Of a stretch of 41,159 bases of DNA, positions 1 through 41,159 are shown piece by piece. Origin of the DNA: Bacteroidia bacterium (lineage in GTDB: Bacteria; Bacteroidota; Bacteroidia; AKYH767-A; OLB10); the NCBI GenBank assembly GCA_016788185.1, contig JAEUTF010000157.1, positions 1 to 41,159 of the forward strand, given 5' to 3'. The first letter of the stretch is position 1. Each line of letters opens with the position of its first letter. The notes below the pieces were generated by a model. It did not search any database, was not told the DNA's origin, and saw only the letters and a program-made list of their open reading frames with translations. The translations under genes were made by a program, and so were the position numbers.

Positions 1-26
1 TCAGGGATTTCACTAAATTTACATCG

Positions 27-821
27 ATGGAAATCTCCTTCAGTAAATTCCAGGGCACGGGAAACGATTTTGTAATTATGGATGCCTGGGAACAGGAAAT
101 CAACTTAAGTACCGACCAGATCAGGCATACCTGCGACCGGCACTTTGGTATTGGCGCCGATGGCCTCATGATCATCCGTCGCCATCCCGAATGTGATTTT
201 GAAATGCTCTATTTCAATGCTGATGGATACCCGGGTTCCATGTGCGGGAATGGAGGGCGTTGCCTGGTGAAGTATGCCTATGAAAGGGGCTACATCGGCA
301 GGCATACCCGGTTTATGGCAGTCGATGGTGAGCATCGGGCTGATATACTGGATCAGGGAGACGTATCACTTCAAATGGGTGATGTGAAGGGGTTCGAAAA
401 GCGTAACGATGCCTTTTTCCTGAATACCGGCTCGCCGCACTATGTTTGCTTTGTAGAGAACGCAAAGAGGACGGATGTGATTGCCGAAGGCAGAAAAATA
501 AGATACAATGAAGAATTTGCAGCCGCAGGCACCAATGTAAATTTTGTTCAGCAGCTTTCCGGTACTTCCATTTTTATCCGAACCTATGAACGTGGTGTGG
601 AAGACGAAACCCTTAGTTGCGGAACCGGTGTGACCGCTGCAGCCCTGGTCAGCATGGCCGGTGTTCCGGGAAAGGACCGGGGTACCGTACAGGTAGAGAC
701 TCCGGGCGGGTCGCTGCAGGTGGATTTTGTCAGAAAGGAAAATGGCTTTACAGGCATCCGGCTCATCGGACCGGCCACTTTTGTATTTAAAGGTACCATA
801 CGTTATGATCAGGGGGAATAG
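27..821 (+). CDS. dapF: diaminopimelate epimerase
   Basis: Cytoplasmic enzyme that interconverts LL- and meso-diaminopimelate, the last step before meso-DAP enters lysine and peptidoglycan synthesis. The 264-residue length is normal for the family. The two catalytic cysteines are visible: Cys73 in the GSMCGNGGRC motif and Cys198 in LSCGTGVTAAAL, the acid/base pair that flanks the substrate. The N-terminal FSKFQGTGNDFVIMD block is also typical. The ATG at 27 gives the expected N-terminus; only 26 bases lie upstream in the window, so its promoter cannot be judged (TAAATTTA at 14-21 resembles the Bacteroidota core with one mismatch). The next gene starts inside its 3' end, so this looks like the first visible gene of an operon ending with mltG. 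Another DAP-pathway gene, dapB, lies about 15 kb away. Confidence 0.97.
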   Translation: MEISFSKFQGTGNDFVIMDAWEQEINLSTDQIRHTCDRHFGIGADGLMIIRRHPECDFEMLYFNADGYPGSMCGNGGRCLVKYAYERGYIGRHTRFMAVDGEHRADILDQGDVSLQMGDVKGFEKRNDAFFLNTGSPHYVCFVENAKRTDVIAEGRKIRYNEEFAAAGTNVNFVQQLSGTSIFIRTYERGVEDETLSCGTGVTAAALVSMAGVPGKDRGTVQVETPGGSLQVDFVRKENGFTGIRLIGPATFVFKGTIRYDQGE

Positions 822-1350
822 TATACTGCTGCGGGCCCTGGAGCCGAGGGATGTGGACCTGATGATGATTTATGAAAATGATCCGGAGGTGTGGCCGGTC
901 AGCGGAACTCTGGCACCCTATTCACGCTATACACTGGAACAGTATTATGCCAATGCCACGCAGGATATTTACGCCGCCAGGCAACTGCGGCTGGCCATCG
1001 AACTGATCACGGAATTACCTGGGTCAGGGGACACGATTGGTTACATCGACCTGTTTGATTTTGATGCCCAGCACCGCCGGGCCGGAATCGGAATCCTCAT
1101 CGGCGATGTGAAGCAACGGCAAAAAGGTTTTGCGGCGGAAGCCCTCTCCTTGCTGGTGAAGCATTGTTTCAATACCCTTAACCTTCACCAGCTTTATTGT
1201 CATATCGACAACCGCAACGAAAGAAGCCTGCGACTCTTTTCAAAAGCCGGTTTCCGGACCTGTGGTGTCATGCGCGACTGGATTGTTTACAATGGCGAAT
1301 GGCACAATGTTTCTGTCATGCAGCTGATCAGGCCGAAGGTGATCGTATGA
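805..1350 (+). CDS. GNAT family N-acetyltransferase (RimJ/RimL/SpeG-like)
   Basis: A 181-residue acetyl-CoA-dependent N-acetyltransferase of the RimJ/RimL/SpeG-like branch; the substrate (a polyamine, ribosomal protein N-terminus or small amine) cannot be read from the sequence. Seen: an N-terminal LRALEPRDVDLMM block typical of this branch, the acetyl-CoA pyrophosphate-binding motif A around residues 94-115 (GIGILIGDVKQRQKGFAAEA), and the late NERSLRLFSKAGFR segment found in many RimJ/L relatives. The ATG at 805 is chosen because the encoded N-terminus aligns with the family; an open frame continues upstream to 727 but lies wholly inside dapF. The gene overlaps dapF by 17 bases and its TGA overlaps the next ATG, so translational coupling is likely. 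Confidence 0.87.
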   Translation: MIRGNSILLRALEPRDVDLMMIYENDPEVWPVSGTLAPYSRYTLEQYYANATQDIYAARQLRLAIELITELPGSGDTIGYIDLFDFDAQHRRAGIGILIGDVKQRQKGFAAEALSLLVKHCFNTLNLHQLYCHIDNRNERSLRLFSKAGFRTCGVMRDWIVYNGEWHNVSVMQLIRPKVIV

Positions 1351-3377
1351 TGTTTCGGAGATACACCAGGCAGGTTTTTTTGGCATGTGTGGTAATGGGC
1401 ATGGCGGCATCCAACTGGTTTTGCGGCAACGATAAAGTGGAAAGCCCGGACGATATAGCCAGAAACAGGACATCCTACGCAGGCTTGTCAGACAGCGCCC
1501 GCTATGTCGGGATGAATGCCTGCACCGGCTGTCACAGTGATATCCATAAAAGTTACATGCATACGGGTATGGGTATGTCGTTTGATAAAGCCGGAAAGAG
1601 CAAAAGTGCCGGTAATTTTTCAGGACACCCGAATGTATTTGACCCGTACCGAAACATGAACTATCATCCTTACTGGAAAGGCGAGGAATTGTTTTTCCTG
1701 GAGTTTCGGCTGGAGGGGAAGGATACGGTCTACAGGAGAGAAGAAAAAATCGCCTACATCGTGGGTTCGGGCCAGCATACCAATTCACATATTTGGGAAA
1801 GCAATGGGTATCTTTTTCAGGCGCCCCTCACTTTTTATACGCAAAAAGGGAAGTGGGATCTGCCACCCGGTTTTGAGCAGGGAAACAATACCCGTTTTAA
1901 CCGGCTGATCGGGCTGGAATGCATGTCCTGCCACAATGCCTATCCTGAATTTGCAGCTGGTTCCGAAAATAAATTCAAAGCGGTAAAAAACGGGATCGAC
2001 TGTGAACGTTGCCATGGTCCCGGCAGTATCCATGTGGCAGAAAAGAGCAGGGGTATCCTGATCGATACTGCCTCACAAATTGATTATTCCATTGTGAATC
2101 CTTCCAAACTTCCCATCGACCTTCAGTTTGATGTATGCCAGCGTTGCCATATTCAGGGTAACGCTGTGTTGAAAGAAGGGAAGTCCTTTTTCGATTTCAA
2201 GCCCGGCATGCCGCTCTCCTCCGTCATGGATGTGTACATGCCAGTTTATGCCGGACGAGAGGAAGAACACATCATGGCCTCTCATGCCGAAAGACTGAAA
2301 ATGAGTACCTGTTTTAAAGCAAGCTCCGAAAAACTGAAAGGCAGCCGTGAAAAGGATCTCAAACCCTTCCGGAAGGGATTAACCTGCATTACCTGCCACA
2401 ATCCACACATCAGCGTGAAGAAGAGCGGAGCAGAACACTTCAACAGCGCATGCCGCAATTGCCATGACCAGGGGAAGGAGGTCATGTGTTCCGAAAAGCC
2501 TTCTCTCCGGCTGAAAAGCCAGGATAATTGTACGGGCTGTCATATGCCGCAGCACGGCACGGTGGATATTCCCCATGTACGTGTTCACGATCACCGTATT
2601 GCCATACCAAAGGATTCCGTGAATACGGCAGCTATAAAACAATTCATTGGCATCAATTGCATTAACAATCCCCGTCCGGATGCTCTTTCAAAAGCAGTCG
2701 CCTTCATTCAGTATGTGGAAAAATTCGGTATGGAGAAGTCGATGCTGGACTCAGCCATGAATTGTTTGACCCAAAGCAAGGAGAAGGATTTACGTACCCA
2801 GTTTCCCCTGCTGGTGCATATCGCTTACCTGAAGGGGGATTTCAGTAAGATCTCTGACTACCTGAATCAAGTGCCTGACATCCTGGCTTCCATCAGCAAA
2901 ACGAGTTTAGATAACCGGGATGCATGGACTTCCTACCGGGTAGGAGAAGCCTGCCAGCATACAGGCCGGAACAGGGATGCGCTGCTATGGTTCCGGAATG
3001 CAAGTCTTCTGGCTCCGTTAAACCCAGAGTTTGCAAACAAATATGCCAATGCACTTGTGTCGGCAGGAAGATACAAAGAGGCCGAACGTATTTTTACAGA
3101 CCTGAATGCGGAACATCCCGACTACGCCCCGGCTTTTTGCAACAGGGGCTTTCTCCTGCTTTCACAGCAAGGGGATGCCACCGCAGCATTACGGCTGTTT
3201 GATAAAGCCTTACAACTGGACCCGGATTATGAACTAGCCCTACTCAATAAAGCATCCGTCTTCATCGTTCAGGGAAAAGTAAAGGAAGCCAGGAGAATTC
3301 TAACGCAGGTGCTCAGGATCAATCCGGCGAACGGACAGGCTCTTGAAGGTTTGAAAAGAATCGGGTCTTTAAAATAA
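1347..3377 (+). CDS. exported seven-haem cytochrome c with C-terminal TPR repeats
   Basis: A 676-residue protein with seven CxxCH c-type haem-binding motifs (CTGCH at residues 59-63, then CMSCH, CERCH, CQRCH, CITCH, CRNCH, CTGCH), the layout of cytochrome c554-like multihaem proteins. It ends in about 150 residues of tetratricopeptide repeats (for example YKEAERIFTDLNAEHPDYAP and ALRLFDKALQLDPDYELAL). An N-terminal hydrophobic segment (residues 9-25) implies export; a Cys at 26 follows it but the lipobox is poor, so lipoprotein status is open. The start is the ATGA overlap with the preceding acetyltransferase; a second ATG follows directly at 1350. Many free histidines could be distal haem ligands. 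It probably acts in the periplasm as an electron carrier or redox enzyme, with the TPRs holding a partner. Nothing in the sequence identifies the substrate, and its position between dapF and mltG is unexpected. Confidence 0.87.
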   Translation: MMFRRYTRQVFLACVVMGMAASNWFCGNDKVESPDDIARNRTSYAGLSDSARYVGMNACTGCHSDIHKSYMHTGMGMSFDKAGKSKSAGNFSGHPNVFDPYRNMNYHPYWKGEELFFLEFRLEGKDTVYRREEKIAYIVGSGQHTNSHIWESNGYLFQAPLTFYTQKGKWDLPPGFEQGNNTRFNRLIGLECMSCHNAYPEFAAGSENKFKAVKNGIDCERCHGPGSIHVAEKSRGILIDTASQIDYSIVNPSKLPIDLQFDVCQRCHIQGNAVLKEGKSFFDFKPGMPLSSVMDVYMPVYAGREEEHIMASHAERLKMSTCFKASSEKLKGSREKDLKPFRKGLTCITCHNPHISVKKSGAEHFNSACRNCHDQGKEVMCSEKPSLRLKSQDNCTGCHMPQHGTVDIPHVRVHDHRIAIPKDSVNTAAIKQFIGINCINNPRPDALSKAVAFIQYVEKFGMEKSMLDSAMNCLTQSKEKDLRTQFPLLVHIAYLKGDFSKISDYLNQVPDILASISKTSLDNRDAWTSYRVGEACQHTGRNRDALLWFRNASLLAPLNPEFANKYANALVSAGRYKEAERIFTDLNAEHPDYAPAFCNRGFLLLSQQGDATAALRLFDKALQLDPDYELALLNKASVFIVQGKVKEARRILTQVLRINPANGQALEGLKRIGSLK

Positions 3378-3383
3378 TACAAA

Positions 3384-4442
3384 TTGGCAAAGAAGAAAAA
3401 GAAAATAAGTCCGGGTGCGAAAAGACTGATCTTGTCCTTTACCGCGGTTTTACTTTTTTCAGCATTGCTGATGGTATGGTCCTTTTACAACAAAGTATTT
3501 TCACCCAACGTAAAGACCGGCGACAATGCAACACCCTTTGTATATATTCCTACAGGTTCCGGATTTATGGATGTCATGCGCATTCTTGAAAAGCAGGGTT
3601 TGCTGAAAAACAGCGCGTCTTTTCAATGGGTAGCCGAACAAATGAAATACACGCGTCAGGTTAAACCCGGAAAGTACCAGGTAAAACGTGGCATGAATAA
3701 CCGTGAACTCATTGCCTTGCTGCGCTCCGGTAAACAGGTGCCGGTGCGACTCACGTTCAGCAATCTCCGCAGCACAGCGGAACTGGCAGGCGCTATAGGG
3801 GGAAAGATTGAAGCCGACTCCGCTTCCATTTCCTTTTTATTCCACGACCGGGAGCACCTGAAGCGGTATGGGTTTACACCTGAAAACAGTCTTTGCCTGA
3901 TGATTCCCAACACCTATGAGTTCAGGTGGAACACCTCGGCCGAAGAGTTTTTTGAACGCATGGCCAAAGAGTATAAAAAATTCTGGAATGAAAAGCGGAA
4001 AGCAAAAGCAAGGGAGGCCGGATTCAGTCAGGTACAGGTCAGCATACTTGCATCTATCGTGGAGAAAGAAACCAGGAAGAACGATGAAAAACCTATTGTA
4101 GCCGGCGTATACATCAACCGCTACCAGAAAGGATGGAAACTGGAGGCGGATCCAACCCTCGTGTATGCATCCGGCGACTTCAGCCTGCGCCGGGTACTCA
4201 ATGAGCACAAAGAAATTGATTCGCCCTATAACACTTACCTGTACACGGGCCTTCCTCCGGGCCCCATCTGCATGCCTTCGGTGTCTTCCATTGATGCGGT
4301 GCTGAATTACCAAAAACATGAATACATGTTCTTTTGTGCCCGGGAGGATTTTTCAGGCTATCATGCCTTTGCAAAATCGTACGATCAGCATTTGCTGAAT
4401 GCCCGGCGGTTTCAGAAAGAACTGGATCGCCGGGGTATCTGA
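3384..4442 (+). CDS. mltG: endolytic murein transglycosylase MltG
   Basis: Inner-membrane lytic transglycosylase that cuts nascent glycan strands and is thought to set their length. The 352-residue protein has a Lys-rich cytoplasmic N-terminus, one transmembrane helix (about residues 13-33), a LysM-like region (VYIPTGSGFMDVMRILEKQG) and the YceG catalytic domain. The catalytic glutamate is Glu227 in ILASIVEKET, and the following VAGVYINRYQKGWKLEADPT block is characteristic. The start is a TTG at 3384, six bases after the previous stop: the next in-frame ATG would fall inside the membrane helix, so TTG is preferred. Last gene of the dapF operon; a peptidoglycan link to dapF makes sense, whereas the two genes between them are not obviously related. 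Confidence 0.95.
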   Translation: MAKKKKKISPGAKRLILSFTAVLLFSALLMVWSFYNKVFSPNVKTGDNATPFVYIPTGSGFMDVMRILEKQGLLKNSASFQWVAEQMKYTRQVKPGKYQVKRGMNNRELIALLRSGKQVPVRLTFSNLRSTAELAGAIGGKIEADSASISFLFHDREHLKRYGFTPENSLCLMIPNTYEFRWNTSAEEFFERMAKEYKKFWNEKRKAKAREAGFSQVQVSILASIVEKETRKNDEKPIVAGVYINRYQKGWKLEADPTLVYASGDFSLRRVLNEHKEIDSPYNTYLYTGLPPGPICMPSVSSIDAVLNYQKHEYMFFCAREDFSGYHAFAKSYDQHLLNARRFQKELDRRGI

Positions 4443-4564
4443 TCAGGACATTACAGTTTTACCACGCCTTCTTCTCAAAAACGGTGCTGCTGAAGGTCAT
4501 CGGATCCACGGGAATAACCCGTATGACAGAATGAAAAAAGACAGAATTTGCCTACCTTCGCGCC

Positions 4565-5767
4565 ATGAAAATCGGTATTCTCAGAGAAGAAAAAATTCCG
4601 CATGATAAGCGTGTTCCCTTTACTCCTGTACAGTGTAAATTTCTGATGGAGCAGTTCCCTCAGTTAAAGATCGCCGTTCAGCCCTGCGATTACCGTTGCT
4701 ATACCAATGAAGAATACCGTTCGCACGGCATCCTGATGCAGGAAGATCTTTCCGACTGTGAGATCCTGATGGGCGTCAAGGAAGTGCCCAAAGACCTGCT
4801 GATACCCGGCAAAAAGTACCTTTTCTTTTCGCATACCATCAAGAAACAGCCGCACAACCAGGCGCTGATGAAAGCTGTGATTGAGAAGAAAGTACACCTG
4901 ATTGATTATGAGTGCATGGTGGACGAACTGGGTCATCGGGTCATCGGTTTCGGAAGATGGGCGGGGCTGGTAGGTGCCTATAATGGCATCATGGCTTATG
5001 GCCTCAAGTACGGCCTTTTTAAGCTGAAACCCGCGCATCTCTGCTATGATAAAAAAGAGATTTTCCGTGAACTGGAACAGGTAAATCTGCCGAATATTAA
5101 GATTGTGGTGACGGGGGGAGGACGTGTTGCCAACGGGGCCATGGAGACTTTGGGTGTACTCGGAATGCGGAAAGTAACGGCGTATGAATTCCTGCACTAT
5201 TCCTTCCGGGAGCCGGTGTATGTGCAGTTGCATTCCGAAGATTATTATAAGACCAAAGACGGATCCGTATTCAGCAATCAGGTCTTTTACCATCACCCCG
5301 AAAAATTCGATTGCAGTTTTGCTTCAGGCAATTCCTATGCCTCCTTCTGCGATCTTCTGATCCATTGCACCTACTGGGATCCGAAAGCTCCTGTGCTTTT
5401 TACCCGGGAACAGATGCGTGATCCTAAATTTCACATCAGTGTCATTGCGGATGTAACCTGCGACCTGAATGGCAGCATTCCATCCACTACCCGTACCAGT
5501 ACCATTGAAGATAAATTTTACGGGTACAATCCGAATACCGAATCGGTGGATGAGCCCTTCGCGCCGGCGACTATAACGGTGATGGCTATTGACAATTTAC
5601 CCTGCGAACTGCCCAGAGATGCCTCGGAAGGATTTGGAAAACACCTGATGGAAAGAGTGATGCCGCAGCTGGTCGGGGAAGATGATGGCTTGATTGAACG
5701 GGCTTCCATTGCCAGGCAGGGAGCGCTTTTGCCACGTTTTGAATACCTGCGTGATTACATTGCCTGA
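4565..5767 (+). CDS. saccharopine dehydrogenase (lysine-forming)-like / AlaDH-PNT family oxidoreductase
   Basis: A 400-residue NAD(P)-dependent dehydrogenase of the alanine dehydrogenase/transhydrogenase fold. The N-terminal REEKIPHDKRVPFTP segment matches the substrate domain of that family, and a Rossmann motif follows near residues 180-200 (IVVTGGGRVANGAMETLGVLG). The overall shape, with SHTIKKQPHNQALM, YECMVDELGHRVIGFGRWAG and DVTCDLNGSIPSTTRTSTIEDKF-type blocks, resembles eukaryotic LYS1 saccharopine dehydrogenase more than bacterial alanine dehydrogenase. The reaction is therefore likely oxidative cleavage or formation of an amino-acid-2-oxoacid conjugate, but the substrate is unproven. 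It stands alone, with TACCTTCG at 4553-4560 (one mismatch from TAnnTTTG) almost abutting the ATG, implying a very short leader. No lysine-catabolism partner is seen beside it. Confidence 0.75.
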   Translation: MKIGILREEKIPHDKRVPFTPVQCKFLMEQFPQLKIAVQPCDYRCYTNEEYRSHGILMQEDLSDCEILMGVKEVPKDLLIPGKKYLFFSHTIKKQPHNQALMKAVIEKKVHLIDYECMVDELGHRVIGFGRWAGLVGAYNGIMAYGLKYGLFKLKPAHLCYDKKEIFRELEQVNLPNIKIVVTGGGRVANGAMETLGVLGMRKVTAYEFLHYSFREPVYVQLHSEDYYKTKDGSVFSNQVFYHHPEKFDCSFASGNSYASFCDLLIHCTYWDPKAPVLFTREQMRDPKFHISVIADVTCDLNGSIPSTTRTSTIEDKFYGYNPNTESVDEPFAPATITVMAIDNLPCELPRDASEGFGKHLMERVMPQLVGEDDGLIERASIARQGALLPRFEYLRDYIA

Positions 5768-5810
5768 ACGGTTATTCAAGGCTGAAAAAAATAAAGGGAG
5801 CGGAACAGGT

Positions 5811-6476
5811 TCAGGCCATTTGATTCTCGGATTCCTTGAGTCTTGCAATGGTGTCTACCGGAGAAGGGGAGTTGAAAACGGTGTTTCCGGCTACGAGGAT
5901 GTCGGCTCCTGCGCGGATCAGCTCCGGGGCATTCTGTAAATCCACCCCGCCGTCTATTTCAATTTTCGCAGAAGAATTTTTCCGCATAATCAGGTTCCGC
6001 AAATCATCAATTTTGCTGTACGTGTTTTTAATGAACTTCTGTCCGCCAAAACCGGGATTTACCGACATCAGGACCACTACATCTATTTGCGCGATCACTT
6101 CGGAGAGCTGGGAAACCGGGGTATGCGGGTTGATGGCCACACCGGCCAGCACCCCCAGCTGACGCAATGATTGGATGGTACGGTGCAGGTGCGTGCAGGC
6201 TTCGAAATGAACCGATATAATGGCGGCACCGGCATCGGCAAAAGCCGCCAGGTATTTATCCGGCTCTACGATCATCAGATGTACGTCCAAGGGTTTGCGG
6301 GCGTGCTTTTTAACGGCTTTCATTACCGGAAAACCAAAGGAGATATTGGGAACAAAAACACCGTCCATCACATCCACATGAAACCAGTCGGCACGGCTTT
6401 CATTGATCATTTTAATATCGCGCTGCAGGTTTCCAAAATCAGCAGATAAGACAGAAGGGGCAATCAGGACGGACAT
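5811..6476 (-). CDS. rpe: ribulose-phosphate 3-epimerase
   Basis: Cytoplasmic TIM-barrel metalloenzyme that interconverts ribulose 5-phosphate and xylulose 5-phosphate in the pentose phosphate pathway. The 221-residue length is normal. Visible motifs: N-terminal IAPSVLSADFGNL, metal-binding WFHVDVMDGVFVPNISFG, the H of LDVHLMIVEP, and the phosphate-binding EIDGGVDLQNAPELI...GADILVAGNTVF. The ATG at 6476 is chosen because the protein then begins MSVLIAPSVLSADF as in the family; an upstream extension to 6575 is non-homologous. It ends 43 bases from the convergent dehydrogenase gene, and I see no strong terminator between the two. The rpoD terminator lies upstream, so rpe needs its own promoter. 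Confidence 0.96.
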   Translation of the reverse strand: MSVLIAPSVLSADFGNLQRDIKMINESRADWFHVDVMDGVFVPNISFGFPVMKAVKKHARKPLDVHLMIVEPDKYLAAFADAGAAIISVHFEACTHLHRTIQSLRQLGVLAGVAINPHTPVSQLSEVIAQIDVVVLMSVNPGFGGQKFIKNTYSKIDDLRNLIMRKNSSAKIEIDGGVDLQNAPELIRAGADILVAGNTVFNSPSPVDTIARLKESENQMA

Positions 6477-6554
6477 GAGTAGGATTAGCTTCCTACAAAT
6501 TTCGTGAAAAATTCCGATTCCCGGCCGGAATAAAAGCGATGACGCAGAGGAGCG

Positions 6555-6584
6555 ACCGATTCGACGGGACCTCATCGAATCGGT
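6555..6584. repeat. perfect 10-bp inverted repeat upstream of rpe
   Basis: ACCGATTCGA at 6555-6564 and TCGAATCGGT at 6575-6584 are exact reverse complements separated by 10 bases. The element lies between the rpoD terminator and the rpe start, about 80-110 bases upstream of the rpe ATG. It has no U-tract in either direction, so it is not a standard terminator. It could be an operator or an RNA hairpin in the rpe leader; the function is unknown. Confidence 0.55.
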
Positions 6585-6591
6585 ATGTATT

Positions 6592-6626
6592 AAAAAAAGG
6601 AATCCCTGTGATTCCTCACAGGGATT
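6592..6626 (-). terminator. intrinsic terminator of rpoD
   Basis: Read on the minus strand, a perfect 10-bp stem (AATCCCTGTG / CACAGGGATT, 6601-6626) with a 6-base loop is followed by CC and seven T residues (6598-6592). It lies 32 bases past the rpoD stop and separates rpoD from rpe. Confidence 0.9.
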
Positions 6627-6657
6627 ACCTTCCTAAACCCAAAACCAAGAAATGTGT

Positions 6658-7521
6658 TTAACCCAGGTAAGTCTTGAGGATCTTGCTCCTGGACGTATGT
6701 TTCAGCCGGCGTATGGCTTTCTCTTTAATCTGGCGTACGCGCTCCCGGGTGAGTTCAAAACGCTCCCCGATTTCTTCCAGGGTTAGCGGGGTTTCATTGA
6801 GTCCGAAGTACAGGCGGATCACGTCTGCCTCGCGGGGCGTAAGGGTATACAGGGCGCGTTCGATTTCGCGGCGCAGGGATTCGGTGATCAGGTTGTTTTC
6901 AGGTGAAGGGGCGGCCTCTTCACCGGGCATCATGTCCATCAACGTGGCGTCTTCTCCCTGCACCAGCGGAGCGTCCATAGAGATGTGACGGCCGGAGGAT
7001 CGAAGTGTATCCAGCACATCATCAATGGGAATATTGAGCAGGGTGGATAGTTCTTCATTGGTAGGCTCGCGTTCAAACTCCTGCTCCAGTTGAGCAAAAG
7101 CCCGGTTGATCTTATTGATAAAGCCGATTTTATTCAGGGGGAGACGCACAATCCTGGCCTGCTCTGCAAGGGCCTGCAAAATGCTCTGGCGGATCCACCA
7201 TACGGCGTACGAGATAAATTTAAAACCCCTTGTTTCGTCAAAACGCTGGGCAGCCTTAATCAGACCCAGGTTTCCTTCATTGATCAGGTCTCCAAGCGTC
7301 AAACCCTGGTTCTGGTATTGTTTGGCTACCGATACCACAAAACGCAGGTTGGCCTTGGTCAGCCGTTCAAGCGCGGTGCGATCGCCTTCCTTGATGCGAC
7401 GGGCTAAGTCTACTTCCTCTTCAGGTTTCAATAGCTCTACTTTGCCAATCTCCTGCAGGTATTTGTCAAGCGACGCTGTCTCACGGTTGGTAACCTGCTT
7501 GGTAATTTTTAATTGTCTCAT
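6658..7521 (-). CDS. rpoD: primary RNA polymerase sigma factor RpoD/SigA, short Bacteroidota form
   Basis: Housekeeping sigma-70 factor that directs RNA polymerase to promoters. At 287 residues it lacks region 1.1 and the long non-conserved insert of E. coli RpoD, as is usual for Bacteroidota primary sigma factors. Visible in order: region 1.2 ([20 protein letters not shown]), region 2 ([38 protein letters not shown] then [15 protein letters not shown]), region 3, and region 4 with the helix-turn-helix [28 protein letters not shown]. It is flanked by the pnp terminator upstream and its own terminator downstream, so it is monocistronic. A weak core, TCATTTTG (minus strand, 7536-7529), sits just ahead of the start. 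Confidence 0.97.
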
Positions 7522-7696
7522 GTTCTCGCAAAATGATTATGGCACCGTAACGTCGCGCAAGGAAAGGAGGTTGCGATTTTTTATTTGGCTGTGTAAGCCT
7601 CTCTGTAAGGTTCAGGACGCATCCTTCAAAAGCCCGTCGATGAATCCAGAAAAGGGGGTAGGCCGGTATTTATATTACAGGTTCGTGAGCGGGCAT

Positions 7697-7732
7697 AAAA
7701 AAAAGAAAACCTGCCATAACTGGCAGGTTTTC
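7697..7732 (-). terminator. intrinsic terminator of pnp
   Basis: On the minus strand, GAAAACCTGCCA (7732-7721) pairs with TGGCAGGTTTTC (7716-7705) around a 4-base loop and is followed by eight T residues (7704-7697). It lies 28 bases after the pnp stop. This is the strongest terminator in the window. Confidence 0.93.
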
Positions 7733-7759
7733 AATATGTTTACCTTAATACTTCAATCC

Positions 7760-9907
7760 TTACTGGGGATTGGGAGCCACCCTTTCAGGACGCTTCTCCA
7801 GTAAAACCTTACGGGAAAGGCGATACTTACCGGTTTTCTTGTCGATCTCCACCAGTTTTACTTTAACGATGTCTCCTTCTTTGAAAACACCGTCCATTGT
7901 GGCCAGACGCTCGTTGGAAATTTCAGATATGTGCAGCAAGCCATCTTTTCCAGGCATAAACTCAACGAAAGCTCCGAAGGTGGTAATGGTTTTCACTTTT
8001 CCTTCGTACACTTCACCTACTTCGGGCTCCGTAACGATACCTTTAATGCGCGACAATGCAGCCTCGATGCATTCTTTATCGGGCGATGCAATCTCTACGT
8101 GGCCTTCGTTGTTGATTTCCTCGATGGTAATGGTGGTGTTGGTGAGACGCTGAATTTCCTGGATGATTTTACCTCCGGGTCCGATGATCGCACCGATGTA
8201 CTCTTTCGCTACCCTCAGTTTAACAATACGTGGGGCATGCGGCTTGTAATCCTCGGCAGGGGCAGAGATAGTCTTATTCATTTCGCCCAGGATATGAAGG
8301 CGTCCGTTGCGGGCCTGCTCGAGTGCCTGGAGGAGGATGTCGTAGGGAAGTCCGTCCACTTTCAGGTCCATCTGACAGGCGCAAATGCCCTTGGAGGTAC
8401 CGGTGACTTTGAAGTCCATGTCACCCAGGTGATCTTCATCGCCAAGGATATCACTCAATACGGCAAAGTTGCCTTTGCCATCGGTGATGAGACCCATCGC
8501 AATCCCCGAAACCGCTGATTTGATTTTGATACCAGCATCCATCAGGGCCATACTTCCGGCACAAACGGTGGCCATGGAAGATGAGCCGTTGGACTCAAGA
8601 ATATCGGATACAATACGGATGGTGTAGGGGTTGAGGTCTTCTCCCGGCATTACCTGACGCAATGAACGGAGGGCCAGGTTACCATGTCCTACTTCCCGAC
8701 GGCTCTGACCGCGGTTGGGCTTTACTTCGCCGGTGCTGAAGCCGGGGAAGTTATAGTGCAACATAAAATTGTTCGTGCCCTGGTACATGGCCTGGTCGAT
8801 GATTTGCTCGTCGAGTTTGGTGCCCAGCGTAACGGTGGTCAGCGATTGCGTTTCACCGCGAGTGAAGAGGGCAGATCCGTGTGCAGAAGGGAGGTAGGCC
8901 ACTTCCGACCAGATCGGACGGATGTCGGTCAGGCCGCGGCCATCCAGACGAATGCGCTCTTTGAGAATCATATCACGCATCGCATCGTATTCCACGTCGT
9001 GGTAATATTTCTTGATCAGCTTTTCCTTCTCAGCAAGTTCTTCCGCACTGAAAGTGGCCAGGAATTCATCCAGGACAGCCTTAAAGCCAACTTTCCGCTC
9101 CTGTTTGTTCGGGTTGCAGCGACGGGCTACGGCATACACTTTATCGTAGGTTTCGCGCTTTACCTTTTCACGCAATTCCTCATCGTGCGTCTCGTGTGAG
9201 TATTCACGCTTCGTCACACCACCCAGTTTGGTGGCCAGCTCCAACTGAGCCTGGCACTGCACTTTGATGGCATCGTGCGCAATGCGGATGGCTTCGGCCA
9301 TGTCGCGCTCCTGCACTTCATCGCATTCACCTTCTACCATCAGGATGTCTCTGGCAGTTCCGGCAACGATCAGGTCAATGTCTGCATCATCGAGCAGCGA
9401 AATTTTTGGATTTACCAGGTATTCACCGTTGATCCTGCAAACGCGCACTTCCGAAACCGGTCCGTTGAAGGGGATGTCGGAAATACTCACCGCGGCAGAA
9501 GCAGCCAGACCGGCAAGACTATCGGGAGCCACTTCTTTATCGGCAGAAATGAGGGTAACCTGAATCTGGATTTCAGCATGGTAATCATCCGGGAAAATCG
9601 GACGCAGGGCGCGATCGATCAGGCGGCAAACAAGAATTTCTGCTTCGGTCGGACGGGCTTCACGACGAAAGAAGGAACCGGGGATTCGGCCCGAAGAGGC
9701 GAATTTTTCCTGGTAATCTACTGTGAGGGGTAAAAAGTCTACGCCTTCTTTGGCTTCGGGCGAGGAAACTACGGTAGCAAGAAGCATGCAGTTGCCCTGA
9801 CGGACAATCACCGAGCCATGTGCCTGTTTGGCAAGACGGCCGGTTTCAATAATAATTTCTCTTCCATCCGGCAGAAGAGAGGTAACGGAGGTTGCTTTTG
9901 GTTGCAT
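7760..9907 (-). CDS. pnp: polyribonucleotide nucleotidyltransferase (PNPase)
   Basis: Trimeric 3'-5' phosphorolytic exoribonuclease that degrades mRNA to nucleoside diphosphates and can add tails. The 715 residues contain the full set of domains: a first RNase PH domain ([19 protein letters not shown]...), a helical linker, a catalytic second RNase PH domain ([39 protein letters not shown]), a KH domain ([19 protein letters not shown]) and an S1 domain ([33 protein letters not shown]). The start [15 protein letters not shown] fits the family. It lies 176 bases downstream of rpsO, the classic rpsO-pnp order, but a terminator hairpin sits between the two, so expression may depend on readthrough or a separate promoter. 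Confidence 0.97.
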
Positions 9908-10027
9908 TTTGACAGCTTTTATAATGTTCGTCTATTGTAATCTGGTAGGAGGTCAGCTTTTGCCGGAAAACGTAGATGCGCTTGGCACCGGGTTCTTGAT
10001 TCCGGCTTCGAAAACAGGAGAGGATAA

Positions 10028-10060
10028 AATAAAAAAAGGCAATTCTAAGATTGCCTTTTT
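10028..10060 (-). terminator. terminator hairpin between rpsO and pnp
   Basis: On the minus strand, AAAAAGGCAAT (10060-10050) pairs with ATTGCCTTTTT (10043-10033) around a 6-base loop, and the T-run continues TTTATTTTA. It lies about 25 bases after the rpsO stop and 120 bases before the pnp start. The stem is nearly symmetric, so it could also work on the other strand. It probably uncouples rpsO from pnp in part. Confidence 0.85.
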
Positions 10061-10083
10061 CTGAGATGCCTGCTCCGGGCAGT

Positions 10084-10353
10084 TTATTTGCGAATACCGA
10101 GCTCGCTGATGATGGCCCTGTAACGAGTGATGTCTGTTTTGTGTAGATAATCCAGCAGACTGCGGCGTTTGCCAACCAGCGATATAAGGGCACGCTGGGT
10201 GGAAAAATCCTTTTTAAAGGTTTTCAGGTGACCCGTGAGGTGATTGATGCGCTCTGTGAACATGGCGATCTGAGCCTCTGATGAACCGGTATTTTTTTCG
10301 TTTTTACCGTGTTTTTTGAAGATTTCTTTCTTCGATTCAGTATTTAATAACAT
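10084..10353 (-). CDS. rpsO: 30S ribosomal protein S15
   Basis: Primary 16S rRNA-binding protein of the small subunit platform. The 89-residue length is exact for the family. The rRNA-binding block GSSEAQIAMFTERINHLTGHLKTFKKDFSTQRAL and the C-terminal LVGKRRSLLDYLHKTDITRYRAIISELGIRK are textbook S15. It is preceded by a good TAnnTTTG promoter and followed by a terminator hairpin and pnp. Confidence 0.98.
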   Translation of the reverse strand: MLLNTESKKEIFKKHGKNEKNTGSSEAQIAMFTERINHLTGHLKTFKKDFSTQRALISLVGKRRSLLDYLHKTDITRYRAIISELGIRK

Positions 10354-10387
10354 GGCAGCTTCTGCGATTTTACTTTTTTCAGGAGGG

Positions 10388-10418
10388 CAAAGATACGAAA
10401 GGACTTGCTATTCACCAA
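10388..10418 (-). promoter_or_regulatory. rpsO promoter (TTGG-N19-TATCTTTG)
   Basis: On the minus strand, TATCTTTG (10395-10388) is an exact match to the Bacteroidota -7 consensus TAnnTTTG. A TTGG (10418-10415, one base from the -33 TTTG) lies 19 bases upstream. Predicted start of transcription is about 10382, a leader of roughly 30 bases before the rpsO ATG. Confidence 0.7.
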
Positions 10419-10493
10419 GCAGATACTGAATGTTTTTAACAGAAAGCTGTTTTTTGTTCATATCGTCAACAATTTAATTATCAATTAATTATA

Positions 10494-11309
10494 TCACAAG
10501 CGCTGTCCTGTCTTTAAAATATTCTCTGCCCGGTTCACGGTCCAGCCGAAATCGCCGGAAAACAGTTGAAGCCTGATTTCGGGCAATGTAAGCCGGGCAT
10601 CAGTACCGGGCAACCCGAGCGTTACTACGGCCTTAAGCATCGCTTCTTCCTTCTCCTGAAGAATAAATTCCAGACTGGCATCCACAAATCTCCAGGAACC
10701 GTAATCCTGCAACATGGCCATTCTGAATTCCTTTTTGTGGTTGATGTTAAAGAGTCTTCCATCCACCATCAGCCGGTCGCCCGTGTACACGTTCAGAAAT
10801 CTCCAGTCGTCACTGAAAATAGTCAGCAAAAAGCCGTTTACCGCATCCTGAATATCCGTGCGTGGATTGGAGTGAAAATCTTCGTAAAGGAAATGGTAAT
10901 ACGTGTCCTTCATCCGGAAAGCGGGTACTTCCTCCAGCATGAGTTCTTCCGTGATAAAACGGTAAATCTCTTCATCGGTATAGTCCGATAAAGTATCCAG
11001 CCGGATCCTGTGCTGTTCCAAAAGCTGGAGGGCCACGTTCAATTCCTGCTGAATTTCTATGGAGGCCATTTGACCGGCATTGGGGAAGCTGGGAAATCCG
11101 AGGTATTCCTCTACCGTCACTTTCCGGGTGTCCGACAACATTTTTTCAAATATCTCGCCGATGCTGGCCAATGCAGGACTGACTTCCTCAAAACAAGCCG
11201 GGTCAAGGGCCTTCAGCGCTTTTACGTATCGTTTCGGCTTGCTGTCACCCTCCGGCATAAAAGCGAAACAGGCATGCGTTTCCGGTAATTCATGGTTTGT
11301 TTTCTTCAT
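10494..11309 (-). CDS. hypothetical protein, 271 residues
   Basis: I do not recognise a family. The protein is soluble (no signal peptide or membrane helix), acidic, and begins MKKTNHELPETHACFAFMPE. It is rich in aromatic and acidic residues, with segments such as YRFITEELMLEEVPAFRMKDTYY-type helices and a central TIFSDDWRFLNVYTGDRLMV. No metal-binding cysteine cluster, nucleotide-binding loop or obvious repeat is visible. Coding is supported by the clean ATG, the full-length frame and codon use like that of its neighbours. It sits alone between rpsO and accD, and a candidate promoter (TTTG-N17-TACTTTTA, minus strand) lies just ahead of the start, within a set of phased AACRTTTR repeats. A TA-rich 6-3-6 dyad at 10474-10488 follows the stop. 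Function unknown. Confidence 0.7.
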   Translation of the reverse strand: MKKTNHELPETHACFAFMPEGDSKPKRYVKALKALDPACFEEVSPALASIGEIFEKMLSDTRKVTVEEYLGFPSFPNAGQMASIEIQQELNVALQLLEQHRIRLDTLSDYTDEEIYRFITEELMLEEVPAFRMKDTYYHFLYEDFHSNPRTDIQDAVNGFLLTIFSDDWRFLNVYTGDRLMVDGRLFNINHKKEFRMAMLQDYGSWRFVDASLEFILQEKEEAMLKAVVTLGLPGTDARLTLPEIRLQLFSGDFGWTVNRAENILKTGQRL

Positions 11310-11352
11310 GTTGCTGATTTAAGGCCTTAAAAGTATCAGCAAGAGGGAGCCA

Positions 11353-11391
11353 CAAACGTTGAATAAACGTTTACAGTCGATTACAAATGTT
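11353..11391 (-). repeat. three helically phased AACRTTTR repeats
   Basis: On the minus strand: AACATTTG (11391-11384), AACGTTTA (11371-11364) and AACGTTTG (11360-11353). Their starts are 20 and 11 bases apart, about two turns and one turn of the helix. The last copy contains the TTTG that would serve as the -33 box of the hypothetical gene starting at 11309. The pattern suggests a regulator binding several sites on one face, but it is AT-rich and could be chance. Confidence 0.4.
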
Positions 11392-11442
11392 TCGGTTAGC
11401 TATATTATTAAGCACTATAACTTTCGGCGGAAAGGGAAAGTA

Positions 11443-12288
11443 TCAATGCTCAAAGAAAGCCAGCAATTGCGACAGTCTGGCCTTTAACTCAGTCCTTTTC
11501 ACAATGAAATCAAGGAAGCCATGTTCCAGAACAAATTCGGAAGTTTGAAAACCTTTGGGCAGATCCTTCCCGATGGTTTCTTTTACCACCCTTGGACCAG
11601 CAAAACCAATCAGGGCACCGGGCTCGGCAATGTTCAGATCGCCCAGCATGGCAAAAGAAGCCGTTACGCCGCCGGTGGTCGGGTCGGTCAGAAAGGAAAT
11701 ATAGGGAACGCCGGCGGCTGAAAGCCGGGTTAACTTGGCAGAGGTTTTCGCCATTTGCATCAGTGAAAAGGCGGCCTCCATCATCCGGGCACCTCCAGAT
11801 TTTGAAATGATCATGAAAGGAGTGCGGTGCTCGATGGAGTAGTCGATGGCGCGGGCAATTTTTTCTCCCATGACGGAGCCCATGGAACCGCCAATAAATT
11901 TAAAATCCATGCAGGCGATGGTAATGGGATGACCGTTCAACTTGCCGGTGGCCGTACGGATGGCATCTTTTAGACCGGTTTTCTTCTGAGATTCCGCCAG
12001 GCGGTCGTTGTATTTCTTGGTATCCACAAACTGAAGCGGATCCCCTGAACTGATGTTGGCATTTAATTCCGTGAAACGGTTTTCATCGAAAAGCATGGCA
12101 AAATACTCTTCAGAGCCGATGCGCTCATGATAGTCACATTTGACGCACACCCACATATTGTCTTCATGTTCCTGCGAAGGGATGATCGACTTGCAAGAGG
12201 GACATTTATACCACAGGCCTTCAGGGGTCTCCTTCTTCTCGTGTGTGGCAGTAGTAATGCCTTCTTTTATCCTCTTAAACCAACTCAT
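11443..12288 (-). CDS. accD: acetyl-CoA carboxylase carboxyltransferase subunit beta
   Basis: Beta subunit of the carboxyltransferase that moves the carboxyl group from biotin to acetyl-CoA, giving malonyl-CoA for fatty acid synthesis. The 281-residue length is normal. The N-terminal zinc ribbon is visible as Cys29, Cys32, Cys48 and Cys51 (CPSC ... CVKC). The carboxyltransferase core follows, with [44 protein letters not shown] and [20 protein letters not shown]. accA is not in the window, which is common because accA and accD are often unlinked. TATATTCG at 12348-12341 (minus strand) is a near match to the promoter core upstream. Confidence 0.97.
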
Positions 12289-12437
12289 AGGCTTTGTATA
12301 CGGTTCCGGTCTTATGGTTTAACGAAAGTCCAATCTGTTACGAATATACGAAGGATGAATATGCTGTCATGATCAGCGTCCATCTCCCTGCATCCACGCC
12401 CGGGGCATGCATTCCAGGTCACAGATTCAGAGACTAA

Positions 12438-13496
12438 TTACGCGATGGTCACCTCTTTGCAGAGGTACACATCCTGAATTGCATGGAGCATTCCGATGCC
12501 TTCCGCGAAGGGTTTCTGGAAGGCTTTACGGCCCGAAATCAAGCCCTGTCCACCGGCACGTTTATTCACTACGGCTGTGTTTACAGCTTCCGCCATGTCA
12601 CTGGCGCCCTTGCTTTCTCCGCCCGAATTGATGAGCCCCATTCGTCCCATGTAGCAATTGGCTACCTGGTAACGGCACAGGTCAATGGGGTGCGCCGTGG
12701 TCAGTTCATCGTATACTTTTTTATGGGTCTTACCGAAGTTGACAGCGGTGTATCCACCATTGTTGGTAGGTAATTTCTGTTTGATAATATCCGCCTGAAT
12801 GGTCACACCCAAATGATTGGCCTGACCGGTAAGATCGGCAGCGGTATGGTAATCCACACCATCCTTTTTAAAAGCGTTGTTTCGGGTATAGCACCAGAGG
12901 ATGGTCGCCATTCCGAGCTCATGGGCCCTTTCAAAAGCCTGGGCCACTTCCACAATCTGACGTGAAGATTCTTCCGAACCGAAATAGATGGTGGCTCCAA
13001 CCGCTACGGCCCCCATGTTCCAGGCTTCTTCAACTGAACCGAACATGATCTGGTCGAATTTGTTGGGGTAACTCAGGAATTCGTTGTGATTAATTTTAAC
13101 GATGAAAGGGATTTTGTGAGCATACTTTCTGGATACGGAAGCCAATACCCCGTACGTGGAAGCTACGGCATTGCAACCGCCTTCAATGGCCAGTTTTACA
13201 ATGTTCTCCGGATCGAAAAAGATAGGGTTGGGAGCAAAGGAGGCCCCTGCACTGTGTTCAATACCCTGATCGACCGGAAGAATACTGACATAACCGGTTC
13301 CGGCGAGCCGACCGTGGTTGTAAATGCTCTCCAGGCTGCGCAGCACCTGGTTGCCGCGGTTACTTCCCGCGAACATCCGGTCTGTAAAATCAGGCCCGGG
13401 AAGGTGAATATGCTCTTTGGAGATGGTTTTACAGGTATGGTTCAGCAGATTATCGGCGTCGTTACCGAGGAGTTCACGGATCTTTTGAATCGACAT
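12438..13496 (-). CDS. fbaB: class I fructose-bisphosphate aldolase (DhnA/FbaB type)
   Basis: Schiff-base aldolase that cleaves or forms fructose 1,6-bisphosphate in glycolysis or gluconeogenesis. The 352-residue protein matches the DhnA-type class I group: [20 protein letters not shown] near residues 84-103, VKINHNEFL with a lysine in the barrel, the [15 protein letters not shown] strand-loop and the late [12 protein letters not shown] block that carries a conserved lysine. The extra N-terminal region of about 60 residues is common in the longer bacterial members. It has its own TAnnTTTG promoter and no partners in an operon. No intrinsic terminator was found in the 150 bases before accD. 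The fbaB symbol is used by family; activity on related sugar phosphates is possible. Confidence 0.9.
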
Positions 13497-13548
13497 AAGA
13501 TATTGTTTTATAAATAATTGGCCTAATATGCAGGGCCTTTCTGCGATA

Positions 13549-13576
13549 CAAATCTAATCAAAATCGTTGAAGCAAA
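13549..13576 (-). promoter_or_regulatory. promoter core of the class I aldolase gene
   Basis: On the minus strand, TAGATTTG (13556-13549) matches TAnnTTTG exactly, with TTTG at 13576-13573. The spacer is 16 bases rather than the more usual 19. The leader would be about 45-50 bases. Confidence 0.55.
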
Positions 13577-13595
13577 ACAAGGCTCTTCAGGGTAC

Positions 13596-14195
13596 TCAAA
13601 AGCCCCCCTTGTTAGAGAGGAGATCCAGCACACTGAGTTCCGGGGCGAAAGGAGATTTATAACTGAATACCTGCGGGTAGGGCGCTAGCGGGGGCAGCGT
13701 TTGAATCCGGGCCAGATCGCTAAAGCTTCGTAAGTCAGTTATTGGACCGGGTGCAGGCTCTTTGAAAACCTGCGGCGCAGGGAGTTTTAATTTGGCAAAA
13801 AGCAAGTGGTTGATGGCTGCATTCAGGTCGGTCAGAAAGGTGGGTTTGCGGTCATAAATCGCAAAAAGCGCATCTTTGAAATATTCAAAAAACGGGGAAC
13901 TGTTATAGGCGGAGAACAGTGCGCCTTTGTGCACCCTAACCCAGGATTCGCGGTACGATATACGGATGTCACTCACCGGAGCTTTCCTGCCGGCGCCGTG
14001 TTCTACCGGAACCGTCAGGCACTGAACACCGTTTGGACCCAGAATATAGCTTCTGTTTCGTAAACTTTGCTTCTGCCAGATCTCCTGTTCATCCACCAGA
14101 ATCTGATCCGCATCGCGGATCAGAAAAAGCAATTCCCTCAGGGGAAGATAAAGACTTGAAATCAGAACCAACTGGCCATTTCCGGCATCAGTCAT
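13596..14195 (-). CDS. WbqC-like family protein
   Basis: A 199-residue protein of the WbqC-like family (sometimes linked to polysaccharide or glycolipid loci; biochemical role unclear). Supporting blocks are ISSLYLPLRELLFLIRDADQILVDEQEIWQKQSLRNRSYIL-like N-terminal sequence, TVPVEHGAGRKAPVSDIRIS and SYRESWVRVHKGALFSAYNSSPFF, which follow the pattern of the family. Its ATG overlaps the lepB stop by 8 bases, so it is translated from the same transcript as lepB and dapB. No signal peptide is visible; likely cytoplasmic. Confidence 0.8.
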   Translation of the reverse strand: MTDAGNGQLVLISSLYLPLRELLFLIRDADQILVDEQEIWQKQSLRNRSYILGPNGVQCLTVPVEHGAGRKAPVSDIRISYRESWVRVHKGALFSAYNSSPFFEYFKDALFAIYDRKPTFLTDLNAAINHLLFAKLKLPAPQVFKEPAPGPITDLRSFSDLARIQTLPPLAPYPQVFSYKSPFAPELSVLDLLSNKGGF

Positions 14196-15282
14196 TGTTG
14201 TAATGGATCACATTGAAGAGGCGACTCCAGCGGATCTTGCTGAGGAAGGAACCGTTGGTATCCCACGACATCCAGATGAAAACAGCCTTGCCCACCACAT
14301 GATCTTCGGGTACAAATCCCCAAAAGCGGGAGTCGGCGGAATTGTGCCGGTTATCGCCCATCATGAAGAAATAATCCTGAGCAAAGGTGTAGCTGCTGCT
14401 TTCCCGGCCATCAATGAAAACCTTCCCCTCCCTTTCTTCCAGTGTATGGCCTTCGTATTTCGTGATGGCCCGCTTGTATACACTGATGTTCTCCGGGCTG
14501 AGCTGAACGGTTGCTCCCTTTTTCGGAATGAAGACCGGCCCGTAATTGTCCATGTTCCAACGGAGCTTCGGGTCAAAGGGGTAGATATAATCTTCGTATT
14601 GTCCTTTGGGCATGGTCATCACCTCGAGGCTGCTGACATTCGGAAGTTTCTTCAGCTCCGCGGCCGCACTTTCGGTAAGGCAATAGCGGTATTCTCCCGC
14701 CGAATACGCCGGCCCTCCATCCGTAATGTCGTTTTTACGAAGGACGCGGTCGCTGAGACCGCTGCCCGATGTTTTTATATCATAGACATACTGACTTTTC
14801 CGGGGCTGCATGGCCTTTTTACCGTTGATGTACAGGATGCGGTCAATCACCTGCAGGGTGTCGCCCGGAATACCCACACAGCGTTTGATGTAATGGGTCT
14901 GTTTGTCGATCGGACGATCGTCTTCCATCGGATAATTGAACACGACGATGTCATTCCTTTTAACTTCGGAAAATCCCGGAAGCCGGTAATAGGGGAGTTT
15001 CCAGGCTTCTGAATAGGACTTACCGCCAATCACCGGAATTTCCTGGTGCATAAAAGGGATGGACAACGGTGTCATGGGCGTACGGGCACCGTAATGCACT
15101 TTACTCACGAACAGGAAATCGCCTACCATGAGTGTCTTTTCCATGGATGGAGTAGGGATGGTAAAAGCCTCAATAAAGAACGTACGGATGATGGTGGCGG
15201 CAACCACAGCGAAGATGATGGCGTCAATCCACTCGCGGGTTTTGCTTTTTCTTCCGCTGCTTTGCCAGAATTTCCAGTTCAT
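14188..15282 (-). CDS. lepB: signal peptidase I
   Basis: Membrane-anchored serine protease that removes signal peptides from exported preproteins. The 364-residue protein has an N-terminal membrane helix (about residues 19-38), the catalytic serine Ser46 in PTPSMEKTL, the general-base lysine Lys133 in HYIKRCVGIPGD, and the C-terminal MGDNRHNSADSRFWGFVP box. Length is increased by an insertion between the Lys box and the C-terminal box, as in other Bacteroidota enzymes. The start matches the MNWKFW N-terminus. It is 53 bases downstream of dapB and overlaps wbqC. Confidence 0.96.
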   Translation of the reverse strand: MNWKFWQSSGRKSKTREWIDAIIFAVVAATIIRTFFIEAFTIPTPSMEKTLMVGDFLFVSKVHYGARTPMTPLSIPFMHQEIPVIGGKSYSEAWKLPYYRLPGFSEVKRNDIVVFNYPMEDDRPIDKQTHYIKRCVGIPGDTLQVIDRILYINGKKAMQPRKSQYVYDIKTSGSGLSDRVLRKNDITDGGPAYSAGEYRYCLTESAAAELKKLPNVSSLEVMTMPKGQYEDYIYPFDPKLRWNMDNYGPVFIPKKGATVQLSPENISVYKRAITKYEGHTLEEREGKVFIDGRESSSYTFAQDYFFMMGDNRHNSADSRFWGFVPEDHVVGKAVFIWMSWDTNGSFLSKIRWSRLFNVIHYNND

Positions 15283-15335
15283 AGATGGTGATTAAGAGGT
15301 CGAATTTAGAATATTAATTTTTTCTGAGGGTGCAA

Positions 15336-16073
15336 TCAGCGATCGGGATGTCCGAACAGTACATCTCCCATACCGAATACGCCTTTTTTATCTTTCAGCC
15401 ATGATGCCGCCAGAAGGGCTCCGGCGGCAAAGCCATCCCGGCTGAATGCTTCATGGCGGATGCTGATTTTATCGATGGGTGACACCCAACTGATTTCATG
15501 TTGTCCGATCACGTCCCCCTCACGGATGGAGTGTATCGGTAATACGTCATGCTGTAATTCCAGGTTTCCCTGTACCAGTGCCCAGGATTTCAACTGCTCA
15601 TGGCTTTGCATAAGATCGTGCGCCAGGGTAAGGGCTGTTCCGCTGGGCTTGTCCAGTTTGCGGGTATGATGTACTTCTTCAAGAAAGGGATGATACTCCG
15701 GGTGCTTATTCATCCAGGCCGCCAGTTCGCGGCTCAGCTGAAACATGATATTCACCCCCACGCTGAAATTGGTGGCCGTGAGCAGGCTTCCACCTTCCTT
15801 CCTGAAATGTTCTCGGACTTCTTCCCACTGTTCATGCCAGCCGGTCGTGCCGCTAACCACCGGAATGCCGGCTTCGAGGCACCAGAGCAGGTTGGCGGCT
15901 ACTGCATCCGGCCGGGTAAATTCAATGGCAACGTCGGCCTTTTTCAGGTCGGCAAGGCTGAACTCGTGACGGTTAAGATGATTGATGCGAAGTACGATCT
16001 GATGTCCTCCCGCCAGGGCTTGCTCCTCTACAGCCATCCCCATTTTTCCGGTTCCGATGAGTGCTATGTTCAT
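15336..16073 (-). CDS. dapB: 4-hydroxy-tetrahydrodipicolinate reductase
   Basis: NAD(P)H-dependent reductase of the DAP/lysine pathway. The 245-residue length is typical. The nucleotide-binding IGTGKMGMAVEEQAL lies at the N-terminus, VVSGTTGWHEQWEEV in the middle, and the catalytic block EEVHHTRKLDKPSGTALTLA contains the paired histidines and the lysine used in substrate binding. It begins 10 bases after the DUF5683 gene and is followed by lepB. The cluster par-DUF5683-dapB-lepB ties DAP supply to segregation and export genes, an order I associate with Bacteroidota. Confidence 0.96.
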   Translation of the reverse strand: MNIALIGTGKMGMAVEEQALAGGHQIVLRINHLNRHEFSLADLKKADVAIEFTRPDAVAANLLWCLEAGIPVVSGTTGWHEQWEEVREHFRKEGGSLLTATNFSVGVNIMFQLSRELAAWMNKHPEYHPFLEEVHHTRKLDKPSGTALTLAHDLMQSHEQLKSWALVQGNLELQHDVLPIHSIREGDVIGQHEISWVSPIDKISIRHEAFSRDGFAAGALLAASWLKDKKGVFGMGDVLFGHPDR

Positions 16074-16083
16074 GCTTCCGACG

Positions 16084-16713
16084 TTAGAAACTTAGTGTAA
16101 GTGATAAGCCGGCGTTGGCCATGCCCGGCGCCGGTTGCACCAATGGACTCCATTGAAGGCTGATGTTATCGTCGACACTGAAATTAAAGAGGTGGGCATC
16201 CACATGGGCATCGATGATGTTGAGCACATAAATGACGGTAAAACCAATGTAAGAGAGGTCACGGTTGCGGCGGTAAAAATCGCTAAGGGATTTCAGGTTG
16301 TCTTCGGTGTAAATGTTGGCGTATTCGTCTACCGTGCCGGGATCTTCGTCGTAGCGCAGCAGGAGGGCCTTGTCAAACTTTTTATAATTATCGTGGTTGA
16401 ATTTGATGAGATAGCCCATCCCTGCAAAGGCGGCGTAAATGACCGGAACTTTCCATATTTTCCTGTTGTAGACTTGTCCGGCTCCCGGCAGAAAGGTAGA
16501 GAGCAGGGTGGCTTTTTTCACCGAGTGTACTTTCCCCGATGAGGTATCCGGAACAGTCAGTGATTTCTGCGCTGCTGCAGTCTGGCCTTCCTGAGCAAAT
16601 CCGGATCCTGTAAAAATCAGGATTAAAGCAATAAACAAAACCCCTCCGCGTAAAATCCGAAGGGGAGGGATGAAAGGTGCTACTTTCAATTTTAATGTAT
16701 TTTTTTCAGTCAA
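16084..16713 (-). CDS. DUF5683 domain envelope protein
   Basis: A 209-residue exported or membrane protein of the DUF5683 family, function unknown. It has a signal peptide or anchor at about residues 24-41 ending GSGFAQ, then the characteristic SVKKATLLSTFLPGAGQVYNRK motif at the start of the domain, a hydrophobic segment (VPVIYAAFAGMGYLIKF), and a second one near FTVIYVLNIIDAHVDAHLF. It overlaps the 3' end of parB by 8 bases and precedes dapB by 10. The fixed location between parB and dapB suggests an envelope role, but that is inference. Confidence 0.87.
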   Translation of the reverse strand: MTEKNTLKLKVAPFIPPLRILRGGVLFIALILIFTGSGFAQEGQTAAAQKSLTVPDTSSGKVHSVKKATLLSTFLPGAGQVYNRKIWKVPVIYAAFAGMGYLIKFNHDNYKKFDKALLLRYDEDPGTVDEYANIYTEDNLKSLSDFYRRNRDLSYIGFTVIYVLNIIDAHVDAHLFNFSVDDNISLQWSPLVQPAPGMANAGLSLTLSF

Positions 16714-17623
16714 AATCCAGCAAATCCATCAGTCGGTTCAGGTCATCGTTACTAAAGTAATTGATGAGTATCTGCCCGCTTCCATTGTCCTTGTGTTTGA
16801 TTTCAACCTTGGTTTCATAGCGATGTTCCAGGCGGTCCTCCAGGTTGCGGATTTCCACCGCCCAGGGGGATTTCCCTTTTTCTTTCTTCCCCTGTTTTTT
16901 CGGGGAGTTCTGTCGGACCAGGTCTTCCACTTTACGCACTGAAAGGTCGTTATCGAGGATGTCGTTAAAAATTTTCAACTGCATGCCGATGTCATCCACT
17001 CCAAGGATGGCTCTGGCATGGCCCATGGTGAGCCGGCCGTCGCGAATGGCAAACTGGATCTGGGGCGGGAGTTTCAGCAACCGCAGATAATTGGTCACCG
17101 TGCTCCGGTCCTTTCCGACCCTTTCGCCCAGGTTTTCCTGGGTGAGTTTACACTCTTCGATCAAACGCTGGTAGCTGATGGCGATTTCCAGGGCGTTGAG
17201 GTTTTCACGCTGGATATTCTCCACCAGGGCCATTTCCAGCATCGATTGGTCGTTGGCGGTACGCACATAGGCCGGTATGGCGTGCAATCCTGCCAGCCGG
17301 GAGGCTTTGTAACGACGTTCACCACTGATGATCTGGTAACGCTCCGGCCCCATCTTACGCACCGTAATCGGCTGAATGATACCCTGCGTCTGAATGGATT
17401 CTGCCAGTTCCCTGAGCGCGCCTTCGTCGAATTCCGTACGCGGCTGAAAAGGATTGGCTTCAATCTGGTTCAGAGGAACCTGAGCCACGGCACCGGCGAC
17501 TATTTTTTGAAGGCTGCCCGGAGCCTCTCCCGTAGTTCTGTCAGCTTCAACCGGTGCAGGATTAACATTGCCTTCGAGTAAGGCACTTAAACCTTTGCCC
17601 AGGGCTGATTTTTTTGTCGACAT
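16706..17623 (-). CDS. parB: chromosome partitioning protein ParB
   Basis: CTP-dependent DNA clamp that loads at parS sites and works with ParA to segregate the origin region. The 305-residue protein has an N-terminal ParB/Srx domain with VPLNQIEANPFQPRTEFDE, the nucleotide-binding SGERRYKASRLAGL (GERR) motif, the ENIQRENLNALE block, a helix-turn-helix (LTQENLGERVGKDRSTVTNYLRLLKLP) and a C-terminal dimerisation segment. It lies 29 bases after parA. No parS-like palindrome was found in the window. Confidence 0.96.
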   Translation of the reverse strand: MSTKKSALGKGLSALLEGNVNPAPVEADRTTGEAPGSLQKIVAGAVAQVPLNQIEANPFQPRTEFDEGALRELAESIQTQGIIQPITVRKMGPERYQIISGERRYKASRLAGLHAIPAYVRTANDQSMLEMALVENIQRENLNALEIAISYQRLIEECKLTQENLGERVGKDRSTVTNYLRLLKLPPQIQFAIRDGRLTMGHARAILGVDDIGMQLKIFNDILDNDLSVRKVEDLVRQNSPKKQGKKEKGKSPWAVEIRNLEDRLEHRYETKVEIKHKDNGSGQILINYFSNDDLNRLMDLLDFD

Positions 17624-17652
17624 AGTAGAAGTAAGTGTTTCGAAAACGCTGA

Positions 17653-18489
17653 TCAGTTCTCGGATATTTTAAGTTTTTCCATGACTTTTTCGGTAAGCAC
17701 CTTGTCTTCGGCCGACATACCGGTCATGTTATTTTTCTGAAGAATCTCACGGGCCAGGTTGAGGTAGTTGATAGCCCCCTTGCTGGCGGCATCGTGCATG
17801 ATGATGCTTTCGCCAAAACTGGGTGCTTCACCCAGCTTGGTATTTCGTTGAATGATGGTATCAAAAACCATGTCCTGGAAATGGGTTTTCACCTCTTCCA
17901 CCACCTGGTTGCTCAGGCGCAGCCGCATATCGTACATGGTGAGAAGAATGCCTTCTATGGCCAGTTCAGGGTTCAGGCGGCTCTGCACAATTTTGATCGT
18001 GTTGAGCAGTTTGCCAAGACCCTCCAAAGCAAAATACTCGCATTGAACAGGAATAATCACCGAGTCGGCACCGGTAAGGGCATTGATCGTGATGAGACCC
18101 AGGGAGGGGGAACAATCGATGATGATAAAGTCGAATTCGCCCGAAACGCTCTCCAGCACCTGCTTCATCATTTTTTCCCGGTTGGGCATCTGGATCATTT
18201 CTATTTCGGCGCCCACCAGATCGATGTGTGAAGGCAGAAGGTAGAGGTGAGGGGTTTTGGTCTCGAGAATGATGTCCTTCGGCGATACATCGTTGATGAT
18301 GCATTCGTAGATGGAAGTCTTTACGGTCCTGGGGTCGAAACCTACACCGGAGGTGGCATTGGCCTGAGGATCGGCATCCACCAGGAGGGTTTTATACTCC
18401 AGCACCGCCAGGCTTGCCGCCAGGTTGATGGCCGTTGTGGTTTTTCCTACACCGCCTTTCTGATTCGCTATTGCTATGATTTTTGCCAT
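17653..18489 (-). CDS. parA: chromosome partitioning ATPase ParA/Soj
   Basis: Nucleoid-bound Walker-type ATPase that drives ParB-parS segregation. The 278-residue protein starts IIAIANQKGGVGKTTTAINLA, carrying the deviant Walker A with signature lysine. The switch regions LLVDADPQANATSG and DFIIIDCSPSLGLITINAL are intact. First gene of the par-dapB-lepB-wbqC cluster; the UPF0173 hydrolase ends just before the par region on the same strand with a 37-base gap, so a promoter for parA must lie in or before that short gap. Confidence 0.96.
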   Translation of the reverse strand: MAKIIAIANQKGGVGKTTTAINLAASLAVLEYKTLLVDADPQANATSGVGFDPRTVKTSIYECIINDVSPKDIILETKTPHLYLLPSHIDLVGAEIEMIQMPNREKMMKQVLESVSGEFDFIIIDCSPSLGLITINALTGADSVIIPVQCEYFALEGLGKLLNTIKIVQSRLNPELAIEGILLTMYDMRLRLSNQVVEEVKTHFQDMVFDTIIQRNTKLGEAPSFGESIIMHDAASKGAINYLNLAREILQKNNMTGMSAEDKVLTEKVMEKLKISEN

Positions 18490-18526
18490 GAATAAGGGCT
18501 TTCGTTAACTCGTGTAATTTATTGAT

Positions 18527-19207
18527 CTATATGCTTATACTCTTACCAATTTGCATCAATAAAAGTTCTTTCCCAGCCGCCGCAAATTTTCCGAAGGCCT
18601 CGTCGTGATCGATTTTGATGTAACCAAATGTATCATAATGCATCCCTATGATTCGGTCGCAGCGGATGAAATCCGAGGCAATGACGGCATTGTCTATACC
18701 CATGGTAAAATTGTTGCCGATGGGCAAAAAGGCCAGGTCGATTTTCTTGTAATCGCCAATCAGTTTCATGTCCATGGTGAGAGCCGTGTCGCCGGCATAG
18801 TACACATTTCCTTCTTCGGTTTCAAGCAGGAAACCCATGGGATTGCCGCCATATGAACCATCGGGCAAAGAGGAGCTGTGCACAGCACTTACGCATTTTA
18901 CCTTGCCGAAATCAAAAAACCAATGCCCGCCAATGTTCATCGGGTGGGTTTTATCAAGACCTTGAGCGTTCAGCCAGTTTACAATTTCCCAGTTTGAAAT
19001 TACCGTTGCGCCGCTTTGTTTAGCAATGCTGACTGCATCGGCGATATGATCAGTATGTCCGTGCGTTATGAGGATGAAATCGGGACGTATACTGCTGATA
19101 TCAATATCCTTAGCCAGTTCATTCGGGGAAATGAAGGGGTCGAAAAGTAGGACCTTACCATTGACTTCAAGGCAGAAGCAGGAATGTCCGAAATAAGTGA
19201 TTTTCAT
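18527..19207 (-). CDS. UPF0173-type metal-dependent hydrolase
   Basis: A 226-residue metallo-beta-lactamase-fold hydrolase of the UPF0173 group, physiological substrate unknown. The binuclear metal motif is LITHGHTDHIADAVSI (HxHxDH) near residues 48-64, with a second histidine in SAVHSSSLPDGS and an aspartate in VYYAGDTALTMDMKLIG. The N-terminus MKITYFGHSCFCLEVNGKVLLFDPF is typical and fixes the start. No signal peptide. It precedes parA by 37 bases on the same strand, so it may share its transcript. Confidence 0.9.
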   Translation of the reverse strand: MKITYFGHSCFCLEVNGKVLLFDPFISPNELAKDIDISSIRPDFILITHGHTDHIADAVSIAKQSGATVISNWEIVNWLNAQGLDKTHPMNIGGHWFFDFGKVKCVSAVHSSSLPDGSYGGNPMGFLLETEEGNVYYAGDTALTMDMKLIGDYKKIDLAFLPIGNNFTMGIDNAVIASDFIRCDRIIGMHYDTFGYIKIDHDEAFGKFAAAGKELLLMQIGKSISI

Positions 19208-19488
19208 ATAATTAACTTAATACTAAACTTTTTGAGCCGTCTCTTTACAGCAATCAGCAAAGATAGGAAGCCTCTATCGCCTTTGCTATTAAAAATAGCG
19301 AGGGATTTTCAAACTTGTGAATAGAGGGGATTTAAATTATTAACAAAGTGAAGAGCCCATAAGGTTCATTGAAACGCCCTTTAGTGTTTTAAATTGGACT
19401 GTAAAAATGTATGAATTCGTTTGGGGGCGTATCCGTCTCAACCCATGATCTGATCGAAAAAGCTGAGATCTGAAATGCAATACGATTT
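19208..19488. other. gene-free interval between UPF0173 gene and the type IX cargo gene
   Basis: About 280 AT-rich bases. I see no convincing gene, tRNA, terminator or exact TAnnTTTG core here. The hydrolase promoter should lie at its left end and the 3' end of the cargo transcript at its right end. Confidence 0.5.
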
Positions 19489-21960
19489 CTATCGGTAAAG
19501 AACGAAGCTTCCGCGTTTCTTGATTTCAATAAAACGGCCGTTGTCATAACCTGAGTACTTCAAGACATATACATACGCTCCTTCGGGTGCATCCTTTCCT
19601 TCATAGGTCCCATCCCAGCCGATATCAGGGTTTTCACTCCTGAAAAACTGTTTGCCAAAACGGCTGTAAATTTCGAGCCGTCCCGTGAAATCCGTGCAAT
19701 TCGCCTTGTAATTGTAAATTTCGTTTTTGTTATCCCGGTTGGGGGTAAAGGCATTGGGAAGATAGACCAGACAGTTACAGATATTGAAAGTGAGATAGAT
19801 GGAATCGGCTGAAATGCCGCATTGGTTAATGGCCGTGGCATAGTACATGCCGGTAATCTGCGGCAGATAGATCGAGTCTGTGGATCCGTCCTGCCAGGTG
19901 TAACTGGCTCCGTAGTTATAAGCGCTCAGTACCAGTGGCATTCCGGCGCACAGGATGCTATCTTCCCCGAGAAAGACCAATGGCTTATCCTGTTGATCTA
20001 TTTCGATGGTGTCGGAGGCGGTGCAATTGTTGATGCTTACCACAACCGAATAGGTTCCAGCAGTATCAACAAAAATGAAAGGATCGCTGCTGCCGGTGCT
20101 CCAGTTGTAGATGGCCCCAGAATTGGTTGCATCCAGGAAAATCGGAAACCCTTTGCAAAGGGTGGTATCCGGCCCGAAAGCCACAAAAGGACGGGGGTTG
20201 AACGTGACGATCACCTGGTCGCCGGCGGCGCAGTTGTTCAGGGTAACAGTCACTGCATAATTTCCGGAATTAACGACAGGGTAAACCTGGGAACTGCTGC
20301 CATCCTGCCAGAGGTAGGTGGCACCGGCGTTTCCGGCATCAAGAAAGACTGTATCCCCCTGGCAGGCCGTTTGGTTGAGCCCAAGGTCAACCACGGGCAC
20401 AGGGTTGAAAACGGCATCCATCGAATCCACTCCGACACATCCCTGGTTATCCACTTCCACCCAATAAGTACCGCTGGTGGTGATGTCGAGTGTCGGACCA
20501 TTGGTGTTGTTCTGCCACAGAAAAATGGCGCCGGGAAAACTGCCGGGATTCAGGGTGATGGTGGTACCATCACAGGTGCTGAGATCCGCCCCGAGATCAG
20601 GGTTGGGAGTTTGGAGGATCTGAATGGTTTTACGGACGGTGTCCGACAATAATCCCTGCCAAACAATGAGTTCTACATCGTAACTTCCGGCAGTCAGATA
20701 AACGTGCTGCGGATTGAGCTGGGTACTGCTATTGGCTGTTCCGGAAGCAGGGTCGTCGAAATTCCATCGTACACTGTCGGGTCCTGCGAAAATGGTGGTG
20801 AAACTGGTCGGAGCGCCGGAGCAGGTGTCCGCATACACGAAATCAGCAACGATAAAGAAACTCTGAATAAAATTCGGTAAGCCATACTGTGAGGTCTTTC
20901 CGCCAAGGAAGAGGGTATTGGCGCTGAGGCTGCTGGCGATGCCCTGCAGGTTGGGTTGCGCAATGAGGGCCAGAGAGGTACTTTGAAACTGGCAGACATA
21001 AATCCTGCCATCGATACCCATCTGCAACGCGCCGATTAACCCGGGAATCGTACCAATGGACTGTCCGGAAGCAATGATGGCCGCCGGGTTTCCGGCATTG
21101 AGGTCATACTGAAAAACCTCGCCGGGGTTGCTCGTAGTCCCTACGTACAAGAAACGGTTATCGGGGGAAAATTCAATTCCGTAGACCTGAGGAACAAAAG
21201 TAATGCTGACAGGGTTGGAGAGTTGTCCGCTGATGTTGTTGAAATCAAAAATTTCACATTGCCGGAGCCCCCGGATGGCACAAGCCAGTTTCTGGGCGTT
21301 GGGAGATGCTTTCAGGTATCCGTGTGCATTGGAAAAGGTGCCGCCATGCACCGCGCCGATGGAGGAGGTTACCGGAGTTGCACTGATTCCAGCACTGGTG
21401 ATCAGGTAGGCATAAAATTCATTGTTGTTCCAGCCGTGCACGATGACCCATACATCGATGCCGTTGGCATGTCGGACGGCCGTCAGTTTTTCCGTCACCG
21501 GGGTAGCGAGCTGAACATTTTTGGTGGTGACGTCGCCGTTTCCTCCGTTCAGACTCATGTCCACTTCGCTGTAGCACAAGCCCCTTGGACCGCCATTCGT
21601 ATCAACCGTAAAAACATAGTATTTCCCGGTGATTTGAGGGAAGGGAACGATAATGGCCGTTTGAGTGGCCGCCCCGTCGCCGTTGAGACCGTTTCCGGAA
21701 GGCATGGGAACATGATTTCGGTCCCAGACGATATTGCCGTTGGTGTAAAATTGAAGATTCCCGCCGGCGTCGGCAATGGTGGCGCAACCTTCAAAGGCAT
21801 TCATGGCCCCGTTTAAAAGCGGGCTGGGAGGGTTGGTATTGAAATCCAGTCCGGCCTGGTTACCAAAATACCAAAAACGACCTTCCAGGGTTTGACCTGT
21901 TACCGGCAAAACCCAAGTCAAGAACCAAACCAGAAGGGGGAATCTGAATGCAGCTTTCAT
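19489..21960 (-). CDS. secreted protein with type B type IX secretion sorting domain, PKD and four Ig-like repeats
   Basis: An 823-residue cell-surface or secreted protein. The ATG at 21960 is chosen because it starts a clear signal peptide (MKAAFRFPLLVWFLTWVLP..TGQ); the frame is open further upstream to 22038 without homology value. Residues 25-370 look like a beta-propeller (FWYFGNQAGLDFNT..., YVFTVDTNGG, FSPDNRFLYVGTTS). Residues about 375-450 form a PKD-type domain (VRWNFDDPAS...HVYLTAGSYDVELIV). Four tandem repeats of about 65-70 residues follow (453-725; bases 20604-19786), each with the pattern LGxDxxxCxG...GAxYxWQDGS...GxYxVxVxxxxCxxxD. The last 98 residues match the gliding-motility C-terminal (type B) signal: YLPNAFTPNRDNKNEIYN, LEIYSRFGKQFF, WDGTYEG, GAYVYVLKY. 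Ligand unknown; likely surface adhesion or binding. Confidence 0.87.
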   Translation of the reverse strand: MKAAFRFPLLVWFLTWVLPVTGQTLEGRFWYFGNQAGLDFNTNPPSPLLNGAMNAFEGCATIADAGGNLQFYTNGNIVWDRNHVPMPSGNGLNGDGAATQTAIIVPFPQITGKYYVFTVDTNGGPRGLCYSEVDMSLNGGNGDVTTKNVQLATPVTEKLTAVRHANGIDVWVIVHGWNNNEFYAYLITSAGISATPVTSSIGAVHGGTFSNAHGYLKASPNAQKLACAIRGLRQCEIFDFNNISGQLSNPVSITFVPQVYGIEFSPDNRFLYVGTTSNPGEVFQYDLNAGNPAAIIASGQSIGTIPGLIGALQMGIDGRIYVCQFQSTSLALIAQPNLQGIASSLSANTLFLGGKTSQYGLPNFIQSFFIVADFVYADTCSGAPTSFTTIFAGPDSVRWNFDDPASGTANSSTQLNPQHVYLTAGSYDVELIVWQGLLSDTVRKTIQILQTPNPDLGADLSTCDGTTITLNPGSFPGAIFLWQNNTNGPTLDITTSGTYWVEVDNQGCVGVDSMDAVFNPVPVVDLGLNQTACQGDTVFLDAGNAGATYLWQDGSSSQVYPVVNSGNYAVTVTLNNCAAGDQVIVTFNPRPFVAFGPDTTLCKGFPIFLDATNSGAIYNWSTGSSDPFIFVDTAGTYSVVVSINNCTASDTIEIDQQDKPLVFLGEDSILCAGMPLVLSAYNYGASYTWQDGSTDSIYLPQITGMYYATAINQCGISADSIYLTFNICNCLVYLPNAFTPNRDNKNEIYNYKANCTDFTGRLEIYSRFGKQFFRSENPDIGWDGTYEGKDAPEGAYVYVLKYSGYDNGRFIEIKKRGSFVLYR

Positions 21961-21966
21961 CCAGTA

Positions 21967-21997
21967 CAAAAATGATAAAAAGAGAGTCGCCGTCAAA
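21967..21997 (-). promoter_or_regulatory. candidate promoter of the type IX cargo gene
   Basis: On the minus strand, TTTG (21997-21994) is followed after exactly 19 bases by CATTTTTG (21974-21967), one mismatch from TAnnTTTG. The spacing is ideal, but transcription would begin almost at the ATG (21960), implying a nearly leaderless mRNA. Confidence 0.4.
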
Positions 21998-22105
21998 GCG
22001 CTTTTAGGCCTAATCGGCTTTCTGAACGGTAAAAGCAAAGTCAGAAACGGGTGAATGCGGTATCCGATGCCGGAAAAGGGAGGCCAGGGAATAGTGCCAA
22101 TCCCT

Positions 22106-22113
22106 TACTTTTG
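22106..22113 (+). promoter_or_regulatory. promoter core of the M16 peptidase gene
   Basis: TACTTTTG matches TAnnTTTG exactly, 20 bases ahead of the ATG at 22133. No good -33 TTTG was found at the usual distance. Confidence 0.5.
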
Positions 22114-22132
22114 AGCTTCAAAACTTCTCACC

Positions 22133-25051
22133 ATGCGATCCCTGCTTCACCTGTTGTTCCTGCTGTTTATGCTTTGCCGCCCTTCTTCCGTATGGGCACA
22201 GCCAGCTGTAAATCACAATTATCCTTATGATACCGTTCCCGGTGATCCGCTCAAAGCAAGGATTTACACGCTGGAAAACGGTCTCAAGGTCTATCTTTCC
22301 GTGTACAAGGATGAGCCCCGCTTTCAGTCCATGATCGGCGTAAAAGCAGGTTCCAAGCACGATCCCGCCGATCACACGGGGCTGGCGCATTACCTCGAAC
22401 ACATGCTTTTCAAAGGGACCGATGTGTACGGAACCAACAATTATGAAAAGGAAGCTCCCTTACTGGATACGATTATCAATTTGTACGAACGATATGGCGC
22501 CACCTCCGACAGCACACGGCGGGCGATGATTTACCGCCAGATTGATTCGGTGTCGGGTGTTGCTTCGCACTATGCTATTCCCAATGAATTCGATAAGATG
22601 ATGGCCGGAATAGGTGTTACAGGTGTAAATGCCTATACCTCTAACGAACAAACCGTCTACATCAACAATGTCCCCTCCAACCAGCTGGAAAATTTCCTGA
22701 CCGTAGAAGCGGAACGTTTTCGCAAGCCTGTTTTCAGGCTTTTTCACACTGAACTGGAAGCTGTGTACGAAGAGAAAAACCGTGCCCTCGACAGTGATAG
22801 CCGTAAAGTATGGGAAAATCTCTATGCCGGGCTGTTTGAAAACCATCCGTACGGCACACAAACTACCATCGGCACGGTGGAGCACCTGAAGAACCCCTCT
22901 CTCAAAGCCATTAAAAACTACTTTGATACCTATTACGTGCCGAATAATATGGTGATTGCCCTGAGCGGCGACTTTGACCCTGATCAGGCCATTCGCATCA
23001 TTGACGAGAAATTCGGTAAAATTCCGGCAAAAGAAGTACCTCCGTTTAAGGTTGCCGGTGAGAAGTTCATCAAAGTTCCGGTGGTGAAAGAGGTATATGG
23101 TCCCGATGCCGAAAGTGTGATGATCGGGTTTCGTTTCCGCGGGGCCAGTTCAGAAGATGCCGATGTACTGACCGTGGTGGATTATATACTATCGAACGGG
23201 CAGGCGGGTCTCCTGGATATCAACCTGAATAAAAAGCAGAAAGTCCTGAGTGCCTCATCCTCTACCAATATCATGAAAGATTACAGCGTTCATTTGCTGA
23301 ATGCACGTCCGCGTGAGGGGCAAAGCCTGGAGCAGGTACGTGATCTTTTGCTGGCGCAGCTCATGGAAATTAAATTCGGCAATTTCCCCGACTGGATTAT
23401 TCCGGCCATTGTCACCAATCTGCGTCTGGAGCAGGAAAGGGAATACGAAAGCAACATGCAGCGTGCCTCCGCTATGCTGGGGTCTGAAATGGATGGTGTT
23501 GCCTACCGCGACCTGGTAAACCGGATCGACCGGCTTTCGAGAATAAACAAGCAACAGGTCATCGATTTCGTGAGAGCCTGGTACGGTGAAAATTATGTAA
23601 TCGTTTACAAGAGAACAGGAGTAGACGAGAATGTAGTAAAAGTGGTGAAACCTGCCATAACGCCGGTTGCCACCAACAGCGAAATGCAGACCGAATTCGT
23701 GAAGAACGTGCTGTCGTTTAAAACTCCGGATGTAAAACCTGTTTTCATCGATTTCAAACAAGAGATCCAGGTGGTCAAATTAAAGAACGGTATTCCACTC
23801 TTTATGGTCAGAAACCGTGAAAACAATTTGTTTAGCCTGAGTTATACACTGGAAATGGGATTTGCGCAGGATAAACGCTGGCCCGTCGTGATGCAGTATC
23901 TGAATTACATGGGTACAGCCAAGTTTAATGCATCGCAACTGCAGGAGGAATTTTATAAACTGGGTTGCAGCTTTTCTGCCGGTGCTGGAGAAGATGAAAT
24001 GAGTATTACCCTGAGTGGTATTCAGGAAAACTTTATCCCCGCCTTGCTGCTGCTTGAAAGCTTATTGTCGGCTCCCGTGGCCGATGAACAGGCCCTCAGC
24101 AACCTCGTGGACGATATCCTGAAACGAAGGGAGAATGCACGGCTGAACAAGGGTGAAATTCTGTCTCGTGTGACATCGTATGCACGCTACGGCGCCGATA
24201 ATCCGCAAACCTACCTGCTCTCCAGAGAAGAACTGAAGCAATTGAAAGGGGCCGACCTGGCTGTTTTGTTGCGAAATCTGACCGGATATTCCCACCGCAT
24301 CGATTATTATGGTCCGGCCGATAGTGCAAGCGTGCAAAATGTACTGGCCAAATACCATAAGACGCCCAGGGGCCTGCAGTCCATTCCACAGGGGAAAAAA
24401 TTTGTTGAGGAAAATACCGACGATGGAAGGGTGTTTTTTGTAAACTATGAAATGAAGCAAGCCGAGGTGAATTTCATTTCGAAAGGTGGTCCTTACAGCA
24501 GAGACCTTCAACCCTCCGTTCAGTTATACAGCCGTTATTTTGGCGGAGGAATGTCATCCCCGGTTTTCCAGACCCTTCGTGAAAGCAAGGCCTTGGCCTA
24601 CGCCGTATCGTCGAGGTATGCAGCTCCGTCACGACCCGACCGTTCCTATTACAATTCCGCCTACATCGGGACACAGGCCGACAAACTCCCGGAGGCGATG
24701 GCCGGCATGATGGAACTGTTGCAGGAGATGCCGGTTTCGGAAAAAACATTTGAGAATGCGAAAGACGGGGCCTTGCAGGGAATTGCCAGCGACCGCCTCA
24801 CCAAAACAGAAATTCTTCAGTCCTTTCATGCTTTGCGAAAAATGGGTATCAGCGAGGACTTCAGGGAAGAATTATTCTGGAAAATTTCCGCGTTGAAACT
24901 GAAGGATGTGGAAGCATTCCATGCCAGGTACCTCAAAGGAAAGAAATACAGAATCGCTTTGATCGGAAACAAGGAAAAAGTGGATCTGAAAGTGCTGGAG
25001 AAATACGGACCCCTGACCGAACTGGAGCTGAACAACGTTTTCGGTTATTAG
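22133..25051 (+). CDS. exported M16 (insulinase/pitrilysin) family zinc metallopeptidase
   Basis: A 972-residue periplasmic peptidase. An N-terminal signal peptide (MRSLLHLLFLLFMLCRPSSVWAQ) implies export. The first M16 domain has the inverted zinc motif HxxEH as His86-Tyr-Leu-Glu89-His90 (GLAHYLEHMLFKGT), and the third ligand region ELEAVYEEKNRALDSD about 75 residues later. The second half repeats the fold without a zinc site (IVKLKNGIPLFMVRNRENN, ... ISKGGPYSRDLQPSVQLYSRYFGGGMSSPVFQTLRESKALAYAVSSRY), so both halves of the peptidase chamber are in one chain. It should degrade peptides in the envelope. It has its own promoter and a strong terminator and stands alone, divergent from the type IX cargo gene. 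Confidence 0.95.
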   Translation: MRSLLHLLFLLFMLCRPSSVWAQPAVNHNYPYDTVPGDPLKARIYTLENGLKVYLSVYKDEPRFQSMIGVKAGSKHDPADHTGLAHYLEHMLFKGTDVYGTNNYEKEAPLLDTIINLYERYGATSDSTRRAMIYRQIDSVSGVASHYAIPNEFDKMMAGIGVTGVNAYTSNEQTVYINNVPSNQLENFLTVEAERFRKPVFRLFHTELEAVYEEKNRALDSDSRKVWENLYAGLFENHPYGTQTTIGTVEHLKNPSLKAIKNYFDTYYVPNNMVIALSGDFDPDQAIRIIDEKFGKIPAKEVPPFKVAGEKFIKVPVVKEVYGPDAESVMIGFRFRGASSEDADVLTVVDYILSNGQAGLLDINLNKKQKVLSASSSTNIMKDYSVHLLNARPREGQSLEQVRDLLLAQLMEIKFGNFPDWIIPAIVTNLRLEQEREYESNMQRASAMLGSEMDGVAYRDLVNRIDRLSRINKQQVIDFVRAWYGENYVIVYKRTGVDENVVKVVKPAITPVATNSEMQTEFVKNVLSFKTPDVKPVFIDFKQEIQVVKLKNGIPLFMVRNRENNLFSLSYTLEMGFAQDKRWPVVMQYLNYMGTAKFNASQLQEEFYKLGCSFSAGAGEDEMSITLSGIQENFIPALLLLESLLSAPVADEQALSNLVDDILKRRENARLNKGEILSRVTSYARYGADNPQTYLLSREELKQLKGADLAVLLRNLTGYSHRIDYYGPADSASVQNVLAKYHKTPRGLQSIPQGKKFVEENTDDGRVFFVNYEMKQAEVNFISKGGPYSRDLQPSVQLYSRYFGGGMSSPVFQTLRESKALAYAVSSRYAAPSRPDRSYYNSAYIGTQADKLPEAMAGMMELLQEMPVSEKTFENAKDGALQGIASDRLTKTEILQSFHALRKMGISEDFREELFWKISALKLKDVEAFHARYLKGKKYRIALIGNKEKVDLKVLEKYGPLTELELNNVFGY

Positions 25052-25077
25052 TGATTAGCGCATTTCAGAAAATAATA

Positions 25078-25113
25078 AAGAGAGGATTCTTCAGCAGAAC
25101 CCTCTCTTTTTTT
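25078..25113 (+). terminator. intrinsic terminator of the M16 peptidase gene
   Basis: AAGAGAGG (25078-25085) pairs with CCTCTCTT (25101-25108), with an inner TTC/GAA pairing and a 7-base loop, followed by seven T residues (25107-25113). It lies about 27 bases after the stop. On the other strand the tract CTTTATTATTTTC could let it also end the thioredoxin transcript. Confidence 0.9.
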
Positions 25114-25145
25114 ATTCGGTTTGAATCGTATCCCAAATGACTCTT

Positions 25146-25463
25146 TCAGGTCATCAGACCATTCAGAATCTTTTCCAGTTCCTGCAAAGGCACAACGCCG
25201 GATTGTCTCCACATTACTTTGGCATTTTTGAAAGCCAGTAGAGTAGGTACTCCCCGGATGTTAAAGGCTGCGGCGGCGGATGGATTTTTATCCACGTCAA
25301 TTTTCAGAATGTAGGCCTTGTCACCCATTTTCCCTTTGAGCTCATCGAGTACAGGCGTCATCATCTTACAGGGACCACACCAGGTGGCATAGAAATCAAC
25401 CAACACCGGTTTCCCTGAATTAATCAGGCTTGCAAAATCCTGTTTGTTTTTTGTCTGTTCCAT
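25146..25463 (-). CDS. trxA: thioredoxin
   Basis: Small cytoplasmic dithiol-disulfide oxidoreductase of 105 residues. The active site is Cys29-Gly-Pro-Cys32 in FYATWCGPCKMMTPVLDEL, the cis-proline lies in RGVPTLLAF, and ILKIDVDKNP is the usual central strand. The N-terminus is short and has no signal peptide. It is convergent with the M16 gene and lies downstream of the arsR-type gene on the same strand, with a 214-base gap that carries three dyads. Confidence 0.93.
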   Translation of the reverse strand: MEQTKNKQDFASLINSGKPVLVDFYATWCGPCKMMTPVLDELKGKMGDKAYILKIDVDKNPSAAAAFNIRGVPTLLAFKNAKVMWRQSGVVPLQELEKILNGLMT

Positions 25464-25507
25464 TGCTCTCAGGCGCCAGTCGCCTTCATTTTAAGAATAG
25501 CATTCAA

Positions 25508-25555
25508 GTTGTCCTGACAACGAACCAAGCTGTCTTCATTCTATCCTCATAGGAT
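25508..25555. promoter_or_regulatory. two dyads upstream of thioredoxin
   Basis: GTTGTC-CT-GACAAC (25508-25521) is a perfect 14-bp palindrome centred about 51 bases ahead of the trxA start. Next to it, ATCCT-CAT-AGGAT (25543-25555) is a shorter perfect dyad whose half-site resembles the longer one at 25611-25630. Either may be an operator; no TAnnTTTG core for trxA was recognised. Confidence 0.4.
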
Positions 25556-25610
25556 CACAAACCTTTGCCATGAGGAATTGCCAGAAACATACAATCTACT
25601 CCCGCTTTCT

Positions 25611-25630
25611 TATCCCTAATAATAGGGATA
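25611..25630. promoter_or_regulatory. perfect 8-4-8 dyad between trxA and the ArsR-type gene
   Basis: TATCCCTA-ATAA-TAGGGATA is a perfect inverted repeat, 47 bases past the stop of the ArsR-type gene and about 148 bases upstream of trxA. There is no U-tract, so it does not look like a terminator. An AT-rich 20-bp dyad of this size is the kind of site ArsR-family dimers bind, which makes it a candidate operator. Confidence 0.45.
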
Positions 25631-25677
25631 TAGATTTTAACCCCGGCCATCGCCTGAATCAGCATTCATACGCCGGG

Positions 25678-26001
25678 TTACGCCCGCAGGGCCTTGAAGT
25701 TTCCTTTCGATGCAGCATTCAGCTTTACGGAAGCCTTGCTGATAATGTCGAGTACAACGGGCGCTTTAATGGAGTAATATATGTTGATACCGTCACGTGT
25801 TGCCTCCAGCACTCCCTTGCGCCTCATGGATGCAAGGTGGTGAGAAACAAGCGATTGCTCCACTCCAAGCTTGGTGCAAATCTGTGAAACAGTCAGTTCA
25901 CCTTTGGCATCCAGCATCATGATAATTTCAATTCTGGTGGGGTGAGAAATGACTTTCAGGAAGCCGGCTGCCTGATTGATTTTTGTTTTGTTGATTGTCA
26001 T
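25678..26001 (-). CDS. ArsR-family winged helix-turn-helix regulator
   Basis: A 107-residue DNA-binding regulator. The ArsR fold is clear: AAGFLKVISHPTRIEIIMMLDAKGELTVSQICTKLGVEQSLVSHHLASMRRKGVLEATRDGINIYYSI, with the recognition helix in EQSLVSHHLASM and the beta wing in ATRDGINIYYSI (residue runs here are described, not aligned). Only a single cysteine is present near the metal site of classical ArsR (SQIC), so sensing of arsenite by a Cys trio is unlikely; the signal is unknown. The ATG at 26001 is chosen over a TTG 15 bases upstream. It has an exact TAnnTTTG promoter core and may control itself or trxA through the dyads between them. Confidence 0.88.
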   Translation of the reverse strand: MTINKTKINQAAGFLKVISHPTRIEIIMMLDAKGELTVSQICTKLGVEQSLVSHHLASMRRKGVLEATRDGINIYYSIKAPVVLDIISKASVKLNAASKGNFKALRA

Positions 26002-26039
26002 AGTGCAAAGGAACAACCAAACATGAAAATAGTTTGTGA

Positions 26040-26047
26040 CAAAAGTA
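26040..26047 (-). promoter_or_regulatory. promoter core of the ArsR-type gene
   Basis: On the minus strand, TACTTTTG (26047-26040) matches TAnnTTTG exactly, 38 bases before the ATG at 26001. It lies in the 75-base gap after the MCE gene, so the regulator has its own promoter. Confidence 0.5.
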
Positions 26048-26076
26048 ACACAGCTACATGATGAAACTCACATGTA

Positions 26077-27048
26077 CTATTGAGCGGCTTTTTTATCTTC
26101 TTTCGCTTTCTTCCTGAAATACTTCTTGAAAAGGAAATTGCCGCGCATGGCTTCCAGGTTTTCGTTCAGTAAACGAACGCTGGTATCCAGGTTGTGGAAG
26201 ATGCTTTTCATGTCGCTTGCCATCACCGTATCACGTGCCAAAACCCCAAGAGGGCCGGGGGTGATGTTAAGGTCTTCCATGAACTCGTGCATGTGGTGCA
26301 GGGCCAGTTTGGCCGTATCGGTAGCCGCTTTGAGGTTGACCATGGTTTCCTCAAAATTCCTGGCCGTAGAGTCGTCGGAAAGAATCTTACCTGCCATGCC
26401 TTTACCATCGTGAATTTCGCTGAGTAAAAGTTCGGCATCGGTGGTCATCCGGCCGGCTATGGTGGTAGCGGACTCGATGTTGCGGAGCGTACGACGGATA
26501 TTTTCGGCAGCAATCGAATCGGACATCAGGTCCCACATGGGGCTGCTGTTGTAGATGCGTTTCGTGATTTTCTTGAGGTCAGAAGTTATTTCCAGCACAT
26601 TGTCATTGGTGGTATTCAGCGTCCGCATCATTTCATCGGTTGCCACCGCCGATAATGAAAGAATGGTGTCGTTGGCCTGCACAAAGGGCGAATCCGAATC
26701 CGGTGTGGAAAGGTTCACCAGTTTATTTCCCATCAGTCCGTCTGAACCGATTTCAGCTACTGATTTTTTACGGATGTAGCGTATGCCGTCTTCACGAATT
26801 ACCATTTGTACCAAAACGGTGGAATCGTTTTCTATGGAGACTTTTTTGATGGTACCGATGGTGATACCGGCAAAGCGTACATTGTTACCCGCTATCAGCC
26901 CGTTGACATTATTGAAGCGTACATATACCGAAAATGTTTTGTTAAATAGATTCTGCTTGGTACCAATCAGGTAAAGTGCAACAATCAGCAGGATCGTTCC
27001 GGTCATAACGAAAGCGCCTAGTTTTATTTTGCTGGATGTTTTTTCCAT
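26077..27048 (-). CDS. mlaD: MlaD-like MCE-domain lipid transport protein
   Basis: A 323-residue membrane-anchored periplasmic subunit of an Mla-type phospholipid transporter. One N-terminal transmembrane helix (about residues 10-27, GAFVMTGTILLIVALYLIG) is followed by a single MCE domain (FSVYVRFNNVNGLIAGNNVRFAGITIGTIKKV ..., described by position 39-115) and a long helical tail rich in AENIRRTLRNIESATT-type segments that would form a coiled coil or needle. It is considerably longer than E. coli MlaD (about 180 residues), as in other Bacteroidota. It is 3 bases after the ATPase gene, last in mlaE-mlaF-mlaD. Confidence 0.92.
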   Translation of the reverse strand: MEKTSSKIKLGAFVMTGTILLIVALYLIGTKQNLFNKTFSVYVRFNNVNGLIAGNNVRFAGITIGTIKKVSIENDSTVLVQMVIREDGIRYIRKKSVAEIGSDGLMGNKLVNLSTPDSDSPFVQANDTILSLSAVATDEMMRTLNTTNDNVLEITSDLKKITKRIYNSSPMWDLMSDSIAAENIRRTLRNIESATTIAGRMTTDAELLLSEIHDGKGMAGKILSDDSTARNFEETMVNLKAATDTAKLALHHMHEFMEDLNITPGPLGVLARDTVMASDMKSIFHNLDTSVRLLNENLEAMRGNFLFKKYFRKKAKEDKKAAQ

Positions 27049-27051
27049 TTT

Positions 27052-27828
27052 CTAATCAAAGAAGGGTTTAATGTTGGGGTCGTCCGAATTTTTCAGCTCT
27101 TCAAAGCTGCCCACGGCATAGCAGATGCCGTTTACCAGTACCATGATACGGTTCGCTACGATCCTGGCACAGCCCATATCGTGGGTGATGATGATGGAGG
27201 ACGTATTGTACTTGTGCTGAATGTCAACAATGAGTCTGCTGATTTCGCGGCCGGTAATCGGATCCAGTCCGGTGGTAGGTTCATCATACAGAATGATATC
27301 CGGCTTAAGGATCAGCGTACGGGCAAGGCCTATGCGCTTACGCATTCCTCCGGAAAGCTCGGAGGGCATCAGATCCACCGCATGCTTTAAACCCACATTG
27401 TCCAGCGCTTCGATCACCAGTTCATCCACCTCGTCCCTGGTTTTACTGATCCAGTGGCGTCGCAGCGGAAATTCCAGGTTTTCCCTGACGGTCATGGAAT
27501 CGTACAAGGCAGAACTCTGAAATAAAAAGCCGATTTTTACGCGTATGTGATCCAGGTCGTCCTGGTTCAGTTTGGGGATCTCCTGGCCAAATACTTCCAC
27601 GAGTCCTTTGTCGGGGGAAAGTAAACCAACCAGGCACTTGATCAGTACCGATTTTCCGGAACCTGATTTCCCGAGGACCACCAGGTTTTCTCCCTTAAAC
27701 AAATCGAGATTGAATCCCTGCAACACGTGGTTATCCCCGAATGATTTATACAGGTCACGAGTCCTGACCATTACTTCAGCAGAAGGATGTACCGGCTTGG
27801 GTGGCGGATGTATTTCCAGGTGCTCCAT
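27052..27828 (-). CDS. mlaF: Mla-type ABC transporter ATP-binding protein
   Basis: A 258-residue cytoplasmic ATPase powering the lipid transporter. Walker A is VLGKSGSGKSVLIKCL near residues 50-65, the signature is LSGGMRKRIGLARTL, Walker B is PDIILYDEPTTGLDP and the H-loop is SSIIITHDMGCA. The N-terminal 20 residues (HPPPKPVHPSAEVMVRTRDL) are extra to the core. It begins one base after mlaE and is followed 3 bases later by the MCE gene, so the three are one operon. mlaB and mlaC are absent here. Confidence 0.94.
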   Translation of the reverse strand: MEHLEIHPPPKPVHPSAEVMVRTRDLYKSFGDNHVLQGFNLDLFKGENLVVLGKSGSGKSVLIKCLVGLLSPDKGLVEVFGQEIPKLNQDDLDHIRVKIGFLFQSSALYDSMTVRENLEFPLRRHWISKTRDEVDELVIEALDNVGLKHAVDLMPSELSGGMRKRIGLARTLILKPDIILYDEPTTGLDPITGREISRLIVDIQHKYNTSSIIITHDMGCARIVANRIMVLVNGICYAVGSFEELKNSDDPNIKPFFD

Positions 27829-27829
27829 A

Positions 27830-28606
27830 TCAGGTCAGTCCAAGGATGTCGGCAATTTGAACGGCAATGAGGTCGAGAATGAATACAACCAGGGAGGAAA
27901 CGACCACGGCGGAATTGGCGGCGATACCGACACCTTCGGTTCCCTTGGTTGAATTATAGCCCTTGTAGCAACCTATGATTCCAATGGCAAATCCAAAGAA
28001 ATACGTTTTGATCATCGCAGGCAATACATCACCAAACACCAGGGAGTCAAAAACCTTACTGAAAAAGAGATCGAGGCTGACCACGTCTTTAAAATTCACG
28101 CCGATGTATGCCGCATAAAGAGAAATACAATCGGCAATGACCACCAGTACCGGCAACATGAGTGTACAGGCGGTGACACGAGTCACCACCAGGTATTTGA
28201 AAGGATTGGTTCCGCTCACTTCCATGGCATCAATCTGCTCGGTGACTTTCATGGAACCCAGTTCAGCGCCTATGCTTGACCCGATTTTTCCGGCACAGAT
28301 CAAAGCCGTGATCACCGGACCGATTTCACGAATCATGGAAAGAGCCACCATCGAAGGGAGGTAAGATTCAGCGCCAAATTCCTCCAGCGTGGGACGAGAC
28401 TGTACCGTAAGTACCAGTCCCATGATAAAGGCCGTAACACCTACCAGGGGCAGTGTTTTGTATCCGATCACATAACATTGGCGAATCAACTCCGACCATT
28501 CGTAGCGTGGTTTGAAGCCCTCCCTGAAGAAGCGGGCGGTAAAATCGGAGATGCTGCCAACCTCCAATAAAAAATCCCTGAACGCTTTTGCTTCCTGCCT
28601 CGGCAT
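27830..28606 (-). CDS. mlaE: MlaE-family ABC transporter permease
   Basis: A 258-residue integral membrane permease of the Mla system, which moves phospholipids between the inner membrane and the periplasm. About five hydrophobic segments are visible (VGVTAFIMGLVLTVQ, MIREIGPVITALICAGKIGSS, VTACTLMLPVLVVIADCIS, FFGFAIGIIGCYKG, VVSSLVVFILDLIAVQIADI). The cytoplasmic motif IGAELGSMKVTEQIDAMEVSGTNPF is the family hallmark. First gene of the operon, with an exact TAnnTTTG core ahead. The ATG gives the typical N-terminus with an amphipathic start. Confidence 0.94.
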   Translation of the reverse strand: MPRQEAKAFRDFLLEVGSISDFTARFFREGFKPRYEWSELIRQCYVIGYKTLPLVGVTAFIMGLVLTVQSRPTLEEFGAESYLPSMVALSMIREIGPVITALICAGKIGSSIGAELGSMKVTEQIDAMEVSGTNPFKYLVVTRVTACTLMLPVLVVIADCISLYAAYIGVNFKDVVSLDLFFSKVFDSLVFGDVLPAMIKTYFFGFAIGIIGCYKGYNSTKGTEGVGIAANSAVVVSSLVVFILDLIAVQIADILGLT

Positions 28607-28628
28607 AAATGTGATCTGATGCTTTTTG

Positions 28629-28636
28629 CAAAGGTA
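28629..28636 (-). promoter_or_regulatory. promoter core of mlaEFD
   Basis: On the minus strand, TACCTTTG (28636-28629) is an exact TAnnTTTG match, 22 bases upstream of the mlaE ATG. No clear -33 TTTG is found. Confidence 0.55.
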
Positions 28637-28723
28637 TAAGAATGACAGAAATCAGCTTGATTTATATGCGCACTGGAAAACCGCTTTTGAACAGAGCCGA
28701 AAGGAGACCCGCTGTGATGCAGG

Positions 28724-28781
28724 ATCGGATACGGGCGGGTTGCAAGTTCTGAATCTATACTGTTGTCCGATGAAACCCGCC
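28724..28781. other. interleaved inverted repeats (possible pseudoknot)
   Basis: ATCGGATA (28724-28731) can pair with TGTCCGAT (28764-28771; one G-U in RNA), and GGCGGGTT (28734-28741) with AACCCGCC (28774-28781). The order A-B-A'-B' is that of an H-type pseudoknot with stems of 8 and 8, or of two mutually exclusive hairpins. No promoter for an RNA covering it was identified on either strand. Confidence 0.3.
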
Positions 28782-28891
28782 ACCATCTGCTGCCAAGGTC
28801 CTTTTAAAACCTCTCTTAATTACATGAATTTCAATGATATAATAAAGCCCTGAAGGGTGTTGTAATTGCTGTCAGGTAAAAGGGGTTCACA

Positions 28892-28929
28892 GCGTGATGA
28901 TAATCACGCCTGCTTTTGATCCTTATCAA
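28892..28929 (+). promoter_or_regulatory. tandem FNR/CRP-like operator dyads
   Basis: Dyad 1 is GCGTGAT-N4-ATCACGC (28892-28909), a perfect 7-4-7 repeat centred at 28900.5. Dyad 2 is TTTGAT-CCTT-ATCAAA, with core TTGAT-N4-ATCAA (28916-28929) centred at 28922.5, identical to the FNR consensus. The shared TGAT-N4-ATCA core and 22-bp centre spacing (two helical turns) suggest two dimers of a CRP/FNR-family regulator on one DNA face. Dyad 2 lies about 41-44 bases ahead of the predicted transcription start, the class II activator position. Confidence 0.65.
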
Positions 28930-28951
28930 AGATGAAAGAAATGAATCTGTG

Positions 28952-28959
28952 TACATTTG
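28952..28959 (+). promoter_or_regulatory. promoter core of the coiled-coil gene
   Basis: TACATTTG matches TAnnTTTG exactly, 15 bases before the ATG at 28975. No -33 TTTG is present at the usual distance; dyad 2 occupies that region, consistent with an activator-dependent promoter. Confidence 0.6.
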
Positions 28960-28974
28960 AACAAAATCAAGATC

Positions 28975-29583
28975 ATGAAAACAGGAGAAACTTTTGCGGA
29001 ATTTAAATCCATCGCTGACAAACTGGTGAAGGACATTCAGGAAGAATGGAAAGACATCAAAACCAAATGGGCTCCGGCAGAAGAGGAGGCCATACAGCGT
29101 TTTGAGGAGTTAAAGAACAATTTCAAAACGACGCTGAACGCCCTGGACAAGGAAATGCAGAACTGGAAAAATTCCAACCGACAGGAGTTGGATGCTGTAA
29201 AAGAGAAAATTGATCATCTGTATGTACAACTAAACCTGGGTAAAGCCGAAGGGATGCAGTCGTTTGAAGAACAAAAGCAGAAAATCACTACCGAGTGGAA
29301 TGCTTTCAAATTAAAGCTCGAGCAAATGCCCGAATATCAAACCATGCAAAATAAACTCAAGGAGGAATTGATTGACTGGAGAATTAAGCTTGACATGATG
29401 AAGGTGCAGTTCGCGCTCGGTAAAATGGAGGTGAAAGACAGTTGGAAAAACATTTCCGAAGAACTGGGAAAGGAAGCCGGTCATCTGGGGAAAGCCGTGG
29501 AGGCGGGTGCCGGTATAGCGGGAGAGAAGCTCGACCAGTTTGAAGGCGAAATAAAAAAGATATTCGATAAGTTTAAGAAATAA
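28975..29583 (+). CDS. hypothetical coiled-coil protein with a ~60-residue internal repeat
   Basis: A 202-residue, highly charged, almost entirely helical protein with no cysteine, signal peptide or membrane helix; I do not recognise a family. It has a regular spread of tryptophans (residues 25, 31, 64, 108, 135, 157) in a Lys/Glu-rich background, as in amphipathic helix bundles. Two copies of a motif stand exactly 60 residues apart: KIDHLYVQLNLGKAE at 78-92 and KLDMMKVQFALGKME at 138-152. The surrounding segments (about 50-107 and 111-165) align with each other, so this is an internal duplication. A glycine/alanine-rich stretch (168-183) precedes a short C-terminal helix. The ATG at 28975 is chosen over an in-frame TTG at 28957. 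It is a single-gene unit with a dedicated dyad-controlled promoter and a terminator-like hairpin. A stress or low-oxygen role is inference from the operator only. Confidence 0.75.
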   Translation: MKTGETFAEFKSIADKLVKDIQEEWKDIKTKWAPAEEEAIQRFEELKNNFKTTLNALDKEMQNWKNSNRQELDAVKEKIDHLYVQLNLGKAEGMQSFEEQKQKITTEWNAFKLKLEQMPEYQTMQNKLKEELIDWRIKLDMMKVQFALGKMEVKDSWKNISEELGKEAGHLGKAVEAGAGIAGEKLDQFEGEIKKIFDKFKK

Positions 29584-29918
29584 TTCCTTCGTATTTAACC
29601 GCTGTTTCTGATCTCCAATCAGGATTGAATGCGTGTGAACGTACCTTGCCGTACGATTGCACGCATTCCTGTTTTTTGGAATAAGACAGATCAACTTTTT
29701 CCAACTCCCTTTTGTGCTGACTCTTTCTCAGGTTGCACGGTGGCTGGATTCCTGATCCTGGAAAGCATTGTTCTCTTCCAGTTCAGAAACTTAACATTTC
29801 ATATTCCAGATGCAAAAAAGAAGCTGCATAGGCCCGATTAGCGAAAAAGGCTGAACTTCAGAGAAAGGACCTGGTTTTCTTAGATAAACGGTTCCGCCGG
29901 AATCCCGGACTGACGACC
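29584..29918. other. gene-free interval after the coiled-coil gene
   Basis: 335 bases between convergent genes. It contains the terminator-like hairpin at 29627-29677; otherwise I see nothing convincing. A 70-codon frame starting inside the hairpin lacks any protein-like feature and is not called. A weak GGATTCC/GGAACC hairpin near 29890 could end the Hdr-like transcript. Confidence 0.5.
29627..29677 (+). terminator. long two-part hairpin ending the coiled-coil transcript
   Basis: GAATGCGTG (29627-29635) pairs with CACGCATTC (29660-29668) and, inside it, CGTAC (29640-29644) with GTACG (29651-29655). A symmetric 4x4 internal loop separates the stems and the apical loop has 6 bases. CTGTTTTTT follows. 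It lies 44 bases after the stop. Confidence 0.65.
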
Positions 29919-30734
29919 TTATAAATCCATGGCTTCGGCAATCATCTCGGCAATATCCTTCACTTTCACTTCTCCTTCCATGTTGTTGAGTTTTACCCCA
30001 TCAGAAAGCATGGTCATGCAAAAAGGGCAGGCCACCGCAATGGATTCCGGTTTCAGGGCCAGTGCTTCTTCCGCCCGCTCCATATTGATGTCTTTGTCAC
30101 CCTTTTCCGGTTCCTTGAACATCTGTGCGCCACCGGCACCGCAACAGAGGCCGTTGGCTTTGCTCCGCTTCATCTCGGTCATCAGGCTGTCAAGACGCAT
30201 GATGACGCGACGGGGCGCTTCATACACATCGTTGGCACGTCCGAGATAGCAGGGGTCGTGAAAAGTGACCTTTTTCCCTCTGTAAGCACCGCCTTCCACC
30301 TTAAGCCGGCCGCTGTCCAGCAATTGCTGGAGCAACTGGCTGTGGTGAAGCACTTCATAAGAGCCGCCCAGCTGAGGATATTCGTTTTTTAAAGTGTTGA
30401 AGCAGTGCGGGCATCCGGTTACAATTTTCGTTACTTCGTACCCGTTAAGTACCGTGATGTTGTTCATGGCCTGCATCTGAAACAGGAATTCGTTTCCTGC
30501 CCGCTTTGCCGGATCGCCGGTACAGCTTTCCTCCGTGCCCAACACCGCGAAACGCATGCCGGCATGGTGAAGGAGTTTGGCCAGGGCCTTGGTTACTTTT
30601 TTCGCGCGATCGTCGAAACTGCCGGCGCAACCCACCCAGAAAAGGATTTCCGGTTTTTCTCCGCGGGCCGTCATTTCGGCCATGGTAGGTACTTTGAAAT
30701 TTTCCATTGAGAGATCTGTGATTAAATCGGGCAA
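29919..30734 (-). CDS. HdrB/LutA-like CCG-domain iron-sulfur protein
   Basis: A 271-residue cytoplasmic protein with two CCG (cysteine-rich) domains, the type found in heterodisulfide reductase subunit B, glycolate oxidase GlcF and LutA/LldE. Cysteine motifs: WVGCAGSFDDR, EESCTGDPAKRAG and VTGCPHCFNTL in the first half; HDPCYLGRANDVYE, GLCCGAGGAQMF and ACPFCMTML in the second. In HdrB such domains hold noncubane clusters at the disulfide active site. It starts 10 bases after the membrane iron-sulfur gene, so the pair is one operon. The natural electron partner or substrate is unknown; the Met at residue 10 is a possible alternative start. Confidence 0.87.
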   Translation of the reverse strand: MPDLITDLSMENFKVPTMAEMTARGEKPEILFWVGCAGSFDDRAKKVTKALAKLLHHAGMRFAVLGTEESCTGDPAKRAGNEFLFQMQAMNNITVLNGYEVTKIVTGCPHCFNTLKNEYPQLGGSYEVLHHSQLLQQLLDSGRLKVEGGAYRGKKVTFHDPCYLGRANDVYEAPRRVIMRLDSLMTEMKRSKANGLCCGAGGAQMFKEPEKGDKDINMERAEEALALKPESIAVACPFCMTMLSDGVKLNNMEGEVKVKDIAEMIAEAMDL

Positions 30735-30744
30735 GAGGCTTGTA

Positions 30745-32052
30745 TCAACTTTCTGTCCAGTTCATCCGGTCGGCAGGAGAAAACTGCCAGGGGGCTCCGT
30801 TGTTTTCAATTTTGGTGAACATCCCGTTGAGTTCGGCGGGAGCAGCACTCTGTTCCATCACCAGGTAGCGGCGCATGTCAATGATGATGGAAAGGGGATC
30901 GATGAGCACCGGGCAAGCTTCCACACAGGCGTTGCAGGAGGTGCAGGCCCACAATTCCTCTGGACGGATGTAATCGTTGAGCAGGGTTTTCCCGTCATCG
31001 TGTCCTGGTCCATGGATACGAAGCTGCCGGCCCAGTTCTTCTACACGGTCGCGGGTGTCCATCATGATTTTGCGTGGCGAAAGAAGTTTACCCGTGAGAT
31101 TGGCAGGGCAGGAGGAGGTGCAACGCCCGCATTCGGTACAGGAATAGGCATCCATCAGTTGCTTCCAGTTCAGATCCCTGACATCCCTGGCGCCGAAGCG
31201 CTGAGGGGTTCCCTCCGGAGCAGCGGGAGCAGGAACAGCGGAAGGATCCATCATGAGTTTTACCTCGTTCATCACACTTTCCATGTTGTTGAATTGTCCT
31301 TTGGGACTGAGTTTGCTGTACCAGGTATTAGGGAAAGCCAGCAGAATGTGCAGATGTTTGGAATAGGGTACGTAATTGAGAAAGGCCAGTATACCCAAAA
31401 TGTGGAACCACCAGCAAGAACGTTCGAGCAGGATGAGTGCATCGTTGCTCATCCCATCAAAAAAAGGAACCAACATTCCGCTAACCGGAAATGCACCCGC
31501 CTGTACATAGTGAGCAGCGCCTCTGGCCTGCAAAATACTGTCGGTGGCGTTCATGATCAGGAATGCGGACATCAGCAGGATCTCGGTCACCAGAATCAGA
31601 TTCGCGTCGGTACGGGGCCAGCCTTTCAGCTCCGGCATGATCATTCTTTTCAGGCGGATTATATTTCTGCGCGAGAGAAAAACAAAACAGGCCAGCAGGA
31701 CGCCCAGGGCCAGCCATTCGAAGGCGGCAATCAGGAAATCATAAAACGATCCCATAAAACTGAGTACGCGGTGTGTGCCAAATAATCCATCGATGATGAT
31801 CTCCAGCACTTCAATGTTGATGATGACAAAACCAACGTAGATCAGCAGGTGGAAAAAAGCCGCTACCGGACGGCTCCCCATTTTCGATTGACCCAGCGCC
31901 ACCCGGGCCATCACCTTCCAGCGATCCCCAGGACGGTCATTGATCTGCAGAGGTCTTCCCAGGTGAATATTGGAAGAAACTTCTCTTATTTTGCGGGCGA
32001 AAAAATAGATGCCGGTGGCCAGGCACAGCAGGAACAGGAATTGCGACAGCAT
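30745..32052 (-). CDS. HdrE/HdrC-like fusion: membrane cytochrome b-type domain plus two [4Fe-4S] clusters
   Basis: A 435-residue inner-membrane protein. The N-terminal half has about five to six membrane helices of NarI/HdrE type (LSQFLFLLCLATGIYFFA; FFHLLIYVGFVIINIEVL; FYDFLIAAFEWLALGVLLAC; ILLMSAFLIMNATDS; WWFHILGILAFLNYVPYSKH), with histidines in helices suitable for haem b. The C-terminal half carries CTECGRCTSSCPANLTGK and CTSCNACVEACPVL, two ferredoxin-type clusters. In related complexes (Hdr, Qmo, Dsr) such a subunit passes electrons between the quinone pool and the CCG-domain subunit, encoded next door here. First gene of the pair; a terminator of the MCE operon lies just upstream. 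Confidence 0.87.
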   Translation of the reverse strand: MLSQFLFLLCLATGIYFFARKIREVSSNIHLGRPLQINDRPGDRWKVMARVALGQSKMGSRPVAAFFHLLIYVGFVIINIEVLEIIIDGLFGTHRVLSFMGSFYDFLIAAFEWLALGVLLACFVFLSRRNIIRLKRMIMPELKGWPRTDANLILVTEILLMSAFLIMNATDSILQARGAAHYVQAGAFPVSGMLVPFFDGMSNDALILLERSCWWFHILGILAFLNYVPYSKHLHILLAFPNTWYSKLSPKGQFNNMESVMNEVKLMMDPSAVPAPAAPEGTPQRFGARDVRDLNWKQLMDAYSCTECGRCTSSCPANLTGKLLSPRKIMMDTRDRVEELGRQLRIHGPGHDDGKTLLNDYIRPEELWACTSCNACVEACPVLIDPLSIIIDMRRYLVMEQSAAPAELNGMFTKIENNGAPWQFSPADRMNWTES

Positions 32053-32102
32053 AATCCGATGTTTATGGTCCGAAAATACATCTTACAATTCAAAATTACC
32101 GG

Positions 32103-32125
32103 AAAAACGCCCTGCATTTTGCAGG
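32103..32125 (-). terminator. terminator of the amidase-MCE operon
   Basis: On the minus strand, CCTGCA (32125-32120) pairs with TGCAGG (32116-32111) around AAA, followed by GCGTTTTT. It lies 18 bases after the MCE gene stop and insulates the Hdr-like pair. Confidence 0.6.
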
Positions 32126-32142
32126 ATATTATCCACAAGCAA

Positions 32143-33084
32143 CTATTTGCTTTTCCTGCCAAACATCGAAAAATGCACATAACGCTTCGGGTTGTTTTTT
32201 AAATCCTTCAGCAGTTCATCAAGGCTCTGTGCAGTATGGTCGAGGTGGAGGTACAACGAATCGTTGTTGGCCAGTTGTCCGAGTGTCCCCTGTCCTTTGT
32301 TTATTTTTCCGAACAGTTCATTCATCTCCGATAATGTACGGTCGGCATTGGCAATGGTGCCGGCAAAGCGGGTGGCGGCCAGCGTATCGGAAACCTCCGA
32401 AAGGTTACTCAGGATGTGGCTGATCTGCTCGTTGTTGTTTTTCAGATTGGTGGTGATGGAACCCAGGTTGTTCAGCATGACATTCAGCTTGCTCCGGTCG
32501 TCGCTCATCAACTGATCGACCGACGCCAGGGTATGGTTCATGTGTGAAATTCCTTCCCGCAAATTGTTTTTGGTAGAGGGATCGAACAATAAATAAAGCA
32601 TGGAAGCCAGGGAGTCCATGGTGACGATGAGGCGCTCGGTTTTATCCTTGATAGGTCCTACCTGCTTTCCCACCTGTTGTGCAAAACTGAATTCGAGCTC
32701 GGCCAGCAGGGTGTCGTTGTCCTGGTGTGGAAGCGGATCATCGCCCAGATCGATACGCAGGGCTTTCGTGCCGATCAGGTCGGAACTGAAGATGCGGGCG
32801 ACAGAATTTCTGGAGATGAAAACATCTTTTTCAATCAGCAGCGTGACCACCAGGTTTCCTGATTTGTCGGGCATAAAATCGATGCTGTTGACAATGCCGA
32901 TCCGGTAGCCGTTCATAAAGACCGGGTTGGAACTGACCAGCCCGTCTACATTCGGATAAACCGCATAAAAGCGATTGCGGCTGGTAAAAACATCCTTGCC
33001 TTTTAAATAATTCAGTCCCCAGATCAATGCAGCCAGCGCGACTGTAACAAGTATCCCTACTTTTGCTTCGTTCGAAAGTTTCAC
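32143..33084 (-). CDS. second MlaD-like MCE-domain protein
   Basis: A 313-residue MCE protein with one N-terminal membrane helix (VGILVTVALAALIWGLNYL), an MCE domain (FYAVYPNVDGLVSSNPVFMNGYRIGIVNSI..., residues about 37-120) and a helical C-terminal region of about 170 residues. It resembles the MCE protein of the mlaEFD operon in layout but is only distantly similar in sequence. It lies 9 bases after the amidase gene rather than beside a permease and ATPase, so either it shares the MlaEF motor encoded 4 kb away or its ABC partners are elsewhere. Envelope lipid transport is the likely role. Confidence 0.9.
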   Translation of the reverse strand: MKLSNEAKVGILVTVALAALIWGLNYLKGKDVFTSRNRFYAVYPNVDGLVSSNPVFMNGYRIGIVNSIDFMPDKSGNLVVTLLIEKDVFISRNSVARIFSSDLIGTKALRIDLGDDPLPHQDNDTLLAELEFSFAQQVGKQVGPIKDKTERLIVTMDSLASMLYLLFDPSTKNNLREGISHMNHTLASVDQLMSDDRSKLNVMLNNLGSITTNLKNNNEQISHILSNLSEVSDTLAATRFAGTIANADRTLSEMNELFGKINKGQGTLGQLANNDSLYLHLDHTAQSLDELLKDLKNNPKRYVHFSMFGRKSK

Positions 33085-33093
33085 CGGCCGAAA

Positions 33094-34371
33094 TTAAGGT
33101 CTTTTTAGCAGTTGTTCAGCTTCCTGAATGGAAATACGCTGATTCCCTTTGAAAGCCGTGAGAAAGGCATCGCTTTTTCCGTTTGCCTTCACCTGTGCCA
33201 GTTTTTTCTTGGCCGCTTCGAGGCTCGAAAAACTACCAATGACATACCGCGTAAAGCCATCACTGGACGGTATAGCCGAAATACCTTCCTCTTTGGTGAA
33301 TTTTTGTGTATCGGTACCAGGGTTCTTACTTGCCCCTACCTGGATCGTAAAATAAACATCTGTTTTGGCGGGAACCACCGTTGGCTTATCAAGGGGAGGT
33401 TTGGCGGGACCTGGAACAGGTGCTTTTACCGGAGCAGATGGAGGCTGCGTTTTGGTTTCGGCGAGTGTGTCCCTGGAAGTATCCTTTTGCCCTTCATTCC
33501 TGGCCTGCAGGGTATCCGGAGGAGTTTGCACAGCCGGACTTTCATTCACCGTGTTGTTCCGGGAGGGTACAGGATTGCCGCTTGCTTGTTCACTACCGGC
33601 TTCCATGTCCACTTTGTACTCCTTAAATGCCCTGAATATGGCACCGGACATGATTTGCTGTCCCTTTTCCGAAGCAAGAAATTTCTCTTCGGGTTCATGG
33701 GTAAGAAACCCGCACTCAATTAATACCGCAGGCATAGCGGTTTTGTACAACACCAGGAATCCCGCTTGTTTAACACCCCTGTTGTAGCGCCCGGCAAAAT
33801 CAGAAAACTCTTCCTGGATGTTGGAGGCCAGCAGCAGGCTCTGGTTCATAAACTGACTTTGGTAGAGGGAGAAAATGATATTTGCTTCGGGCGAATTCGG
33901 GTCGAATCCATCGTATTTTTTCAAATAATCGTCTTCCAGGAGGATGGAGGCGTTCTCACGTTTGGCTACTTCCAGGTTGTCTTCAGATTTATGATTGCCC
34001 ATCACAAAGGTCTCGGCTCCGTACGCACCTTTTCCTCCGGCATTCAGGTGAATACAGATGAAGAGATCGGCATGTGCCCGGTTGGCAATGTTGGCCCTTT
34101 CGTGCAGCGGGATAAAAACGTCGCTTTTCCGGGTATAGACCACTTTGATATCCGGATAGCTGCTTTCTATCAGTTTACCCAGTTTCAGTGCGATATCGAG
34201 CGCTATGTGCTTTTCACGGGCCGAAGCACCCAGGCAGCCGGCATCGTGCCCACCGTGCCCGGCATCAATCACCACCGTTTTTATGCGGTAATTATCCCTG
34301 GTGGTTTCTGCCAGACTCAGGCCGCTGATGAACAGGAATAGCGATAAGGCAATGAAGAATCTTCTTTTCAC
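33094..34371 (-). CDS. N-acetylmuramoyl-L-alanine amidase with C-terminal SPOR-type domain
   Basis: A 425-residue exported peptidoglycan hydrolase of the Amidase_3 (AmiABC/CwlB) family that cuts the bond between muramic acid and the stem peptide. It has a signal peptide (RRFFIALSLFLFISGLSLA). The zinc residues are His in VVIDAGHGGHDAGC, Glu in AREKHIALD and His in LFICIHLNAGG, with the catalytic Glu in PAVLIECGFLTHEPEE. A Pro/Thr-rich linker (about 255-340) leads to a C-terminal SPOR-type domain (YFTIQVGASKNPG ... RYVIGSFSSLEAAKKKLAQVK), which would target denuded glycan at the division site. The start codon is GTG at 34371. First gene of the amidase-MCE operon. Confidence 0.93.
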   Translation of the reverse strand: MKRRFFIALSLFLFISGLSLAETTRDNYRIKTVVIDAGHGGHDAGCLGASAREKHIALDIALKLGKLIESSYPDIKVVYTRKSDVFIPLHERANIANRAHADLFICIHLNAGGKGAYGAETFVMGNHKSEDNLEVAKRENASILLEDDYLKKYDGFDPNSPEANIIFSLYQSQFMNQSLLLASNIQEEFSDFAGRYNRGVKQAGFLVLYKTAMPAVLIECGFLTHEPEEKFLASEKGQQIMSGAIFRAFKEYKVDMEAGSEQASGNPVPSRNNTVNESPAVQTPPDTLQARNEGQKDTSRDTLAETKTQPPSAPVKAPVPGPAKPPLDKPTVVPAKTDVYFTIQVGASKNPGTDTQKFTKEEGISAIPSSDGFTRYVIGSFSSLEAAKKKLAQVKANGKSDAFLTAFKGNQRISIQEAEQLLKRP

Positions 34372-34382
34372 GTTGGGTTTTG

Positions 34383-34404
34383 TAGCTTTGCGGGTTCAAA
34401 ATTA
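34383..34404. promoter_or_regulatory. overlapping divergent promoter cores (lptD / amidase)
   Basis: TAGCTTTG on the plus strand (34383-34390, for lptD) and TAATTTTG on the minus strand (34404-34397, for the amidase) both match TAnnTTTG exactly. They are six bases apart and face each other, so the footprints of two polymerases would overlap and the starts of transcription (about 34395 rightward, about 34392 leftward) almost coincide. Clear -33 boxes are not seen for either. Confidence 0.55.
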
Positions 34405-34421
34405 AGCGTATAATAGGGATA

Positions 34422-37028
34422 ATGAATCGTGTACAGGTAAGAGCTTCCGGCAACTTTTCAACGTCAGTTTGTTGGTTGACCGTATGCCTCTTCCTCTTAT
34501 TCAGCACTTTTTCACCTGTCCGGGCACAACAAGGAGGAACTGAACCTGCTGGAAACAAAGCGAATGGAGATTCCATCGCCCGGTTGGATTCAAGCCTGAG
34601 CAGCCTTCCGGATACGCTGAAGTTAAGTGATTCACTGGCTCTGGCCGATGATTTTAAATCAAAGGTACAATACCATGCCGAAGACTCTATTGTCTATGCT
34701 ATTGACTCGGGCATGGTGTACCTCTATGGCCGTGCCTGGATGAATTATGAAGATATAAGGCTGGAAGCGGATTACATCGACATCAGCTTTTATACAAAAA
34801 CATTATCGGCTCATGGGCTACCCGACAGTTTGGGACGTCTTGCCGGCAAACCGGTGTTTATACAGGGGAAAGATGAATTCACGGCCGAACACATCCGCTA
34901 CAATTTTAACAGCAAGAAGGGGAAAATCACCGAAATCAATACGCGTGACGGCGATAGTTTCATTCACGGAGCAACCGTAAAGAAGCAACCCGACAACACC
35001 ACTTTCATTAAAAACGGATATTACACCACGTGTGACGATCCCCACCCGCACTATTACCTGAAGGCGGCCAAGATCAAGGTGATTCCGAACAATAAGGTAG
35101 TGACCAGTGCGGCCGATATGTACATCATGGATGTTCCTACGCCCATTGCCATCCCTTTTGGCTTCTTCCCGAACCGAAAGGGGAGGTCCTCCGGGATCCT
35201 TTTTCCACAATACGGCGAATCACAGCAACTGGGCTTTTTTCTGAAGAACGGCGGGTATTACCTCGGATTAAACGATCACTTTGACCTGGCGCTTACCGGC
35301 GATATATACTCGAAGGGAAGCTGGAGGGCCAATGCCTTCAGCAATTACGCCTGGAAATACCGTTTCTCCGGTAATGTATCGGTGAATTATTCCAATACCC
35401 GTGTCAGTCGGCCGGAGTTCCCCGACTATAGCCTGGAAGAAGCCTTCTTTATCCGTTGGAACCACACTCAGGATGCCAAATCAAAGCCCGGCATCAGTTT
35501 TACCGCCAATGTCAATGCCGGTTCCAGCACCTTTTATCAGTACAACCTCAGCACGGCCAACAATTTCCTCACCAATACCTTTACTTCATCGGTGGCTTGG
35601 GCAAAATCATGGTCAGGGAAACCCATTAATCTAAGCGTTAGCCTGGCACATTCGCAAAACACACAAACAAAGGACATCAGCCTGAGTTTGCCGAGCGCCA
35701 CTTTTAACCTGGCTCGCCGGACCCCATTCAAACGCAAACTGGCCATCGGATCCCAGAAGTGGTATGAAAAAATAGGCGTAGGCCTCACCAGTTCCTTTTT
35801 GAACAGCATCAATACCAAGGATAGTCTTTTATTCAGGGAAGGCTCACTGGAACAGTTCCGCTACGGCATGCAGCACAGCATTCCGCTGAATACCTCATTC
35901 ACGGTAGCCAAGTACTTTACCCTGAGTCCCGGAATAACCTACACCGAAAGATGGTACCTCCGTACGATCCGTAAAAACTGGAACCCAGAAAGCAAACAGG
36001 TGGTGACCGACACGGTAGATGCCTTCAAAGCGGCACGTGACTTTGCCTTTAGCGCCAACATGAACACCAGGATTTACGGCATGCTGCAGTTCCGGAAGGG
36101 ACGCATTGCGGCTATCCGTCACGTGATGACACCCACGCTGGGCTTCTCCTGGCGTCCCGATTTCAGCGAAGGAGGCTATGGGTATTACAAGCAGGTTCAG
36201 GCCGACAGTACCGGGCTTAAGCAGCAGTATTCCGTTTTTGAAGGGACTATATTCGGCGGACCCGGAGCCGGAAAATCCTCCCTGATGAACTTCTCTCTTG
36301 ACAATAATTTTGAGATGAAAGTGCGACAGAAAACGGATACGGCCGAAACCATGAAAAAGGTAAAACTGCTGGAGAGTCTGTCGCTGGGGACCAGCTATAA
36401 TTTCGCAGCCGATTCATTGCGACTGTCGCCCATCAGTTTGAGCGGACGCGCCACCATCCTGGATAAAGTATCGCTGAATCTTGCCGGCACCTTCGACCCC
36501 TATGTGGTGACTTCTGAAGGGGTGCGCATCAATACCACCGAACTAGATCAGAACGGGAAACTGGCCCGTTTTACTTCCGGTAATTTCAGTGTAAACTTCA
36601 ACATCACAAAAAGGAAGAAGGAGTATAAATCAGAGAAAGGGAATGAAGATGAACTGACCGAGGTGAATAAAAATGCGGACAATTACCTTGACTTCAATGT
36701 GCCCTTCAGCCTTACAGTTGGCTACAACTTTTTTTACCTGAACAATGTGGTCAGTCCCGACCAGGTCACACAAACCCTGAATTTTAACGGCGATATCCTC
36801 CTGACACCATCCTGGAAAGTCAGCTACAATTCCGGTTATGATTTTGAACAAAAGGATCTCAGTTATACGTCGCTGGGGATTCACCGTGACCTGCACTGCT
36901 GGGAGATGAGCCTGAACTGGGTCCCCTTCGGTTTTCAACAGAATTTCTTCTTTCAGATCAATGTGAAGTCTTCCATGCTGCAGGACCTGAAACTAACCCG
37001 TAAAAACGACCGTTTCGACAACCGTTAA
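34422..37028 (+). CDS. lptD: LptD-like LPS-assembly outer membrane protein
   Basis: An 868-residue outer-membrane protein expected to insert lipopolysaccharide into the outer leaflet. It has a signal peptide (LTVCLFLLFSTFSPVRAQ), then a periplasmic OstA/LptA-like jellyroll (VQYHAEDSIVYAIDSGMVYL, ADYIDISFYTKTLSA, EFTAEHIRYNFNSKKGKITE), then a beta-barrel domain rich in alternating aromatic strands. The motif at the plug/barrel junction (VPTPIAIPFGFFPNRKGRSSGILFP-like, about residues 235-262) is the hallmark of the Bacteroidota LptD group. Two cysteines occur in TTCDDPHPHY and HCWEMSL regions. It is a single gene, divergent from the amidase. Confidence 0.93.
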   Translation: MNRVQVRASGNFSTSVCWLTVCLFLLFSTFSPVRAQQGGTEPAGNKANGDSIARLDSSLSSLPDTLKLSDSLALADDFKSKVQYHAEDSIVYAIDSGMVYLYGRAWMNYEDIRLEADYIDISFYTKTLSAHGLPDSLGRLAGKPVFIQGKDEFTAEHIRYNFNSKKGKITEINTRDGDSFIHGATVKKQPDNTTFIKNGYYTTCDDPHPHYYLKAAKIKVIPNNKVVTSAADMYIMDVPTPIAIPFGFFPNRKGRSSGILFPQYGESQQLGFFLKNGGYYLGLNDHFDLALTGDIYSKGSWRANAFSNYAWKYRFSGNVSVNYSNTRVSRPEFPDYSLEEAFFIRWNHTQDAKSKPGISFTANVNAGSSTFYQYNLSTANNFLTNTFTSSVAWAKSWSGKPINLSVSLAHSQNTQTKDISLSLPSATFNLARRTPFKRKLAIGSQKWYEKIGVGLTSSFLNSINTKDSLLFREGSLEQFRYGMQHSIPLNTSFTVAKYFTLSPGITYTERWYLRTIRKNWNPESKQVVTDTVDAFKAARDFAFSANMNTRIYGMLQFRKGRIAAIRHVMTPTLGFSWRPDFSEGGYGYYKQVQADSTGLKQQYSVFEGTIFGGPGAGKSSLMNFSLDNNFEMKVRQKTDTAETMKKVKLLESLSLGTSYNFAADSLRLSPISLSGRATILDKVSLNLAGTFDPYVVTSEGVRINTTELDQNGKLARFTSGNFSVNFNITKRKKEYKSEKGNEDELTEVNKNADNYLDFNVPFSLTVGYNFFYLNNVVSPDQVTQTLNFNGDILLTPSWKVSYNSGYDFEQKDLSYTSLGIHRDLHCWEMSLNWVPFGFQQNFFFQINVKSSMLQDLKLTRKNDRFDNR

Positions 37029-37114
37029 TATTGCAAATGTAGACCAGCAGGACAGGTTTTTGAAACAGGAAAAACCAAATTCCATCACCAGCAATTTCAA
37101 TTAATCATATCCGT

Positions 37115-37474
37115 ATGCTTACAGCCATCCACCCTAAACTACCCATGCGCAGCAGGGATCTGACCAGGGAATTTTACGAAAAGAAACTGGGCTTTTCCTA
37201 TGTCGGCAGTGATGATTTTAACTTTTACCTGATCATGCAAAGAGATCAGGTGCAAATTCACTTTTTTGAATTCAAAGACCTAGATCCTCTGAAAAATTAC
37301 GGACAGGTTTATATCAGGACCAATGAAATTGAGCAACTGTATGGATCGCTCATGGAGCGAAAAGTAAGCATCCATCCCAATGGAGCACTTCAGATAAAAC
37401 CATGGGGTCAAAAAGAATTTGCCTTGCTTGATCCGGATCACAACCTGCTGACCTTCGGACAAAGCCATCCATGA
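37115..37474 (+). CDS. VOC-superfamily (glyoxalase/bleomycin-resistance-type) protein
   Basis: A 119-residue single-domain protein of the vicinal oxygen chelate fold. The layout MLTAIHPKLPMRSRDLTREFYEKKLGFSYV at the start, then QIHFFEF with a possible metal or ligand residue, and the final FALLDPDHNLLTFGQ, is the bleomycin-binding-protein subtype, which usually lacks metal and binds a ligand at the dimer interface. The actual ligand is unknown. It follows lptD by 87 bases and is convergent with the P460-like gene, sharing a hairpin in the gap. Confidence 0.85.
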   Translation: MLTAIHPKLPMRSRDLTREFYEKKLGFSYVGSDDFNFYLIMQRDQVQIHFFEFKDLDPLKNYGQVYIRTNEIEQLYGSLMERKVSIHPNGALQIKPWGQKEFALLDPDHNLLTFGQSHP

Positions 37475-37498
37475 ACTGATTCAAGCATGGATCAGTTC
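37473..37498. terminator. shared hairpin between convergent VOC and P460-like genes
   Basis: GAACTGAT (37473-37480) and ATCAGTTC (37491-37498) form a perfect 8-bp stem with a 10-base loop. The element fills the whole 25-base gap between the two stops. There is no U-tract on either side, so termination would be weak or factor-assisted; it may instead protect both 3' ends. Confidence 0.5.
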
Positions 37499-37499
37499 G

Positions 37500-38000
37500 T
37501 CAGTGTAAGTCAAACACCTTGGTCAGATCCCGGTGATCCGGGCTGCTGTGACAGGAAATGCAGCCATTCCCTTTTTTTGCCACACTGAACACCACTTCTC
37601 CGCCCGGACGATATTCCCCCCAAAGCCAGGAAGAGCCAGCATATTCATTCCAATTTTCTTTTTTCATCACCGCATAAAGTTGTAAACCTCCGCCAAGTGA
37701 ATTGTATACTTCCTTTACGATCACTGAACCGTTGGGGAAGGCTGAACCCGTAGGAAGTTTACCGCTGCTATCAAGCGCAGTCTGCGCCACAGAGTTGAAG
37801 CGTACCTTCATGAAACCATGCGCTCCCCCAAGCCCTTCCGTGATGACCGGCGTTCCGGAATAATAGGCGTAGGGCCCGGCGTTTATTTCACAGTACAGAT
37901 CCGTATTGGCTTTTTTCTCCTTTTCTTCTTCCTTTTTACAGGAAGCAAGTAAAAATACCATCGCCACAAGGAGCATCTGAGCTAGTATACGTGTTTTCAT
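37500..38000 (-). CDS. cytochrome P460-like c-type haem lipoprotein
   Basis: A 166-residue exported lipoprotein with lipobox LLASC (Cys21), a charged linker and one haem-binding motif CISCH (147-151) near the C-terminus (GNGCISCHSSPDHRDLTKVF), the layout of the cytochrome P460/cytochrome c'-beta family. Those proteins bind or oxidise small N-oxide ligands (NO, hydroxylamine); P460 additionally has a Lys-haem crosslink. Lys96 in VIVKEVY falls in a region where such a lysine could lie, but I cannot tell P460 from c'-beta here. It has a good promoter (TTCG-N19-TAAGTTTG) and stands alone. NO detoxification is the most likely role, by inference. Confidence 0.82.
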   Translation of the reverse strand: MKTRILAQMLLVAMVFLLASCKKEEEKEKKANTDLYCEINAGPYAYYSGTPVITEGLGGAHGFMKVRFNSVAQTALDSSGKLPTGSAFPNGSVIVKEVYNSLGGGLQLYAVMKKENWNEYAGSSWLWGEYRPGGEVVFSVAKKGNGCISCHSSPDHRDLTKVFDLH

Positions 38001-38011
38001 GGATTGAACAA

Positions 38012-38042
38012 CAAACTTACAGAATCAGCAGGGCAGACCGAA
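38012..38042 (-). promoter_or_regulatory. promoter of the P460-like gene (TTCG-N19-TAAGTTTG)
   Basis: On the minus strand, TAAGTTTG (38019-38012) matches TAnnTTTG exactly, and TTCG (38042-38039, one mismatch from TTTG) sits 19 bases upstream. The leader would be under 10 bases. The ffh core TAATTTCG (38087-38094, plus strand, one mismatch) lies in the same divergent gap. Confidence 0.65.
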
Positions 38043-38109
38043 GGATTTTTCCTCTTCTTTTTCTTCTCCAAAAGGCTGATTTTCGCTAATTTCGCCCATC
38101 ATTAACGCC

Positions 38110-39441
38110 ATGTTTGAAAATTTATCGGATAAGCTCGACAGAGCCTTTAAACTGCTGAAAGGACAGGGGAAAATCTCTGAAATCAATGTTGCAGAAACCC
38201 TGAAGGAAGTGCGAAAAGCGTTGCTGGACGCCGACGTTAACTACAAGGTAGCCAAGCAATTCACCGACACTGTGAAGGAAAAAGCACTCGGGAAGGATGT
38301 GCTTCTCAGCGTTTCACCTGGTCAGCTGATGGTGAAGATTGTTCACGAGGAACTGACCGCCCTGATGGGTGGTGAGGCCAGTGATATTAACCTAAAAGCC
38401 AGTCCTTCCATCATCCTGATGTCGGGTTTGCAGGGATCGGGTAAGACCACCCTCAGCGGTAAACTGGCCAGCTTTCTGAAATCAAAGCGCGGCCGCCAGG
38501 TCATGCTGGTTGCCTGTGACGTATATCGCCCGGCAGCGATCGATCAGCTGCATGTACTCGGAGAACAAATCGGTGTTCCGGTGTATTCAGAGCGGGAGAA
38601 TAAAAACCCGGTGCAGATTGCCCGCAATGCCATCGAACAGGCCAAAAGCCAGGGCATTAACACCATCATTGTGGATACGGCAGGACGATTGGCCGTGGAC
38701 GAAGAGATGATGGATGAGATAGCCCGTCTCAAAGATTTCCTGCAACCGCAGGAAACACTTTTTGTGGTGGATGCCATGACCGGACAGGATGCCGTCAATA
38801 CGGCGAAGGCCTTCAATGACCGCATCAACTTCGACGGGGTGGTCCTCACAAAACTGGACGGTGATACCCGCGGTGGTGCCGCTCTTTCCATAAAATCGGT
38901 GGTCAACAAGCCCATCAAGTTTGTGGGTACCGGCGAGAAAATGGAGGCCCTGGATGTTTTCTATCCCAGCAGAATGGCCGACCGTATCCTCGGGATGGGC
39001 GATATCGTGTCGCTGGTGGAAAGGGCACAGGAGCAGTTCGACGCCAAAGAGGCTGCCGAGCTTCAGAAAAAAATCGCCAAAAACCAATTTAACCTGAATG
39101 ACTTTTTAGGACAGTTGCAGCAGATCAAGAAGATGGGCAACATCAAAGATCTGATGGGCATGATACCGGGCATGGGCAAGGCGATGAAGGACATCGACAT
39201 CGACAACGATTCGTTTAAGCATATCGAAGCCATCATCCAATCCATGACCAATGAGGAACGTGAGCGCCCCGACCTGCTCAACGGACCCCGCAGAAAACGC
39301 ATCGCCGGCGGCAGCGGCACCTCCATTCAGGAAGTGAACCGCCTGCTCAAACAATTTGAAGACATGCGGAAAATGATGAAAATGTTCACCTCCGGAAATG
39401 CACAGCGCATGATGCGCAACATGCCGGCCCGGAAACCTTAA
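38110..39441 (+). CDS. ffh: signal recognition particle protein Ffh (SRP54)
   Basis: GTPase that with 4.5S RNA targets nascent membrane proteins to FtsY and the translocon. The 443-residue protein has the N domain ([24 protein letters not shown]), the G domain with [44 protein letters not shown] and [14 protein letters not shown], and a Met-rich M domain ([12 protein letters not shown] ... [35 protein letters not shown]). The 4.5S RNA was not recognised in the window. First gene of a plus-strand run with folD and queE. Confidence 0.97.
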
Positions 39442-39458
39442 CCAAAAAACCGAATATC

Positions 39459-40355
39459 GTGATCCTCATTGACGGCAAACTGACTTCTCAGCAGATAAAG
39501 GAAGAAATAAAAAGCAAGGTGGAAAGCATGACCTCCTCCGGACTTCGTGCTCCGCACCTGGTGGCGATCCTGGTGGGCAACGATGGCGCATCCGAGACCT
39601 ATGTTGGCAATAAAATCCGTACCTGCGCAGAGGTGGGCTTTAAAAGCACGCTCCTTCGCTTTGATTCCGGTTTGACGGAAGAGGAACTGATTGCGGAAAT
39701 ACACAAGCTGAATGACGATGAGGAGGTAGATGGATTCATTGTGCAGCTGCCTTTGCCAAAGCACATCGATGTACACCATATCACCGCGGCCATTGATCCG
39801 GCCAAGGATGTGGACGGATTTCACCCGGTAAACCTCGGCCGGATGACCGAACAGCTGCCGGCTTATATCCCGGCCACCCCCAAGGGTATCATGCAATTGC
39901 TCGAGCGCTATAAAATTGAAACGGCAGGCAGGCATTGCGTGGTGATTGGCCGTAGCAACATCGTGGGTACCCCCATGTCAATCCTCCTCAGCCGCAATGC
40001 TTATCCCGGCAACTGCACGGTAACGCTAACGCACAGCCGAACTGAGAATCTGAAAGAGATCGCCAGGCAGGCTGATATCCTTGTAGCCGCCATCGGAAAA
40101 CCCTATTTTGTAACGGCCGACATGGTAAAGGAAGGGGCTGTGGTGATTGATGTGGGCATGACACGCGTACCCGCCCCGGAACTCAAACAGGGCTTTAAAC
40201 TGGCCGGTGACGTTGACTTCAAAGCAGTAGCGGCCCGATGCAGTTACATCACCCCTGTTCCGGGTGGTGTAGGACCGATGACCATTATCGGCTTGCTTCA
40301 GAATACCCTGCTTGCAGCGCAACACCGCATTTATCCGGCACATGTCAGGCAATAA
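39459..40355 (+). CDS. folD: bifunctional methylenetetrahydrofolate dehydrogenase/cyclohydrolase
   Basis: Cytoplasmic enzyme that converts 5,10-methylene-THF to 10-formyl-THF for purine and formyl-Met synthesis. The 298-residue protein shows the catalytic Tyr/Lys region ([20 protein letters not shown], where YVGNK holds the key pair), [31 protein letters not shown] and the cofactor motif [17 protein letters not shown], plus the C-terminal [12 protein letters not shown]. The start is GTG at 39459, 17 bases after ffh, giving the family N-terminus [16 protein letters not shown]. Confidence 0.96.
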
Positions 40356-40959
40356 CAGCGCCGCACAGCTCCCTGTCATGGAGCGTTTTTACACCATCCA
40401 GGGAGAAGGCTTTCACAGCGGAAGACCCGCCTATTTTATCCGTCTGGGTGGGTGTGAGGTGGGTTGTGTCTGGTGCGATGTCAAACAATCATGGGATGCC
40501 TCTGCTCATCCGGTACGGAGCATTGAATCCCTGTTGCAGGAAGCCCTGCAGTATCCATCCCGCTTTCTCGTCATCACCGGCGGTGAACCCGCCCAATACG
40601 ATTTAAGGCCGCTTTGCCGTTTATTTCATGAAAATGGCTTCGAAATTGCCATAGAGACCTCCGGTGCCTATCCTCTTGTGGCTGAAGCAGACTGGATCTG
40701 TGTGTCGCCCAAAAAGTTCAAAGCGCCCTTGAGGGAAGTGATGCAGGCAGCCGACGAACTGAAAGTAGTCGTATACCATAAAAGCGACTTTTCCTGGGCC
40801 GAGGAAAATGCGGTGCAGGTCAGCCCGGACTGCAGGTTGTACCTGCAACCCGAATACAGCCGCTTCGATGAACAGATTGCGGCCATTATCGACTATGTAA
40901 AAGCCCATCCCCGCTGGAAGATCTCACTTCAGACCCATAAAATCATCGATGTTCCCTGA
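40342..40959 (+). CDS. queE: 7-carboxy-7-deazaguanine synthase QueE
   Basis: Radical SAM enzyme that makes 7-carboxy-7-deazaguanine, a precursor of queuosine and preQ1. At 205 residues it has the shortened cluster motif Cx3Cx2C as CEVGCVWC in [19 protein letters not shown], preceded by [33 protein letters not shown] is the SAM-binding GGE motif. The ATG at 40342 overlaps folD by 14 bases; an ATG at 40378 (MERFYTIQ) is a reasonable alternative start. No other queuosine genes are visible beside it. It overlaps the following gene's start. Confidence 0.9.
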
Positions 40960-41159
40960 TTCCCAGTTTCATGCCATTAGGCGGAATGGCACAAAGACGC
41001 TTCTGCGCTTGTGCTGCCCTTTGTTTTTATTCATCCTGATGGCTGCCTCGGTACAGGCCCAGCCAGGAACCGGCAAGTATCATTCCACCAACAAATCGGC
41101 GATTCGCGACTACGAAGAGGCGCGTAAGCAGTACAACAGCAGGCAGGACAGCCGGGCCA
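40949..41159 (+). CDS. start of an exported protein, cut by the window end (possible TPR/PD40/OmpA-type envelope protein)
   Basis: An open frame from the ATG at 40949, overlapping the queE stop by 11 bases and running off the window after 70 codons. A basic N-terminus (IRRNGTKTLLRL) leads to a hydrophobic stretch (CCPLFLFILMAASVQAQ) that looks like a signal peptide cleaved after AQA. The mature start GTGKYHSTNKSAIRDYEEAR followed by KQYNSRQDSRA resembles the opening of the first TPR in Bacteroidota PorE-like proteins (TPR, beta-propeller, OmpA domain). That identification rests on about 35 residues and is tentative. Confidence 0.6.
   Translation, partial: MFPDSQFHAIRRNGTKTLLRLCCPLFLFILMAASVQAQPGTGKYHSTNKSAIRDYEEARKQYNSRQDSRA

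Follow-up and report, generated by a model that had tools for sequence, protein, structure and literature searches.

The window (the whole 41,159-nucleotide stretch of DNA analysed here) contains an open reading frame (ORF) whose product, an all-helical (coiled-coil) protein, belongs to no known family. In front of this ORF lie two palindromes, each with the TGA-N6-TCA two-fold symmetry of CRP/FNR-type sites, followed by a Bacteroidota −7 box (Table 1). When the window sequence was read directly, both palindromes were perfect and their centres, at 28900.5 and 28922.5, were 22 bp apart, in agreement with the initial annotation. In the transcription start map of Flavobacterium psychrophilum, the box TAnnTTTG occupies −12 to −5 (PMC9723704). 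No start has been mapped here, and the positions of the dyad centres relative to the start are inferred by combining this mapped box position with the 23-nt offset between dyad 2 and the box.

Table 1 Features of the putative promoter and of the gene behind it (positions in the window).
Feature	Position	Strand	Remark
Palindrome 1, GCGTGATGATAATCACGC	28892-28909		GCGTGAT-GATA-ATCACGC
Palindrome 2, TTTGATCCTTATCAAA	28915-28930		TTTGAT-CCTT-ATCAAA
Dyad 1 core, TGATGATAATCA	28895-28906	+	Putative upstream activator site, centre about −63.5
Dyad 2 core, TGATCCTTATCA	28917-28928	+	Putative activator site at the class II position, centre about −41.5
Spacer	28929-28951	+	23 nt, fixed length, without −33 box
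Bacteroidota −7 box, TACATTTG	28952-28959	+	TAnnTTTG; consensus and position from PMC9723704
Predicted transcription start	28964	+	Inferred from the −7 box at −12 to −5; unmapped
Coiled-coil ORF	28975-29583	+	202 aa, ATG at 28975

That the coiled-coil protein lacks a family, as had been supposed, was borne out by a Pfam search, in which the best matches (apolipoprotein, V-SNARE) stayed below the cut-off. Its AlphaFold2 model was all-helical with low confidence (pLDDT 66), and a PDB fold search gave nothing significant. The protein has relatives of 19–50% identity, and a profile matched over the full length in about 30 of 295 genomes of the class. When up to two mismatches were allowed, a tandem with 22-bp spacing was present upstream of 14 of 29 orthologues (the window's own counted; seven families), whereas shuffled upstream sequences reached this level in 0.1% of cases; the dyads thus recur upstream of orthologues. 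Two orthologues from the same genus had no dyads upstream at the threshold used, suggesting that regulon membership turns over quickly, with sites gained and lost. Judged from these upstream regions, the coiled-coil gene is a recurring member of the tandem-dyad gene set; that its product acts as a stress factor is inferred.

Pattern searches of the genome to which the window belongs, a 3.23-Mb Bacteroidota draft of 282 contigs, detected only two perfect 22-bp TGAYNNNNRTCA tandems (chance expectation about 0.01 per genome by our own estimate). One is the window site and the other (contig C227, 4577-4610) lies 49 bp before the gene of a CcoI/FixI-type copper P-type ATPase. Two further tandems each have a single mismatch and are followed by a correct −7 box; the genes behind them encode a universal stress protein (C167) and Hsp20 (C198). 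The strict single dyad does not define a general regulon: KTGAT-N4-ATCAM matches elsewhere in the genome are nearly all intragenic, arguing against a general single-dyad FNR regulon with the strict motif, and this candidate was rejected.

Degenerate copies of the design were also seen. In the window, 26006-26070 holds a tandem with two mismatches and a weak TTCCTTTG box 23 nt on, facing an ArsR-family gene (25678-26016, minus strand); this gene may be another, weak member of the regulon, unless the match arose by chance. On C227, a degenerate tandem with a TATTTTTG box (8288-8352) stands before the gene of a small YgaP/DUF2892-like membrane protein, whose family is also among the class-wide targets. 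Before a beta-eliminating lyase (tryptophanase-like) gene (C5:78442, minus strand), dyad 2 is perfect, dyad 1 deviates at two positions and the −7 box is in place.

The window site is an instance of a rigid design, TGAYNNNNRTCA-N10-TGAYNNNNRTCA-N23-TAnnTTTG. When no more than a single mismatch was allowed, the full design was matched 243 times in 72 of 100 relatives from the class, and a reversed control pattern was not matched at all in the same 100 genomes. A search for two dyads at any spacing of 16–28 bp also had matches in 72 of these genomes; the spacing was exactly 22 bp in 48 of the 64 tandems fetched, and 57 of the 63 tandems spaced by 21–23 bp were intergenic, mostly 45–60 bp before an ORF. 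Among 63 site-gene pairs, 26 had a TAnnTTTG box that begins precisely 23 nt downstream of dyad 2, and further sites had weaker boxes at the same offset. The design is nearly confined to the class Bacteroidia, since a phylum-wide draw of 395 genomes gave matches outside it only in G365, G558 and G593. G558 and G593, which belong to one family of another class in the same phylum, carry 8 and 10 full-design copies, respectively; the other out-of-class genomes have none, save one with a single copy. These genome counts include no correction for common ancestry.

From 172 distinct sites the consensus TGAY-(A-rich N4)-RTCA-N10-TGAY-N4-RTCA-T-N22-TAnnTTTG was obtained. The missing −33 box, remarked on at the window site by the initial annotation, is likewise not seen in this class-wide motif, and the proposed activator positions near −41 and −63 fit the class-wide 23-nt offset together with the Flavobacterium box position. 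The equation of dyad 2 with the FNR consensus holds only locally: in the window dyad 2 does match TTGAT-N4-ATCAA, but across the class the outer FNR bases are rare (T before dyad 1 in 14% of sites, A after dyad 2 in 3%). Similarly, both dyads have perfect arms in the window, but neither the GCG...CGC arms of dyad 1 nor the outer T...A of dyad 2 are conserved class-wide. Of two features expected of an FNR regulon proper, the outer bases of the consensus are lacking in the class-wide motif; the other, an FNR protein with four Fe-S cysteines, is present in the genome.

Six cNMP-binding proteins are encoded in the genome, among them regulators with an E..R recognition helix of the CRP/FNR family, so that the regulator on which the initial annotation depended has candidates. 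The first is a REC-CRP fusion of 353 aa (receiver-cNMP-HTH_Crp_2; C227:5667-6728), which adjoins the ccoI tandem. Its upstream neighbour encodes a PAS-HisKA-HATPase kinase, the PAS domain of which matches haem-PAS structures of FixL (E about 4e-8) and aligns with them at the haem His. The second is a four-cysteine FNR (C166:5268-5975). A 222-aa CRP-family protein (C224) is less likely because it has Val for the recognition Glu (GTSRVVVSR). A cAMP-CRP regulon was also rejected: the site is TGAY-N4-RTCA and not TGTGA-N6-TCACA, and no member of the REC-CRP family has an Arg at the position of CRP Arg82, which contacts the cAMP phosphate.

Full-length relatives of the REC-CRP fusion were found in 71 of the 100 class genomes, and these 71 contained 3.2 sites on average versus 0.6 in the 29 genomes without one (Mann-Whitney p=4e-8, Fisher p=3e-7, both uncorrected for ancestry). 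Perfect tandems occurred at 33.6 per Mb within 10 kb of REC-CRP genes compared with 0.82 per Mb genome-wide, an approximately 40-fold difference. Near 80 REC-CRP genes drawn from a second genome collection, 46 pairs were spaced by 22 bp, 4 by 23 bp and 1 by 21 bp, where about 0.1 is expected per spacing, and 15 of the 23 core box matches at REC-CRP loci stood at +23. The PAS kinase was adjacent to REC-CRP in 77 of 80 loci, and in several loci the sites precede the kinase-regulator operon itself. The FixL-type haem His, recognised by sequence match, is kept in 76 of 78 aligned kinases. In 81 REC-CRP sequences the phospho-acceptor Asp53, Lys105 and the recognition residues E318 and R322 are invariant.

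A rather unlikely alternative is that the stand-alone FNR is the activator and senses O2 directly through an Fe-S cluster, REC-CRP merely modulating the response or controlling other genes. This protein has a CxxCx8C motif and a fourth Cys that corresponds to FNR C122, it matches A. fischeri FNR in the PDB over residues 9-231, and its recognition helix is nearly identical to that of the REC-CRP fusion. Tandems lie directly beside FNR genes in several genomes, among them G026, G045, G067 and G078, and some of the genomes with such neighbours have no REC-CRP; genomes that lack REC-CRP but have an FNR paralogue often keep sites; REC-CRP is therefore not the sole user of the tandems. The match of window dyad 2 to the FNR consensus also counts for this reading, but the class motif does not keep the outer bases. 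In the genome studied here, moreover, the neighbours of the FNR gene (a ScdA/hemerythrin gene and an unknown gene for a 602-aa protein) have only single dyads with the same 23-nt offset, whereas the neighbour with a tandem is ccoI, beside REC-CRP, and both the association and the site density are strongest for REC-CRP. The 602-aa protein (C166, 6692-8500) has no Pfam family, and its gene is preceded by a perfect predicted single-dyad class II promoter, TGACCATTATCA-N23-TACCTTTG.

Pfam tallies of the genes right after the sites in relatives were made in two overlapping sets. Universal stress proteins accounted for 8 of 51 and 13 of 109 genes; others encode the PAS kinase itself, DoxX, Hsp20, CcoI-type ATPases, FixS (with CcoI, a cbb3 oxidase assembly factor), cytochrome c, hemerythrin/ScdA, baeRF family 3, OsmC and YgaP-like proteins. 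Going by these families, the targets make up a micro-oxic and nitrosative stress set. The initial guess of a low-oxygen or stress response fits these other target genes, although there are no expression data for the organism.

NO or CO might replace O2 as the signal, the haem-PAS kinase then turning on a nitrosative-stress defence. ScdA/hemerythrin, OsmC and cytochrome c among the targets would suit this. Arg220 of BjFixL stabilises O2, and the PAS kinase has Leu at this position, so that its ligand may not be O2. We nevertheless regard this possibility as rather unlikely: the targets include CcoI and FixS, assembly factors of the high-affinity cbb3 oxidase, and in F. psychrophilum O2 limitation induces cbb3 (PMC9723704). 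Finally, it is hardly tenable that the two palindromes arose by chance or form a terminator/attenuator-like structure with no role in regulation, because the unconserved outer GCG...CGC arms and the missing dyads in same-genus orthologues are outweighed by the 22-bp spacing, the 23-nt −7 box offset, the 14 of 29 orthologues and the absence of control matches, which already contradict it.

We consider it likely that the window site is an activator-dependent promoter of a class-wide Bacteroidia regulon with paired CRP/FNR-type sites, with REC-CRP as the most likely activator. In this mechanism, two CRP/FNR-family dimers would occupy the TGAYNNNNRTCA dyads at about −63.5 and −41.5 and, as 22 bp is about two helical turns, would sit on the same face of the DNA. 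From the class II position, the lower dimer would contact RNA polymerase and compensate for the absent −33 box, and the upper one may add cooperativity or a class I contact. The REC-CRP fusion would be phosphorylated by the adjacent PAS-HisKA kinase, the PAS domain of which resembles the haem PAS of FixL and retains its ligand His, while the four-cysteine FNR, given almost the same recognition helix, probably shares some of the sites. The sequences themselves demonstrate the architecture and its conservation, its linkage and co-occurrence with the regulators, the target classes and the conserved residues. Binding and activation are inferred, as are phosphorylation, haem binding and an O2-dependent kinase activity; the signal, most likely falling O2 or else NO, is also an inference. 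One control would thereby link the coiled-coil protein with universal stress proteins and Hsp20, with proteins of micro-oxic respiration (CcoI, FixS, cytochrome c) and with Fe-S/NO repair by ScdA/hemerythrin.

We lean, though only slightly, towards the broader view that this is an undescribed global regulon for low-oxygen (or NO) survival in the class Bacteroidia, in which a haem-PAS kinase and an activator combining receiver and CRP domains in one protein act through paired dyads 22 bp apart; it would be a convergent counterpart of the DosR dormancy regulon, with the coiled-coil protein as a regular effector. Neither a REC-CRP regulator nor a tandem-dyad regulon in Bacteroidota was found described in the open-access literature; subscription journals and bioRxiv were largely outside the scope of this search, and a description elsewhere is not excluded. 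Oxygen regulation is poorly described in environmental Bacteroidia. Here the promoter code can be read from sequence (two TGAYNNNNRTCA dyads 22 bp apart and a −7 box 23 nt on) and candidate regulators are named, so that an entire regulon can be predicted across thousands of genomes, among them those of culturable Dyadobacter, Runella and Rufibacter strains. The code also offers a function class, low-oxygen or nitrosative stress, for protein families of unknown role, starting with the coiled-coil family, and makes it possible to test directly why the same targets (universal stress proteins, Hsp20, cbb3 assembly) have come under unrelated regulators in unrelated bacteria.

Several known systems resemble the one proposed here. 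The rhizobial FixL-FixJ-FixK/FnrN system, like the one inferred here, has a haem-PAS kinase, a receiver protein and CRP/FNR-type sites (TTGA-N6-TCAA) (PMC7888657; PMC11784457), and its anaeroboxes control cbb3 and a small heat-shock protein (PMC11784457), target classes that recur here as cbb3 assembly and small heat-shock genes. However, the receiver and the CRP-type output are here in one protein, without a LuxR-type FixJ or a separate FixK step, the sites come in pairs with a constant 22-bp spacing and are tied to the Bacteroidota −7 box, and the PAS domain differs from that of BjFixL in lacking Arg220. Tandem and class II-III CRP/FNR promoters of Proteobacteria, including those of FNR, share the TGA-N6-TCA dyads, the class II position inferred here for dyad 2 and the dispensable −35-type box; in contrast to them, the sites described here have the sigma-A box TAnnTTTG at a fixed 23 nt and an almost invariant 22-bp pairing, and do not conserve the outer bases of TTGAT-N4-ATCAA. 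HcpR2 of Bacteroides is also a CRP/FNR-family regulator in Bacteroidota, with the motif GTAACnnnnGTTAC and a regulon that is mostly hcp (PMC1274295); it was rejected because its motif differs from that of the class.

DosS/DosT-DosR (DevR) of Mycobacterium and OsdKR of Streptomyces combine oxygen-responsive kinases and a response regulator with universal stress and heat-shock targets, and their binding sites cluster around the regulator gene (PMC5069765), as do the sites here. DosR, however, is a LuxR-type protein recognising an unrelated G+C-rich palindrome and its kinases hold haem in GAF domains, whereas the output domain here is HTH_Crp_2 and the sensor a PAS domain, so that membership of the DosR/DevR regulon was rejected. 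NmpRSTU of Myxococcus xanthus has a haem sensor kinase and a hypoxia regulon of universal stress proteins, cbb3 oxidase with its P-type ATPase and hemerythrin (PMC11841059), a target set like ours, but it uses an NtrC-like regulator and a protoglobin kinase. By analogy, the system in Bacteroidia would work like DosR/OsdR, FixLJ-FixK/FnrN and NmpRSTU, and by the features listed it is a member of none of them.
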